64,000 nucleotides of DNA from Aphrocallistes beatrix (lineage: Eukaryota; Porifera; Hexactinellida; Sceptrulophora; Aphrocallistidae): contig OY725506.1 of the NCBI GenBank assembly GCA_963281255.1, positions 2,523,001 through 2,587,000 on the forward strand, read 5' to 3'. Each line of letters begins with the position of its first letter. Within the stretch, counting starts at the first letter, position 1. The notes under the pieces are model-generated. The model saw only the letters and a program-made list of their open reading frames with translations. It made no database searches and was not told the origin of the DNA. Position numbers and translations under genes: made by a program. Positions 1 to 64,000 of this stretch are shown here, one piece after another.

Positions 1-853
1 CATTTTCCATATAGCTAGCACACTAAAATACAACAGTATAGATTTTCAGATTCTAACTAGCTCCAAACCTATGTACCGCCCTCTTCCCTAGTTCCCATTA
101 TTGACACTCATGCACGCTGTTGTGTTTCGCTGTGTTTATCTTCATACTTTTCATAATGTGAAAGTGACATTATGTTTTACATTTTGTGATTCGGGAGGCT
201 TGTTAACCATTCCCACATTCAATTATATACGCAGCACCATACAAGTAACTAGCCGCTCTCGTTTGGGATTACTGACAAACTCATTTGAGGGTTTTTGACA
301 GAACTACCAATCCATTAGCGGTGCCTATGCACATCAATGTGATGATCCATTACCATCATACCACCTCAAGTTAACTCTTGGCTATGCCACTGCTTGTAAT
401 TCATCATAAATTGACTCAAAACGTGAGGAAATTTCAGTTTATATCTTCCATATCCATGTAAAATCTGTATATATATCTGTGTGAATATTTTCAATATTAT
501 CTAAAATTTTGCATGCACGTCTTTACAATGAATCTGGTTTTGTTTGGATATTCGAGTATGTAGATTTAGGTTCAACCATATCTTAAGTTTTTGGCTAAGT
601 ATATAAATGCCCGCGCTAAGTTGGAATATCCTATTTCACGCCACAAAGCTCAGAGATTCATACTGTATCTTTCATGTTCATGTACAATCTGTATATATTA
701 CTACCCGGAGATAAGTTTTTGTATAATTCATTATGTCATGTGCAATTAGTTTTAAAATATGTCTATTCATTAAGATGAAGACTCCCAAACGGAAATTAAT
801 ACAAATAATCGGTACCACCTTGTGCCAGATATGTCTTTAATTATTATTGTGCA
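1..853. other. AT-rich non-coding stretch
   Basis: No convincing coding region or RNA gene is visible. Short open frames here have no recognisable domain and no plausible splice context. It ends at the left inverted repeat of the hAT relic. Confidence 0.5.
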
Positions 854-3474
854 CAGGGCCGTAGCAAGCTCATGAAAAGTGGTACGGCCATTCTTGATGG
901 ATCAGACCGATCGTAGCGAGCAACCATATGGGGTCTTGCGGGCTTGCCTGCCACAAATCCTTTGAACCTTATAGGCTCAAATATCGATATCAGCAGTTCT
1001 TATCAAGCAACAATAGTTCATTTTTGTAAATATTAGTGACAAATGTTGTAATTATTCCAACCTAAATTATATTTTAGAATATGTGAACTAATTAGAAATC
1101 TAAAAATACAAGAACTAAAAGTACTTTTACGCTAATTTACCAAACATATTCAGTCTAATTTCTTTGGCAGCCACAAACATATCTCCAACCTCAGCTAAAT
1201 TCAGTGCATCTCTGTTTCTTCTTTATGGACGTGAAGTATCAATAGGTTATTGAGTCGTAATTGACTCATTGTGGACCTAAGGTAGGTCTTCAACCTTCGT
1301 AGTGCAGAAAATGATCTTTCAGAACAAGCATTTGTTGCTGGCATTATCAGCAGCAGTTTCATTAAGGTAAACACCTGGGAAAATGCTAGTTGCTGAGGTA
1401 GAACCAAATTACCCAAAAATTTCACTATGTTGTGGATGGTAATTTCTCCCTCTTCGGATTTATGAATGTCTTTAAACAATTCAAATAGGAGTGGTAGTTG
1501 TGCACGTAACTGATGCTTATCTAGATCATCATCGTAAAAGTTGAATACGAATTATAATTCATCCTCAATGTTTTTACCTCTGCAGGTGTTCAAAATGACG
1601 TCCTCCAAATTCCGATAAATCTTGTATCCAGGTTGATCAAATCTCTCGGTAATTGCTTTTATGACCAAATCTATGGCCTCATAGTATAGCATTCTGTAAT
1701 ACTCCTCTGGGGAAGAGTGATAGCAATCCCCAGTATTCCCAGTTTGAAATCGTTGAGGTGCACGATGCTTCCGTGGAAGATTTAGCATATAGACATCAAA
1801 ACGCTGCTGATCAACCAAAACTCGCTGATAAAAAAGATGAAATTTTTCAGGTTGACGAATTTATTTCAGAACATCAAGAGTCAACCTAGCTATATGTTGT
1901 CCTTCAGCTACTGATATAAACTGATGCTGTAATGTTTTACTGAGATTATCGCTATGTGTCAGTATAAGTGCACCAAGAGAGACCCCAAACAGAAAATAAA
2001 ATGTTGACATTTGGGCTTCAACTCCAATTATCCTAGTCTTGATATCAGTGTCAAGTGGATACTCCTTTGATTCTTCGAACAGAGTTAAAATAACTTCATA
2101 GTTGTCCAACACACTTTGTAGTGAAACTGTCCTAACTGTCCATCGTGTTGGGCACAAAACACGTATCCCAGGAGTACCTGATGCTAATTCTTGCTTGAGT
2201 TTATTAAACACTGCATCTCTTTTAGGTGACCTCTTTATAAGCTTCACAATTTCTTGTACTGTTTCTAGGGAAGAATTTATCACTTCACTTTGCTTAACTG
2301 TATCACCCACTGCAAGATTCAAAGCATGTCCATAGCAGTGTGTGAATACAGCTCGATGCTCTTTGTCAGAGATACGCTTGGCAACACCAGTCTTTATGTC
2401 ACGCATCACACTGGCTCCATCATAACACTGTCCTCGACAAAGTGTCAACTTTATGCTGAATCTAAGCAAAGTATCATATATTATTTCCACTAAAGCTGTT
2501 GCATCTATAGACTCAGTTTTATACATTCCCACGAACTCTTCATGCACAGACAGTGCGCTATCCACCCATCGAAATACTATAACAACTTATTCAGTATTAG
2601 CTATGTCAGTTGTTTCATCGATCATGACTGCAAAGTAAGACAGTTGAAGTTGGGCAACAATATTACGCAAAATTTTACTGGCCATAATTGACAGGAGTTC
2701 ATTCTGTATTTCAGGGGAAGTATACTTCAACTGAGTCTTTTCTAACACTGGTTTGATGCAAAAATTCTCTTCCCCTCGAAGAACCAACAATTGGTAAAAG
2801 TTTGAATCCTTTCCGTCACCATCTCCCCTCAATGAAATCCCTTGGCGAGCGAGGTATCGTATAGTTGAAATAATTGTCAATAGATATTCACGGTTGAGTT
2901 TCTTTTCTGATGCATGATGTACTGAAAGTAATTCCCCCACATCTGCATGATTACTGAGTGAGATTACTGCCTGTTTGTGAAAATTACAGGTTTCGTGCTT
3001 AACTAATACCCTTGTTGCATCTTCCAGTTAGTGAATCCCTTTATTATGAAGCATTTCTCGCTATTTCCTGTCAGTTTTACCCTTCCTTGCCTAGTAGCCT
3101 TGCAACAAGCAAAGCAGAAAGCAGCATCCAATACAGCATTATAATGGCCATTTAAAACGAGAAAACCAAGACAAAAATCTTTTTTTGACAAGTGCCGTTC
3201 CAAACGAACGTGCAGGAAAATTAAAATGAGAAGGCTGAAAGGGTTCGTCGAGGAAATCTTGAACATCTGTAAAATCAGGAATAGACTCGGACATGTTTAC
3301 AGTTGCAATGTAACAAATATCAAGTAGCTAATTTAGCCAGGAAATTATAATATAAATTGGAGCAGACTATTAGGTATTTAGGTTCACTTATTGAATACAA
3401 AATCATTAAGATGTGAGGGCCGTAAAAGTGGTACGGCCATGGTCGTACCAGCCGTACCGGTTGTTACGGCCTTG
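854..3474 (-). mobile_element. Degenerate hAT-superfamily transposon
   Basis: The left end reads CAGGGCCGTAGCAAG and the right end, read inward on the minus strand, CAAGGCCGTAACAACC. These are imperfect terminal inverted repeats of about 15 bp. Between them lies a broken transposase gene on the minus strand. I do not see a clean 8-bp target duplication, so the ends may be slightly eroded. The left non-coding part (about 905-1010) resembles family M (near 15,200, 27,660 and 43,290), with shared GAGCGAGCAAC and CTCAAATATCGAT blocks. Confidence 0.75.
1201..3266 (-). pseudogene. hAT transposase relic (zinc-finger/DUF4371-type, with C-terminal dimerisation region)
   Basis: Consecutive minus-strand fragments read as one hAT transposase. 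The piece at 3266-3003 carries an FCFACC cysteine cluster like a TTF-type zinc finger. The piece at 2940-2587 contains FAVMIDETTDI, matching the first catalytic Asp region. The piece at 2565-1861 includes CYDGASVM, THCYGHALNLAV and CPTRWTVR. The piece at 1479-1201 has the NACSERSFSALRRLKTYLRSTM dimerisation signature. In-frame stops and frame changes separate the pieces at about 2960, 2580, 1840 and 1500, so no intact protein is made. It is a dead copy of the ZMYM/DUF4371-like hAT branch. Confidence 0.85.
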
Positions 3475-3489
3475 TTTTGAATAATACAT

Positions 3490-4311
3490 TACATTAAACG
3501 CAACGCATGAACCATCAATATACTACATGTACTCCGACACGAGATCCACAAATCAACAACCTGAGCTCTATCGTGATTCCTACTTAATTGCACTGACTTC
3601 GTGATTCCTACTTAATTCCACTGACTCACTAGACTCCGCTCGAAACACAACTAACCTACACATCCCTTAAAAGAATTTACACATTGATTTTCACCTCTCC
3701 TATATACAGCTGCACAGTCTGCCACAAATATGAACCAATTATTGAAGCAAAATTAAGGTGCTAGTAATGCCCTGCAGCAGCATATACCTACTGTATATTC
3801 ATGAAACATACGGATAACGACAACACATGTATGTACCAGCTCAATTATTCATAAAAATTTCATAAAAAAGATAGAACTGAAAATCCAGAACATAGGCTAA
3901 CGGGTTTTCAAGACAGACAGTCTAACGTATTTTTATAACTAAGCCTAACGTCAACGGAGAAATATCAATAATCGTTGCATTGCTTCAAACATTGCTTCAA
4001 ACCAAACGCACATAACCCCGATTCCAATGGAAATATCTCGAATTGGCACTATATTTAGAATAATGCGAACCTAAAACTCCTAGCGGTCCTCTTCAGCGAC
4101 TCCGCTCTCCTAGAAACGCCACCAGCATTAACCATTCTCTACTATCCTCCCCCAAAAGTGTGAACTGCACCAATAAGTGTTAAGTTCTCTCTTAAGGCAC
4201 ATTATCGGCTCCGATCGTTGCTATGCATATTGCTGAAAAGAGTACATCTATTGATTAACCAAAAATTTCCACTCTCGATCCCGTTACATTATCATTTCTT
4301 TACCAAACGGG
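3490..4311. repeat. Copy A (left part) of a duplicated non-coding unit
   Basis: This segment is similar to 7755-8330. Shared blocks include the stretch around ACATGTACTCCG, the CACAACTAACCTACACATCCC block and the CAGCTGCACAGTCTGCC block. The copy continues at 5742 after an interrupting hAT insertion. No coding potential is visible. Confidence 0.6.
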
Positions 4312-4319
4312 CCATCATC

Positions 4320-5733
4320 CAGGGGCGGATACAGGGGGGGTCCGGGGGGGCCATGGCCCCCCCTGAAAATTTAACGAATTGATCTACGGGGGAGCTATTT
4401 GGGTCTAACCCCCCAGATTTTTGAACTTTAGCCCTCAATTATATGAGTTTATTTTCTCAATTCCAATGATATCTACTAAGATACTTCTTTCTTCAATTCA
4501 ATTATTCCGTTTTTACTGATTTCATCAGATCTGATTTACATTAACCCATAAGTGTAACAATTATTCCTTTATTTGAGACGAATACTCCAACATTAACTTC
4601 GAGTTTCCATTTAGATTCGATTGAGGTGAAAACTTGAGTATGCTACTATTTCATAGGCATCTACATAGGGCATTCCAAAAGTTCTCGTCCCAAATCTGTA
4701 TCTCAAATGAGAGTGAAAATATGATATTTTCAATTTGTCCATTATATTCCTTAAGGGATCAGCTTCCAATTTATATATTGTTTTATTTTAAGAGGACAAT
4801 TATTGTGGTTCCTATATTAGATTTTTGTACATCGGTTTAGGGCACTGCCTTTGAACGTGATCTTTGGGGTTCCCTTTGATATACTTTAGTTCTGAGCAGA
4901 TTTAGATTAAAACTGATCCCGCCATCCAATTCTACGCATCAAATAACATTTAGATTGAATTCTCTGAAGTATTATAGTTTGAGGCTGAGGGAATACTATG
5001 TTTAGAAGTGGTTTACTACCATTTTTGTCCCACTTTTTGAGTGGCGAAAATGACAAAAAATCCACTAAAAGTGGCATGATATATTTTCAACACGAGCAGT
5101 ACTATTGAACACCTCCCGATTACTTTTTCACATTGGTTCTTAATTATTTCACCTTTTAATGACCTTATTCTACGATTTTAACAACTTTTATTCTCCAAAT
5201 TTAGTTTTAAGCCATTTTCAATGGGAAGATTCCAACTTCTCGACACTACCCTAAACCGATGCATAAAAATCTAATAAAGGAACTACAATAATTGTCCTTT
5301 TAAATAAACCAATATAGAAATTGGAAGCTGATCCCTTAAGGAATAAAATGGACAAATTGAAAATATCCTATTTTCACTTTCATTTGAGATACAGATTTGG
5401 GACGAGAACTTTTGGAATGCCCTTAGTAAAATCCGTACAGAATTATTTTTCATTAGAATGCCATACATTGTATCATTATCACTATGTTGACTAAAACCTA
5501 AATATTCTCGCAAACGCTTGTGATGAATTGGCGCGAAGCACAAAGTGGTAATCAGGTTACAGAAAGGAAATTCAAATCCCGTATGAGATTTGATAAGAAT
5601 TGATGTACATTGATATTTGACCACCTTAAGTTAAAAAAATTTTCTGGGGGGTTCCCCCCCAGAACCCCCATTACATGCGCTCGCTCCGCTCGCTTTTGGC
5701 CCCCCCTGAGTCTAAACCCTGTATCCGCCCCTG
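4320..5733. mobile_element. Non-autonomous hAT-like foldback element with perfect 8-bp target duplication
   Basis: The ends are CAGGGGCGGATACAGGG and CCCTGTATCCGCCCCTG, a 17-bp perfect inverted repeat. They are flanked by the direct repeat CCATCATC at 4312-4319 and 5734-5741. An internal inverted repeat (about 4665-4850 against 5235-5440) would let most of the element fold back. Open frames inside have no recognisable domain. The intact target duplication suggests a fairly recent insertion. Confidence 0.9.
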
Positions 5734-5741
5734 CCATCATC

Positions 5742-6270
5742 ACAACAATCATTGCTCTTAACCTACAGCAGCACCTCTTTCAAACTCGCAAAACTGCAGA
5801 CTGCAGACGACTGCAGCATTCTACACATGTAGTACTACAGATCTACAAGTAGCATAACGACTACTGCATAGCTAGCATAGCATTGCTTATAACTGAATGT
5901 TTACAAAATATTTTGTGCAATAAATAGTGTTCATTTCTAAACTAGAAAAGTAGTAGATTCTACAGTTGCAAACCGATTTAAAGTTAAAATAAATTATCTT
6001 AGTCAAATAAATGAAGTAAAATTTATTGTTACAGAACTTTTGGATGATACTATATGTATGAGGTCACCCTCTCAACTGTGTTTTTCTACCCTTATATGAT
6101 GATTCCGCTATAATGCATAGTAAAAATTTCCGAAACCCAATACAAGTACCTAACACCAATGGTGTCACATATCTCAGGTTTACCAGTAGTTGTCCTGAAT
6201 AATGTTGCATAGAACTATATCGCACAACTCAGTTGCTTTCAGCAAAATTGAATCGTGTATGGTGGACTCA
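5742..6270. repeat. Copy A (right part) of the duplicated non-coding unit
   Basis: This continues the unit interrupted at 4312 and is similar to 8400-8825. Shared blocks include ACAATCATTGC with CAGCACCTC, and CTCAGGTTTACCAGTAGT followed by CAGCAAA. No gene is seen. Confidence 0.55.
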
Positions 6271-6732
6271 AGAATACTTCTAAGAGCTGCACTAAAGTGT
6301 TTACTATACCATCGCCCTGTAAAATTCCTCAAATATTATTTACTAATCCATCTTAGTGTGGATGTTGAAAAAGTATATATTTCTTAATATAATGTTTTCG
6401 TATTGAATTTTATTTCTCATAATTTACTTGTAGTTATTATTTCATAAATTGTTAATATCAATCTATTAGTTAAAACAATTAATCTTTTGATGTAGCTCAT
6501 AATTGAAATACCGTATCCTCAAATAGTAACTGGAGAAATAATTAATTATGAGTTTCATAATATTACAGATGAAAGAATAAGTTTTACTAAAGAGCATTTC
6601 AAAAAATGTAATAACTCAAATGACTTGATAAATGATAGATTCAATGATTTGTTGTAGATTTTTATTCTGAGATACCAATGCATTTTATATGCGCACATTT
6701 CGAGTATATAGTGATTACATATACTACTCATG
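6271..6732. other. AT-rich non-coding stretch
   Basis: No coding region, RNA gene or clear repeat was recognised. Short open frames here look like chance. Confidence 0.4.
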
Positions 6733-6804
6733 TACAGTAGCATTTATATGGCTTCGCACTTTTATGGCAGTGCCATATAGAATGGCTGGGAGAGAGTTGA
6801 CTGA

Positions 6805-6995
6805 ATAAGGCCGAATTTTCAAACTGGAATAAGGCCGAAAATGAGACTGGATTAAGGCCGAATTGTCAATCCGGAATAAGGCCGAATGATATTCATGACT
6901 GGAATAAGGCCGAATTGTCAATCCGGAATAAGGCCGAATTAAATTCATGACTAGAATAAGGCCGAATTATATTCAAAACTGGAATAAGGCCGAAT
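6805..6995 (-). repeat. Minisatellite array, reverse orientation
   Basis: Repeats of about 20-35 bp share the core ACTGGAATAAGGCCGAAT with variable linkers such as TATTCATG or TGTCAATCCGG. It is the inverted partner of the array at 7197-7505. Confidence 0.8.
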
Positions 6996-7196
6996 TTTCA
7001 CAACTGGATGAGTCGAGTGATATAACAAGTTGTGTATAAATTTTGCTTAAAAACACCTCACCAGGCGAATTTTCAAAATATTCCATGTCAAAATCCCTTA
7101 AAATCTCCCTGTTGCCCAACAAACCAAGTGATGCTCTCAATCGACCCTCCATTCTTTAGTTCACAAATTAAAAATCATTCTTCCTCTAGATCCAAA

Positions 7197-7505
7197 ATGA
7201 AAATTCGACCTTATTCCAGTTTTGAAAATTCGGCCTTATTCCAGTGTTGAATATTCGCCCTTATTCCAGTCATGAATTTGATTCGGCCTTATTCCGGATT
7301 GACAATTCGGCCTTATTCCAGTTTTGAAAATTCGGCCTTATTCCAGTTTTGAATATTCGGCCTTATTCCAGTCATGAATTTAATTCGGCCTTATTCCAGT
7401 CATGAATTTAATTCGGCCTTATTCCGGATTGACAATTCGGCCTTATTCCAGTTTTGAAAATCATTCGGCCTTATTCCAATTTTTGCAATTCGACCTTATT
7501 CAGCT
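7197..7505 (+). repeat. Minisatellite array, forward orientation
   Basis: About ten or more repeats share the core ATTCGGCCTTATTCCAGT, separated by linkers such as CATGAATTTA or GATTGACA. It is the inverted partner of the array at 6805-6995. Confidence 0.85.
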
Positions 7506-7754
7506 TTCCCCTGGGAGACATCCGCGATATCCGGACACTGTATCCCCAGTGGGCACTCTACGGTTGATGACCACCCAATAAATAGCATTGAGATTTTTGA
7601 CAAAGCTCTTTAGATGTAATTTTTTGTGTCATATCTATTTGTGTACTTTGGAAAAGAGTATTATCAATTCAGAATCTCAACTGTCAGGTAAATTTAGGCG
7701 ACATTCAAGAGAAATTTTTTAAAATAGCTTTCGATTATTACCGTAATATGATTC

Positions 7755-8830
7755 AAACCCACCATATGTTACATGTACTCCGCCACTAGACCCTCAAAAC
7801 GACAACCTGATCCCTACCACTGACTTACATTATTCCGCTTCTAACACAACTATCCTACACATCCCCTCGTAAAGAACACTTTAAGTTTTTGTCCCAAATA
7901 CAGCTGCATGGTCTGCCGCAAATATGAACAATTCACCGAAGATTAATATCTTGTAATCCTCTGCAATAAGTACTTCTGCATATACCTACTGTACACTCAT
8001 GAAACAAGCAAACTACGACAACGCATGTACCTAGGGACTGCTAAACTAGAACGAACCATATCAATGGACAAAATTATAATCGAATAAGTAAACACCTCAA
8101 GAAAGAGACGACAGTAGGTGATAATATTAAGCCACAGTTACGCAAAATACAAATCTCCGAGGGAGAGAAAACATAAAGAAATCACATAGAAGAAAACGCT
8201 GAGACAAAAATTCCCAAACATATATATATATACAATACAAAAGAGGTGATTAACTTTATGAATTAAGTATAACTTCATCGATGAAAAACCTAAAATCGTT
8301 GCATTGCTGCCCCCAAATAGGACACAACTAATCGGAAACAAATTATTTTATACCACACTAAACTCCGACCATCAATACCGTTACTTTTCCATTTTTCAAC
8401 CAAGGCAGGCACACAACAACCATTACAATCATTGCACAATCTACAACAACACCTCCTACGAACTCACAAGACTACAGAAGTCTATCCTTCGAAATTACAC
8501 GACTACAGCTTTCTACTTTGCCTATATCGGAATGTATACCACAGTAATAATGACTAAGAAAACACTAGGTAAGGTTATCCCAATAAACATCAGGAAATCA
8601 GCTTTGATAACATAGCTACAAGTAAACCCCTAACTATGACACTAACCTACTCTTCCGTTTTCTAAATGTAAATAATACAATGTGAAGCTCTGTCAACTTC
8701 TGAGATCCAGTAGAAGTATCCAATGTCAAAGTGCCGCATCTCAAGTTTACCAGTAGTGGTACTGAATAGCGTTGAATAGAATCACATCGAACATAAAGTT
8801 GTTTTTCAGCAAAGTGATAACAATACATTT
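7755..8830. repeat. Copy B of the duplicated non-coding unit
   Basis: This is an uninterrupted copy of the unit at 3490-4311 plus 5742-6270, clearly diverged but colinear. Comparing the two dates the hAT insertion in copy A after the duplication. Open frames within it do not match between copies, which argues against coding. Confidence 0.6.
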
Positions 8831-9139
8831 TACAAATATATATTTATTCGTGATAAAATACTGTTTTATCATCACTGAATAATTGATATTTTTTGATGAT
8901 ATTTTAGCAAATTTCTGTCAAGGAAATGACTGTTCGGCGAAAATTTCCATTTATCAGTTCATAGTTCTTAAAATATGATGAGAATTAAAAAAATACAGAA
9001 TATCTGCGTTCTAATCATCATAATGAAATGATGATTTGAAATTATTTTCTTATTTTTACAAAACAGTTGCTTATTCCAGGGATTGTAACAGCAATCATAT
9101 AATACATGATGTTCATAGAAACTTTCATATTCAGTCTAG

Positions 9140-9353
9140 AGCAGAGGCTGGCAACCTTTTGAATGAAGTGTGCCAGTTTACCCATAATGTCAATATATTT
9201 ATGGCCTTGTGTACTAGTGGCACACCTACCTAGGGTTACCGATCCATGGATATACATAAATGTCGGTCTATCGACTCATATATATTTTCAACTCCGCGTG
9301 CCGTCAATATAGGCTTGCTTACCAAATTTGGCACGCGTGCCGATCTCTGTCTA
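9140..9353. mobile_element. hAT-like MITE
   Basis: The left end CAGAGGCTGGCAACCTTTTG and the right end GGCACGCGTGCCGATCTCTG are inverted with respect to each other. The flanks share TCTAGA, the remains of a target duplication. No coding content. Confidence 0.6.
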
Positions 9354-9489
9354 GATTTTGTAATCTTCTATTTAAAACTGATATTGTCTACAACATACCC
9401 AAAATAACGTATAGCAATAAAAAATATTATGTGCATATTGTCACACCTTTATATATATATTTTCACACCTTTTGAAGAAATTTGAACTT

Positions 9490-9830
9490 TTGCTAGATAC
9501 TAGCTTCCAACGGGTGATATGGGGTTTTCAGGGGTGTAGATTTCGAATGCCATATTTTCGAGTAAATTTGATAATTAATTTGTTTACTTTTGTTTATATT
9601 AGATACATAAAGTAAACAAATCTCAAATATATGCTAGATCTTGCTTTCAACGGTTGACATGGGGTTTTCAGGGGTGTAGATTTCGAATATCATATTTTCG
9701 GGGAAATTTGATGATTAATTTGTTTACTTTTAATGACAATAGATACATAAAGTAAACAAATTACAAAAATGGGCTAGAGACCAGCTTCCAACGGTTGACA
9801 TGGGGTTTTTAAGTGCTGTAAAACAATTTT
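9490..9830. repeat. Tandem repeat of about 141 bp, 2.4 copies, upstream of the NLR gene
   Basis: Copies begin near 9493, 9633 and 9773, each with the TTCCAACGG...GACATGGGGTTTT block; the third is truncated. The two full copies each hold an inverted pair, TTGTTTACTTT and AAAGTAAACAAA, near 9581/9611 and 9721/9751. GTAAACA is the core of known forkhead-factor sites, and the same TTTGTTTACTT occurs at 10211-10221 just before the NLR start. Confidence 0.8.
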
Positions 9831-10235
9831 AATGAATTACTTTCTAGAATTGAACTTGAAGGAGTACAATAGACCCCTATTAGACCTGAGATAATATAAA
9901 TTTAACACCGGAGACTCGCACAAATTGGCTATCTGGCTACATGCGACCTAAAAGACCGAGTTTGCGGAAGCTTGCATTAACAGTTGAAGGTAATTCTACG
10001 AACTCTGGTAATACTTCAAATTTCATGGTTTTCTAAGTTTTTAAAATTCAAACTCGCCATTTATTTTATTTTATTGCTTTTTACTTTCGAGTAGAAAATA
10101 TTTTAATTACCAAATTTGTTTCTAAATTCTAAATCAACAAAGCACATGTTAAGTCAACTATTAATTATAAATTGTCAATGCTACTTTAAAATTGTCTATT
10201 ATCGATCTTGTTTGTTTACTTAGAATATTTGTGCG

Positions 10236-13200
10236 ATGAGTGAGGAATTCTCTCTGATACAAATAGGAGATGATTTAAATGCAGAACAAATACAGAAACT
10301 TGCATCTCTTTTAAAGATTCCTTCTGGTTTGTACGAAAATGTCACCAAAGGGAACGAATTCTTGTACAAATTGAGGAAGTGGGGCAGACATGATCCCTAT
10401 ATTTTTTACCAAGGTTTAAACTCAATTGGTAGAGCAGATTTGTGTGAAATAGCCATAAATGTCAGATGGTTAGCCAGCGATCATCCCTTAGAAGGATTTG
10501 AAGGATTAGAGCCTGAAGAGTTATCAATGAAAACATTCGTGAAAGTATTTAAGTTCGAGTTTACACGAGAAGATTGGTTCCGCATGGGCATTATAATTCC
10601 TGAGCTAGATGCTGACAAGACATTTGAAGACAAAGTGAAAATGCTCATGCAGGAAGGTTACATTTCTAAAGACCTCAATGTGTTAATCAGATTAATGTCA
10701 CAAATTAAACGAAATGATATTGGAACAACATTCAAACAGTATCATGCTGTTTTCTTCAACATTCCAGAACCAGTTTTCAAATCAAAATTTCGAAAAGAAA
10801 TATCATTGCTTGAAAAGGAAATTACAACATGGGAAAGATCTCTAAGAATATTTATGGAATTACAGAATAAACAAGTTAAACAAATGCTTGACGACGATAA
10901 ACCAACCGACATCGAATCAGTTTATGTGGATCTAACGATTATAGAAGAGAGACCGAGACCTGTCGATCCCGAAGATGAGACCACATATAATGAAATTGCT
11001 TTTCTCCGAAAGATAGCAAATAAAGAAATTAACATAAGAGGGGTTGATTTCACGAATATAATAAAGAACTACAGTCCAATAAAGAAAAAGTGGTCCAAGG
11101 AAAATAAAGAGTGGGAGATAATAGGATACCTGCCAGAAATATGGTGTCTTATTGGAAACCCTGGTTGTGGGAAAAGTTTTCTCTGTCACAGGACAGCATT
11201 GCGATTCGGTAAAGGAGAACTTCCACAATTCTCATTCTGTGTATCGATTCCATGCAGAAACCATGACTGGCACGAAATGGAGAAATCGAGAGATAAAATC
11301 GGCAATATTATCGAGGGAGAATTCATACAAAGATGGTTGCGCTTATCCATGCCAGTAGGTCCTAGCTGGACTGTCGACTTGTCCAAGCATCTAGTCGAGT
11401 CAGATGGACACGATCTCCTTATAATAATGGACGGCTTGGATGAATTCCTAAAAGAGGTTCCCTTCCAACAAACTCTCCTCTTCTTACTCCTAACTCGCAA
11501 GGCACTAACTCAATCTACCATCATAGTAACAAGTCGACCAGGAGCCTACACGAAGATTTCACAAGAACACACACTCAATATAGACAGATTCTTTCAGGTT
11601 TTGGGTTTTTCCCCTAAAAACAGAGACCGATACTTCCAAATACAACTGCCTCAAGTTGAAAAACATAATCAATTAAAAGAACTTCTTCATCTCCACGATG
11701 AGATAAACCAGCTGAGCTTAATTCCTGTGAATGCGTCATTGTTTGCAGCTCTCGTCCGCGGATCTGACAATATCACTGCACATACTCTAACCAATCTCTA
11801 TTCAGAGTTAATTGCATACTTGATTCGTCGACAACTGAACAGAATGGGGCTGGAACACATGTCTGCAAAATCCCTCTTCACTCTAGATCCCAATGTTCAG
11901 GAATGTTTGTTTACTATTGGAGAGCTTGCTTACCTTGGAATCTATAGCCGTGAGTTGATCTGTACTAAGGACATTCTCCTTACAGTAGACAAGGAAGAGA
12001 AATCCTGTCAATGCCTAGGCTTAGCAGAGGAACATATAAGAAAAGACCACCTGGGTCGAATAATGCGTGTGTGGTCCTTTGCGCACTTAACGATCCAGGA
12101 ATTCATCGGTGCTTTCTGGCTATTTTCCTGTTCATGGCGAGACCAGTGCTTAAGCACACGATATGTAGTCAACACTGAGGATACATTTGTAATGTTTAAA
12201 ATGAATTTTAGATTCCTTTGTGGTCTGCTATCTAACTCTGCTAGAAATGTATTAAGCATACTCTACCGACATCTCCCTACACTACCAATTTCAATGGAGA
12301 ATATGCCTATGAAGTATCAATTAAAATATGAATATTCCATTTACGCAGAGGAAATTCCAATGACTGAGTATTTGGGTTGGATTGAATTTACAAAGACATT
12401 CATTGTAATATCTGAAATTCTTTCTGAATGTAACTCGGACTCTATAAATAAATCCTATTCTATTGTCCGACAATTCCTTCCTAATAAAATATATTTATAC
12501 ATCAGTAGTACCATATCACCGAATGAATGGAAATGTTTTCTCCAAACTCTTCCTCTCCTGAAGTCCATTCAACTAATTCAGTTCGACACTAATTACATCA
12601 ATGTGTCTCAGTTCCGTTCTCTACTGACACAATTAACTTCATGCTCTCTCAGCTTATTAGCTGTGAGGTTGAATGTGATAAAAGAAGATTGTTATTCCAC
12701 TATTAGATCGTATAGTGACGCGATTATAGACAGTAAGCTACGATCTGAAACTAAGATTAGCTTAGAACTTCACCATTGTGAACTCACAGACATTGAATCA
12801 GATTATTCCTCTAACAAGTTTTTCCAAATCTTCAAGAATATTTGTTTATATGAAACAGAATTATCAACTCAGTCTGTGCAGGAGCTGTCTAATCAGATTA
12901 TTTCTACAGATAACTTGTATTATAATCCTCATTCCTCTGATTCCACTGACTACGTCACAATACTGAAACATCTCAACAAAGCTACGCAGCTGAACAGTAT
13001 ATTTCTCTATAATATTCCTGAAGAATGTGTCAAGCTGTTGCAATCTCATTTGCCTCTACTCTCCAATCTTCAGGAGATAGGATTGAATGGAGATGTAGGA
13101 GTTCCTTGTGCATCATTACTACCTCATATAAGCACACTCTCCAATCTCAAATTCCTATGTCTACATCCTGGATATCCTGACACTAGTTATAAAGAGTATT

Positions 13201-13685
13201 TTCTACAAATTCTTAATTCAAACACTAACTCACTGAAAGGTTTGGAATTAAATTCTATACAGTATATCGGACTAAACAATTGGAGTGAACTTCTGTCTTC
13301 TCTTCTAACCTGCACGAATTTAGTATATATTCAGCTATGTTTCATCAGTCCACAAGATGATGACGTCACACTCTGGGGTAGAGTAATGACTACACTCAGA
13401 TGCTTAGTTTATTTGTATATGTTGCTTGTACCACTATCTGATTCTGCTCTGTCATCTCTATGTGCAGGATTCATACATCATCGTAACATCAGATGTATAG
13501 TACTACGGAGGTGTGAGCTGAATGCTAACTCTTGCAATATTCTCACACAACTCATACCTACTGTAACACTATTGAAGAAACTTGACATTAGTTTTAATGG
13601 ACTCTCTAAACTAACTCCAGATACTACAAATCTTCTAAGACAGACAGCTGAACTTTATTCTATAACTCTTGAATGTAGTCTTTAA
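10236..13685 (+). CDS. NLR-type receptor: DED-like/NACHT/LRR, 1,149 aa, single exon
   Basis: This is a probable intracellular sensor of the NLR (STAND ATPase) class. Residues 10-85 look like a death-effector-type fold (helical, with the FLYKLRKW motif), and 100-170 may be a second death-fold. The NACHT core is clear: P-loop GNPGCGKS at 307-314, Walker B LLIIMDGLDEF at about 394-404, and the TSRPGA sensor at 432-437. The winged-helix signature FAHLTIQEFIGAF starts at 615, and degenerate leucine-rich repeats fill about 720-1149. All catalytic motifs are intact, so it should be functional. A pyrimidine-rich tract ending in TTTACTTAG lies 13 nt before the ATG, so a 5' UTR intron or upstream exon is possible. 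Which pathway it feeds cannot be told. Expanded NLR sets are known in sponges and cnidarians. Confidence 0.92.
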   Translation: MSEEFSLIQIGDDLNAEQIQKLASLLKIPSGLYENVTKGNEFLYKLRKWGRHDPYIFYQGLNSIGRADLCEIAINVRWLASDHPLEGFEGLEPEELSMKTFVKVFKFEFTREDWFRMGIIIPELDADKTFEDKVKMLMQEGYISKDLNVLIRLMSQIKRNDIGTTFKQYHAVFFNIPEPVFKSKFRKEISLLEKEITTWERSLRIFMELQNKQVKQMLDDDKPTDIESVYVDLTIIEERPRPVDPEDETTYNEIAFLRKIANKEINIRGVDFTNIIKNYSPIKKKWSKENKEWEIIGYLPEIWCLIGNPGCGKSFLCHRTALRFGKGELPQFSFCVSIPCRNHDWHEMEKSRDKIGNIIEGEFIQRWLRLSMPVGPSWTVDLSKHLVESDGHDLLIIMDGLDEFLKEVPFQQTLLFLLLTRKALTQSTIIVTSRPGAYTKISQEHTLNIDRFFQVLGFSPKNRDRYFQIQLPQVEKHNQLKELLHLHDEINQLSLIPVNASLFAALVRGSDNITAHTLTNLYSELIAYLIRRQLNRMGLEHMSAKSLFTLDPNVQECLFTIGELAYLGIYSRELICTKDILLTVDKEEKSCQCLGLAEEHIRKDHLGRIMRVWSFAHLTIQEFIGAFWLFSCSWRDQCLSTRYVVNTEDTFVMFKMNFRFLCGLLSNSARNVLSILYRHLPTLPISMENMPMKYQLKYEYSIYAEEIPMTEYLGWIEFTKTFIVISEILSECNSDSINKSYSIVRQFLPNKIYLYISSTISPNEWKCFLQTLPLLKSIQLIQFDTNYINVSQFRSLLTQLTSCSLSLLAVRLNVIKEDCYSTIRSYSDAIIDSKLRSETKISLELHHCELTDIESDYSSNKFFQIFKNICLYETELSTQSVQELSNQIISTDNLYYNPHSSDSTDYVTILKHLNKATQLNSIFLYNIPEECVKLLQSHLPLLSNLQEIGLNGDVGVPCASLLPHISTLSNLKFLCLHPGYPDTSYKEYFLQILNSNTNSLKGLELNSIQYIGLNNWSELLSSLLTCTNLVYIQLCFISPQDDDVTLWGRVMTTLRCLVYLYMLLVPLSDSALSSLCAGFIHHRNIRCIVLRRCELNANSCNILTQLIPTVTLLKKLDISFNGLSKLTPDTTNLLRQTAELYSITLECSL

Positions 13686-14184
13686 TAACCTGATATCTGA
13701 ATCACCTGATTTAGTTGAGTTGTCTAAATTCTAATTTACCCGTATCTGACATTCCAGATTGATTAGATTGTTGTTATACATATGCATATTGTTGTTTATT
13801 TACTTTAGTTCTTATTAGGATGTTTCTTGTTATGATTTCTCAATTTATATTATTCGTTTTTAAAATGGGATTTACTAACTAGTCTTTAGCCTAGATATTT
13901 GTAGTGAATACTTGTATAGAGTGATTTGAACAAATACTGAATAGGCTTTGTAAAATAAGATGTTATATCATTAAATTGTAGCCTGAGCAATGACTAATTT
14001 TGAACGAATTTCTAACCGATGCAATATCTTTTTGAAATGAATTCAATTTTTGGATGAAAATTAGCATTCAAGCAGGCCATTGTCTGGTTGTGCGAAAGGC
14101 ATCGACATTTTTGAGGTGTGTTTACGCTATGATGCTAGAAGAATTCCTGCACGAAAGTAGTTTAATTAACTAAATTAGATCAAA

Positions 14185-14190
14185 AATAAA
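14185..14190 (+). terminator. Possible polyadenylation signal of the NLR gene
   Basis: An AATAAA hexamer lies about 500 bp after the stop codon, between the convergent NLR and scaffold genes. Position is the only support. Confidence 0.3.
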
Positions 14191-14420
14191 CATAAAATTT
14201 GCAGTCAAACGACTTCCCCACTATTCTTTATGATATACATTTAGTCTAACATACCATTCACAGGAGAATAAATTCCAGGATAGAAGTATAATAATAAATT
14301 GTATTATAATATAGTATAAAATAAAGAATACAAAAGTTGGTAATCGACAATCAATAATAAATAAGATTCAATTCATGGAATTACTAAATAACTGAATAAA
14401 TGAGGTAGATATGAATAGAA

Positions 14421-14781
14421 TTAGAAAGAAGTTTCAGGCTCTAGTACCACTAGCTCCATCACTTTATCATCAGCCTCGAAAGCTCCTTTTATAGTCAGCA
14501 CAGCTTCCTTGTGTGTCAGGTCTTTCAGAATACGTCCGTTCACCTCCAGAATATGCTGTCCCACATGCAGACCTTCTCCAGTTAAGGCAGCGGATCCACC
14601 AGGCATTATCTCACGAATCTTCACTTCTTTCTGTTTCGTGTTGGCACCGCCGTCCACAGCGATACCGAGACGTTTAGCGACCTTTTTGATTTCTACTTTA
14701 ATGATTTCGCCGTAGAGATTAGTAAAGCCATTGTAAGACTTTGCCTTCGATCTGTGTTCGTGAAGTCTCACTTCGTTATAT
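14421..14781 (-). CDS. Scaffold exon 13 (PDZ3 and stop)
   Basis: It encodes PDZ3 with KRLGIAVDGGA in the ligand-binding loop and VGQHILEVNGR after it. It ends in ETSF and a TAA stop. The acceptor is TTGCTTAG. Confidence 0.87.
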
Positions 14782-17700
14782 CTAAGCAAGATATGTATAT
14801 TAAGGTCACTTTCTAATTTTAATTTAGCTTAATTTCTGCAAAAAAAGCATGAGAGAAAAGTTACGAAATCAGGGGATATAGTTGGAAAGCATACTGCTCC
14901 AACCATTTCAAAAGGAGTGCACTCCTTTAATGTTCTGCTTTATACACAGTGGGATAGGAGTTGTATCATTGCGGGTGGGGACAACATATTGAATGTGACT
15001 GACACATTTCTACAAAATAATTTTAATAGTTGTATTTTTCAAGGTGGATTTTAGATAGTATTAATCATATAACAAAAAGGGTGAATGCTATAACATTTTT
15101 GCACGATTCGTTAGTATATTATGTTGTGTGGGAATTTGAGTCAAATCCTCTCCGGGTCTGTGTGTCCACTATACGCGACAGGTTTTTGGGAATAAAATAA
15201 AACCTGGGTGGGCCAAGAGCGAGCAACGGTAAGGAGGGTCTGTGGGGCTTGCCCTCCAGAAAAAAATTATATCTTACACGCTCAAATATCGATCTACAGC
15301 TATTGTTGTCACCTTGATAAAAGGAATTCTCGGACTATAGTGGAATAAAAATGTAATTGGGATATATATATATATCAATTAACATAATTTAGCTAATACT
15401 AAATTTCATCAGTTATTTGGAAACTCCGCTTAATCGGGACCAAAGTGTCCAGATTAAGCGGAGTTACCTGTACCTTCCCTTTTCAATCCATACCTCTTGT
15501 TCTGCTGATTCATATACGTTCTCATTCGTTCCTGTAGTAACTTCTCAGCTTTATCTCGTTCTTCTTCAATGAGACCTTCGCTTGACTTCTTTCCTGACTC
15601 AACTTTTTCGTTCGAAATCTGCACAGAATCGTATGTGAATTTTTTCGTCGGATCTATCAGAGGTATGGACCTCTCTTTCTGTGTGCTAGTGGGAATTGCC
15701 TGAGGCTTTGGTTGTGCTTTTCGCATAGCAACTTGTACTGCCTCTTCACGAGCTAACGTCTCAGCTTCTTGTATCCTGATTGGATCATAATCATCTTGTC
15801 CATGCAATGGAGAATCTAATGAGATGTTGAAATGCAGTGAAATACGTATAGTGACGTAGGATCAGGAATACAATACAATTCCTATAATCTTACACACTTA
15901 GTATTTTAATAAGTGAATCTTTTAAAGAATTAAGATTTAATTGAGTCTATCATAGCCTACTGTATAAGGCCTCACAGTAACTTGCGGATTTGGGACTAGG
16001 GATGCGGAGGAAGACCGTTGAACTAATACATGAGCTGCCTTAAATCATTTACTAAGTACAATAGAGCTTAGGAATGTATTATCAGCATATATAAATATGG
16101 TGTCAAAGTACCATATCCGTTGTTAAAAATTTTGATTAGTCACCATATGGTTGCGCAATAGGTTATATTTGTGACAAATTTGGTGATTTTCAGAGGCCGT
16201 TTAGGGGCACTTCTAAGTGTTTTTATTGTAAAACTTTTCGCATAGAACTGAGATGTGAATGGGTGAACACGAAAAATTTGGAATTTTTCCATGGAATGTT
16301 CGTACATTCCAGTGTTGCTATGGAAACGTGTTTGGTCAGTTGGCGTAATATCTTGAAAACTGCAATCGCTACACATTCAAATGTAATTCCATTTGATAGC
16401 GAATATAGTACTACTTCCTATTAAGTGATAATATAATTTCGACCTCTAAATTCAATAGTTTATGAGATATTCGACAAATTATAAAATGTGACCAATATGG
16501 TACATTGTCGAATATCTCATAAACTATTGAATTTAGAGGTCGAAATTATACTATCGCTTAATAGGAAGTAGTATATTCGCTATCAAATGGAATTACATTT
16601 GAATGTGTAGCCATTGCAGTTTTCAAGATATTACGCCAGCGGACCAAAACACGTTTCCATAGCAACACTGGAATGTACTAACATTCCATGAAAAAAATCC
16701 AATTTTTTTGTATTAACCCATTCACATCTCAGTTCTATGCGAAAAAATTTACAATAAAAACACTTAGAAGTGCCCCTAAACGGCCTCTGAAAATCACCAA
16801 ATTTGTCACAAATAAAACCTATTTCGCAACCATATGGTGGCTAATCAAAATTTTAACAACGGGTATGGGTACTTTGACACCATATTTATATATGCTGATA
16901 ATACATTCCTAAGCTCTATTGTGCTTTGTAAATGATTTAAGGCAGCTCATGTATTAGTTCAACGGTCTCCTCCGCATCCCTAGTCCCAAAATCGCAATTT
17001 ACTGTGAGACCTTATATACAGTAGGCTATGAGTCTATCTATTCAGAATTTCACAATATTTCTACTAAAAGTTGACCAATAGTGAATTATAACTCTGTAAA
17101 GTAGTTAAATCCTATCTAATCCAAACCTTCGACAATAGTTCTCTCATCTCTCAATTCAACCTCCACTTCATCCCTTACTGGCATATCCTGCTGTTCTAAC
17201 TCAACAGTAACCTCTCTAGCAGCCTCTGCCTTTGCTTCTCTCTCTGCTTCAATCAACAAGCGTTCTCTTCGTCTCCGTTCTGCATCGACTTGACGTTTAC
17301 GCAACTGTTCTTTCTCAACGCGTGCTTTACTCTCGGCCTCTTTCTTAGCATTTTCGTAGGCAATGCGTTTGATGCGTTCCTTTTCTTGCTTAAACATTCG
17401 CTCTTCAGCTTGCTTCCTGGCCTATACAGATGTTCCTTTATCAATTATCTACAATCTCGATTAATAGTGCGTATATATGGACTGTTCGGGACAATGTTTG
17501 TCATCTTAAGTCACAGTTGTATTCAGATCGACTTTCCAGAACCCGATTCGACCCGAATTTATTCGTATTCGTAGGCTTAATTAAATACGTATAACAATTA
17601 TCGATAAATTACACACTACATACAGGTTTAAGCGCGTTTTTGGAGCCCCATTCTTAAAACGCTAGGTTTTAGGGCTAGCGGGGCCATAGCCTACTTAATA

Positions 17701-20700
17701 TACGGCCCAGTATGTTACCGAGAATGTATGAAAACTAGGCCAGTTTTATTAACACAGTCAAAATTTAATTATACCGATAAATCAAAAACCGTATACGATG
17801 GACCTTTAAATGTATTATTATCATATACAAACATTATATCAGAGTATCCAATTCAGCTGTCAAAAATTCGATATGTTATCATGTGATTGCGGAATAGGCC
17901 CTTTTTAGAGCGCAAAATGCTGTTGTTCTAGCTCATTTAAAACATCGTTATCTGCATTTTTAATGCTTGATTTTTTTTAATAGAGCAACACAGGAATGCC
18001 TTAATCCAAAAGATCTGAAAATCTTAATTGAAATGTCTATACATTCATCAGTTGCTATGGAAACAAAAAATTGAATGTTTAAGCCATATCTCAAAATGTA
18101 TAGATCGTAGACACTAGGAAAATCCGCAAACTATCACTTCCTATATGATAATAATATTGTTCCCGTGTCTATTTTCAATATTTTCCGAGTTATCTAGGAT
18201 TTTATCACGATCTATAAAGAAGTAAAAAGATGTGACATAATCCTCGATAACTCAGAAAATAGACACGGGAACAGTGTTATTATCATATAGGAAGTGATGG
18301 TTTGCGGATTGAATGGTATAATTCCTTAGTGTCTACGAGCTATACATTTTGAGATAAACATTCAATTTTTTGTTTCCATAGTAACTGAGGAATGGATAGA
18401 CATTCTAATTAAGATTTTCAAATTTTTTGGATTAAGGCCTTCCTATTATTGTTCAATAAAAATCAAGCATTAAAAATGCAAATAACGATGTTTTAAATGA
18501 GCTAGAACAACAGCATTTTCGCTCTAAAAATAGCCTATTGCGCAATCACATGATGACATATTGAATTTTTGACAGCTGAATTGGATACTCTGATATAATG
18601 TTTGTATATGGTAATAATACATTCAAAGGTCCATCGTATACGGTTTTTGATTTATCGGTCTAATTAAATTTTGACTTCTAGTTATCATGCCGCCACTTGG
18701 TGACATACACGGCCGTATATTAAGTAGGCCATGACGGACTCAAAGTTCCTAGATATAGGGTCGAGGGGGGGATAGCTTTTGGTCTTCCTAGTCCCAAAAG
18801 CTCAGAATCGAGCTAGGAGGTTTTGCGAGTTATGATGTTTTGAAGTTCAAACCCCACACGGAAAATTCATGAGATTTAAATTTAAAACATTAGAACTCTT
18901 CAAAACGGCCTCCTATCTCGATTCAGCATCAAGATAACATAGAAACTCGCGGAGTTATGCTTCCACAAAGGATCGGTAGAAATTTTGTAAAACAACTCTA
19001 TTGCAAGATGTTGCCCAATGTTTTCATGACTTCCTTCAAATGATTGTTTGGATTGATCCCGAATCGCTATTTATCTTTTTCATACATACAAACAAGTGTG
19101 CTCCACGGGAATGTGGATTTAAAGACAGCCATTGTCAATGATAATTGTTTGGAAAAACTGCCAGTCACTGACATCCCATTTTGGAATAGCCGAGAAATTT
19201 GTGTAGCTCAATTTCACTTAACGGATTTAAAACTGTATTTTCGCCTAAGTTGGATCATAATTCCAGTTTTAATATTAGTAGGATTGCGCAGGCGCACGAT
19301 GCAGACACGAGGTATTCTTCAGCCTTCGAGTCTAACCTGAGCTTCTGCCTCTATCTTTCTTTTCTCTTCATCCAGCTTCTTCTTAGCTTGTCTCTCTGCT
19401 TGTCGTTTGGCTTGCTCCACAGCTTCCTGTTTAACAAGTTCTAGTTCTTCCTGATGACGCTTCCTAGCTGCATCTAAACCCTCATTAGCTTCCTGCTCCC
19501 TATTTAAAAAAAAGGTAAAAATAATTGTAAATTTGAAGTGATATTTGTCGATTAGGTCCATAAAGAAAATTGTAATAATCAAGTGGCCAATAAATGTTAG
19601 TTAGTTGACAGGTCAGTGTTAAAATATGATAATACACTTATCAAAACAGGAATTGATGAATTTTAAGAAATTGATGATGCACGTCTAACCTATAAAATAT
19701 TTTTGTTAAATTTAATAGAAATTGGTCGGTTGTACCCCACAGGATCATAGGTACGGGCGTAGGCTAAAATCAATCACGTAATTGAATTTCCCTATATTAT
19801 AGCCTACTGCATAAGGCCTCAAAGTAAAGTGAATATTTTGGAGTAGGGATGCGGCAGAAGATGGTTGAATTAATACATGAGATGCCTTAAATCATTAACC
19901 ACGCACAATAGAGCTTAGGAATGTATTACAAGCATAAATAAATATGATGTCAAAGTACTCATATCCATTGTTAAAATTTAGATTAGTCAACATATGATTG
20001 CGCAATAGGTTATATTTGTGACAAATTTAGTGATTTTCAGAGCGGTTTAAGGGCACGTCTAAGTGTTTTTATTATAAAATTTTAGCATAGAACTGAAATT
20101 TGAATGGGCTAATACAAAAGACTAGGAAATTTTTCATGGAATGTTGCTAAGGAAAAGTGTTTTGGTCAGTTGGGAGCATATCTTGAAACCACATGTGCTA
20201 GACATCCAAATTTATTATATTTGATAGCGAATATACTACTTCCTATTAAGCGATAATATAATTTTGACCTCTAAATTCAATAGTTTACGAGATATTTGAC
20301 AATTTAAACGGCCTCTGAAAATCACTAAATTTGTCACAAATATAACCTAGTGCGCAACCACATGGTGACTAATCTAAATTGTATGGGTACTTTGACACCA
20401 TATTTATATATGCTGGTAATACATTCCTAAGATCTATTGTGCTTTGTGAATGATTTAAGGCAGCTCATGTATTAGTTCAACCATCTTCTACCGCATCCTT
20501 AGTCCGAAATCCGCAAGTTACTGTGAGGCCTTATATACAGGATGACCCATAAGTTCTGTTACAAGCTTCATTAGGTATAAAATTTCTTATACTCAAACGA
20601 TCTTAGTTATTATGGTCCTTAGAGATTGTAATTCGAATATCCTTAATGATTTTAAAAAATTTTTCGATTCTATGACTTAGAAATGTGTTTTGTATGGTGA

Positions 20701-23700
20701 GTTTTGAGAAAAAAAAATGTGTCCTGGACCGCAGCGAAAATCGTGAATCAGGCCCCACTGCTTTTCAAGTTATCTTCCCAGAGTCTTCAAATTCTAGGAA
20801 AAATTAGCTCACACATTTCCCTCGCGAACTCTAAATTTGTAGAGATATAAGATGTTCAGATCAGTGCATTTTGAAGACCATTTGGATCATATTTTTCTGT
20901 GATGTGAAAAAAAGTGCCATTTTGGGGAATTTTGCAAAATGTACCTAATTTGAACTGCGACTGAATAACTTTTTCTCGTTTCTGATAACGAATTCAGTGG
21001 ATTTATGAAATCTTTTTATGGCGAAGAAAGGTACCTGGTGCTAAATCGTCATGGGACATCGATTATGAAGACATTTTTTACAGAAGCAGTGGGGCCTGAT
21101 TCACGATTTTCGCTGCGGTCCAGGACACATTTTTTTTCTCTCAAAACTCACCATACAAAACACATTTCTAAGTCATAGAATCGAAAAATCTTTTAAAATC
21201 ATTGAGGATATTCGAATTACAATCTCTAAGGACCATAATAACTAAGATCGTTTGAGTACAAGAAATTTTATACCTAATGAAGCTTGTAACAGAACTTATG
21301 GGTCACCCTGTATAGTAGGCTATGGCTATGGTTATATCTATAAACAGGGTTGAGTCAATTCATTTGAGTTGAAAGATTCTATAAACTACATTTGATTGAT
21401 ATCGTCCTTCGCTTTTGGTTAAGATCGCTGACAAAGTGTTCAAAGGGACCTATTTAGAATTACTTTTGTTCATTCTCTTCTGTTATCCTTCTTAGTAATA
21501 TTTTATTTTCTTCTTCAAACTTCTGCTTCATCTCTAATTTGACTTTTCGCTCTACATCTCGTTTAGTCTTATCAACCATATCTTGATGTGAATCTTCTTC
21601 TCTTTGTCGTTTAGATATTATTTCATCTAGCTTTTTCCTATTTTTCTCACGCTCTTCACTCAAAATTTGTTCTTCTGTGTAAATAAATTCTTCTTCAACT
21701 TCCCTGCGAACCTAAATAAATAAAGAATTAATTTTGAATATTCTCATATATCTGTTTACAAAAAGATCTTTCGATCTTGGATTGAAAGATCCTAATGCCC
21801 TATTAAGGAGGTATATACGGTATTTACAAACCCTGTCTTCAGTTTCTTCTTTAACTCGATCCAATTCATCTTCCAACCTCAGTTGATCGTCCCTTTCCTT
21901 TTTGAGTTCATCTTCAATTTGTCCTTGTTGCCTTTGCAGGGCAATTTCATGTTCCTCTCTCAATCTAGTTTAATACTATAATGTATGTATCTATGTATCT
22001 ACGTATGTAAATTATTGGGGTGAGGCATTTATCGCATTTTCCGACCCTTGCAATGTCTATGTGTGCACTATTTCGGTCTGTGACCGATATTTCTTTACCT
22101 CTGTTCTGTTTCCTTTCGCACACGTTCTTCTGTTTCGCGAATTAACCTCTCTCTTTTGGCAAGTTCTTCAGCTTCCCTCTTAGCTCTATTGATGCTATCA
22201 CTCGACTTCAATCCAGGTCTCTTGATAGGCTTACGCATGATGTCATCATCATCATCGTAATACAAATCTTCATTGTCTCCTAAATACCTAATTTGAATGG
22301 TTCAAAATGACTACAATGTTACTTTTATTCAGGAGCGTAGGAAGAGGGGGGACAAGGGGGCAGGGGGGCAATGCGGGGAAAATATTGTAATGGCCAATAA
22401 TTACCTGCGTCTGGAAGTCATCGTGTCAGCGATATCATCCGGCAGAGATCTGGATATCGACGTCTCAGGTAGAGCAGCAAGCATATCTTGATCGAATTCA
22501 GAATACGGAGATGAGAAACTAGCTTCCAACGGAGCAGGGATAAAATCAAATTGGGTGTTATCATGGTAGTATTCATCCTCTACACTCTGACTCATCTCGA
22601 ATTGCATCTGATTGCGTATTTTGTCATGATGTCTATGGATGAGATTAAGAGGAATTATTAATGAAAAATAGCATACATAATAGAGACTGTATATTTTGAT
22701 CAGAAATGTGGAATTTCAATACAAATTAATACAAATTCCACATATCTGATCAAAATTCTACATTGGTTTCTGACCAAAATTATACATATTTTCTGATCAT
22801 AATATACAGTCTCGACCCATAGTGTACTGCAAACTCCTACCCACCTTTTAGAACTTGGAACATATTATATAACATATGACCATAGAGCCAATATAAAAGT
22901 ATTGTGGAAGCACACTAAAAATTTAAATTAGTTAGCTATATAGCAAAAATGAACACAAAGGGTTCGCTAAGTGAGCAGTGCAACAAAAGAGAAAAAGATT
23001 AAATCCAACCTGTCAAAAGAATCCATATCTTTTGGATAGATAACTTGCCGAATATCACTCAACAGAACCAACTTGTCTTGACTGTCCAAAATGTCAAGAA
23101 TGTCTCGCATGAATACATCCACAGCCATTCCATGTCCATGATACTCATTCAGGTAGTACATGATGGTGTTTGCTTCTCTTTCTGTGAGCAGACTTTTGGC
23201 TCTAGACAATGAAATATAATAATATACTAGGGATTTTTAGACAAATTAAGACGTAAATCCGAGATATATCTTTACTATTAAAACTCGATTAATGTTTGTG
23301 TATGTATGTGTGTATACGTATATATCTCTCTGTAACGAATTGATTGAAGAAACTGCCAGGCACAGAAACGTCATCATTACGCAACAAAATGTAAAAATTG
23401 ACAAATTTGGTGATTTTTCGTGCGATATCGATTATAACGGTAGGACAGACATATTTAGGGATGTGACAGACATATTTAGGCTGGCGGACACAAAGTGTCC
23501 GCCAGCCGCGCAGCGCAAGCAAGCGAAGCGCGCTTGTTTAACTAATTCCACCAGGGATATGCAAGGAATGTGCTGGTGTCAATACAGCTTTAAACATTCA
23601 GGGCGGGAAAACTGAAAATGTGGAATCCGTACTATAAATATGCAAAAAATCGCTGTGAGCTCAATGGGGTCCAGGAATTTTCTCCTTCGAGGTTGACTTT

Positions 23701-26700
23701 TTTTTCATAATATGCCCAGATTCTTATAAGTTAGCATTAACGTTATAGCCAATCTGTGTAATCAGTCATTTCACCAAATGCCTTAATATTTTAGGTGTTT
23801 CATGTAATGACTGATTAAACAGATTGATTTAACGTATACAAACTTTAGGGCATTAAAAAAACTCACTTTTTTCTAGTAAGAGTTCGCTCTCGTTGCTTCC
23901 TAATTTTAATTGATGATGTTGAATTGCTCGAAAAGTTCTATCGCTACTGGAAATGATGGTTCACCAATTCTCTATTTTTCTATTATATTCTATATTAAGC
24001 ATATTGGGACTTAAAAGCCGTCCTGTTCTGGTCTCAAATCTTTGGTACAGAGCTTTTTTTTTATTTGATAGGACGCTGCTATTATACTACATAAGAAATT
24101 TCGTAACATTCTGAGTCTTATTTTTCGAAATATGACATAAAATATTATTATATGATGATATGATGATTCTATTAAGATATTCCATAATTCATATCTCGAA
24201 AAATATGACCCAGAATGATCTGAAATTTCTTAAGTAGCATAATAGCAGCGTACTTTTTAATAAAATAAGTTCGGTACCCAAGATTTGAGACTAGAACAGG
24301 ATAGCCTTTAGGGCTCAACTTCATTAATATAGTACAGTATAATACAATAGAAAAATGGAGAACTGTTGAATAGTTATTTACATTAACGATAGAACGCTGG
24401 AAATTTTTGAGTAATGCAACGCCATCAAATAAAATCATAAAAACAATGAGAGCGAACTCCTAATACAAAAAAGTGTTTTTTTACTCTAAAATGCATACTC
24501 ATTCAACAAATGACAAAACGAATGCAATATTTTATAACACTCTATAAAGTCATAAAAGTGGGGCATATATGCCCCTGGAATTTACACCCATACCCTTACC
24601 TATGCTCAATCATCTGTTTACCAGTGGTCGCCTGTTGTTTCTGATGCATTAACTGTGTTCCGTAGCCGTGAATGAATTTCTTCGCTCGTGGAGAGCTAAG
24701 TGATTGGGTTGCCGATGGAACATTTAAATTAGAACGCTGTCGGATGCGATGCCATTCGGTAGGACCGGTTTGTGAGGTGATAGAGACCGGTATTTTGCCG
24801 ACATGCTTCAATGTTATAAGCATCACGTGATGTGATTTCAGAATGGAAATAGCATCTCTATGGGAAATGTTGGTGAAATCTACTCCGTTTACATCTATTA
24901 TGAGATCACCAGGAAGGAGGCCGACATATTCAGCTGTTGAGTTGGGTTCTACTTCCACGATGAATAAACCTAGAAAGAAATAATAATACTGAATAAAGTA
25001 TTAAGGGACAATTATAACCAGAGGCGTAGCCATCCCAATTTTTAGGTTGCGGCACCCAATGCTAATTTGTGAAATTATAGTGGGCAAAGCTTTTGAGGTT
25101 GGGGCCTAGGCCCCATGTGAAGCACCTAGGCTACGCCTCTGCTTATAAACATTGGCTGCGTTGGGTCGCACCCTTGCCAGATGCTTGCCGCACCCTTTCT
25201 GCCCCCTTAGAGCCATTCCCAAAGGATTTCTGTGGGAAATCCCAAGAAACGCACACGGAATTTCACAGGAAATCCCACAGAATCCTACAGGAAATCCCAC
25301 AGAAACAGACACGGAATCTCACAGAATCCCCCTGAAACTCGCAGGAACTCACACGGAATCCCATAGGTAATCCCACAGATGCTAACAGAATCCCACATGT
25401 GGGAATTCCCATTCCCATTCCCATTCCAAATGGGAATTTGTGGGTTTTCACATGGGAATTCCCAGATTCCCATTCCCAAGGCGACCCTGCTTACAGCAAG
25501 TCCAGTACCATATCTGATTATAGCGCTTTGTTATTACTCCATGTTATAAATGTTCGCTCATCATAGATGAGGTCATTATTACTCTTTGCATTTAATTTAT
25601 GTCTCCATTGTTTGGGGCAGGCCAACTCAAAATGTGACCTGCAATGCATCAAAATCCCTCAACCTTTGTCCATACTTTCTAAAACTATCCCATTTTCACA
25701 ATTTCCGATGACCTTGTAAATGCTATTTATGGAAAGATGCTCCATACTCAAACCTAGTTCATGCTCTAGTCCACCTCTGATAGAAAAACCGAGATCTTCA
25801 CTCTGTCTCGTTTCCAGTCGAACCTTCCTGACATCAGAATCCTGTAGCAACAGTTCCTTATCCAGGACAGAGTTAGGTGGTGGATGTGTCGGTTGTCCAC
25901 TTACTGGATCAATCCAATGGTAACGAGACTGTCCGTGTTTGGCTACAGGGAATCGCTGTGAATTGAGTATAACGAGACGAAGACGTTGAGATTTACGGAG
26001 ATTCTGAACTGCACGAGAGTGAGAAATGCCTTCAAAGCTGACTCCATTCACCTGAATATACAACAAGAATGAATTGGTAAACTAATAAGCCTATACAGTA
26101 GAACTAGGTTAGTACGTACTAGGGTTATGACGTAGTTCAGCTTAGTACGTACTCATTTCTCTGAACCAAAATTAATTTATTATATAGATTCCCATCAGGG
26201 TATTATACAGCCTTCCAGAGATACGCTCCTAATCTAAAATTTTTAAATTTTCATACGCCTAAATCGCTAAATGACATTGTAATATTGGGTTAATTGGGTA
26301 TTTTTCTGAATTTTTACGCTCCTAAACACTTTGCAGCTTAAAATCATACGCCTAAAGGAGCGTCTCGCGCTCCTAGATAATTCCTTGATTCCCATGTGTA
26401 TATCAATTCGGTTAGTACGTACTATTTTCCGATTGCCAGAGGGGTACGTCTTATCCGAGTTCTACTGTATATCATCTCTACACATTTTCTGAAAAGAAAA
26501 CTATGAATATCCCAAGAACCCAGGATAATATGATAATATCAAATATCGCCTCATAGCTTAGTTCAGGAGTATTCAACCTTTTTGACTGTGGATCCCATAT
26601 ATCAATTTCCTATATTCTGTGGACCCCTTCCTATTAACCTTAATACAAAATTTCGAATCCTGTGGACCCCCTGATATCTTCTGTGGACCACTCCATGGAC

Positions 26701-29700
26701 TCCAGGTTGGGAACCACTGGCTTAGTTGATTTTACTTACTATCAGAGTATTAAAGGAGCAGCGCTCTTATTTTTGAGGAGCTAGCTCCTTTTAACTCGGC
26801 AATGACACGGGATCCATTCTATTTATAGCAGGGACCCGCATTTCTAAGGTTTCCCCGCCCAAAATGACTTAATCAAATGAGTTAGCAAATTCCATAGTAT
26901 ATTGATGGGTTTTAATAAAGCTTGTTCTCACAATTTCCCTGATATCTAACATTTTTTCTCAACATTTCCTACTGAAATTCAACTAGGGTGAGTTTAAATT
27001 AGAAAATGACATTAAAAAGAAATGTATTAGTATTAAAATCTTTATTTTTTTCAAATATTGTTTGAATTTTGCAAAAAATATCATTGTATAACCCATATTT
27101 TCCAAAAGGTTAATCAGACCCCAACCAGCAGGAACCTTAAACGACAGATTTACAGATCTTAGTGGGCCGCCCGAGGTTATGTTGGCCTCACAGGCTCAGC
27201 ATAACTTTGGTGGTATTTCTCAATTATAATTATAATATCAAATTCCATTAACTGCATAGACTTCTATAAAGTATGTAGGCGTCCATTTTGTATTTTGAAA
27301 TCTCGCATTCGCTGAAGCTATTAGACATTGTGAAATGTATTACGTGTTGTTAAATAGGAAGTCGTATTTTTGAGTCAATTGGTAGTGTTGCGTTACTTCA
27401 ACTGCGATTTTTCACACCTGATTTTCACACATTTTTAAGCGTTATTAATATAGATTTTCAGAAAAACAATCAAGGGACAGGTTGAATCGAAAAATTGAAT
27501 TTTTCAATGGAATGTTGGTACATTCCTACGTTGCTATGGGAACGCGTTTTTACCTTTTGAGATGATCCAGTGTTCACAAAATGGTTTAGGAACCAAAGAA
27601 AAGTAACAGATTGCCTATCAAATACGCTTCACTCTCCAGAAATGAATGGTTCCCATCATAGGCGCTAAGTGGGTACATGGGAGGGGAGCGTGGTGCTAGG
27701 CAATGGAGCAGTGGAGGAAGCTGTGGTATGGCAGGACTTCACACAAACTTATAGGTTACAACTAAACCCCAAAATTATGTTAATTGAGCCTAAATATATA
27801 TCTCAATTACATTTTTCTTCCAATATAATCCGAAATTTTCTTTTCCCTAGGTAACAACAATAGCTGTATATCGATATTTGAGCATCTAAGATTTAACCCC
27901 CCCCCCCTTTCCGTCGCTCGATCTTGCCCCCCCAGGTTTTATTCCATTTTCCAAAATTTGGTGCCTATGGTTCCCATACATAGAAGTTAATATCAAATTT
28001 CATCGGTTAATTGGGAACCCACTTAATCGGGACAAAATTTCCGAGACCAAAATGTCCCGATTAAGCGGAGTCACCTGTATTGTCTTGAACACCAAACTTA
28101 TAGATACTTTCCAACTGTCCCGTTTTTGGCGGGACGTCCCGCTTTTTTTACTCTTATATTGAGCTAATTTTTCCGAGTGTCCCGCTTTTACGTGAAATTT
28201 CCCCATTATGTCCCGCTTTTTTATCCAATGTATAGTACATTTCTATTGCGTCCCGCCATGTCCCGCCAAATTCAACGCTGCGTCCCGCTTTTATCATGGC
28301 TCAGGTTGGCATGTATGCTTATAGATTGTTATATTTTGAATAAATGAAAAGGAAACCTGCAGAATCTGATCTCCCACGTTGAGTCCACTCTTAGCAGCAG
28401 CTGAGCCAGCATCAACCCAAGACACAAACACACCAAGATTGTACTCAGCACCGCCTCTGATACTGAACCCGAGATCTCCGAGAGTGTCTCTCTTCAGAGT
28501 AACCTTCTTAATCCCTCCGTCAACAGGAGTACTAGAACCTAAAATATAGTAATTTATTCCAAACGAATACTGTAATATCCTAGAATAGAAACTAGGCTGC
28601 AACGAATATTCGAATATTCGTCCGTTTTCGGTGCTCTCGATAATTCCCAGAGGGGTGTAGGAAGGGGGCAGGGGGTAGAAATGGGCAATGCAGCTAGGGT
28701 GGCGGCAGAGGAGTAGCCAGGGTGCGGCACATGGGGCCTAGGCCCAGTGTTTCCCTCAGGATTATTGGGAAGCGGTGTTAATTTTTGCAGTTATATTCGG
28801 GTAAATTGCATTATTTAACAGCGAAATAACATTTTTCGACAAGCTAAACGTGCTAAATAGCGCGGCTTGGCGGGAAACACTGCCTAGGCACTGCAACCTC
28901 AAATGTGCCCACTAAAATGTCACAAATTAGCATTGGGTGCCGCAACCCTCTCACGGAATAGACTGGAATTGCTGCACCTAAAATTGTGCTGGCTATGTCT
29001 TTGGGTGATGCCAGGAATTCCCCGACAGGAGGACTAAATTAAATTAGAGTGTCTTTTCTCAATTTCTTCAAATTCTTCCCCGATCGATTATTAAGCTTCC
29101 CCCACAGAGGGCTAGCGTTCCCCGATGGGGGGGGGGGGGTTGTAGCTAATGTTGCCGTATCATGAACAAAACTCATAGATTTGACCATTTTCATGAGCTT
29201 TTGAGTTGTGGCATGAACTTGACATGAACCATGAACTTTGGCATGAACTTTTTACTTTTGGCATGAGCATGGCAAAATAGTTCTTTGATTCGACATGAAC
29301 ATGACATGAACTTGGCAAAACATTTAATGCTGTATGGCATGAATATACTAAGCAGTCCATATGGCAACGCTGGTCGTAACCAAAGGTGTAGCTAGCACAA
29401 TTTAGGTGGGCAATTCCAGTATATTCCGTGAGAGGATTGCGGCACCCAATGCTAATTTGTGAAATTTTAGTGGGCACAGTCTTTGAGGTTGCGGCCTAGG
29501 CCCCATGTGTCGCACCCTGGTTACGCCTCTGGTTGTAGCCCCCTTGCCCAATGTTTCCCGCAAAGCGCGTTAAATGACACGCTTAACTTTTTCCCAAAAC
29601 AAAATATTTTAAAAACTTCAAGGCGCTTTAAACTGTGTTAAAGCGTATCAAAAGCGTGTTAAAGCGTGTCAAAGCGTGTCAAAAGCACGTCGACGCGTTG

Positions 29701-32700
29701 CTAAATGAGCGCATTCGAAAAATCTTGTGGGAAACACTGCCCTTTCGGGGTGTTTTGGGTCCGGAGTAGAGATGGGTGATGTCAAAAGAATAGATGCGAA
29801 CATCTCTCTTGGATAGTTATAACGTTAAGAATGGCTGTCACATTGTAACATAATCACGATGTATATTTACCTCCAAATAAAAGGTAAGTTAAATGAAAAT
29901 AATTGCTCATTAGAGTTAAAAAAAAACAGCTGTAGATGTGAATATATAAGAATAAATTTTCCTGTGGGAGGTAAACTATCCAAAATCTACCTTAAAAAGA
30001 AAACAGCTAACAAAAAGAAATATTTTCACGAAATGTGTGTCCCAGCTCGGACATATTGGACATTCCGGGTGAATTCCAGGGTATAACCAGTCTTTATCAA
30101 ACATTCATTCTAATAAAGGACGACTCGAATTAGAGTTAAAACCCAAATTACGTTCCTTGATTTGAAGAGAAAGCCCAATCAACAGAATAAACGACCCATA
30201 AGATTTACGATGCCTATGCCTTTTTTAAGGGAGATCTTGGTGTAAAAATTACACCACGATTATTGGGAGTTATACCGTTATACCACGATTCATAGTTTTT
30301 CGGTGGTTAAGTTCATAGTTTTACACCCAAGGATTATCTAGGAGCATGAGACGCTCCTTTAGGCGTATGATTTTAAGCCCACAGGCGTTTAGGAGCGTGA
30401 AACTTTAATATATTACCTAATTTACCCTATACAGTAGAACTCGGATAAGACGTACCCTTCGGGAAGGAATTATTAGTACGTACTAGCTGAGTTTGTACCA
30501 GGGATTTACTTGCTACTTTTTTTATGGACATGGTTAAATTAAGAAAATTATGATTCTGAAATGCTCAAATATATCTGCAAATCGCTCGATGCGCCCTCGT
30601 TTCGGTCTTATACTGCACAATAATAATAATTTCTTCTCCTCACGCCAACTAAATGCCGGTCAAAAAATAAGTAGCAAGTAAAAAATAAGTAATGAGTGAG
30701 TAAGACTAAATCTAAAATGGAGGGAAAAATAAAGTAGCAAGTAAACGGTTGGCAAAGAAAAATCCGTACAACTTTTTTTTTGCCAGTTCTGGAATTCCTG
30801 GTTTGTAAACATAGAAATCTATATTATAGATGGATTTTGGTTCAGAGTTCTACTATATTATAGATAATGTTATTTTTCGATTTAGGCATATGAAAACATA
30901 TGTGGGCATGGACATGCTAAGCAGTTCATGGTAACACGGTACTAACCAGACCAGTGGCGCCTTCCCTCCCCCCCCCCACTTCTTTGTCTAGCAAAACCTT
31001 ATAATAAAAAGTCGAGAGAGCATGCTCGTTATATACTCCATTGGGGTAAGCAGAACTTTCGTCCCCGGAATTTTTGTCTCATTAGAGACTAAAATAAACG
31101 GGCACTAATATGTAAGGAATGGAAATTGAGGCTTTTGGAGTGGAGTATGTTTGAAAAAATGGTGAAAATGAGGCATTTTGATTGAGAAATCAATAGGTGC
31201 GAAAAGGGCATTTCAGGGGACGAAAGTTCCGCCATTCTTCCATTGGTTACCAGCATCATACCTACTTATAATAGTAGGAAGTTATTACATATATGAAACT
31301 TCTCGAACTAATTTAAACCAATTTTACATCAGGATTTTTATAGGTGATACTCCGTACGGAAAGTACAGTATCTAGGGCGTATGTAGTAGATTCAAATCAG
31401 TAAATACTTGTACTACATTTTTTGAATATAAAGAAGGTATAAATGTAAGGAGCATGCTCTCTCGACTTTTCAATACCTCCACTGTTTATTTCTTTACTTA
31501 TGACCAGGGGTGTAGTGCCCAAATTTCTTTGGGGGGAGCGCTTATAAAAGAATATAATATATTCTTTTATAAGCGTTCCCCCAAAAGAATTTTTTTCGCT
31601 TTTTCGGACATATGAAGAGAGGCTTAGAGAGTTATGTCGCGCGAAAACGTTGCAAAAAGTGTAATTGTCCCGCTTTTTCAGCCTACAGGTATAATACAAA
31701 TATACGATGTCCCGCGATATAACTCAATGTCCCGCTAAAAGTACTACTTATGTCCCGTTATTTTCCATGCAGAGTTTGGCATGTATGCTTTCAGTACATT
31801 ATAAAACAGTCGACTCCACAATCCATTCTTGCCAAACGATTCTATAGGTAATAACAATCGTCAAGTTAAAGTGAGGGAGCGCCGATCTCCCTTGAATTTG
31901 TAGTGAGGCAGGGTTTCATACAGAGGGTGGTAGGGGGGGGCACTTGACCCTCCTACTCATTCAAGTGCCCCCCTAGAAATAAAATGAAGAAATACAATGA
32001 AGCATTAAATGAAGAGATGTGATCTAGTGCTTGCCCCCTTTCAAATTTAGATATCCCAGATTGCCCCCTTGCATGCAAATCCTGTATGAAACACTGGTGA
32101 GGGAGCGCTGCTCCCCCTCAGGGTTTCATTCAGTTTTCCAAAGTCATACGCCTAAATGAGCGCCACCATTTTTCTACGCGCCTAAACTCAGCATTTTTAT
32201 ATATGTTTATGCTACGCGCCTAAGTAGGCGTATGCCGCGCGGCTAAATCATGATCCATGGGACCAAATACGCGCCTCTAGGCGCGCCCAGTACGCCTGGA
32301 TGAAAGCCTGCTCCCCCTACACTACACCCCTGCTTATGACTTACCAATCCTTTACTTATGACTTACCAAGATTCCTAGGCAGTGTCTGTGCACGTTGTTT
32401 AGCTTCATAATGTTCCTGCAGTTTCATCCTCAACGGTTTTCGTGTAGTCAGCAGGCCATGGCGAACTAACAGCTGGTTGTACTTGGGGACATCAGCTGGT
32501 TTGAGTATTTTCCGAATCGGATTGATGAGAGTTCGTCTCGGTCCCGTGTTGAACAATGGTAAGAGTGCATCGACGAAATCTGTCAAGTTTCTCTCTTTTT
32601 GATATTTGTTATAAGCGAGATGGAAGTGTTGCTGCTCTAAGTCGTTGAGGTGAAGTGAAAGGCCGAAAATTAGCTCGTCGAAAGTGGGTGATGTTGTGAG

Positions 32701-32718
32701 GTATTTAGATTGTGCCAT
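14421..32718 (-). CDS. Whirlin/harmonin-family PDZ scaffold, 13 exons, 1,110 aa
   Basis: Exons (minus strand): 32718-32367, 28538-28357, 26051-25754, 24969-24600, 23201-23010, 22632-22405, 22287-22099, 21964-21832, 21711-21464, 19499-19337, 17421-17127, 15815-15494, 14781-14421. All introns are GT-AG, phases agree, and the total of 3,333 nt is a whole number of codons. Domains: HN1 (about 10-95), PDZ1 (127-210), PDZ2 (252-334; DLGFSIRGG loop in both), HN2 (403-475), a charged coiled coil (about 560-960), PDZ3 (1018-1103), and a C-terminal ETSF that fits a class I PDZ ligand. Whirlin and PDZD7 have two HN domains, while harmonin has a coiled coil before PDZ3; this protein has both. In vertebrates the family organises actin-based stereocilia and microvilli. 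A role at microvilli is inference. The ATG at 32718 was chosen because codons further upstream lie in a MITE. Confidence 0.88.
15195..15370. repeat. Family M fragment in the last scaffold intron
   Basis: It shares the GAGCGAGCAACGG, GGGGCTTGCC and CTCAAATATCGATCTACAG blocks with copies at 27657-27969 and 43286-43585. Confidence 0.6.
15418..15474. repeat. Family B fragment
   Basis: It is an inverted TCCGCTTAATCGGGA / CCAGATTAAGCGGAG pair, 20 bp downstream of the exon 12 donor. Confidence 0.6.
15494..15815 (-). CDS. Scaffold exon 12 (linker before PDZ3)
   Basis: It begins DSPLHGQDDYDP and ends at the donor AAGAG|GTATGG. Two other GT sites, at 15473 and 15467, leave the wrong phase for exon 13. 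The retained-intron side holds a family B fragment. Confidence 0.78.
15952..17030. mobile_element. 1.08-kb palindromic foldback element with 8-bp target duplication
   Basis: Two arms of about 510 bp are nearly identical in inverted orientation around a centre near 16,490. The ends ATAGCCTACTGTATAAGG and its inverse are flanked by AGTCTATC at 15944-15951 and 17031-17038. It lies in scaffold intron 11, so the pre-mRNA could fold into a long hairpin. Confidence 0.88.
17127..17421 (-). CDS. Scaffold exon 11 (coiled coil)
   Basis: It begins ARKQAEERMFKQ and encodes a long Arg/Glu/Ala helix that ends in an acidic stretch. The acceptor is TGTATAG and the donor GAAG|GTTTGG. Confidence 0.8.
17685..18733. 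mobile_element. Second palindromic foldback element
   Basis: The arms of about 510 bp run from CATAGCCTACTTAATATACGG to its inverse near 18733, with a centre near 18,210. It shares blocks such as GTTGCTATGGAAAC with the element at 15952-17030, so both belong to one family. It lies in scaffold intron 10. Confidence 0.85.
19337..19499 (-). CDS. Scaffold exon 10 (coiled coil)
   Basis: It encodes an Ala/Glu/Lys/Arg-rich helix with KRQAERQAKKK. The acceptor is TAAATAG and the donor CTCAG|GTTAGA. Confidence 0.8.
19799..21322. mobile_element. Third foldback copy, internally deleted and split by a mariner-like palindrome
   Basis: The left end (ATAGCCTACTGCATAAGG) and the right end (TAGTAGGCTATGG) match the element at 15952-17030. 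The left arm is mostly intact, the right arm is shortened, and the element is interrupted near its right end by the insertion at 20538-21310. It lies in scaffold intron 9. Confidence 0.78.
20538..21310. mobile_element. Mariner-like non-autonomous palindromic element
   Basis: The ends CAGGATGACCCATAAGTTC and GAACTTATGGGTCACCCTG are flanked by TA on both sides, the mariner/Tc1 target. The inverted arms span about 235 bp (20538-20773 against 21082-21310). Confidence 0.85.
21464..21711 (-). CDS. Scaffold exon 9 (coiled coil)
   Basis: It starts VRREVEEEF and continues as a charged helix to ENEQ. The acceptor is TTATTTAG and the donor AAAA|GTAATT. Confidence 0.8.
21832..21964 (-). CDS. Scaffold exon 8 (coiled coil)
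   Basis: It encodes a heptad-like helix including LKKERDDQLRLEDEL. The donor GACAGG|GTTTGT is chosen to keep the frame with exon 9; GTTT|GTAAAT nearby would not. Confidence 0.78.
22099..22287 (-). CDS. Scaffold exon 7 (start of coiled coil)
   Basis: It is open in the required phase. It encodes an Asp run (YYDDDDDIM), then a charged helix rich in Arg/Glu. The acceptor is AAATTAG and the donor CAGAG|GTAAAG. Confidence 0.82.
22405..22632 (-). CDS. Scaffold exon 6 (acidic linker)
   Basis: It continues HN2 with HHDKIRNQMQ and then a low-complexity acidic/Ser linker. The acceptor is CCATAG and the donor CGCAG|GTAATT. Confidence 0.82.
22680..22825. repeat. Small inverted repeat
   Basis: GAGACTGTATATTTTGATCAG and the mirrored CTGATCATAATATACAGTCTC bracket a shorter ATTCCACATATCTGATCA pair. 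Intronic, with no coding potential. Confidence 0.65.
23010..23201 (-). CDS. Scaffold exon 5 (HN2 domain)
   Basis: It encodes a second HN-type helical domain, including EANTIMYYLNEY and VFMRDILDILDS. The acceptor is TTGTCTAG and the donor GACAG|GTTGGA. Confidence 0.85.
23270..23545. mobile_element. Family S element with GC-rich hairpin
   Basis: It contains a perfect hairpin around GGCGGACACAAAGTGTCCGCC and the segment CGCGCAGCGCAAGCAAGCG. Both the AAACTCGATTAATGTTTGTG end and the GC-rich segment reappear at 56425-56715 in reverse. Confidence 0.55.
23748..23830. repeat. Small inverted repeat
   Basis: AATCTGTGTAATCAGTCATT is mirrored by AATGACTGATTAAACAGATT. Intronic. Confidence 0.6.
23855..24484. 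mobile_element. Palindromic foldback element, about 630 bp
   Basis: The ends are AAAAAAACTCACTTTTTTCT and a mirrored copy at 24440-24484, each followed by AGTTCGCTCTC. The arms of about 290 bp meet near 24,165. It lies in scaffold intron 4. Confidence 0.8.
24600..24969 (-). CDS. Scaffold exon 4 (PDZ2, second half)
   Basis: It reads LFIVEVEPNSTAEYVGLLPG and continues to the end of PDZ2, followed by a basic linker. The acceptor is TTTCTAG and the donor CATAG|GTAAGG. Confidence 0.87.
25019..25142. mobile_element. Family I MITE
   Basis: The ends CCAGAGGCGTAGCCA and CTAGGCTACGCCTCTG enclose a GGTTGCGGCACCCAATGC block. Related copies lie at about 28697-28998 and 29388-29533. Confidence 0.7.
25196..25495. 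repeat. Degenerate minisatellite of AATCCCACAG-type units
   Basis: Irregular repeats of ACAGGAAATCCCAC and CACACGGAAT run into ATTCCC tracts, which then mirror as GGGAAT. Overlapping open frames occur on both strands but reflect the repeat only. Confidence 0.7.
25754..26051 (-). CDS. Scaffold exon 3 (end of PDZ1, start of PDZ2)
   Basis: It begins with VNGVSFEGISH, completing PDZ1, and carries a WIDPVSGQ linker and the PDZ2 DLGFSIRGG loop. The donor CTAG|GTTTGA is weak but fixes the reading frame with exon 4. Confidence 0.85.
26096..26467. mobile_element. Family C (pogo/Tigger-like) MITE with an H element nested inside
   Basis: The ends CAGTAGAACTAGG and GTTCTACTG are flanked by TA. The body is split by the H element at 26196-26387. 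Confidence 0.8.
26196..26387. mobile_element. Family H MITE (hAT-like)
   Basis: It starts CAGGGTATTATACAGCC and is flanked by ATTCCCAT at 26188-26195 and 26388-26395, a perfect 8-bp duplication inside family C. It carries the TACGCCTAA and TAGGCGTATG-type blocks of the family. Confidence 0.85.
26564..26719. mobile_element. hAT-like MITE with perfect 8-bp target duplication
   Basis: The ends CAGGAGTATTCAACC and GGTTGGGAACCACTG are flanked by GCTTAGTT at 26556-26563 and 26720-26727. It contains repeated CTGTGGACCCC blocks. Confidence 0.88.
27240..27600. repeat. Single arm of the foldback family
   Basis: The GGTACATTCCTACGTTGCTATGG-like block and its surroundings resemble the arms of the element at 15952-17030, but no mirrored partner follows. 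Confidence 0.45.
27657..27969. mobile_element. Family M MITE with perfect 8-bp target duplication
   Basis: The ends CATAGGCGCTAAG and TTGGTGCCTATG are flanked by GTTCCCAT at 27649-27656 and 27970-27977. An inverted relative lies at 43286-43585 and a fragment at 15195-15370. Confidence 0.85.
28003..28078. repeat. Family B-like fragment
   Basis: It contains CACTTAATCGGGAC and CCCGATTAAGCGGAG, the inverted pair typical of family B. Confidence 0.6.
28105..28317 (+). mobile_element. Family A MITE
   Basis: A typical 213-bp copy from TACTTTCCAACTGTCCCG to GGTTGGCATGTATG, flanked by CTTATAGA at 28097-28104 and 28318-28325. It carries GGCGGGACGTCCCGC. Confidence 0.88.
28357..28538 (-). CDS. Scaffold exon 2 (PDZ1, first half)
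   Basis: The acceptor follows TATTTTAG. The exon includes GDLGFSIRGG and ends in CTGCAG|GTTTCC. It starts with a split Gly codon and ends in phase 0. Confidence 0.88.
28697..28998. mobile_element. Family I element interrupted by a family G element
   Basis: Family I halves lie on both sides of 28745-28882. The inner element has ends CAGTGTTTCCC and GGGAAACACTG and flanks CCTAGGCC / CCTAGGCA, seven of eight matching. Confidence 0.75.
29150..29365. repeat. GGCATGAACTT short repeats
   Basis: Irregular copies of CATGAACTTGGCATGAAC form a low-complexity array. No gene. Confidence 0.55.
29388..29533. mobile_element. Family I MITE
   Basis: It runs from CCAAAGGTGTAGCTAGC to GGTTACGCCTCTGG and includes the TTGCGGCACCCAATGC block shared with 25019-25142. 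Confidence 0.65.
29550..29745. mobile_element. Family G element
   Basis: The ends CAATGTTTCCCGCAA and TTGTGGGAAACACTG enclose repeats of AAAGCGTGTT. The right part resembles 56895-57008. Confidence 0.65.
30240..30900. mobile_element. Nested H, C and unnamed elements in scaffold intron 1
   Basis: Family H blocks (GGAGCATGAGACGCTCCTTTAG) precede a family C element (CAGTAGAACTCGGATAAG at about 30432). C is split by an element of about 290 bp starting ACCAGGGATTTACTTG and ending GGAATTCCTGGT; the C half resumes near 30805. Exact borders are uncertain. Confidence 0.5.
31050..31240. repeat. Family J copy
   Basis: It shares long blocks with 55385-55560, including GGAATTTTTGTC, AGAGACTAAAATAAACGGG and GGCTTTTGGAGTGGAGTATG. 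No coding potential. Confidence 0.7.
31913..32097. mobile_element. Family K MITE
   Basis: The ends CAGGGTTTCATACAG and CTGTATGAAACACTG form a good inverted repeat; the flanks share GTGAGG. Confidence 0.7.
32119..32310. mobile_element. MITE with perfect 8-bp target duplication
   Basis: The ends CAGGGTTTCATTCAG and CTGGATGAAAGCCTG are flanked by CTCCCCCT at 32111-32118 and 32311-32318. The interior is rich in TACGCGCCTA blocks related to family H. Confidence 0.85.
32367..32718 (-). CDS. Scaffold exon 1 (HN1 domain)
   Basis: It encodes residues 1-117. The region around LNDLEQQHFHLAYNKYQ is the helical harmonin-N-like domain. The donor is TTG|GTAAGT. Confidence 0.85.
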
Positions 32719-32772
32719 AAAGGTACAATTATCTCTAAATATAAGACACTGCTGGAGAGTCAATAGGACTGT

Positions 32773-32954
32773 CACGAAAATATTGGTCCGGGGGATCAAT
32801 TTTTTCATGGAAAATTGGTCCTCCCCTGAAAATATTGGTCCTATATGGACCAATTTTCCATGGAATTTAGGGAAAATCGGTCCGGGGGGACCATTTATTC
32901 CATGGAAAATTGATCCCCCGGACCAAAGTTTTTGCGGACCAATTTTCCAGTGAC
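32773..32954. mobile_element. MITE directly upstream of the scaffold start codon
   Basis: It is flanked by AGGACTGT at 32765-32772 and 32955-32962. Repeated TTGGTCC / GGACCAATTTTCC blocks are arranged in inverted fashion. The ATG of the scaffold gene is 55 bp away, so this element lies in its 5' UTR or core promoter. Confidence 0.85.
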
Positions 32955-32964
32955 AGGACTGTTG

Positions 32965-33360
32965 AAAGGTATTTGAGATATATCGTAGTATTTTGAGATT
33001 TTGTTTCAGATACTCAAATGGTCTTGTGGTTCAATCGGTTTCATCGTAACTTGATAACCACCGCCACCAAATTGTGGCACATGACACAATTTAGGGGCAC
33101 GCGACTCAATTTACTATGGTGGAGCCCCATATGGACCATGGATAAAGCATATTTCTTTATTCATGGTCCATATGGGGTTCTAGCATAGTAAATTGTGTCG
33201 CGTGCCACTAAATTGTGTCGCGTGCCCTCAAATTGTGTCATGTGCCACAATTTGTGGCGGTGGTTATCAAGTTACGATGAAACCGATTGAACCACAAGGC
33301 CATTTGAGTATCCGAAACAAAATCTCAGAATACTACGATATAGTACGTATCTCAAAATAC
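32965..33360. repeat. Palindrome of about 395 bp upstream of the scaffold gene
   Basis: Arms of about 180 bp mirror each other around GGTCCATATGGGG-type sequence. They contain repeated AATTGTGTCGCGTGCC blocks. Confidence 0.8.
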
Positions 33361-33499
33361 CACGGTACTAATTAATCCATGGTTAGTTAATACTATTTCA
33401 AAATGAAAGTTGCAAGCACCTTAGGGGGCGTTACAAAGGGAAAGGTTGGGAAACACTGGTCTAGACTAACCGAAAATATTCTGTATTAGCTGTGTGAGA

Positions 33500-33755
33500 G
33501 CTATTACGGTCCTCCCAACAGTGGCCTGATTAAACAGTGATCCTATTAATTAATTAATTAATTAATTAATTAAGCGGAGTCGACTGTATTTAATATTATG
33601 ATATAGGAGTTCAGGAAAATTTTCGTGCGGCGGATGCGCCTGAATGATCACGATCAAAGCAGGAATTTACGTTCACGACCGTAGACGTCGTTGTTTTAAG
33701 TATCACGCATCAAAATGTGTGTGGCGCGAGGCGAAATTCATTTGCTTGAATGGTG
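33500..33755. repeat. Direct duplication, copy 1
   Basis: It starts in a family B remnant and continues through CGTGCGGCGGATGCGCCTG to GCGAAATTCATTTGCTTGAA. It matches 34370-34785. A (TTAA)n-like microsatellite lies at 33541-33575. Confidence 0.75.
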
Positions 33756-33816
33756 TAGTGATTTAAGTGAGTTACAACTAGAGACCAAGGTCCTTGGTTC
33801 GAATCTTGCTTAGATC
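33744..33816 (+). other. Weak tRNA-like A/B-box segment
   Basis: TGGTGTAGTGATTTA (33751) resembles an A box and GGTTCGAATC (33797) matches a B box 46 bp later. The acceptor and T stems do not pair well, so this is a degenerate tRNA-derived piece at best. Confidence 0.25.
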
Positions 33817-33856
33817 ACTACTTTCAGTTTCTATTATATTGCCTTGTCAGTGTAAT

Positions 33857-34136
33857 CAGCGGTGTTTTGCCCAAAATAGAAGTGGGGGGGCGCTTCCTTC
33901 CCGTAAAAAAGTTATATGTTTTTTCGTGAAATTTTAATCCCCTGATGGTCTAGAAATGGTGATAATAAGAAAGAGAAAAAGAATATGGTTAGTTTAAAAT
34001 GGCAATAATTGATTTGAATTTGTTATGCTACGTAATACATTATAAGGCTAAAATAAAAATAGTAGTCAGCATGAGGTAAGGAGCGCCCCCCAAGCGAAAA
34101 AAGTGTGGGGGCAGCGCCCCCCCCAAAACACCACTG
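33857..34136. mobile_element. hAT-like MITE with perfect 8-bp target duplication
   Basis: The ends CAGCGGTGTTTTGCCC and AAAACACCACTG are flanked by AGTGTAAT at 33849-33856 and 34137-34144. Confidence 0.88.
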
Positions 34137-34269
34137 AGTGTAATCTGAGCGAAGTACACTCTTAGAGAACTTCTTAGTGAACTGAAAAAAGCACTAAGGA
34201 TGTCATCAAAAAGTAAAGCAAGGTACGTATTATACTTTCATGCTACTGATAGTCGAGAATTTGAACATA

Positions 34270-34440
34270 CAGTCGACTCCACTTAATAGGGTCACATCGG
34301 TCAGAGGACATTTTTTCCCGATTAAGCGGAGAATCCTATTAACCGAAAATATTCTGTATTAACTTCTATGTGTGAGAGCTATTCCGTTCCTACCAAAAGT
34401 GGCCTGATTAAACAGTGATCCTATTAAGCGGAGTCGACTG
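34270..34440. mobile_element. Family B (pogo/Tigger-like) MITE
   Basis: The ends CAGTCGACTCCACTTAAT and AAGCGGAGTCGACTG are flanked by TA. The centre reads AACCGAAAATATTCTGTATT. Confidence 0.85.
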
Positions 34441-34785
34441 TATTTAATATTATGATATAGGAGGTCAGGAGAATTTTCGTGCGGCGGATGTGCCTGAATG
34501 ATCACGATCAAAGCAGGAATTTACGTTCACGACCGTAGACGTCGTTGTAATGATAATCAGGAGAGAAGCCAACATAAATCTCCAAAAATGATAGTTTAAC
34601 ATAGAATGCCCACTGGGGACACAGTGTCCCCGATATCGTGGATGTCTCCCAGACATTTTCTATGCAACTGAAGCCTTTAAAAGTGTGAAGCCATATAAAT
34701 GCTGGGCATTCTACAGTTAAGTATCACATCAAAATGTGTGTGGCGAGGCGAAATTCATTTGCTTGAATAGTGCAGTGATCTCAAT
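34370..34785. repeat. Direct duplication, copy 2, with a family R insertion
   Basis: It matches 33500-33755. It is interrupted at about 34549-34717, where an R element with TAGAATGCCCACTGG and GGGCATTCTACAGT ends is found. Confidence 0.7.
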
Positions 34786-34834
34786 CGTAAAGAAAAAAAT
34801 TCCCCAAAAAAATTTAGCTTAATTAGTTGCTCCA

Positions 34835-34925
34835 GGAATGTGTTGCGTCATTTCCGGTTTAAACTATTTTAACAGGGAAGCCATCTAAGTTTGGGGTAAT
34901 TACTATAAATAGAAAATCCCAAGGG
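34835..34925 (+). promoter_or_regulatory. Family Q promoter-like module
   Basis: It has TGCGTCATTTCCGGTTTAA (TCATTTCCGG at 34848) and TATAAATAG at 34904, 56 bp later. No gene start follows on this strand, so function is unproven. See the other Q copies. Confidence 0.6.
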
Positions 34926-35120
34926 CTTAATTAAAGATAAATATTAATAGACTACACATTAATAACAAAACACACACAAATAATATTAGAGAAAACATTG
35001 ATAAAGGATATATTAGTGTATCATTAAATACATTCCTAAAAGTACTAATACTAACACATTGAAAAAGTAAAAGCAATTCTTTTAGTATAGAGATTAGAGA
35101 GCAAAGGGGAATGAATAGAA

Positions 35121-38100
35121 TTAGTTTGTAGGCTCAAGATTTAGGGAATTCAACCCTATATCGTTCTTGCCATCACCACCGTTCAAAGCATTTTGTGCTT
35201 TCTTTTTCTCCACTAAATCCGGATACTTTTTGATAAAGACGAATAGCGTTATTAGCCCAATACCAGAAGCAGATAAAGCTGATACAGAAACTCCAATGGT
35301 TAAGTAAAATAAATAAACTGCAATAGTAGCAATTCCATTTTGAAGTCCTACAGCTACAGTTGGAGTTGGAGTTTGAGTTGTTGTTGGAATTGAAGTTGAA
35401 GTTGGAGTTGGAATTGAAGTTGGAATTGAAGTTGGATTTGGAGTTGGAATTGAAGTTGTTGGAATTGCTGTTTCTGTAGCTGACTGTTGTACAGAGGGAA
35501 TAATTGAAACGGTAGAAGTTGGAGCAATAAAAACGTCTGTTGTTGAAGAAAATCCCTCTGGAATAGACGTCATTTGGATAATATTGGTGGAACTTTCAAT
35601 ATCTTGGCTGCTACTGGGAGTTGGTTCGAGTACAGATAAAGACGAAGTTACTATTCCGGGCGTAGACTCAACTGATGATGGAATTGAAGAGGATATGACT
35701 GTTGTTGTTGGTGGTTGTGGTATGACTGTTGATGATGATGGTTGTGGTGGTGTGATAATTATTGGTGGTATAAGCGAATCACTCAGGATAATTCGCCAAG
35801 AGGGATCCCATATATCTGGGCAAGAATTCCCTGTGGGGTAGAGAAAAGCAAAAGAAATTGAGGAATTTAGATCAAATATCTCAATCGTAGGCGATTGGTA
35901 TTGCATAGGAGAAGGATTTAAACCAACAGAAAAGTCTAAAGTTTCATTCAACATCCCAGAACAGATTCGATTCATGCATGCAGGATCAATTTCAACGGTC
36001 AGGTTATAAAGCGTTGAATTCGCTTGAAAAGTGACGAAATAATCCATGATTGGTTCTGAACAATTCGTCGCATTCGCACTTGGTGGCAGTGAAAGTGTAT
36101 TGAAATTAATACTCTCATTCCCACCATTAACTGTGACTTGCAGCTTGTAAACAGTGTTTTCATTTAAACCTTGAAACCCAGACGTGAGACTTGAACTAGA
36201 CAATAGAGTATCGATTTCTTGTCGTCGTTCAATTGAACCCATTGGCGTGGAAAGAGTGATATCACCATTGATAATTACATTCTCTGGCGTGATCGAGAAA
36301 TTGAACGTCACCGAGTTCGGTGTGATAACAGTTGTAGTTATTGTGATAATGAAAATGACTGGCGATTCGAATTCGAAGCGTGTAATACACCCGAAAGCAC
36401 CTATTAAACCAGGTCGATTGAGTGGATGAACTTTGATAGTACATGTTAGACCAGGGATGCCTGAAATAACACTCGTAAAATTGTCACTATTAGCTGAACT
36501 CACAGATACTGAGCAATTATAAGCTACTATGGACATGCATTGGCTCAGATTGCTACCAATGCAGAAATCAGGATTGATAAAGTTAAATTGGAATTCTGAA
36601 CCTGATGGTGAAAAAAAACAATTTTCTGCGGTTGGCCAGTTGGGTAGAGTTCTCATCTCTGTTGAATTGGTAAAACGAGAACCACATAAGGTGTTGGCGG
36701 TAAAACTGACTGTATGAGTTGTGTTTTGATTCAAATTCTCAAAAATAGTTTCCCTTGAAATGTTTCGTGATCCAACACCATTCAAAGTGAATGTATAACT
36801 CTCAATGCCTAATTCTTGAAAGCTAAATCCGTCGTGAAGGACAACGCGAATAGTGGAATCAGTTGGAATGTAAGAAAAGTCGAAGTGATCAAATTGACTG
36901 GTGGAATTACAACGTGTGAAAACTGCATTTGTGTCGCAGGTAGCGATAGAATTTTGTGGGGAGTATAGTGAACCCCTCAACGTGCAGGTATCCCAAGGAA
37001 ATTGGTACGGGAAAGTAAGCACATTATCAGATGAACTCGCGATACAGAATTGATTGCCACTACAGGTAATACAGGTAGTTAGAGCGACGGATGGTTCGGG
37101 GGATGGAATGCGAATGGAAGAAAAAGTGTCAGTAAAAGGACAAATCGCATTGTAAGCTGTATAAGCGATAATATCAAGAGTCGGAACCGGTCCATAGATA
37201 TTCGTACGCGCAATCATGATGTAATATCCAGCCAATGGAAGTAGGCCAGTGAATTCTATCATCACAGAAGATGATGTTGCATTCCTTGAGGTATTACTGG
37301 TTGCTGAGGAATGTATGCTGTTCAATGGTGTTATTGATATCATTGAAATCATCTCTAGAGAAAAATCACAATTAATGGATACAGTTATAGTGGTCATTGT
37401 AGTTGAGACTATTGTTAATCGACAGGTGTCGTCAACTGTGAGTATAGCAATCGGGGGAACTGTTGGATACACCTGTGCAGGAGAATACTGTACACAGAAA
37501 CTCGTCGTGACATTCCATACGCACTCAGGATCTCGAAAGCATTCTAGTGCAGTTGCATAGGTATAACAGAGTTGAAGTGAAGTCTTATATAACTGGTTAG
37601 TCGTGATTGAGTAGAGAAATTTTTCACCGTTTTCCTCGCGTATTTCTGGATTCAATAAAGCAGTGTCGGCAATCTTAAATTGACTCACAAACGAAATGGA
37701 ATAGTCTGCCCTCATTTTAATGAGATAACCATCAAATGTTGTCGCATAGAAGAGTGTAATATTTATCAAGCCATTTGTAGTAAGCCTAGAAACCGTGTCG
37801 ATCACAACGGATTCAAAATGTTTCTCAAAAATTAATTCGGCATCATTGTGGACGATAGTCAAATGTAATAATTTTTGGTAGGCAGCTGAGAAGAGGTTAC
37901 CAACGCCGTCATCACGTGTTGTTATGTCACTGCATGTCCAAGGGTTGACTGAATTCTCGCTTATAGGGGTAGAGCCATCAAAAATGTTATAATAATTACT
38001 CCTAAAGCCTTGTTCAATGTTATTGTCCGACGTATTAGTCGAAGTTCTGTTTGAAAAGAATCTACAAACAGCAGAAGCTTGGTTTGTAGAGCTACCAGCA

Positions 38101-39074
38101 TCTTGACTTGTGAAAAACCCATACATCGTATCAGCATCGAGAATAAAAAATTGTTTGAGCGAAGTATACACATATGATGTGTCACTAGGATAGCGAATAA
38201 CCCCAGTTGGATCTCTACAGTCAATGGTTATTTTCGTGTATGTGACTGGGTTTGTTGGTGAATAATGCTGACCTAAATCATTGGCGCAAATACGTCCCAG
38301 TCGCCCATGGCGTGATGACTGTTCATAAAGCCCATTTGATGGCGATTCTAGCACTGTCTCTGTATATGGGAAATAAATAAAATCAAACTCTGCGGTATTG
38401 GTATTGCTGAAACGAGATATTTTACCCACAATAGGATCATTAAAAAAGGAGGTAGCTGAAGTCAAAGCCGTTAACCGAAAGGTATCTGTAATAAAAGGAA
38501 TATCACCAAAACTTGGAGAATCGCCAGTATAATTAGAAAAATTAAACAAAGCCAAATTATATGGTTCTTGGCTCGCGACGTCATCAAAATATTGTGAATA
38601 TATCACATTAGTTTCGGTATTTACATATAAAGCACTGAAAAAGTAAGATGAATCTGCTTTCAGATGTCCAGACAAATGAATTTGTTGGTAGCCAAGCTCA
38701 TTTTGAGTACTTAAATCGTAGAAAAAACAGCCTCCTAAGCCTCCATTAGAACCACATATTAGTGCATTGTTTGGGTAGAGGAAAATATGATCGATAACAT
38801 TTGCAAAACAAAATGGTTCAGGTATAATGACACAAAATGGAGCATTTTCTCGCAAAGGGATGCTAATTGGTTGCAAAGAACTGAAGTTGGATGACGTAGC
38901 CGTAGAAAGAGCACTTGCATTACGACCTAAATAAATGTCACTGCCATCATTAGAGATGGAGAAAGTGTATAGGAGATTGGCATCGGGACTGGTGGTAGAT
39001 AGGATGGCTTGAGATGAAGCAAAAGAATAGAGTAAAGAAGAAATGAAAAGTTGTAATAGCGGAGAGTGGATCAT
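35121..39074 (-). CDS. SEMA + PSI single-pass membrane receptor, 1,317 aa, single exon
   Basis: The protein starts with a signal peptide (MIHSPLLQLFISSLLYSFASS). Residues about 25-500 fit a SEMA beta-propeller, ending in the typical TLFYATTFDGYLIKM strand region. A PSI domain (about 503-535, CYTYATALECFRDPECVW) follows. Fibronectin-like segments with many N-glycosylation sites come next, then a Ser/Thr/Pro mucin-like stalk (about 1108-1240) and one membrane span near 1254-1281. The cytoplasmic tail is only 36 residues, with no plexin RasGAP domain and no kinase. SEMA+PSI is the module of semaphorins, plexins and Met receptors; a surface guidance or adhesion role is inference. It is complete and lies on the same strand as the adaptor gene about 1.3 kb upstream. 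Confidence 0.85.
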   Translation of the reverse strand: MIHSPLLQLFISSLLYSFASSQAILSTTSPDANLLYTFSISNDGSDIYLGRNASALSTATSSNFSSLQPISIPLRENAPFCVIIPEPFCFANVIDHIFLYPNNALICGSNGGLGGCFFYDLSTQNELGYQQIHLSGHLKADSSYFFSALYVNTETNVIYSQYFDDVASQEPYNLALFNFSNYTGDSPSFGDIPFITDTFRLTALTSATSFFNDPIVGKISRFSNTNTAEFDFIYFPYTETVLESPSNGLYEQSSRHGRLGRICANDLGQHYSPTNPVTYTKITIDCRDPTGVIRYPSDTSYVYTSLKQFFILDADTMYGFFTSQDAGSSTNQASAVCRFFSNRTSTNTSDNNIEQGFRSNYYNIFDGSTPISENSVNPWTCSDITTRDDGVGNLFSAAYQKLLHLTIVHNDAELIFEKHFESVVIDTVSRLTTNGLINITLFYATTFDGYLIKMRADYSISFVSQFKIADTALLNPEIREENGEKFLYSITTNQLYKTSLQLCYTYATALECFRDPECVWNVTTSFCVQYSPAQVYPTVPPIAILTVDDTCRLTIVSTTMTTITVSINCDFSLEMISMISITPLNSIHSSATSNTSRNATSSSVMIEFTGLLPLAGYYIMIARTNIYGPVPTLDIIAYTAYNAICPFTDTFSSIRIPSPEPSVALTTCITCSGNQFCIASSSDNVLTFPYQFPWDTCTLRGSLYSPQNSIATCDTNAVFTRCNSTSQFDHFDFSYIPTDSTIRVVLHDGFSFQELGIESYTFTLNGVGSRNISRETIFENLNQNTTHTVSFTANTLCGSRFTNSTEMRTLPNWPTAENCFFSPSGSEFQFNFINPDFCIGSNLSQCMSIVAYNCSVSVSSANSDNFTSVISGIPGLTCTIKVHPLNRPGLIGAFGCITRFEFESPVIFIITITTTVITPNSVTFNFSITPENVIINGDITLSTPMGSIERRQEIDTLLSSSSLTSGFQGLNENTVYKLQVTVNGGNESINFNTLSLPPSANATNCSEPIMDYFVTFQANSTLYNLTVEIDPACMNRICSGMLNETLDFSVGLNPSPMQYQSPTIEIFDLNSSISFAFLYPTGNSCPDIWDPSWRIILSDSLIPPIIITPPQPSSSTVIPQPPTTTVISSSIPSSVESTPGIVTSSLSVLEPTPSSSQDIESSTNIIQMTSIPEGFSSTTDVFIAPTSTVSIIPSVQQSATETAIPTTSIPTPNPTSIPTSIPTPTSTSIPTTTQTPTPTVAVGLQNGIATIAVYLFYLTIGVSVSALSASGIGLITLFVFIKKYPDLVEKKKAQNALNGGDGKNDIGLNSLNLEPTN
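35355..35500 (-). repeat. Coding minisatellite for the Ser/Thr/Pro stalk
   Basis: Units of about 12 bp (TTGGAATTGAAG on the plus strand) encode repeated PTSIPT-type residues in the mucin-like stalk of the SEMA protein. Confidence 0.75.
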
Positions 39075-39201
39075 TATGGAGATCCAAAAATACTAATTGT
39101 ATAAAGATTAAAATAAACGAAAATAGTTCAATTATGAAGCAGATAAATCGGTATTACAATCCCAGAACAACGAACAGAGGTGTAAAATGCACACACATAT
39201 A

Positions 39202-39391
39202 CAGTGAACTCCGCTTAATAGGGTCACTGCTTAATCGGGTCAACCGCTTAATCGGGCCACTTTAGGTAGGACCGGAATAGCTCTCACACATAGAAGCTAA
39301 TACAAAATATTTTCGGTTCATAGGGATCTCCGCTTAATCGGGGCAAAATGTCCTCTGACCAATGTGACCCTAATTTAAGCGGGGTCGACTG
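39202..39391. mobile_element. Family B MITE
   Basis: The ends CAGTGAACTCCGCTTAAT and AAGCGGGGTCGACTG are flanked by TA. It sits about 130 bp upstream of the SEMA start codon. Confidence 0.8.
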
Positions 39392-39410
39392 TACATTAAA
39401 TATACTTATA

Positions 39411-39470
39411 TGCTTCCCCATCGAAAATGGCTTAACCCGGAAATGACGCAACACAAGTGTGGGTTTTAAC
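39411..39470 (-). promoter_or_regulatory. Truncated family Q module
   Basis: On the minus strand it reads TTGCGTCATTTCCGGGTTAAG and on towards the SEMA gene. The TATAAATAG part is missing at the distal end. Confidence 0.45.
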
Positions 39471-39472
39471 GG

Positions 39473-39634
39473 TATGGTGGAAATAGTTCACAAAAAACCG
39501 GAAATAGTTCACATAAAAACCACCATTAATCCTAATGATAAAAATAACTATTTCCTAAATCTGCAATTCGAACTAAGTATTTCCTTTTTCGAAAAGTCGA
39601 ACCATTTCCGCATTACCGGTTTTAACCATAATGT
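39473..39634. mobile_element. Family N MITE
   Basis: The ends GGTATGGTGGAAATAG and CCATTTCCGCATTACCG are flanked by GTTTTAAC on both sides, inserted beside a Q module. Confidence 0.8.
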
Positions 39635-39689
39635 CATTTTGATTACATGAAACATATGTTATAGGATCATCCTTATAAAAAACAATAAA

Positions 39690-40005
39690 ATTTTATTTGC
39701 ATCTTTCACATCAGGTATAATGCCACCTTATCCTTTAGGCCTATATTTGAATTTATATAAAAGGAAGATGGTATTCATTACTTACATACATATATCAGCT
39801 TTGATACTAAAGTACTTCATTCTATAAATGTTGGATAATAGTACGACTCTATTATCCAACATTTATAGAATGAAGTACTTTGGTATCAAAGCTAATACAT
39901 GTGTGTAAGTAATGAATACCATCTTCCTTTTATATAAATTCAAATATATGCCTAAAAAAATAAGGTGGCATTATACCTGATATGAAAGATGCAAAGAAAA
40001 TTTTA
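39690..40005. repeat. Near-perfect palindrome between the SEMA and adaptor genes
   Basis: Arms of about 155 bp are almost identical, with the centre GTTGGATAATAGTACGACTC near 39,840. The high arm identity suggests recent origin or gene conversion. Confidence 0.85.
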
Positions 40006-40330
40006 TCAATTAGAAGTTTTATTATATAAAAATTAATCTATGTTTACCAAAAGTGATACCCTTAGCTTAGACTCTCATCTAAAATATTTAAACTCAGAAA
40101 TAACATCTACCAATGGATTAACAATATATACATAAAAAAATCATATACTGAAGTAAAAAGTACAACCTATAGTAACCGACATATATATATTTAGAGATAG
40201 CAAATTCTAAGCCAGGATGAGCAACTAGGAACTACGGCAGGAAACACACGAAGATATGCATAATATCAAATCAGTACTTTTTGGTAGTACTTAAATGTTA
40301 AGATTTTTAGGATGGGGAGGGATGTTATTA

Positions 40331-42937
40331 TTAAGAAGAATCTTGAGCAATTTCGGGAGATTGAAGGGAATTTTCGCTATCTTCTCTTATAGTTGCTTCG
40401 TTTTTGATGACGTCAGTGTTTGAATCTACATTAACTGCATCGTCATTCAATTTTTCACTTGGAATAACAGCTACATCATCGTGCATTTCATCATTTCCAG
40501 TTACGTCATTGTGAATTTCATCATTTTGTATCATGTCATTCTGAGTTTCATCATTTTGAGTGACGTCATTGTGAATTTCATCATGTTGAGTGACGTCATT
40601 GTGAATTTCGTCATTTTGTATCATGTCATTCTGAGTTTCATCACGTTGAGTGACGTCATTGTGAATTTCATCATTTTGTATCATGTCATTCTGAGTTTCA
40701 TCATGTTGAGTGACGTCATTGTGAATTTCATCATTTTGTATCATGTCATTCTGAGTTTCATCATTTTGAGTGACGTCATTGTGAATTTCATCATTGTGGA
40801 TATCATCATTTTGAGTGACGTCATTGTGAATTTCATCATTCTGGATTATGTCATTCTGAGTTTCATCATTTTGAGTGACGTCATTTTGAACTTCAGCATT
40901 TTGTGAAATATCCTCTTTTGTTTCGTGAGTCTTATTACTCGCTTTTTTAACATCATCAATTGATGCGTACTCGGGCATATTATCCTTCTGGTGGGATACT
41001 TTCACGTATCCTTTCTGCTCACGCAGCTTTGATAAATTTTGTGAGACTTTTTCATCTACTTCCGGTTCAACATTTTCAAATCGTGGGGTAGCGTATTCAT
41101 CTTCATTTTTCGGACTCGAAGCAATCTTGGACTTTGGCTCATCATCATCACCACCATCATCATGTACTTCACGATCAATTAAATCGACAGGCACTTCGTA
41201 TGTAGGCGTTTTGACCTCCGTACCTATAGACTCATACATGGGCATTTTGGCCTCACTATGAGTATCTTTAAGCGTTATTTTTTCTGTACGAATATCCTCG
41301 TACATTGGCGGTTCTTTCGAACCTAATACCACGTTTGGTTCTTCGTAAGGCTGGCATTCAACTAGGGTGGAATACGTATGATCACCTATGCTCTCATCCA
41401 GACTAATGCCAAGTGCATTTTTGTCAAGAGTTCGTGATTGCTCAGTCGTGAGAATATCATCAGATTTGACAGGGGGTTCAGGGGCAATTGGTGTCTTTTT
41501 AGCACGCTTTTGCTCGAGGACTTTAGCTACTGAGGCATAGGACTGTGTTTCGTCATCTGAATCATGTGGTGGCTCTGGAGGTGCTAAACCTAGTACATGT
41601 GGAAGTGTCTGTGTAACTATGTCCTCATCTTTATGGAAGTCAGAAAAAATGGACTTAAGGGACATGAATTGTTGTGATTCAGGTTCATTCTTTCTTTTCT
41701 CAACAATTTCTTCCTCGATTTTTTCCGTCGTTGTATCAAAAGAAGGATCGGGTAATAGAGCTTCAATTGCACCACTCAATCTTCTCTCTTCTTCTTTCTT
41801 ATAGCGCTGTTCCTTTTTCCTCCTTTTTATCTCTTCAGAATCGACATACTGATGAGGTGCCTTTTTAGCATCATTCGGCAGCTGAGGTAGTGCCCTTGTT
41901 GGCAATTCGAGATCAGATAGAGGATCACTGGGAGTGATGGGTGACTTATCTTTTGCTTGTTTTTTTACATCATCAATGCAAGAATAAGCTTGATCTATTT
42001 CCATAGGTGATGTATTCCCATCTTCACTCTGTTTATAATCCACAGCTATGATAAGGTCAGGTGCTTTTTTCTCAGCACGTTTTTTCTTAGGGTCAAATTT
42101 CAGTTCTGAGTATGGCCCTTCAGCACTAGATGAACTGCTCCTAGATTCTCGAGATGCGAGCGGTTTTTTAGACGCGTTAGCTTCAATGCAGGAATAACCT
42201 TCTTCACTGTCGCTTGCAGCTAAATCTTTAGGAACAGGTGGAAGGGCGCCTCTGTGTTTAGCTATCTCGGTAGAACTCTCGAAAGATTTATGCGGCGATT
42301 CAGGCTGAGGCTGATCAGATGAAGCAACTTTTTTACGTTCTTTTTGGAAGAACGGTGCAAATGACTTTGTTTTTTTACGTTGTGGATTCTCATCAATCGG
42401 TTCATTTGGGGTAACTGGATCTGGGTGCTCAGCTTTATCCCTTAAAGAGTTCCGATTTTTTTTCCGACTCTTTTTCATATCCTGTGCTGGGGCTTTCAAC
42501 ATGTCTTTCTGTACAGGAAGTCGTGGCGCCGGTAGAGACGGTGGGTTTTGCACTATTTTAATCTTTTCATGGTCAACAGAAGCATATGCGTTCTCATCGT
42601 TATCGTCTGAGCATGGATTCGAGGTGGGAGAGACTGTCTGGTTTTCATCCTTAATACTCTCATATACTTCTTCGCTTGTGTTGGTCGTTGGTTTGTTGAT
42701 GATTGGACGTGTGGTATTGCTTGGCATCGAGCCTAATCGGAGATTCCGTGCTGGTAACTGTGGAGGGTTGAAGATGGCCTTTGCTGGACTGGTAATTGAG
42801 CGAGGTTTGGTTGTTATTCCTTCATCAGAAAGGGTTTGTTTCAATTTCTGTTTTTCTTGCTTTTTTTCAGGCTCATTAGGTTGAGTGTTACTACTCTTCG
42901 CTTCGCGTATGGGTGCGTAAGGATTTGAGACTCTCAC
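40331..42937 (-). CDS. Adaptor exon 2 (cytoplasmic tail)
   Basis: It begins VRVSNPYAPIRE after TATACAG and ends in a TAA stop. Codons upstream of 42937 are intronic. It contains most Tyr motifs, the PxxP motifs and the C-terminal repeat. Confidence 0.82.
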   Translation of the reverse strand: MRVSNPYAPIREAKSSNTQPNEPEKKQEKQKLKQTLSDEGITTKPRSITSPAKAIFNPPQLPARNLRLGSMPSNTTRPIINKPTTNTSEEVYESIKDENQTVSPTSNPCSDDNDENAYASVDHEKIKIVQNPPSLPAPRLPVQKDMLKAPAQDMKKSRKKNRNSLRDKAEHPDPVTPNEPIDENPQRKKTKSFAPFFQKERKKVASSDQPQPESPHKSFESSTEIAKHRGALPPVPKDLAASDSEEGYSCIEANASKKPLASRESRSSSSSAEGPYSELKFDPKKKRAEKKAPDLIIAVDYKQSEDGNTSPMEIDQAYSCIDDVKKQAKDKSPITPSDPLSDLELPTRALPQLPNDAKKAPHQYVDSEEIKRRKKEQRYKKEEERRLSGAIEALLPDPSFDTTTEKIEEEIVEKRKNEPESQQFMSLKSIFSDFHKDEDIVTQTLPHVLGLAPPEPPHDSDDETQSYASVAKVLEQKRAKKTPIAPEPPVKSDDILTTEQSRTLDKNALGISLDESIGDHTYSTLVECQPYEEPNVVLGSKEPPMYEDIRTEKITLKDTHSEAKMPMYESIGTEVKTPTYEVPVDLIDREVHDDGGDDDEPKSKIASSPKNEDEYATPRFENVEPEVDEKVSQNLSKLREQKGYVKVSHQKDNMPEYASIDDVKKASNKTHETKEDISQNAEVQNDVTQNDETQNDIIQNDEIHNDVTQNDDIHNDEIHNDVTQNDETQNDMIQNDEIHNDVTQHDETQNDMIQNDEIHNDVTQRDETQNDMIQNDEIHNDVTQHDEIHNDVTQNDETQNDMIQNDEIHNDVTGNDEMHDDVAVIPSEKLNDDAVNVDSNTDVIKNEATIREDSENSLQSPEIAQDSS

Positions 42938-45900
42938 CTGTATATGAAAATGGAGATAAATACAGTACAATAGAACTCGGTCAGTACTCGGATAATATGT
43001 TCTTCGGTTTAGTACGTACTCATTTCTCTGAACCAAAATCCATCTATAATATAGATTTCTATGTAATACAAACTCGGCTAGTACGTACTGATAATTCCTT
43101 CCCGTCTTATCCGAATTCTACTGTATATGTGTTATCGTCAAAACGTCAAATCAGTTATTATGTATAGTACCTGGGAAATCCATGCATTTTCCATCAGTTA
43201 TTATGTATAATGCCTGAGATTTCCACGTATTTCACATACAGAATACTTATATGGAGCTAAGCGACAATGTCACTGACTCTAGCGATCATAGATGCCAAGT
43301 TTTGGAAAATAGAATAAAACGGTTAAGAGCGAGCGACGGGAAGGGAGGTCTGGGGGGCTTGCCCCCCAGAAAAAATTTTAAATCTTAGATGCTCAAATAT
43401 CGATATACAGCCATTGTTGTTACCTAGGGAAAATAAAATCTCGGATTATAGTGGAAGAAAAATGTAATTGGGATATAGTTGTAGCCTATAAGTTTGTGTG
43501 GAGTCCTGCCATACCACAGCTTCCTCCACTGCTCCATTGCCCAGCACCACGGCCTCCCGAGCACCTAGATAAACCCCTGGATGGGAATCACTCTCATAAT
43601 AGTTAACAAATGAGCAAAGATATGTAATATCATTCGAAAAATTTTTCTCGATTATTTGTTGATTCGGTGCAGATTTTTTACGATCGTGACCCATTTCAGC
43701 CGTATTTTAAACAGAGACGTAGTCAACTCAATTTTAGAGTGTGGCAAGGGTGAAGCAAGGATGCGGCAAGGGTGTAGGTAGGCCATAGGCGCCGAAACCG
43801 GGGGGGGGGGCTCAAGCCCCCCCCTAGAACTCTGAAATTGCCCTTAGATTTCGAAAAGTTCAGCGCCCCTGGGTGGGTGCGAAAACTCATCTGGCAACAC
43901 TGAACAGGACCAACCTGGGCCACTTTTGAAAATGGTTAAAGCCGTATAAACCGGACAAGTAGCGCCAGGCCTGATATAGATTTTGAATTATTTACACCAG
44001 AAATATTCTGAAATAGTAAGAAAAACCGGTTTCAATTCAGGGCATTATACGGCCTTCCAGAAATTCTCATTTTCATACGCCTCAATCGATAAATAACATT
44101 ATAATATAGGGTAAATTGGGTGTTATTCTAAATTTTCACACTCCTAAACACCTAGATAATGCTTGTTTCAACTATACTTGATGAGGTGGAGTTCACCTCA
44201 AGGAATTATCTAGGAGCGCGAGACGCTCCTTTAGGTGCATGATTTTAAGCCTCAAAGTGTTTAGGAGCGTGAAAATCCAGAATAATACCCAATTTACCCA
44301 ATATCATGTCATTTATCGATTTAGGCGTATGAACATTTATAAATTTTAGAAACAGTCGACTCCGCTTAATAGGGTCACATCGGTCAGAGGACATTTTGAC
44401 CCGATTAAGCGGAGAACCCTATTAACCCAAAATATTTTGTATTAGCTTCTATATGTGCGAGTTATTCCGGTCCTGCCGAAAGTGGCCCGATTAAACAGTG
44501 AACCTATTAAGCAGAGTCGACTGTATCTCTGGAAGGCTATATAATACCCTGGTTCACCTATTAGCAACATTACTCTATTTACAACCAATTTTCAAGTCAT
44601 AAGTGTAGATTTTATATTAATTCAGTTCCCTTATTAGCTACTTTCTCCTGGACAAAACCCGAGTTGAATAAGAATAACAATAATAAGCGAATTCAATCAG
44701 TTAAACACAAATAGAATGAGATTAGGAGCTGTCCCAGGAGAAAGGCTAGCCTATGACGAAAGGGTATGGTGGAAATAGTTAGTGGAAATAGCCCAAAAAC
44801 CGGAAATAGTTCGACTTTCCCAAAAAGGAAATAGTTCACATGAAAACCACCATTAATCCTAATGATAAAAAATCGAACTATTTCCTAAATCTGCAATTCG
44901 AACTATTTCCTTATTCGAAAAGTCTAACCATTTCCGCATTACCGACGAAAGCATGGAGAACTCTCCCCCCTTCCCAGCTCCTGGTTTGCTAAATTCCTGA
45001 GACTGCCACTGTTCGAGATGACATACATGACAACTATTCCGTTTTTGGAGGGACGTCCCGCTTTTTTAGCTCTTTTTATGGGCTAATTTTCTCGAGCGTC
45101 CAGTTTTTACATTAAATTTCCCTATTAAAAATGTCCCGATTTTTTGGGGTCCATGTATCAGTGCTCGAAAAATCTGCTGGTTTATATAACCACCAAATTC
45201 CTGAGCATAGTGGCTAACAAAACCATCAAATTTTATGAAGTACTGGGCTATTTATATCGTGTAATTAGAATTTGTGCTAACCCAGAAAAAGTAAACGGGT
45301 GGTTAAGATAGTCACCATCATATAGTCAGGGTCGCTTATTGTGAACCACCAGGGGACCAAAAAATCTGTTCATAATAGAGATACAGTCAGGGTCGCTTAA
45401 TATGAACACTCGTTTATTATGAACTAACCTCCTGATCCCAATTTCATTTTTTAGATAGGATTTGTATTGAATCAAGTTCACTTAATATATTATGAACAGA
45501 TTTGTTGGTCCTCTGGTGGTTCACAATAAGCGACCCTGACTGTATTTTGATTTGGTCAAGCATTGCCATGCATAATACTTTTCTATTGCGTCACGCCATG
45601 TCCCGCGAAATTCAACGCTCCATCCCGCTTTTATCATGGCTCAAGTTGGCATTTATGAGATGGTAATGCGGAAATGGTTCGACTTTTCGAAAAAGGAAAT
45701 AGTTCGAATTACATATTTAGGAAATACAGTCGACTCTGCTTAATAGGGCCACATCGGTCAGGACATTTTGGCCCGATTAAGCGGAGAGCCCTATTAACCG
45801 AAAATATTTGTATTAGCTTCTATGTGTGAGAGCTATTCCGGTCCTGCCAAAAGTGGCCCGATTAAGCGGTTGACCCAATTAAGCAGTGACCCTATTAAGC

Positions 45901-46774
45901 GGAGTCGACTGTAGTTCGACTTTTTATCATTAGGATTAATGGTTGCTTTCATGTGTGAACTATTTGCTTTTTTGGAAAGTCGAACTATTTCCGGTTTTTG
46001 TGCGAACTATTTCCACCATACCCTCAGATTAGTGGCGTAGCCAGTGGCGCCGACAAGGTCCTACCAGGGGCTACGGTCCGTCTTAACTGGGCCTGCAGGA
46101 ACATTTTCTGGGCCTGCAGGATATTTAGTGGACCTGCAGGCTCTGCAGGCCCATTGGCTACGCCTATGCTTCAGATTAATACAGTTTTTTTTCTCTGAAC
46201 TCACTTCGTCATATTGTGGATCTTTCGAATCAGCTTGAAGTGAGCTATCCTCCGAGATTGTTATCTCCTCAGTCACATTCAAATTCTCCACCACAGTGGA
46301 ATACTGTAGAGACTGCGAGCTGGCGTCTTTAGAAAGACTCGGTGAAGATCCTGGCACTACTAGAGAATCAGACGGCATCAGGATATTCTCTGTAGAGACA
46401 GAATGCGTCTCTCTCTCATTGAGAATAACACTGGACGGCGTGTTAGAGAATAACAAATTCATCATTGAAACGTTCTTATGATCAACTGACTTAGAATTCT
46501 CCTCCATCTCTTTCAAGGTACGTTCATCTATAATGACTGTGTCAACAACTGGAGGAGGTGTAATAACGGCTTTTTCCTCGTTGATGTTATGATTGGTGAT
46601 GTTATTCAAGCTTGTTCTTGAGTCTGCGATAAGGTGTGCTGTGTTATCATTAGTTTTTTTGAGACAGTTGAAAAGAATGAGAGTTAGAAGGAATATTGAG
46701 ATGAAGACGCTTGAGATGGTGGCAATCGCGAAACTTGACACCTCTTGAGTTGTCTCGATAGGAATAGGCGCCAT
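40331..46774 (-). CDS. LAT/PAG-like transmembrane adaptor, 2 exons, 1,058 aa
   Basis: Exon 1 is 46774-46205 (190 aa, donor GAA|GTGAGT) and exon 2 is 42937-40331 (868 aa, acceptor TATACAG); both join in phase 0. A 14-residue N-terminus precedes a membrane span (15-35), Cys37 and KK, fitting a palmitoylated transmembrane adaptor. The long cytoplasmic tail carries about 16 YxxI/V/L/P motifs (YSTV at 158, YDEV at 188, YAPI at 197, then YESI, YASV, YSCI, YSEL, YEDI, YASI and others) and PxxP motifs such as PPQLPAR and LPPVPK. Such motifs recruit SH2 and SH3 proteins after Src-family phosphorylation. The C-terminal part (about 868-1005) is a 20-residue repeat of NDxxQ units. No catalytic domain is present. 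Homology to LAT, PAG or NTAL cannot be shown from sequence motifs alone; convergence is possible. Confidence 0.8.
40493..40905 (-). repeat. In-frame coding tandem repeat (60-bp units)
   Basis: Units of 60 bp, made of four related 15-bp subunits, encode NDETQ-NDMIQ-NDEIH-NDVTQ. Seven copies of the CRE octamer TGACGTCA occur in it, at 40561, 40591, 40651, 40711, 40771, 40816 and 40876. Confidence 0.88.
42963..43123. mobile_element. Family C MITE in the adaptor intron
   Basis: The ends CAGTACAATAGAACTCGG and CCGAATTCTACTG are flanked by TA, just upstream of the exon 2 acceptor. Confidence 0.75.
43286..43585. mobile_element. Family M MITE, inverted orientation
   Basis: It is the mirror of 27657-27969, with blocks AGCGAGCGACGGG, CTCAAATATCGATATACAG and GGAGTCCTGCCATACCACAG. 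Confidence 0.75.
44038..44551. mobile_element. Family H element split by family B
   Basis: It starts CAGGGCATTATACGGCC and ends GGCTATATAATACCCTG. A complete B element occupies 44353-44523. Confidence 0.8.
44353..44523. mobile_element. Family B MITE nested in family H
   Basis: The ends are CAGTCGACTCCGCTTAAT and AAGCAGAGTCGACTG. The right flank is TA; the left is AA. Confidence 0.82.
44764..44945. mobile_element. Family N element
   Basis: It contains GGTATGGTGGAAATAG at the left and CCATTTCCGCATTACCG at the right, similar to 39473-39634. Confidence 0.7.
45022..45657 (+). mobile_element. Family A copy split by family D and other sequence
   Basis: The 5' half (about 45022-45155) and the 3' half (about 45585-45657) flank a stretch containing two overlapping D elements (about 45323-45542). 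Confidence 0.65.
45665..46022. mobile_element. Family N element split by a family B element
   Basis: Family N halves surround the B element at 45727-45911, whose ends CAGTCGACTCTGC / GGAGTCGACTG are flanked by TA. Confidence 0.78.
46205..46774 (-). CDS. Adaptor exon 1 (membrane span)
   Basis: It begins at an ATG with no signal peptide and encodes the span FAIATISSVFISIFLLTLILF. It ends PQYDE at GAA|GTGAGT. Read-through past this donor runs into a repeat. Confidence 0.8.
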
Positions 46775-47144
46775 TTATATCTTATATTGAAGAAATAAAG
46801 TTAAATAATTAAAACTCAAAAAGTTTCAAGTTATAAATTTTGTATTAATTTTCAGGATTGGGGGAGGGGTTCATTTTTTAAAAATTGTCAACAGAATGAT
46901 AACTCACTCCAGAACATTCCACCAAAGGTGCGAAAATGTCTATAATGAAATATCTTAAGAAATATTTACAATCATAGTTTTCTAATTAAGTGTAAAACTC
47001 GGATTCTACATTCAAAAATACTGCTAAGATCACATTTTATCTTAAAATAATAAAGAATAGACTCAAAGCTTCCTGCAGAGTTTGTTAAGAGAATTATTTA
47101 ACGCGTCTTGCACGTAAAATATCGTGATTTGTAGTTAAATAGTA
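46775..47144. other. Upstream region of the adaptor gene
   Basis: AT-rich, with no clear repeat and no obvious TATA box close to the start. Nothing further recognised. Confidence 0.4.
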
Positions 47145-47541
47145 CAGTGGATGCTGGTTATAAGAACACCGTTGGGAACTGCATATAATGTTCTTATAAC
47201 CGGCATAAATTAAATGGGGTATACCGTATTGCTTCGAATAAGCGCCCGGGCGCTTATTTATTTCGTGCACCCTTTAGACCCGGCGCTTATTCAAGCCCCG
47301 GCGCTTATTTATTTCACTCACCCTTTAGACCGGCGCTTATTCAGGGAAATATGGTATACATTTATGGTTTGATATGATGTTCAGAGAACTAGAATGCCCC
47401 GGCGCTTATTCGAGCCCCGGCGCTTATTCAAGCCCCGGCGCTTATTCGAGCCCCGGCACTTATTCAAACCGGCGCTTATTCAGGGAAATACGGTATGTCA
47501 ACCGTTTTCTAGTAGAATATTCTTATATCTGGCATCTACTG
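47145..47541. mobile_element. Family E element carrying a GCGCTTATTC minisatellite insertion
   Basis: The ends CAGTGGATGCTGGTTATAAG and CTTATATCTGGCATCTACTG are inverted. Inside, about 47222-47505 is a repeat of CCCGGCGCTTATTCAAG units bounded by ATACCGTATT and AATACGGTAT. The E half reappears at 56817. Confidence 0.7.
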
Positions 47542-47618
47542 ACTATTTAACCGAATAAGCCGCACAAAATTGCAAAACTAACGCGCCTTCCAATTATTCT
47601 GAACACAGGATATACCAA

Positions 47619-47765
47619 GGCCGTAGTCACTAGGTGTGAAGTGGTCCGGTTGAGACTAAAAAGTGGTGAGGTTGAAACCAGTCCGATCGTACAAAATGGT
47701 CCCTTTGGAGACAAAATTGGTCAAAAGTGGTCATGGTGAAACAGGACCAATCGGTCCGGCCCTGT
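47619..47765. repeat. Short GGCCGTAG...GGTCCGG repeat
   Basis: It shares AAGGCCGTAG, AGGTGTGAAGTGGTCCGGTTG and AGACTAAAAAGTGGT blocks with 58103-58195. The ends resemble those of the hAT relic at 854. Confidence 0.55.
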
Positions 47766-48003
47766 AACTTATATCTGTCATCTGCTAATATAATACTTTT
47801 TTGGGTTTTTTTGCCGAAAATGCAGATTGAATGCTTAATGAAATCACGTCGATATATCAGAGAACATTTTATAAGTAATTTTTATAATAAAATGTGTGAA
47901 AATATGTATATATACTAGTTATATACAGTCAGAGTGGCTTATCATGAACTGAGACTTATCTAAAATCCGAAGTGAGATGGAAAATAATCTGGGGGTCTAA
48001 GCA

Positions 48004-48218
48004 CATACATGCCAACCTGAGCCATGATAAAAACGGGACGCAGTGTTGAATTTCGCGGGACATGGCGGGACGCAATAGAAAAGTATTATACATGAGTAAA
48101 AAAAGCGGGACATAATGGGGAAATTTCATGTAAAAGCGGGACACTCGTGAAAATTAGCTCAATAGAAGAGTGAAAAAAGCGGGACGTCCCGCCTAAAACG
48201 GGACAGTTGTCAAGTATG
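48004..48218 (-). mobile_element. Family A MITE
   Basis: A full copy, read from the right as CATACTTGACAACTGTCCCG. It carries the GCGGGACGTCCCGC palindrome. Confidence 0.8.
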
Positions 48219-48690
48219 TATTCAAATTTCATCTGAAATTATCTTGGCGGGAAGGAAGCAAAAAAATTCACATCAAATAAATTTTTAGAGAGAAAATGTT
48301 TCTGACCTCAGTTAAACACTACAGAGCTTCAGAATTTCAATACAGAAATAGAAATCTTTTCGATATAAAATACTTTGAAAATCCAGTCAATTTAATCTTT
48401 GTTTAATTGACTTTTGTAGCAGAAAGTAATTCCTCACTTTTTATACGGAGAATTTACATCATTATATGCATATAAAATTCTTTAGTTAACATATTTAAAA
48501 TATTTCAGTTAACATTAATTAAGAATTTCTAACATCATTGAGTACGTATGCAAATAATGTGCAACTTTCATTCAATAGAAATGCCATATTATTCATGCAA
48601 AATTTAAACTTTGTATAGTTTCATAATGGAATGGAGAATAGTCATGTAAAGTTGAAACTGAACAGTTAAAAATTCCCGCCTAATTAGGCC
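48219..48690. other. AT-rich non-coding stretch
   Basis: No gene, RNA or clear repeat was recognised. Confidence 0.4.
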
Positions 48691-48691
48691 T

Positions 48692-48785
48692 AGGAATGCT
48701 GCTTACTCATTTCCGGTTTAACCATTTTAGGCGGGGAAGCCATATAAATGCGGGACAGTCACTATAAATAGAAAATTCCCCAATG
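48692..48785 (+). promoter_or_regulatory. Family Q promoter-like module
   Basis: TCATTTCCGG at 48707, AGGCGGGGAAGCC at 48729 and TATAAATAG at 48763 keep the 56-bp spacing seen at 34835. No gene start directly follows. Confidence 0.6.
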
Positions 48786-48969
48786 CCTATTCGGGTATTT
48801 TAATTAATTAAACCTAAGACTACCGAAATGTACCACAGTACTTTATGGTTTCTTTCCCATTGAAAATGGCTGTAGACATCCGCGATATCACGAGTTTTCG
48901 ATAATCTAGGGTTAAATGGACAAACATAAAAAGCTTGCATCTTAATAACTCGTAAATGGCGCTAGATTT

Positions 48970-49045
48970 TTGTTAACTCATTTCCGGTGTCATTTTGGGC
49001 GGGGAAACCTTAGAAGTGTGGGATCTTTGCTATAAATAGAAATGA
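48970..49045 (+). promoter_or_regulatory. Family Q promoter-like module
   Basis: TCATTTCCGG at 48978, TTGGGCGGGGAAA nearby and TATAAATAG at 49031, spacing 53 bp. It lacks the GTTTAA that follows the motif in other copies. Confidence 0.55.
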
Positions 49046-49089
49046 CTCCAGATAATTTAAGCGATATTATACTATTGCATTTACATGCC

Positions 49090-49330
49090 AGCCGTCCAGT
49101 TTTTGACGGGACCCGCTTTTCCACTCTTCCACTGAGCTAATTTTCACGGTTGTCCCGTTTTTAAATTAAATTTCTCTCGTATTATGTCCCGATTTTTTGG
49201 ACCGGGTAGTACCCGGTCTTTTTACCGGGTAGCACCCGGCATTAGACCGGGTAGTACCCGGTCATTTACCGAGTAGCACCCGGAATTCCCTCTGGGCCGC
49301 CCGGCCATTGCCGGGTAACCGGGTGGGTTA
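49090..49330. repeat. Family A fragment and ACCCGGTA repeats
   Basis: A partial A copy runs into CCGGGTAGTACCCGGT units, several of which are self-inverted. Confidence 0.6.
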
Positions 49331-49761
49331 CGACGCCTATGCCTATAAGGTATCTTCAATGAAACTAAGAATTTTGCTAGCTTATTTTGACCCGAAGTTA
49401 TATACATTCGGGATCATGAATATAACAGAATCAAACCCTAGTTATTAGTGTTTTAGCATTTACAGTATTTGTATAGGGTTAAATAAAAATATTCATCGGG
49501 GGGGAGGGGCAACTATTTGAGTTCATCCGGTTGTTATTTACATGCCGTCTTATTAAGTAAACAAACAACAATAATAAACACCATATTATAAATCAATACA
49601 TAAACCAGAGAATGTTGTTAGCACCAATATAGCTAATCTAAATCCTTCATCATCATAATGCTATAGAGCAAACTAAAACTACTAAACCTACCAACTACTA
49701 CGTACTAAAGTCAATATATATTATAGAATATAACACACAAGCAATGGACTCCCACCAAACT

Positions 49762-51102
49762 CTATTGATCTGCACCTTGAGCAGTATCACCTGTATCAAC
49801 GATATTCTCATAGTTGATTTCCTCGTTAGTGATGGCCTTGTAGAGTTGAGTGATGTCACGACATGTCGTCTCGAAATGGGTTGTCGCGTCGTAGGATTTA
49901 CTGATGAAGCAATGGGAGGTTTTGTCCGTGGCTGTGTCGATTGGGACGAAGCAGTCATCTACTTTGACGAACTTATGCACGACAGGACCAAGCACTTTTA
50001 AGGCTGGGAAGATTTCCTTTTCAGGGTCAGCTGTCTCAACTGTAGTGCTAATCATGGCGATGTAGTAGTCCTTCGAAGCAACATTATGCGCAAAACTCAC
50101 CATTGAAAGGTAAATATCGTTGTTACGTCCGACTTGATTCTGAGGGAAAATAATTTGACAAGACTTCGCATTACTGGTGTTTGGAATCGGATGATCGAGG
50201 ATACAGATGGCACGGATCACCTGACCGATTTTCTTCACACGTGTGGGGAAATAGGAGGGGTCACCAAGCACGATTTTCGCACGTGCAGTCTGTCCTTGTG
50301 ACTTAACACCGGTCACTTTTCCGTCCTCGAAAATGACCTCATCAACCGGTTTATCGAGCATGTACGTGCCACCGTAGATGGCAGATAAACGCGCGAAACC
50401 TTGAGGCAACTCTCCCAGACCGTATAGAGGATAGAGGTACGGTGAATTCCCATAACGAGCCATCGATTCGCAATACAATTTGATGCGAGAAATCGGTTCC
50501 AAGCAACTTTGGTCCAAGTATTTATCGTTCAGGAATAACCCCATCGCGTGACCACAGAAATCTTTGGTGTTATCATCCAGCCCGAAATTAGTGAAGACAT
50601 CACGCATCGTTAGGGATGGAGCTATTTTCGCGTCTTTTGGCGGTTTTGATTCGTCAAAATCATTGATGGCAGAAAGGAAATTTTTGAAGCGGCGTTTTTC
50701 AAAAATTCCCATCAGAGATGTGGCTAGTGCTTCTTTTTCGTTCGATGGGACTTTAAAAATCTTCTCACCTTTGTAGACATAACTCCCTTCAACCGATTTG
50801 AATTCGAGATACTTGGTGACGCCGGTTTTTATCAATATTTTCACCAACTGCCCGCTGGCCATCAGGAACTTTGGAATAAGGTCAACATTCCAATCTCGTG
50901 GACGGCTGTTAGGGAGGGCAGTAGGATCCTTCTGAAAATGCTTGAAAAGATCATCAAGCGGCGTAATGGAAGCACTCTCACCTCCGTAGTATTTATTCCG
51001 ATCCATGTGGAGGACTTTTCGTCCGGACACGGATAAAAGTCCGCTTAGAATGCATTCTGTAAGGCCTGTACCAAGCACGATCACGTCATATGACTCATCC
51101 AT
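49762..51102 (-). CDS. GDI2: Rab GDP dissociation inhibitor, 446 aa, single exon
   Basis: A full-length Rab GDI, a cytosolic protein that extracts prenylated GDP-Rab proteins from membranes and recycles them. The N-terminus [20 protein letters not shown] and the YYGGESASI motif are hallmark GDI sequence. The downstream [21 protein letters not shown] block is the conserved third region. Length matches animal GDI (about 445-447 aa), which separates it from the longer Rab escort proteins. The symbol refers to the family; GDI1 and GDI2 cannot be told apart. A TATATATAA-like box lies about 50 bp upstream of the ATG on the minus strand. The lack of introns is unusual for this conserved gene and may mean a retrocopy, although the frame is fully intact. 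Confidence 0.95.
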
Positions 51103-51147
51103 TTGATTTCAATTCAGAGGTTCTAATGGGTGAGATGATGGTAGAGT

Positions 51148-51160
51148 TATATATACCACA
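51148..51160 (-). promoter_or_regulatory. Possible TATA box of the GDI gene
   Basis: The minus strand reads GGTATATATAACTC about 50 bp upstream of the start codon. Position is the only support. Confidence 0.4.
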
Positions 51161-51185
51161 TTATGACAGATAATATACCTTAGGG

Positions 51186-51241
51186 CAGCGGTTTTCAACC
51201 TTTTTAGACTGTGGACCCCCAAAAAGGGTTGAAAACCGCTA
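51186..51241. mobile_element. Internally deleted hAT-like MITE, 56 bp
   Basis: CAGCGGTTTTCAACC and GGTTGAAAACCGCTA are flanked by CCTTAGGG at 51178-51185 and 51242-51249. Related to 26564-26719. Confidence 0.85.
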
Positions 51242-51440
51242 CCTTAGGGCATACATATATATAGAGAGTGCCAGGAGTCCCCCTGGGTGAGGAGTCCCTT
51301 GGACTCCTCACTCTAGCTCCAAAAGTCCGGGGGGGGGGACAAAATTGAGAGGGGGGATACTTAGTGCTATGACACCGTTTGTAAATGAAATTTCCCCCAT
51401 TATTTCCGCTTTTTTAAGTTATCTTAGTTGCACCATAAAG

Positions 51441-51643
51441 CATATATACCAACTTGAGCCATGATAAAAGCGGGACGTGGTGTTGAATTTCGCGGGACAC
51501 AGTAGAAAAGTATTATACATGAACTCAAAAAAAGCGGGACATGAATAAATTTCATGTAATAACGGGACACTCAATAAAAGTCCCCTGTAATAAGAGATAA
51601 GAAAGCGGGACGTCCCGTAAAAAACGGGACCGTTGGCATGTAT
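51441..51643 (-). mobile_element. Family A MITE
   Basis: A diverged copy with CGGGACGTCCCG and ends CATATATACCAACTTGAG / GTTGGCATGTAT. Confidence 0.75.
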
Positions 51644-52224
51644 ACTAAAGATATAATTATTCTAACGATATGTGGTTCGTTTATTATAAAAAAAGAATTT
51701 CCTAATGTTATTGGTAGAGATTACCCCTCAATGAAGAGAAATTGATAGGACATTTGCTACATAATAGTTCTACTATAAGAGATACCTATGCCTATGCAAT
51801 TCTAAATACGTAAAGCCTTTTAGATAATTTACTTATGGGATCTCAAGTTACTTCATAGGTAGTAAACGATTCTTATAATTAGAGGAGAGGATTGGTAATA
51901 AACTTCAGTGTATTTGTTACAAATCAGTTATTATGTATAATACATTATTATGTATAATCAATCAGTTTTTATGTATAAATACCTGAAATGTTCAGGTATT
52001 TACAGAATAACTGATTTGAAGTTTTAACGGTAACAAACAAGGGCGTAAATCCATATTCAATAGTGGGGTACATATTATTTAGAGGGAGTGAAGCGATGGA
52101 TATTAGTGTACCACAAGCAAAAAAGTGGGGGGGGGGGGTACATGTACCCCCCCCAGGATTTACGACCATGGTAACAAATATAAGATAGTAGAATATGGTA
52201 GGACTGGGTAGGATTGTATGGTAT

Positions 52225-52565
52225 TTAGCTTGACATAATTTCACAGGAAATGTCGGGACGCAATAGAAAAGTATTGTAAATATAAAGAATAAAAACAGCG
52301 TGCATTAATAGGGATATTTCATGTACAAACGGGACACTAAATTAGCTCAATATAAAAATGAAAAAACCCGGGACGGTTGGCATGTATGAGATGTATGAGA
52401 ATGCCAACCTCTGGAAGGAAAAAATCGGGAAAAGTAGCATTTTAGCGGGACATTTAACTATTTAACGGGACATAGTATATTTGTATGAAAAGCGGGACAA
52501 TCCACTTTTTGGAACGTTTTCGCGGGACATTACTTTCAACATATGTCCGAAACGGGGGCGTATCC
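52225..52565 (-). repeat. Two degenerate family A copies
   Basis: Fragments at about 52225-52387 and 52395-52565 share GCGGGAC and CGGGACGGTTGGCATG blocks with family A. Confidence 0.6.
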
Positions 52566-52648
52566 CGCCAAGTTGACAATTATGGTGTTATTCTATGGAC
52601 GATAAGGTGGATGAGCTGTAAACATTTGATTAAACCTCCTTTGCCCCT

Positions 52649-52742
52649 GGAATGTGTCGCGTCATTTCCGGTTTAAGTCTTTTTGGGCGGGAAAGCCATA
52701 AAAAATCGGGGTATTTGCTATAAATAGAAAAAAACCCAAGAC
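52649..52742 (+). promoter_or_regulatory. Family Q module, forward half of a head-to-head pair
   Basis: TCATTTCCGG at 52662, TTGGGCGGGAAAGCC at 52684 and TATAAATAG at 52719, spacing 57 bp. The second half at 52778-52858 runs in reverse, so the two TATA boxes face each other. Confidence 0.6.
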
Positions 52743-52777
52743 ATCCGGGGGTTTAACCCTTGGAAGCATTTGGGATT

Positions 52778-52858
52778 TTTCTATTTATAGTATTAACCCC
52801 AAACTTATAAGGCTTCCCCATTGAAAATGGCTTAAACCGGAAATGATGCAACACGTTC
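52778..52858 (-). promoter_or_regulatory. Family Q module, reverse half of a head-to-head pair
   Basis: On the minus strand TCATTTCCGG starts at 52846 and TATAAATAG at 52789, spacing 57 bp. Confidence 0.6.
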
Positions 52859-52870
52859 CTGTGGCAAGCG

Positions 52871-53435
52871 TGGTTTTAACATAACGACAATGGCCTTACC
52901 ACTTTTTATGAGCTTCCGACAGCCCTGGAATGTAGGATAAATGCTAAAATTAATTTTTTTTTAACTCGAATTGAATATAATGTTTTCATTATTCACAAAA
53001 AAAAGGCAAATTTATACTTTATCACACACAAAAAAACTTTATTAATTAATATTAAATAATACCATATTAGCTCTTCCTGATAGTTCATACAACAACAATA
53101 GTCAAATTGTAATATAGATGCAACCTTACATTGTGTAATATGAGCCTACACTAATCCTTATGATTGGAATAATTCCCTCAAGATATCAGCACGAAGCAAT
53201 ATTAGGTAGTCCACAGGAGAAAAATCCTTATAAGGTATGAACGGCCAAAGGAAATTGAATGGGCATTATGGATATTCAAAATGGCTAAAAATAGGTTTAA
53301 TTAAACATTAATTTCCATCGTTTTTCCTTACCGTTTGAACATGCTTGAAGATTTTTTATTTTGACACTAAGGACTGGATTTTTCTGCAAGAAACGAAGGT
53401 TTTGAGATAGAGTGACGTTACCAAATGCATACATA
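52871..53435. other. AT-rich non-coding stretch
   Basis: No gene, RNA or clear repeat was recognised. Confidence 0.4.
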
Positions 53436-53850
53436 CAGTAGAACTCGGATAAGACGTACCCCTCCGGGAAGCGGAAAAAGTAGTACTATTAGTAAGTACA
53501 CACTAACCGAGTTGATATTACATATGAATCTATATATCATACATGCCAACCTGAGCCACGATAAAAGCGGGACGCAGCATTGAATTTCGCGGGACAGGCG
53601 GGACGCCATAGAAAAGTACGATACATATAACACAAAAAAGCGGGAAATAATGGGGAAATTTCATGTAAAAGCGGGACACTCGAGAAAATTAGCTCAATAG
53701 AAGAGTGAAAAAATCGAGACGTCCCGCCAAAAACGGGACAGTCGGCAAGTATGCTATATATTAATTGAATTTTGGTTCAGAGAAATGAGTACGTACTAAG
53801 CCGAAGTACGTCTTATAATATCCCGAGTACGTACTAACCGAGTTCTACTG
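53436..53850. mobile_element. Family C MITE containing a family A element
   Basis: The ends CAGTAGAACTCGG and CCGAGTTCTACTG are flanked by TA. The body is split by the A element at 53538-53753. Confidence 0.85.
53538..53753 (-). mobile_element. Family A MITE with perfect 8-bp target duplication
   Basis: A complete 216-bp copy flanked by CTATATAT at 53530-53537 and 53754-53761, inside family C. Confidence 0.88.
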
Positions 53851-53852
53851 TA

Positions 53853-54029
53853 CCAACTTGAGCCATGATAAAAGCGGGACGTGGCGGGGCGCAATATAGA
53901 AGTACTAGCTCACAAAACGCAGACACAAAACAGGGAAAATTCTTTTAAAATCGGAGAAATTATCTCATACGAAGAGTGAAAAGGGCGAGACGCCCCGCTA
54001 AAAACGGGACGGTTGGAATGTATTCAAAT
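53853..54029 (-). mobile_element. Degenerate family A copy
   Basis: CCAACTTGAGCCATGATAAA and AACGGGACGGTTGGAATG mark its two ends. Confidence 0.65.
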
Positions 54030-54171
54030 GGCGCCTTTTTCAGTGGACCATTTTTTTTAATAACTAGTTTTTTCCCGCGTGTCCAGTCTAAAAATTATTC
54101 GCAAACGTGCCAATTTATATGATGTATATATTTTATATACGATGTCCAAGAATCATATACTAAAAGTTCAT

Positions 54172-54259
54172 TGTGCATGCGCAATTTTCACATTGCGCAT
54201 GCTCAGTTAACACATTGCACATGCGTTAACGTCACTTTGCGCATGAACATTTATGACTG
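54172..54259 (+). promoter_or_regulatory. NRF-1-like array, four units at exact 22-bp spacing
   Basis: TGTGCATGCGCA (54172), TGCGCATGCTCA (54194), TGCACATGCGTT (54216) and TGCGCATGAACA (54238) repeat every 22 bp. The first two match 11 of 12 positions of the known NRF-1 consensus YGCGCAYGCGCR; the other two are weaker. The array starts 282 bp before the ATG of a mitochondrial gene. NRF-1 controls many such genes in animals; its use here is inference. Confidence 0.6.
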
Positions 54260-54453
54260 ATAAGATTTACGTCACTAAGGTAGGCTGGTAACTAATGATA
54301 GAAACTCAATTGATCATGCAATACCTCCCAAGAATCCCAGTTAATTTTCAGAAAAAAAAAGGTAAAATGTTCAGTTTTTATATTCTCTGATTACTGATCA
54401 CTCTATTTGAGATAACTATTCACAGTTCAATTTATTCTGATTAGATTCCATAT

Positions 54454-55300
54454 ATGGCAACACTACGACTATTCTCCACCGCCCGTCCTTTCTCTCGTCT
54501 CGCGAAATTTCGCACACCCATACGATACAACACGACACAGCGTTTCAGGCAATCACTCCTACACAATCCTGAAACACGTGTAACTACACTTGACAATGGA
54601 TTACGCGTAGCCACTGAAGACACTGGCCTACAAACAGCTACCGTCGGTCTATTCATAGACGCAGGATCACGATGGGAAAATGCAGAAACCAATGGCACAG
54701 CACATTTTCTCGAACATATGATCTTTAAAGGTACTTCAAATCGTACTCAACCACAGCTGGAGAAAGAGATTGAGAATATGGGCGCGCATTTGAATGCCTA
54801 CACGAGTCGAGAACACACCGTCTATTTCACTAAATCACTGAGTGTAGACATTCCTCAATGCGTGGATGTGCTAGCTGATATTCTTACCAATCCATTATTA
54901 CCTGAAGAAGCGCTGGAGAGAGAAAGAGGTGTTATTCTCCGTGAAATGGAAGAGGTAGAGAAGAATGTTGAAGAAGTTATATTCGACTACCTCCACGAGA
55001 CAGCATTCCAAGGCAGCTCTCTAGCTTACAGCATCCTTGGTCCAACGAAAAACATTAATAAAATCTCACGTAGAGACCTCAAGCACTATATCACCACGCA
55101 TTATCACCCAGCGAGGATAGTGCTAGCAGGAGCTGGGGGTGTCGATCATGATGAGTTGGTGAAGTTGGGAGAGAGGCATCTGGGGCGGTTAGGGCGGGAA
55201 ATGAGTATCGATTCGTTTCCAGACTTAGAACCGGCGTTCTATGTCGGTTCAGAGATTCGAGTGAGAGATGATGCGATGCCAGCGGCACACGTTGCATTAG
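54454..55300 (+). CDS. PMPCB: PMPCB exon 1
   Basis: Presequence and M16 catalytic half, ending GCATTAG|GTATGT. Reading into the intron gives only four further codons. Confidence 0.93.
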
Positions 55301-57577
55301 GTATGTACAGTCGTTGACGGACAATTCGTCGCATGGATATTTTGTCTCCTGAACATTACCGGATAATGAGTAGCGTCCCTGGAATTTTTGTCCCGAAAAA
55401 TTCGTCTCATTAGAGACTAAAATAAACGGGTACTAATATGTAAGGAACGGAAATTGAGACTTTTGGAGTGGAGTATATTTGAAAAAAAGGGTGAAAATGA
55501 GGGCTTTTTATTGAAAAATAAGTAGGTGCAAATTGGGAATTTGGGGACAAAATTCCGCGTGAAGAAATGTCCGGCAATGAATTGTCCATGCGACGAATTG
55601 TCCGCCATTCATGTACAGTCACCATGGATTAATCTAGGATTTCCCAGTCCGGCAATTATTTGAAGGTGATACCCTAAAAAAAGTGCCGGAATGGAAAAAG
55701 ATGGCTCCCAAACAGGGGTTTATCTTGTAATTCAAGGGGTGGTCCGCCATTTGGGAAGGCCTGCCGACCATTTTAGCCGACCCTCGAATAATCTCCCCCT
55801 CCCCAGAAGGGTGTGAATTCTTTTTTCTATTTCTTAAAATAAAGTTTGTTGTAAATTCTTCCTCTTTACCTTTTATACCAAGGGCGTATGGAGAGGGGAC
55901 AGCTGCCCCCTCCATACGCTGGATAAAGTATGAATATTTACAGTCAGGATCGCTTATTGTGAACCACCAGGGGACCAAAAAATCTGTTCCTAATAGAGAT
56001 ACTTCATATAAGCGAACTTGATTCAATACAAATCCTATCTAAAAAATGAGATTGGGACCAGGAGGTTAGTTCATAATAAACGAATGTTCATATTAAGCGA
56101 CCCTGACTATATTTAGTAAATTCTAAAATAATTGGTGAGAAGGGAGTGTTATCGGAGTTAATTTGTATTTCTAGAACCCAAAAATTAGAGTCTAAATAGG
56201 ATCGTGATCTAACGATCAATGATCGTCTGACCTTAATGCCGTAGATATTCTGTTCTATCTCACATTCATTCATCACGTTTATTTCGTTTAGCTGTTGAAG
56301 GAGTTGGCTGGTCTCATCCTGACTATCTTCCTCTCATGGTTATTGCGTCTATCGTTGGTGAGTTATAGAGTTTTCTGTCGGTCAACTCTCGTTATAACGA
56401 GTCTCTCGAGACAACGATTTACTAATACCAGCGCGCTTCGCTTGCTTGCGTTGCGCGGCTGGCGGACTATATACAGTAGAACTCGGTTAGTACGTATCGG
56501 GATACAACGTACTTCGGCTTAGTACGTATTCATTTCTCTGAAACAAAATTCAATTAATTTATATATTCCTATGTAATATCAACTCGGTTAGTACGTACTT
56601 ACGGATAGTACGTACTTTTTTCCGCTTCCCAGAGGGTACGTCTTATCCGAATTCTACTGTATGAATATATACAAACATTAATCGAGTTTTAATAGTAAGG
56701 ATTTTTTACCCTAAATCGGCACGAAATTATATGTCAAATTTATACTATATAAGAAGTACGAGTTTTCTGTCCAGCGTTTTTTTCGATAGATCTCTGTAAA
56801 CATTGTTTCATTAGTACAGTGGATGTCGGTTATAAGAACACCGTTGGGAACTGCATATAATGTTCTTATAACCGGCATAATTATATGGGGTATATGCGCT
56901 TTAAACTGCGTCAAAGTGTGGCAAAAGCGCGTTAAAGCGTGTTAAAGCGTGTCAAAACCGCGTCGACGTTGCTAAATGAGCGCATTCGAAAGGTCCTGTG
57001 AGAAACACTGCCATGGACCCAGGTTGGGAACCACTTCCATACAGTTATGACCTCTTCCCATCTTATAGGCAACTGGGATCGCTCGATTGGCGCTGGCAAC
57101 AACCTCTCCTCTAGAATGGCACAGGTGTTTTCGGATACTGATTGGGTGTGGTCGTACAACTCATTCAACACGTGCTATGCTGAAACTGGCTTGTTTGGGG
57201 TATACTTTGTATGTGATAAGATGGAGATTGATAATGTTGTGTGGAATATACAGCGTGAATGGATGCGTATCTGTACAATGGTAACAGCTGCTCAGGTGGA
57301 ACGTGCTAAAAACATGTTCAAAACAGGTCTCTTCATGTCTTTGAATGGGACTACACCCATTTTCGAGGATATTGGACGTCAGTTAACAGTGTACGGACGT
57401 CGTGTACCTTTAGCAGAATGGGATCACCGTATCAACATGATTGATGAAAATGTGATACGGAAAGTCGCCACGAAATACATTTTCGATCGTTGTCCAGTTG
57501 TAGCTGGTGTTGGACCCATTGAAGCCCTAACTGATTATAATCGTATGCGCAGTGGGATGTTTTGGCTTAGAAGTTAG
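54454..57577 (+). CDS. PMPCB: Mitochondrial processing peptidase beta subunit, 3 exons, 473 aa
   Basis: Exons: 54454-55300, 56292-56357, 57069-57577; GT-AG introns, consistent phases and a complete frame. This is the catalytic subunit of the matrix peptidase that removes presequences from imported proteins. An Arg-rich, acid-free N-terminus fits a mitochondrial presequence. The M16 zinc motif HFLEH is at 84-88, with the distal Glu at about 164 in [10 protein letters not shown]. The small second exon ([14 protein letters not shown]) supplies the conserved core missing from the two larger exons. Length is close to other family members (about 470-490 aa). It pairs with an alpha subunit not in this window. 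Introns carry J and D elements (intron 1) and C, S and E elements (intron 2). An NRF-1-like array precedes it. Confidence 0.95.
55316..55615. mobile_element. Family J element in PMPCB intron 1
   Basis: The ends ACGGACAATTCGTCGCATGG and CCATGCGACGAATTGTCCG are inverted. The body matches 31050-31240. It begins 15 bp after the exon 1 donor. Confidence 0.78.
55941..56108. mobile_element. Family D MITE in PMPCB intron 1
   Basis: The ends CAGTCAGGATCGCTTA and TTAAGCGACCCTGACTA are inverted. Similar to 63822-63991. Confidence 0.8.
56292..56357 (+). CDS. PMPCB: PMPCB exon 2 (66 bp)
   Basis: The acceptor CGTTTAG and donor GTTG|GTGAGT bracket [18 protein letters not shown], a strongly conserved family stretch. 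It restores the frame between exons 1 and 3. Confidence 0.9.
56425..56715. mobile_element. Family S element split by family C, in PMPCB intron 2
   Basis: GCGCGCTTCGCTTGCTTGCG and the AAACATTAATCGAGTTTTAA end match 23270-23545 in reverse. A complete C element with TA flanks lies at 56474-56659. Confidence 0.65.
56817..57015. mobile_element. Family E fragment joined to a family G fragment
   Basis: CAGTGGATGTCGGTTATAAG at 56817 matches 47145. At about 56895 it passes into AAAGCGTGTTAAAGCGTG, matching 29640-29745 and ending GAGAAACACTG. It lies close to the exon 3 acceptor. Confidence 0.65.
57069..57577 (+). CDS. PMPCB: PMPCB exon 3
   Basis: It starts [15 protein letters not shown] after TCTTATAG and ends MFWLRS and TAG. 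It forms the second M16-like half. Confidence 0.93.
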
Positions 57578-58102
57578 GAGGAATTATCAATATTACTTAT
57601 TATTTAGTATGTTTACTGTCTGTCTGTGTTTGTTTGTTGTTTTGTTGTTTGTTGTTTGTTGTTATGGAATAATTATCGAATAGCGTTGTGTTTGTGTGAG
57701 AAATGTTTTGACCGGTATTCTTGTCTGATTTTTTTCGGTAAAATACCATATAGTTTTTTCTAAAAAAGCTGGACTTTCTCGGATTTCGTGTAAAAAAACA
57801 TACAAAATTGGCATTTAAGATTCGCAAATATTTTTTAAGAAAATTACCCAAATTTACAAAAAAATTAACTGTCCAGGGCAATCAGCTTTTACATAAAATT
57901 TTTTTACTCATGGCAGTAGAAGCAGGTACGATAACTCCCGCACAGTGGCAGCACCAAGGGGGACACGTGTTCCCCTTTGTAGGGGGCACCAATTTCCGTC
58001 AGCGACACGTTCATCATTCATTTGTCCATGCACTTTTTCACTATTTATTGCTACATACTGTCTGCACTGTAGTACTCAAATATCTATGCAAGGCCATTCA
58101 TC
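57578..58102. other. PMPCB downstream region
   Basis: It contains a TTGTTTGTTGTT low-complexity run near 57630-57665. No gene or clear polyadenylation signal was recognised. Confidence 0.4.
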
Positions 58103-58280
58103 AAGGCCGTAGAGTCACCAGGTGTGAAGTGGTCCGGTTGAGACTAAAAAGTGGTCAGGTTGAAACCGGACCAAACGGACCCGTGGCTACGGTCCTGCTA
58201 TGTCTTTATTCATTTTAAAGCCATTTTCAATGGGGAGACTCCAATTTTTCGACAGTCACCTAAACCATGTATATAAATCG
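58103..58280. repeat. Copy of the GGCCGTAG...GGTCCGG repeat plus a flank similar to 5200-5270
   Basis: The first part matches 47619-47765. The following AAAGCCATTTTCAATGGGGAG and CACCTAAACC blocks resemble 5205-5260 inside the foldback element at 4320. Confidence 0.5.
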
Positions 58281-58564
58281 AACGTAACAATAACAATAAT
58301 TGTTCTATCACAACAATCCTATATGGAAATCACTAGCTGATCCCCTGAGCTATACAATGGACAAATCGAAAATAGTATATTTTCACTAACTTCTGAATAC
58401 AGATAACGGCTCAGTACTTATGAAATGACCTTCTAAGTAACATTACACCCATTATCCATTCTGGACCCGCTAGTGTGCCGCACTAATAAACTTTTATTCC
58501 CTCCAACCCTGTTATTCTAACTTATATTTTCCTTCCTCACATCTCTGTCATTCTCCCTCCAACC

Positions 58565-58855
58565 CAGAGTTGCACGCGGCCCGACTTTTCTTATCGGCCC
58601 GCTGGCCGTGCGGGCCGAATATAATAGTTTGCGGGATCCTCGGCCGGAAATCTTGGCAGGACTCCCCGCGATGGCAACCGAGACGATGTTTTTAATTGTC
58701 ACGAGGTACCAATTAAGGAATACTAACGTAAATGGAACTTTGTAGTTTCCACTTACTTATTATGTTTATAGTTAGTAGCTTACAAAGCGGGCCAAAAATA
58801 TTTATGCGGGCTTCTTGCGGCCGCTGTTACAAATTTCGTCCCGCGTGCAACTCTG
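58565..58855. mobile_element. MITE with perfect 8-bp target duplication directly upstream of the LRR gene
   Basis: The ends CAGAGTTGCACGCGGCCCG and CCCGCGTGCAACTCTG are flanked by CTCCAACC at 58557-58564 and 58856-58863. It ends 59 bp before the ATG of the LRR gene. Confidence 0.9.
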
Positions 58856-58914
58856 CTCCAACCCTGTTGCTCTAACTTATATTTTCCCTTCTTAAGCTCT
58901 ACCCCTAGAACAAG

Positions 58915-60270
58915 ATGGATTACCTCACATCTCTTTCATACTGGCAAGGGTGTTTCATGAGACATGTGTTAAGTTTTCGTGTCACCAACAACTCCATTGT
59001 CAAACCTCTGTTTTTCGCCGCTTATGACAAATGTTTGCTGAACATTCAGAATAAACTGTACTACAATATTAATACAATTCCCACTACTTTGGTGAATTTG
59101 ATTGTTAATCGGGCTATTCGGTATGAAATCGATTTTTCACACCTTTTATTTGCAATTTCGGAGAGCAATTTAACCTGTTTGGACGTGTCAAATTTCGTTA
59201 CCTCTGAATTCGTCTTAGATAAAAGTGTTTTTGAAGGGATTTCGCAATGTCGTAATCTAACACATTTAGACTTATACGGTTTTCAGGTTGAAAATCGCGA
59301 TTTATTACAGTTTTCTTCTTTGAAAAAGTTAATGCACCTTTCCATTGGGTGTTTACACTTGAAATCTTCTATTGAACTCAACGACAAATTTCTAAAAAAC
59401 TTTTCTCAGCTCTCATCTTTGAGTCTTTGTAATTTCAACTTAAGTTTTTCAAACCTCGAATTTCTACCATTTCTTACAGCACTAGATCTTGTAAATTGTG
59501 AAATTTCTCAGAACACTCCTCTCACTTCTCCACCTCCTCTGAAAAGCTTAGCGATCTCCAATCAATCCGATTCGATACGTGTTCTACCTGATATCTCAGC
59601 TTTCTGTCCAACTCTTGAAATACTCCGTATTTCCTTGTCAAAATTTGAATCGGTCGATCAATTCTTTTCGCAGAATTTTCCTAAACTTATTGAACTTGAG
59701 ATCATATGGTCGAGTGTGACATTTTCTCAGCTATCCACTTTCATCCCAGAATCTTTCCCTCAACTAAAACGCCTTATTTTCTTCCACTCAAATATTCCAC
59801 TACCAAAACCAGAGGCGAAATTACCATACGAATTAGTCAGTAATTTCACAAGTCCCCCTCAGATAATGGAACTCATCATGAACCATTTTCATCACCCAGA
59901 TGTAGCTGCGATTCTAGCAATCGCGAAATCTTCTAAAAACACCTTTTTCTGGTCAAAAGGCCGTATGGGTAGTCGTGCACGCATCACCCCACACTTCTTG
60001 ATTTTGGCACACGTACTTTTCTTGAACCCAAAATGTAAATACGCTTCACACATTTTGAAACAAGAAATTGCCATACATAAGGATCTGGTTGATTTAGAAG
60101 TTATATGTGGTGAAGATTATGTTATTCCTTTACTCCATTATTTGAGGAAAGGTGACAAAAACTGCATAGAAGTCATCAATTATCTTCACCTCGCTTTAGA
60201 AGGTCGATATGTTTGTGATAAGCGTTTACAGGCATTGATTGCTGAAACAATTTTTGTTAAATCTACGTAA
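58915..60270 (+). CDS. Leucine-rich-repeat protein of unknown role, 451 aa, single exon
   Basis: I do not recognise a specific orthologue. About nine leucine-rich repeats span residues 85-300 (LTCLDVSNF, LTHLDLYGF, LSSLSLCNF, LTALDLVNC, LEILRISLS and others). The N-terminal 80 residues are helical, and the C-terminal 150 (after about 300) are helix-rich and cysteine-containing, without an obvious known fold. There is no signal peptide or membrane span, so it is probably cytosolic. A substrate-adaptor role like ZYG11-type LRR proteins is possible but unproven; I see no convincing VHL or F box. A pyrimidine-rich tract ending in CTTCTTAAG lies upstream of the ATG, so a 5' UTR intron is possible. 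The frame is complete, with a TAA stop. Confidence 0.8.
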   Translation: MDYLTSLSYWQGCFMRHVLSFRVTNNSIVKPLFFAAYDKCLLNIQNKLYYNINTIPTTLVNLIVNRAIRYEIDFSHLLFAISESNLTCLDVSNFVTSEFVLDKSVFEGISQCRNLTHLDLYGFQVENRDLLQFSSLKKLMHLSIGCLHLKSSIELNDKFLKNFSQLSSLSLCNFNLSFSNLEFLPFLTALDLVNCEISQNTPLTSPPPLKSLAISNQSDSIRVLPDISAFCPTLEILRISLSKFESVDQFFSQNFPKLIELEIIWSSVTFSQLSTFIPESFPQLKRLIFFHSNIPLPKPEAKLPYELVSNFTSPPQIMELIMNHFHHPDVAAILAIAKSSKNTFFWSKGRMGSRARITPHFLILAHVLFLNPKCKYASHILKQEIAIHKDLVDLEVICGEDYVIPLLHYLRKGDKNCIEVINYLHLALEGRYVCDKRLQALIAETIFVKST

Positions 60271-60454
60271 CTTTTGTGAATTTTTTTATCATTTTATTAT
60301 CAGTAACAATGAATTTCTATTATTTATTCTATTAGAGTGCATGTACTGTTGGAAGATATTTATTAACACGGAAAATACGAAACTCAGGATAACACGAACA
60401 AACTGATATTAGGAAAATACATGTAAATCACCCCGCTTAATTAAAACCCGGGGA

Positions 60455-60515
60455 ATACTTGGGGTCAAAGGTATAAATAGAAATGACCCAGCTTTCATTT
60501 TCAGTTTACTTTCAA
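60455..60515 (+). promoter_or_regulatory. Partial family Q module
   Basis: CTTGGGGTCAAAGGTATAAATAGAAATG resembles the 3' half of Q, with TATAAATAG near 60476. The TCATTTCCGG half is missing. Confidence 0.4.
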
Positions 60516-60559
60516 TTCGCTTTCACTTTCACTTCAACATTCCTGGACGTGCACGTTAA

Positions 60560-61550
60560 TACGGACAGACTTCCCCTTTTGTTGTACTATTAAACGAGGT
60601 TTTACTATAGTTACTATAGGAAATGGACTTATTGCCATGGGCAGTGTTGAACCTACCGTCCGTGCGATTCTGCGAAATCTAGCAGTTCGATTTTTACCAA
60701 ACTTGGCATATGGGAACCATTTATGGTGTAGATATGTATCTGGTTTTGTCTGCGAAATTTCATGACTCTTACTTGTGGAAGATTAGATTGAAGGATTTTT
60801 CTATAGAAATTGGTCTGTGACAATTATAGAATGCGAATATATCTTTGTAGGTATTTATTAATTAATATTTTGACTCTATCTCTCTCAGAGATGAAGCGGT
60901 CCAGATTGAAACCGAACTGGGCCGATGGTCCCGGTCTGGTCCGGTCATGTCCGTACTTTTGTTTGTCGGTTCAGGTCTGGGTGATCCGTTCTACGGTCCA
61001 GAAATTTGAAAAATTTCTCCCGGTCATGTTACAAATATACATATGCAAAGTCTAAAGAAATATGGAGTGCTTAAAATATTTGATAGATAAGATAAATGGC
61101 TCCATGAATTTTTCTCTGCTCTATATATAATATGATTCAAATATTATGTAGAGAAGAGCAAAATTCAAAAGTTTAAAACGTGTCATTTTCACATGTAAGC
61201 TCGATTTTCCTGACATTTTATACAGAGCTATTGTGTCTAGACAAATTATTTTAATTACCACGAACTATTCACACAAAATGTATACAATTTTCACACATCA
61301 CTTAAAAAACACCTCTATTACAATTATTGCAAGCTATGTTTAAGATAAGAATTTGCAATCTAAAACCTGTTAAGATTAATTTAAAACCTCAATTATATTT
61401 GAAGCGAGAAAATATCATTAACCACCACGAGTGTCCAATATGCTATCATTAATATTCAAAAATACTATTGAAACTAACCTCAGTTAAAAAAACAGGGAAT
61501 TTTTCTAGATAAAACTCAGGGAAGGGAGCAGTTTAACATATAAATAAATG
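60560..61550. other. Non-coding stretch
   Basis: A GC-richer patch at about 60895-61020 with repeated GGTCCGGTC and GGTCTGG blocks is noted. No gene was recognised. Confidence 0.4.
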
Positions 61551-61552
61551 CA

Positions 61553-61695
61553 GTCAACTCCGCTTAATTGGGACAAGTCTCCAGGAACTGAATGGTTCTC
61601 ATACATAGAAGCTAATACTAAATTTCATCGGTTAATTGGGAACTCCGCTTAATCGGGACAAAACCAGTGTCCAGATTAAGCGGAGTCACCTGTAG
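61553..61695. mobile_element. Family B-like MITE
   Basis: CAGTCAACTCCGCTTAAT and GATTAAGCGGAGTCACCTG are inverted. The interior is shorter than in other copies. Confidence 0.7.
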
Positions 61696-61739
61696 ATACC
61701 TTGTTCAGATTTTTAGGGGGGAGAGAGAGAGAGAATTTT

Positions 61740-62330
61740 CCCTCTTTGTAACCTCTAAAAGTCCCTCATTGATCCAATATCCATTAAGGAATTTTTAGTT
61801 TGCCAACTATAGTATAGTATAGTGTCCAACTTTCTGAAATGAGTGACTATATTATTATTTTAATTAAAACTGTTATTGCTAATTTTGTCATACAAACTTG
61901 CATTAGTCATATAAACTTTGGCTTTATTATAGCCTCCAAGCATTACTATTAATGACCCATTAAAATCCATTATATAATAACAACTTTCACTTCTCCAATT
62001 CAAAGAATCAAATCATTCTAACTCAACAATTACATTGTTTGCAGAATTAAAATCTATTAAATAGTAATTGAGTACTTTTCATAGAACAATATGATCATCA
62101 GTGGTTTATATTATAGTCTAAACTAACATGTTGATTTCATCATTTAATGATTTTATCCTACGAAAGTTGACCATTGGAATGTCAAATCAAGTTTGTCATA
62201 GTTATATATAGTTAGGCTTTCACTGGTTTGTATGTACTATATAACCAATCTAGCCCAATTGTATATAATTTCATTTGCGTGCATTTCAAACGCGTACAAT
62301 ATTATTTTAATTGACAGTTGCTTCTACTTT
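61740..62330. other. AT-rich non-coding stretch
   Basis: No gene, RNA or clear repeat was recognised. Confidence 0.4.
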
Positions 62331-62337
62331 GTTGTAC

Positions 62338-62665
62338 AGTACACCCTCGCTAATCCGAACAGCTCTGTTCCAATGATCGAAAAAATCGTTCGGATTAGTG
62401 AATTTGTTCCGATTAGAGAAATAACACTAATTCAATAGGGCATTAATTATAATAAATTTGTATTATTAGAATATTAAGGATATTATTTCGCTGTGATTGC
62501 TTATTTAACGAGGTTTCACAATCTTATTGATAGATTTAAGTTTATAAACGTTTATTCAAAGCATAGAGGCGAATAATATTATATTTTGGGTGTTCGGATT
62601 TTAAGAATGAAGTGTTCGGATTAGCGAGGGTTCGGATTGGCGAGGTTCGGACTATCGAGATAGTT
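62338..62665. mobile_element. Pogo/Tigger-like element, CTCGCTAATCCGAAC ends
   Basis: It begins CAGTACACCCTCGCTAATCC and ends with TTCGGATTAGCGAGGG and CGGACTATCGAG repeats. Coding content is absent. Confidence 0.6.
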
Positions 62666-62826
62666 ATTTCCGGTTTTATTAATAATTGTACAATCGTAAA
62701 AAATTTTTGAGACAAACCCTGTATAATTGCAACTTTGGATGCAAACGCCATGTACTCAAATGAAATGTACCCAAATTACTCATTTCCTTATAAGGGCAAT
62801 TTTATGCATATTTTGGATGTTTACAG

Positions 62827-63041
62827 CATACTTGCCAACTGTCCCGTTTTTGGCGGGACGTCCCGCTTTTTTCACTCTTCTGTTGAGCTAATTTTCTCGA
62901 AGTCCCGCTTTTACATGAAATTTCCCCATTATGTCCCGCTTTTTTTTACTCATGTATAATACTTTTCTATTGCGTCCCACCATGTCCCGCGAAATTCAAC
63001 GCTGCGTCCCGTTTTTATGATGGCTCAGGTTGGCATGTATG
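62827..63041 (+). mobile_element. Family A MITE
   Basis: A 215-bp copy flanked by TTACAG on both sides. It carries GGCGGGACGTCCCGC. Confidence 0.85.
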
Positions 63042-63238
63042 TTACAGGTACATTATACCTTCAAAGTATTGGGAATCCTTATCTTCACATTTCTGATATC
63101 TACAAGTGTACTATTCACAATGGACTAATGTTTCAAGGAGAGTTTTGAACCATTATGTTGATGCTACCTCAAACAGCTTTTATACAAGGTATTTTTTTTG
63201 TAAGTGTAACTTTTGATCTTTGAATAACTTTAAAACTA

Positions 63239-63330
63239 CAGTGGACTCCACATATTTTGTCCCGATTAAAAGCGGAGTTTCCAATTAACTGATGGACGTT
63301 TTTATTAGCTTCTATGTATAGGGACTGTCA
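63239..63330. repeat. Family B fragment
   Basis: CAGTGGACTCCACATATTTTG and AAAGCGGAGTTTCCAATTAA mark a truncated copy. Confidence 0.55.
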
Positions 63331-63580
63331 CGAGGTAACTTGCCCCCCGGGGGCAACTTACGAATTAAGTTTCCCTCTGAATTTATTTGCCCACCTTTTC
63401 ATCATACTGCAATGTACTGATTTTTGGTAATATAACTGTTGTTCGAGACAACTTATTTCTTAGAATTGAGTAGAATTATTTTATTGAACTACAGTCAAAC
63501 TTCTATATTAAACACCTTCGGACCCCGAGATTTTATTCAGTATATCGAGGTGTCCATTAAGGTTCATTTTAGTAATTAAG

Positions 63581-63804
63581 CATACTTGCCAACTGTCCCG
63601 TTTTTGGGCGGACATCCCGCTTTTTTCACTCTTCTATTGACCTAATTTTCTCGAGTGTCCCGCTTTTACATGAAATTTCCCCATAATGTCCCACTTTTTT
63701 TTGACTCTATGTACGCGTATAATACTTTTCTAATGCGTCCCGCCATGTCCCGCGAAATTCAACGCTGCGTCCCGCTTTTATCATGACTCAGGTTGGCATG
63801 CATG
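63581..63804 (+). mobile_element. Family A MITE
   Basis: A 224-bp copy flanked by ATTAAG on both sides. Confidence 0.85.
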
Positions 63805-63821
63805 ATTAAGATATATAGATA

Positions 63822-63991
63822 CAGTCAGGGTCGCTTATTGTGAACCACCAGGGGACCAAAAAATCTGTTCATAATAGAGATACTTCATATTAAGCGAACT
63901 TGATTCAATACAAATCCTATCTAAAGAATGAAATTGGGACCAGGAGGTTAGTTCATAATAAACGAATGTTCATATTAAGCGACCCTAACTG
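63822..63991. mobile_element. Family D MITE
   Basis: The ends CAGTCAGGGTCGCTTATTG and TTAAGCGACCCTAACTG are flanked by TA. Confidence 0.88.
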
Positions 63992-64000
63992 TATTGTTCA

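Follow-up and report, generated by a model that had tools for sequence, protein, structure and literature searches.

How Csk could be held at the membrane in an early-branching animal is the question raised by this locus. Csk has no lipid anchor and gains membrane access through adaptor or scaffold proteins (PMC10382208), and in vertebrates it reaches Src via scaffolds such as PAG/Cbp (PMC10382208). Src and Csk themselves predate animals, as both occur in choanoflagellates and filastereans (PMC5876402). In the literature searched, we found no description of Csk membrane anchoring in early animals, and the passages of PMC5889215 consulted give the age of Src kinases and contain nothing further on early-animal adaptors.

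The window analyzed here is a stretch of 64,000 nucleotides from Aphrocallistes beatrix (contig OY725506.1, positions 2,523,001 to 2,587,000). An earlier note on this DNA had described a two-exon gene for a transmembrane adaptor of LAT/PAG/NTAL-like design in an early animal. Our best reading of this gene is a lineage-specific transmembrane adaptor, whose layout resembles that of vertebrate immune-cell adaptors but probably evolved separately.

Gene model and predicted membrane anchor

The predicted protein (1,058 aa) is encoded by two minus-strand exons (46774..46205 and 42937..40331) that are predicted to join in phase 0; on re-reading, the coordinates, phase and length given earlier were exact. 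The features discussed below are as follows (all on the minus strand):

46205..46774, exon 1: start codon, 14-residue N-terminus, span, juxtamembrane Cys/Lys and beginning of the tail (open frame, predicted donor)
46667..46732, predicted membrane span, residues 15-36 (hydropathy; AlphaFold helix 10-67)
46655..46666, Cys37-Leu-Lys-Lys, predicted cytoplasmic face, one possible palmitoylation site (sequence)
within 46205..46774, Y158 (YSTV) and Y188 (YDE/V, the V encoded in exon 2) (sequence)
42938..46204, predicted phase 0 intron running from GTGAGT to ATACAG (donor is the gene's sole GTRAGT; in-frame acceptor with the top score)
40331..42937, exon 2: remaining predicted cytoplasmic tail (868 aa) and stop codon (open frame)
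40958..42919, from Y197 through the complete Y847 motif, with 15 Yxx[IVLP] motifs out of 17 (sequence, motif count)
42746..42763, PQLPAR, class II SH3-binding type, residues 249-254 (motif)
41876..41896, RALPQLP, class I SH3-binding type, residues 538-544 (motif)
41756..41839, residues 557-584, a charged helix, modelled with more confidence than the other helical pieces of the tail (structure model)
40476..40903, C-terminal 10-residue repeat array, about 14 copies, tyrosine-free (sequence)

Exon 1 (570 bases) ends with CAATATGACGAA, followed by GTGAGT at the donor, and exon 2 (2,607 bases) begins with GTGAGA after CATATACAG at the acceptor boundary. Because an in-frame TAA directly precedes the ATG, the exon 1 frame has no upstream extension. 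No other GTRAGT than that of the donor occurs on the minus strand across the 6.4 kb gene. When 36 GT sites were ranked by a simple 9-position score, the donor tied with one further GT of the exon 1 frame, at 46276 and also in phase 0, whose use would remove 24 residues and Y188 and leave the remainder unchanged. Among AG sites from -180 to +150 bases around the exon 2 start, the predicted acceptor has the top score (15, with the next at 12) and is in frame. Codon usage, scored with a model trained on two genes, is best in the predicted frame among the three sense frames of both exons, and the score of this frame is zero right after the donor and negative right before the acceptor; with the repeats of exon 2 removed, an antisense frame lies slightly above it (0.119 vs 0.104). 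If read on beyond the donor, the exon 1 frame crosses a tandem array (46086-46140) and closes at a stop whose end lies 144 bases past the donor.

The protein has a sole strongly hydrophobic stretch, with a KD19 mean of 2.54 at residue 17, while the best value past residue 60 is 0.74; its assignment as a single span hinges on the predicted splice. Fourteen residues precede the span and Cys37-Leu-Lys-Lys follows it; the short N-terminal part, one span, Cys37 and KK reported previously are seen in the sequence and its hydropathy. The AlphaFold helix has a mean pLDDT of 95 for residues 21-30 and 93 for residues 31-40. With two acids ahead of the span and KK behind it, the positive-inside rule suggests an N-out topology. 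A CxxC palmitoylation motif was not found after the span, where Cys37 stands alone with no second Cys nearby.

Tyrosine motifs and a relative of the tail

Seventeen of the 20 tyrosines lie in Yxx[I/V/L/P] (14 Yxx[IVL] and 3 YxxP; the earlier count was about 16), an excess over composition: shuffled tails have a mean of 5.1, and none of 20,000 reached 17. Y491, Y554 and Y569 fall outside the motif. The excess is position-specific, with I, L or V at +3 of 14/20 tyrosines and at 0-6/20 for each of the remaining offsets between -6 and +6. At +1, S, A or T follows 10/20 tyrosines (P 0.007), and S, A, T or an acid follows 16/20 (P 0.00015). Sites of the form Y[SAT]x[IVL] number nine of 20 (expected 0.84, counted for I/V/L/M at +3). 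Acids before the tyrosine (15/20, P 0.05) are not clearly enriched, and neither YxN nor YxxM occurs at any of the 20 tyrosines of the protein. The several PxxP motifs of the earlier note amount to 16, vs 6.8 expected (1/3,000 shuffles). SH3-binding motifs of class II are in excess, and those of class I (n=2, P 0.24) are not clearly enriched.

The structure model of the tail shows no confident fold (mean pLDDT 44), which is consistent with a disordered chain. Its charged helix overlaps EEIKRRKKEQR, and the protein ends in QDSS.

No Pfam family matched the 1,058-aa protein at E up to 10 (hmmscan, whose filters drop most matches above about 0.1). Thus, the search gives no support for homology to PAG or LAT, and the earlier note was right not to claim it. 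A search of the genome for PAG, in which no control gave a match, carries no weight on this point. No PDB sequence matched the tail at E up to 10. Searches with the tail exon gave 132 pattern matches in prokaryote contigs (genome_contigs), none confirmed at E 1e-3, and 12 in viral contigs (viral_contigs), none confirmed; as these collections hold prokaryote and viral contigs, both nulls are uninformative on other sponges. Against its own genome at E up to 1, exon 1 matched only itself, and the tail matched itself and one diverged relative on contig 8 (L033 6733..5699, minus strand).

The alignment with this relative covers 166 codons with 70 identical residues, and codon differences are most numerous at third positions (94, vs 71 and 59 at the others). 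The two proteins have in common an EEIKRRK block, PEPPxDS and MYEDIRT/VYESVRT; the best-kept block is the charged helix rather than a Tyr motif. All five tail tyrosines of the relative lie in Yxx[PVL], two of them in YENL, a YxN form that the window protein lacks, whereas Y554, Y569 and Y657 of the window protein have no tyrosine partner in the alignment. In the stretch read, the relative has in place of the span a coiled-coil N-terminus common to neighbouring frames. It also contains one in-frame stop. Since it lacks the membrane exon and carries this stop, it may be a pseudogene.

Candidate partners and alternative explanations

The genome has 62 SH2 places. One is Src-type (best PDB matches Yes, HCK and Fyn) and, as judged by eye, has exons of SH3 and kinase type nearby, together with a C-terminal Tyr. 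Another is Csk-type (best PDB match CSK, 8.6e-17), with kinase-like exons downstream, again by eye. An SHP2-like pair of SH2 domains (L005/L016) was also recognized by eye. Together with the homeodomain places, of which there are 19, the Src-type and Csk-type places make the previously proposed early-animal origin plausible, short of proof. Searches of the genome for Wnt and innexin gave no matches, and the controls in both likewise gave none; a paper entitled "Animal multicellularity and polarity without Wnt signaling" concerns two glass sponges (PMC5684314). Separately, there are 30 cysteine-protease loci. The residue was read in the 12 that fit the active-site pattern, all with an ordinary Cys and none with a silicatein-like Ser. 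These observations would fit a glass sponge but do not amount to a test of that assignment.

The SH2 domain of Csk has the consensus Y[TAS]x[MIV], which overlaps the consensus of SHP2 and other SH2 domains. A working mode like that of vertebrate PAG/Cbp, by analogy and with no claim of relatedness, can be proposed. Src-type kinases would dock through SH3 on PxxP motifs and through SH2 on acidic YxxI/V sites (YESI, YEDI and YDEV) and phosphorylate the tail. Csk, otherwise cytosolic, would in turn be recruited to the membrane by the Y[S/A/T]x[I/V/L] sites, perhaps along with an SHP2-like phosphatase, so that Src is turned off again. The three YxxP sites may bind Crk, RasGAP or Nck-type SH2 proteins.

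The two exons might instead belong to different transcripts, i.e., the tail would be a soluble disordered multi-site docking protein with another N-terminus, behaving like Gab, IRS or p130Cas, and the membrane exon either a small gene of its own or a first exon used alternatively. The sole genomic relative at E up to 1 does have such a tail on a coiled coil, without a span in the stretch read, and the intron is long (3.3 kb). We nevertheless consider this explanation unlikely, because the phase 0 sites match and pair a unique GTRAGT with the best, in-frame acceptor, both exons show coding signal in their predicted sense frame, two further YxxV motifs lie at the end of exon 1, and the exon 1 frame, if continued, meets the tandem array and stops within 144 bases.

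Other explanations accept the joined protein and differ in what its tyrosines do. The bare YxxΦ form is an AP-2 type sorting signal, and I, V or L at +3 in 14/20 sites would suit an endocytic cargo or trafficking scaffold rather than a phosphotyrosine adaptor. Yet 17 motifs over 690 residues are presumably far more than sorting needs, and the residues preferred at +1 and the YxxP sites, together with PxxP and class II SH3 motifs in above-chance numbers, favor SH2/SH3 signaling, which makes a mainly sorting role improbable. A docking protein of inhibitory ITIM type, chiefly recruiting the SHP2-like phosphatase, is more improbable still: the genome has the SHP2-like SH2 pair and Y158 (LQYSTV) is of ITIM form, but [SIVL]xYxx[IVL] occurs at only 1/20 tyrosines, the chance level (0.92), and we reject it as the main reading.

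On balance, we favor a single-span adaptor that has next to no ectodomain and whose long, disordered tail would offer many phosphotyrosine docking sites, be phosphorylated by Src-type kinases and recruit Csk and other SH2 proteins. The position-specific motif excess, the span followed by KK, the low-confidence tail model, the Src-type and Csk-type SH2 domains of the genome, and the tyrosines and codon pattern of the contig 8 relative speak for it; the missing Pfam match and CxxC, the overlap of the Csk consensus with those of other SH2 domains, the unclear enrichment of class I SH3 motifs and of acids before Tyr, and the best-kept helix, unaligned tyrosines, absent membrane exon and stop of the relative speak against it. 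More tentatively, a PAG/Cbp-like Src-Csk membrane scaffold may have arisen independently in this early-branching, sponge-grade animal, with Csk anchored by a lineage-specific adaptor apart from vertebrate lymphocytes, and with the tail also joined to a coiled coil in the manner of exchangeable docking tails. If so, the Csk membrane-anchor problem was solved independently outside vertebrate lymphocytes. The predicted protein and the Src-type and Csk-type SH2 domains, found in one genome, provide a concrete candidate Csk anchor for early animals and bear on whether the lymphocyte adaptor layout was invented for immunity or is a solution that recurs.

Comparison with known transmembrane adaptors

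Transmembrane adaptor proteins combine a short ectodomain and one span with a long tail in the cytoplasm, in which several tyrosines are potential phosphorylation sites (PMC2803307); the predicted protein likewise has a short N-terminal part, a single predicted span and a long tail of Tyr motifs. LAT, NTAL/LAB and LIME share this Tyr-rich layout with it but carry CxxC, whereas SIT, TRIM and LAX, which have no palmitoylation site, are like the window protein in the absence of CxxC (PMC2803307). The window protein gave no Pfam match to any of these six adaptors. Pfam includes LAT models, and the tails of SIT, TRIM and LAX are far shorter than the tail described here. YxN is the LAT-type site for Grb2/Gads, and on its complete absence (0/20) we reject a LAT-type adaptor.

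PAG1/Cbp, like the window protein, has a short ectodomain, one span and a long tail with many tyrosines. The PAG/Cbp tail contains PxxP motifs and Csk-type Y[SA]xV sites and terminates in a PDZ-ligand end; the window protein ends in QDSS without such a ligand, its repeat array being terminal. It also differs in having one Cys and no CxxC, in giving no match to the Pfam PAG model (PF15347, 428 positions), which it exceeds more than twofold in length, and in its 20 tyrosines, compared with 10 potential Tyr sites in PAG (PMC6082945). Of the LAT/PAG/NTAL-like design proposed earlier, the general adaptor layout therefore stands and LAT as the model is not well supported: without YxN or CxxC and with nine Y[SAT]x[IVL] sites, the protein is closer in design to PAG/Cbp.

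Gene model and predicted topology

The predicted transmembrane adaptor is encoded on the minus strand by two open frames.

46774..46205, minus strand, exon 1, open frame, predicted splice with phase 0 junction
42937..40331, minus strand, exon 2, open frame, predicted splice with phase 0 junction

An earlier note had proposed a two-exon, phase 0 model giving 1,058 residues, and the same coordinates, phase and length were recovered from the sequence. An in-frame TAA directly precedes the ATG and thus fixes the N-terminus, provided this ATG serves. The donor (GAA/GTGAGT) is the sole GTRAGT on the minus strand within the gene's 6.4 kb. Its simple consensus score is equalled by a single further GT in the exon 1 frame, at 46276 and likewise in phase 0; splicing there instead would lose 24 residues and Y188. 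The acceptor (TATACAG/G) is in frame and scores highest among AG sites in a stretch reaching from 180 bases upstream to 150 bases downstream of the exon 2 start. With a codon-usage table trained on two window genes, the predicted frame is positive in exons 1 and 2 (0.169 and 0.119 per codon), and the score is about zero past the donor and -0.241 ahead of the acceptor. When the repeats are removed from exon 2, one antisense frame lies marginally above the predicted frame (0.119 versus 0.104), so codon usage alone leaves the strand of this exon unsettled; in our view, it is settled by the 868-codon open frame and its motif pattern.

Residues 15-36 form the sole strongly hydrophobic stretch. AlphaFold, given exon 1 alone, models residues 10-67 as one helix (mean pLDDT 95 for residues 21-30 and 93 for residues 31-40). 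By the positive-inside rule, the two acidic residues ahead of the span and the Lys-Lys behind it would place the 14-residue N-terminus outside the cell. No cysteine other than Cys37 lies near the span. Tail residues 191-869, folded alone with no alignment, have a mean pLDDT of 44, with 542 of 679 residues below 50, and contain seven helical pieces, the most confident being a charged helix at residues 557-584; low pLDDT in such an alignment-free model hints only weakly at disorder. The tail ends in a tyrosine-free array of 10-residue repeats.

Other genes in the window include a candidate NLR-type innate sensor, 1,153 aa long and encoded by one open frame (10224-13682, plus strand). It carries a NACHT domain (2.3e-17), and its N-terminus is death-effector-like at a score under the Pfam cut-off. 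Adjoining the adaptor gene, one open frame (35124-39092, minus strand) encodes 1,323 aa that begin like a signal peptide and continue with a long ectodomain, a stalk rich in Ser/Thr/Pro, one span and a short tail; the product is plexin/semaphorin-like by eye and has no Pfam match at E 0.001. A Rab GDP dissociation inhibitor (446 aa) occupies a single open frame at 49765-51102 (minus strand).

Tyrosine and SH3-type motifs

All 20 tyrosines lie between residues 158 and 847, ahead of the repeats, and 17 of them are in Yxx[IVLP] motifs (shuffle mean 5.13; none of 20,000 shuffles reached 17). Enrichment is also seen for Yxx[IVL] (14 versus 3.3 in shuffles; 0/20,000), Y[SAT]x[IVLM] (9 versus 0.84; 0/20,000) and S/A/T at +1 (10 versus 4.59; P 0.007), and the preference for a hydrophobic residue is restricted to +3. 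Acids in the four positions preceding Tyr are weakly enriched at most (15 of 20 tyrosines versus 10.9 expected; P 0.05). Neither YxN (0 of 20 versus 1.06 expected) nor YxxM (0 versus 0.31) occurs in the protein, and the ITIM-like form is found once (0.92 expected). PxxP motifs number 16 (6.8 expected; 1 of 3,000 shuffles). Enrichment extends to class II SH3 motifs (5 versus 0.94; P 0.003), whereas for class I motifs it is not significant (2 versus 0.94; P 0.24). Among the SH3-type motifs is RALPQLP, which is close to the Src SH3 ligand.

A related tail on contig 8

No Pfam family matched the whole protein (hmmscan, E up to 10, with filters that discard most matches above about 0.1). When 677 residues of the tail were searched against its own genome (E up to 1), a single further match emerged, on contig 8 (E 5.2e-5, 37% identity), where a coiled-coil-like N-terminus leads into a tail akin to residues 538-761. 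The alignment score is 221.5, versus a maximum of 113 in 300 shuffles. Of 166 aligned codons, 70 specify the same residue, 31 of these by a different codon, and differences at first, second and third positions number 71, 59 and 94, figures that fit past protein-level constraint. The copy itself may be dead, since one stop lies in its middle.

The earlier note had looked to orthologues in related species for both the span and the tyrosine motifs, a test on which the contig 8 copy bears in part. In this paralogue, which is not an orthologue, the motifs are retained: its five tail tyrosines (YKPP, YACV, YENL, YESV, YENL) are all Yxx[PVL], and tyrosines stand opposite Y712, Y736 and Y758, although none is aligned with Y554, Y569 or Y657. 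The span is missing from the stretch read.

In the same contig 8 stretch (L033), three adjoining open frames (381-1640, plus; 4359-5321, plus; 6116-6733, minus, numbered within L033) have a common coiled-coil-like N-terminus and differing C-termini (NHL-like by eye, unknown, and adaptor-like tail), which we read as domain shuffling within a local cluster.

Candidate partners and comparison with vertebrate adaptors

SH2 (PF00017) matches occur at 62 places in the genome, and by-eye assignments were made from translations of stretches holding 60 of them. Around a Src-type SH2 (best PDB matches Yes, HCK and Fyn), exons for SH3 and kinase were seen by eye, together with a C-terminal end whose tyrosine has Src-tail spacing. 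A Csk-type SH2 exon (best PDB match CSK) is followed, by eye, by kinase-like exons, the apparent last of which ends without a tyrosine. By eye only, further SH2 domains were recognized as SHP2-like, Grb2-like (three), Crk-like, Abl-like, PLC-gamma-like and RasGAP-like. The genome thus encodes candidates for the writers, an eraser and the readers of such a tail.

Elsewhere, three near-identical SH2-kinase genes, Fes/Fer-like by eye, lie within 60 kb on contig 1 (L024, L025 and L026, about 10.73-10.79 Mb) and are read as recent tandem copies. A row of several SH2 domains on contig 12 (L040, 1253000-1256600), one like the Syk C-terminal SH2 by eye, is possibly a Syk-like tandem-SH2 kinase.

The lack of YxN, together with Y[SAT]x[IVL] being the most frequent form, leads us to prefer a PAG-like reading of the predicted protein. 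Src would phosphorylate the tail tyrosines, Csk would dock on the phosphorylated tail, and Src activity would then be damped; Crk/RasGAP-type docking on the tail could provide an extra output. The Csk SH2 domain prefers Y[SAT]x[IVL]-type sites, a preference common to other SH2 domains. Since this preference is shared, Csk as partner is the weakest step.

A narrow search of open-access literature, covering mostly titles and abstract starts, found among the papers listed none on such an adaptor outside vertebrates, which is weak evidence that a non-vertebrate adaptor of this layout is undescribed. Transmembrane adaptors are a layout class with a short extracellular part, a single span and a long tail with several potential phosphotyrosines (PMC2803307). 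The transmembrane-adaptor design suggested in the earlier note is borne out in the predicted protein, with its short N-terminus, single span and Tyr-motif tail. PAG binds Csk via phosphotyrosine and carries it to membrane Src kinases (PMC6082945, PMC10016382, PMC10382208). A palmitoylation site is lacking in LAX, SIT and TRIM (PMC2803307). LAT, LIME, NTAL and PAG contain CxxC (PMC2803307), unlike the predicted protein. As there is no sequence match, membership of the PAG or LAT family is not claimed, and the likeness to both could have arisen either by convergence or by divergence beyond recognition.
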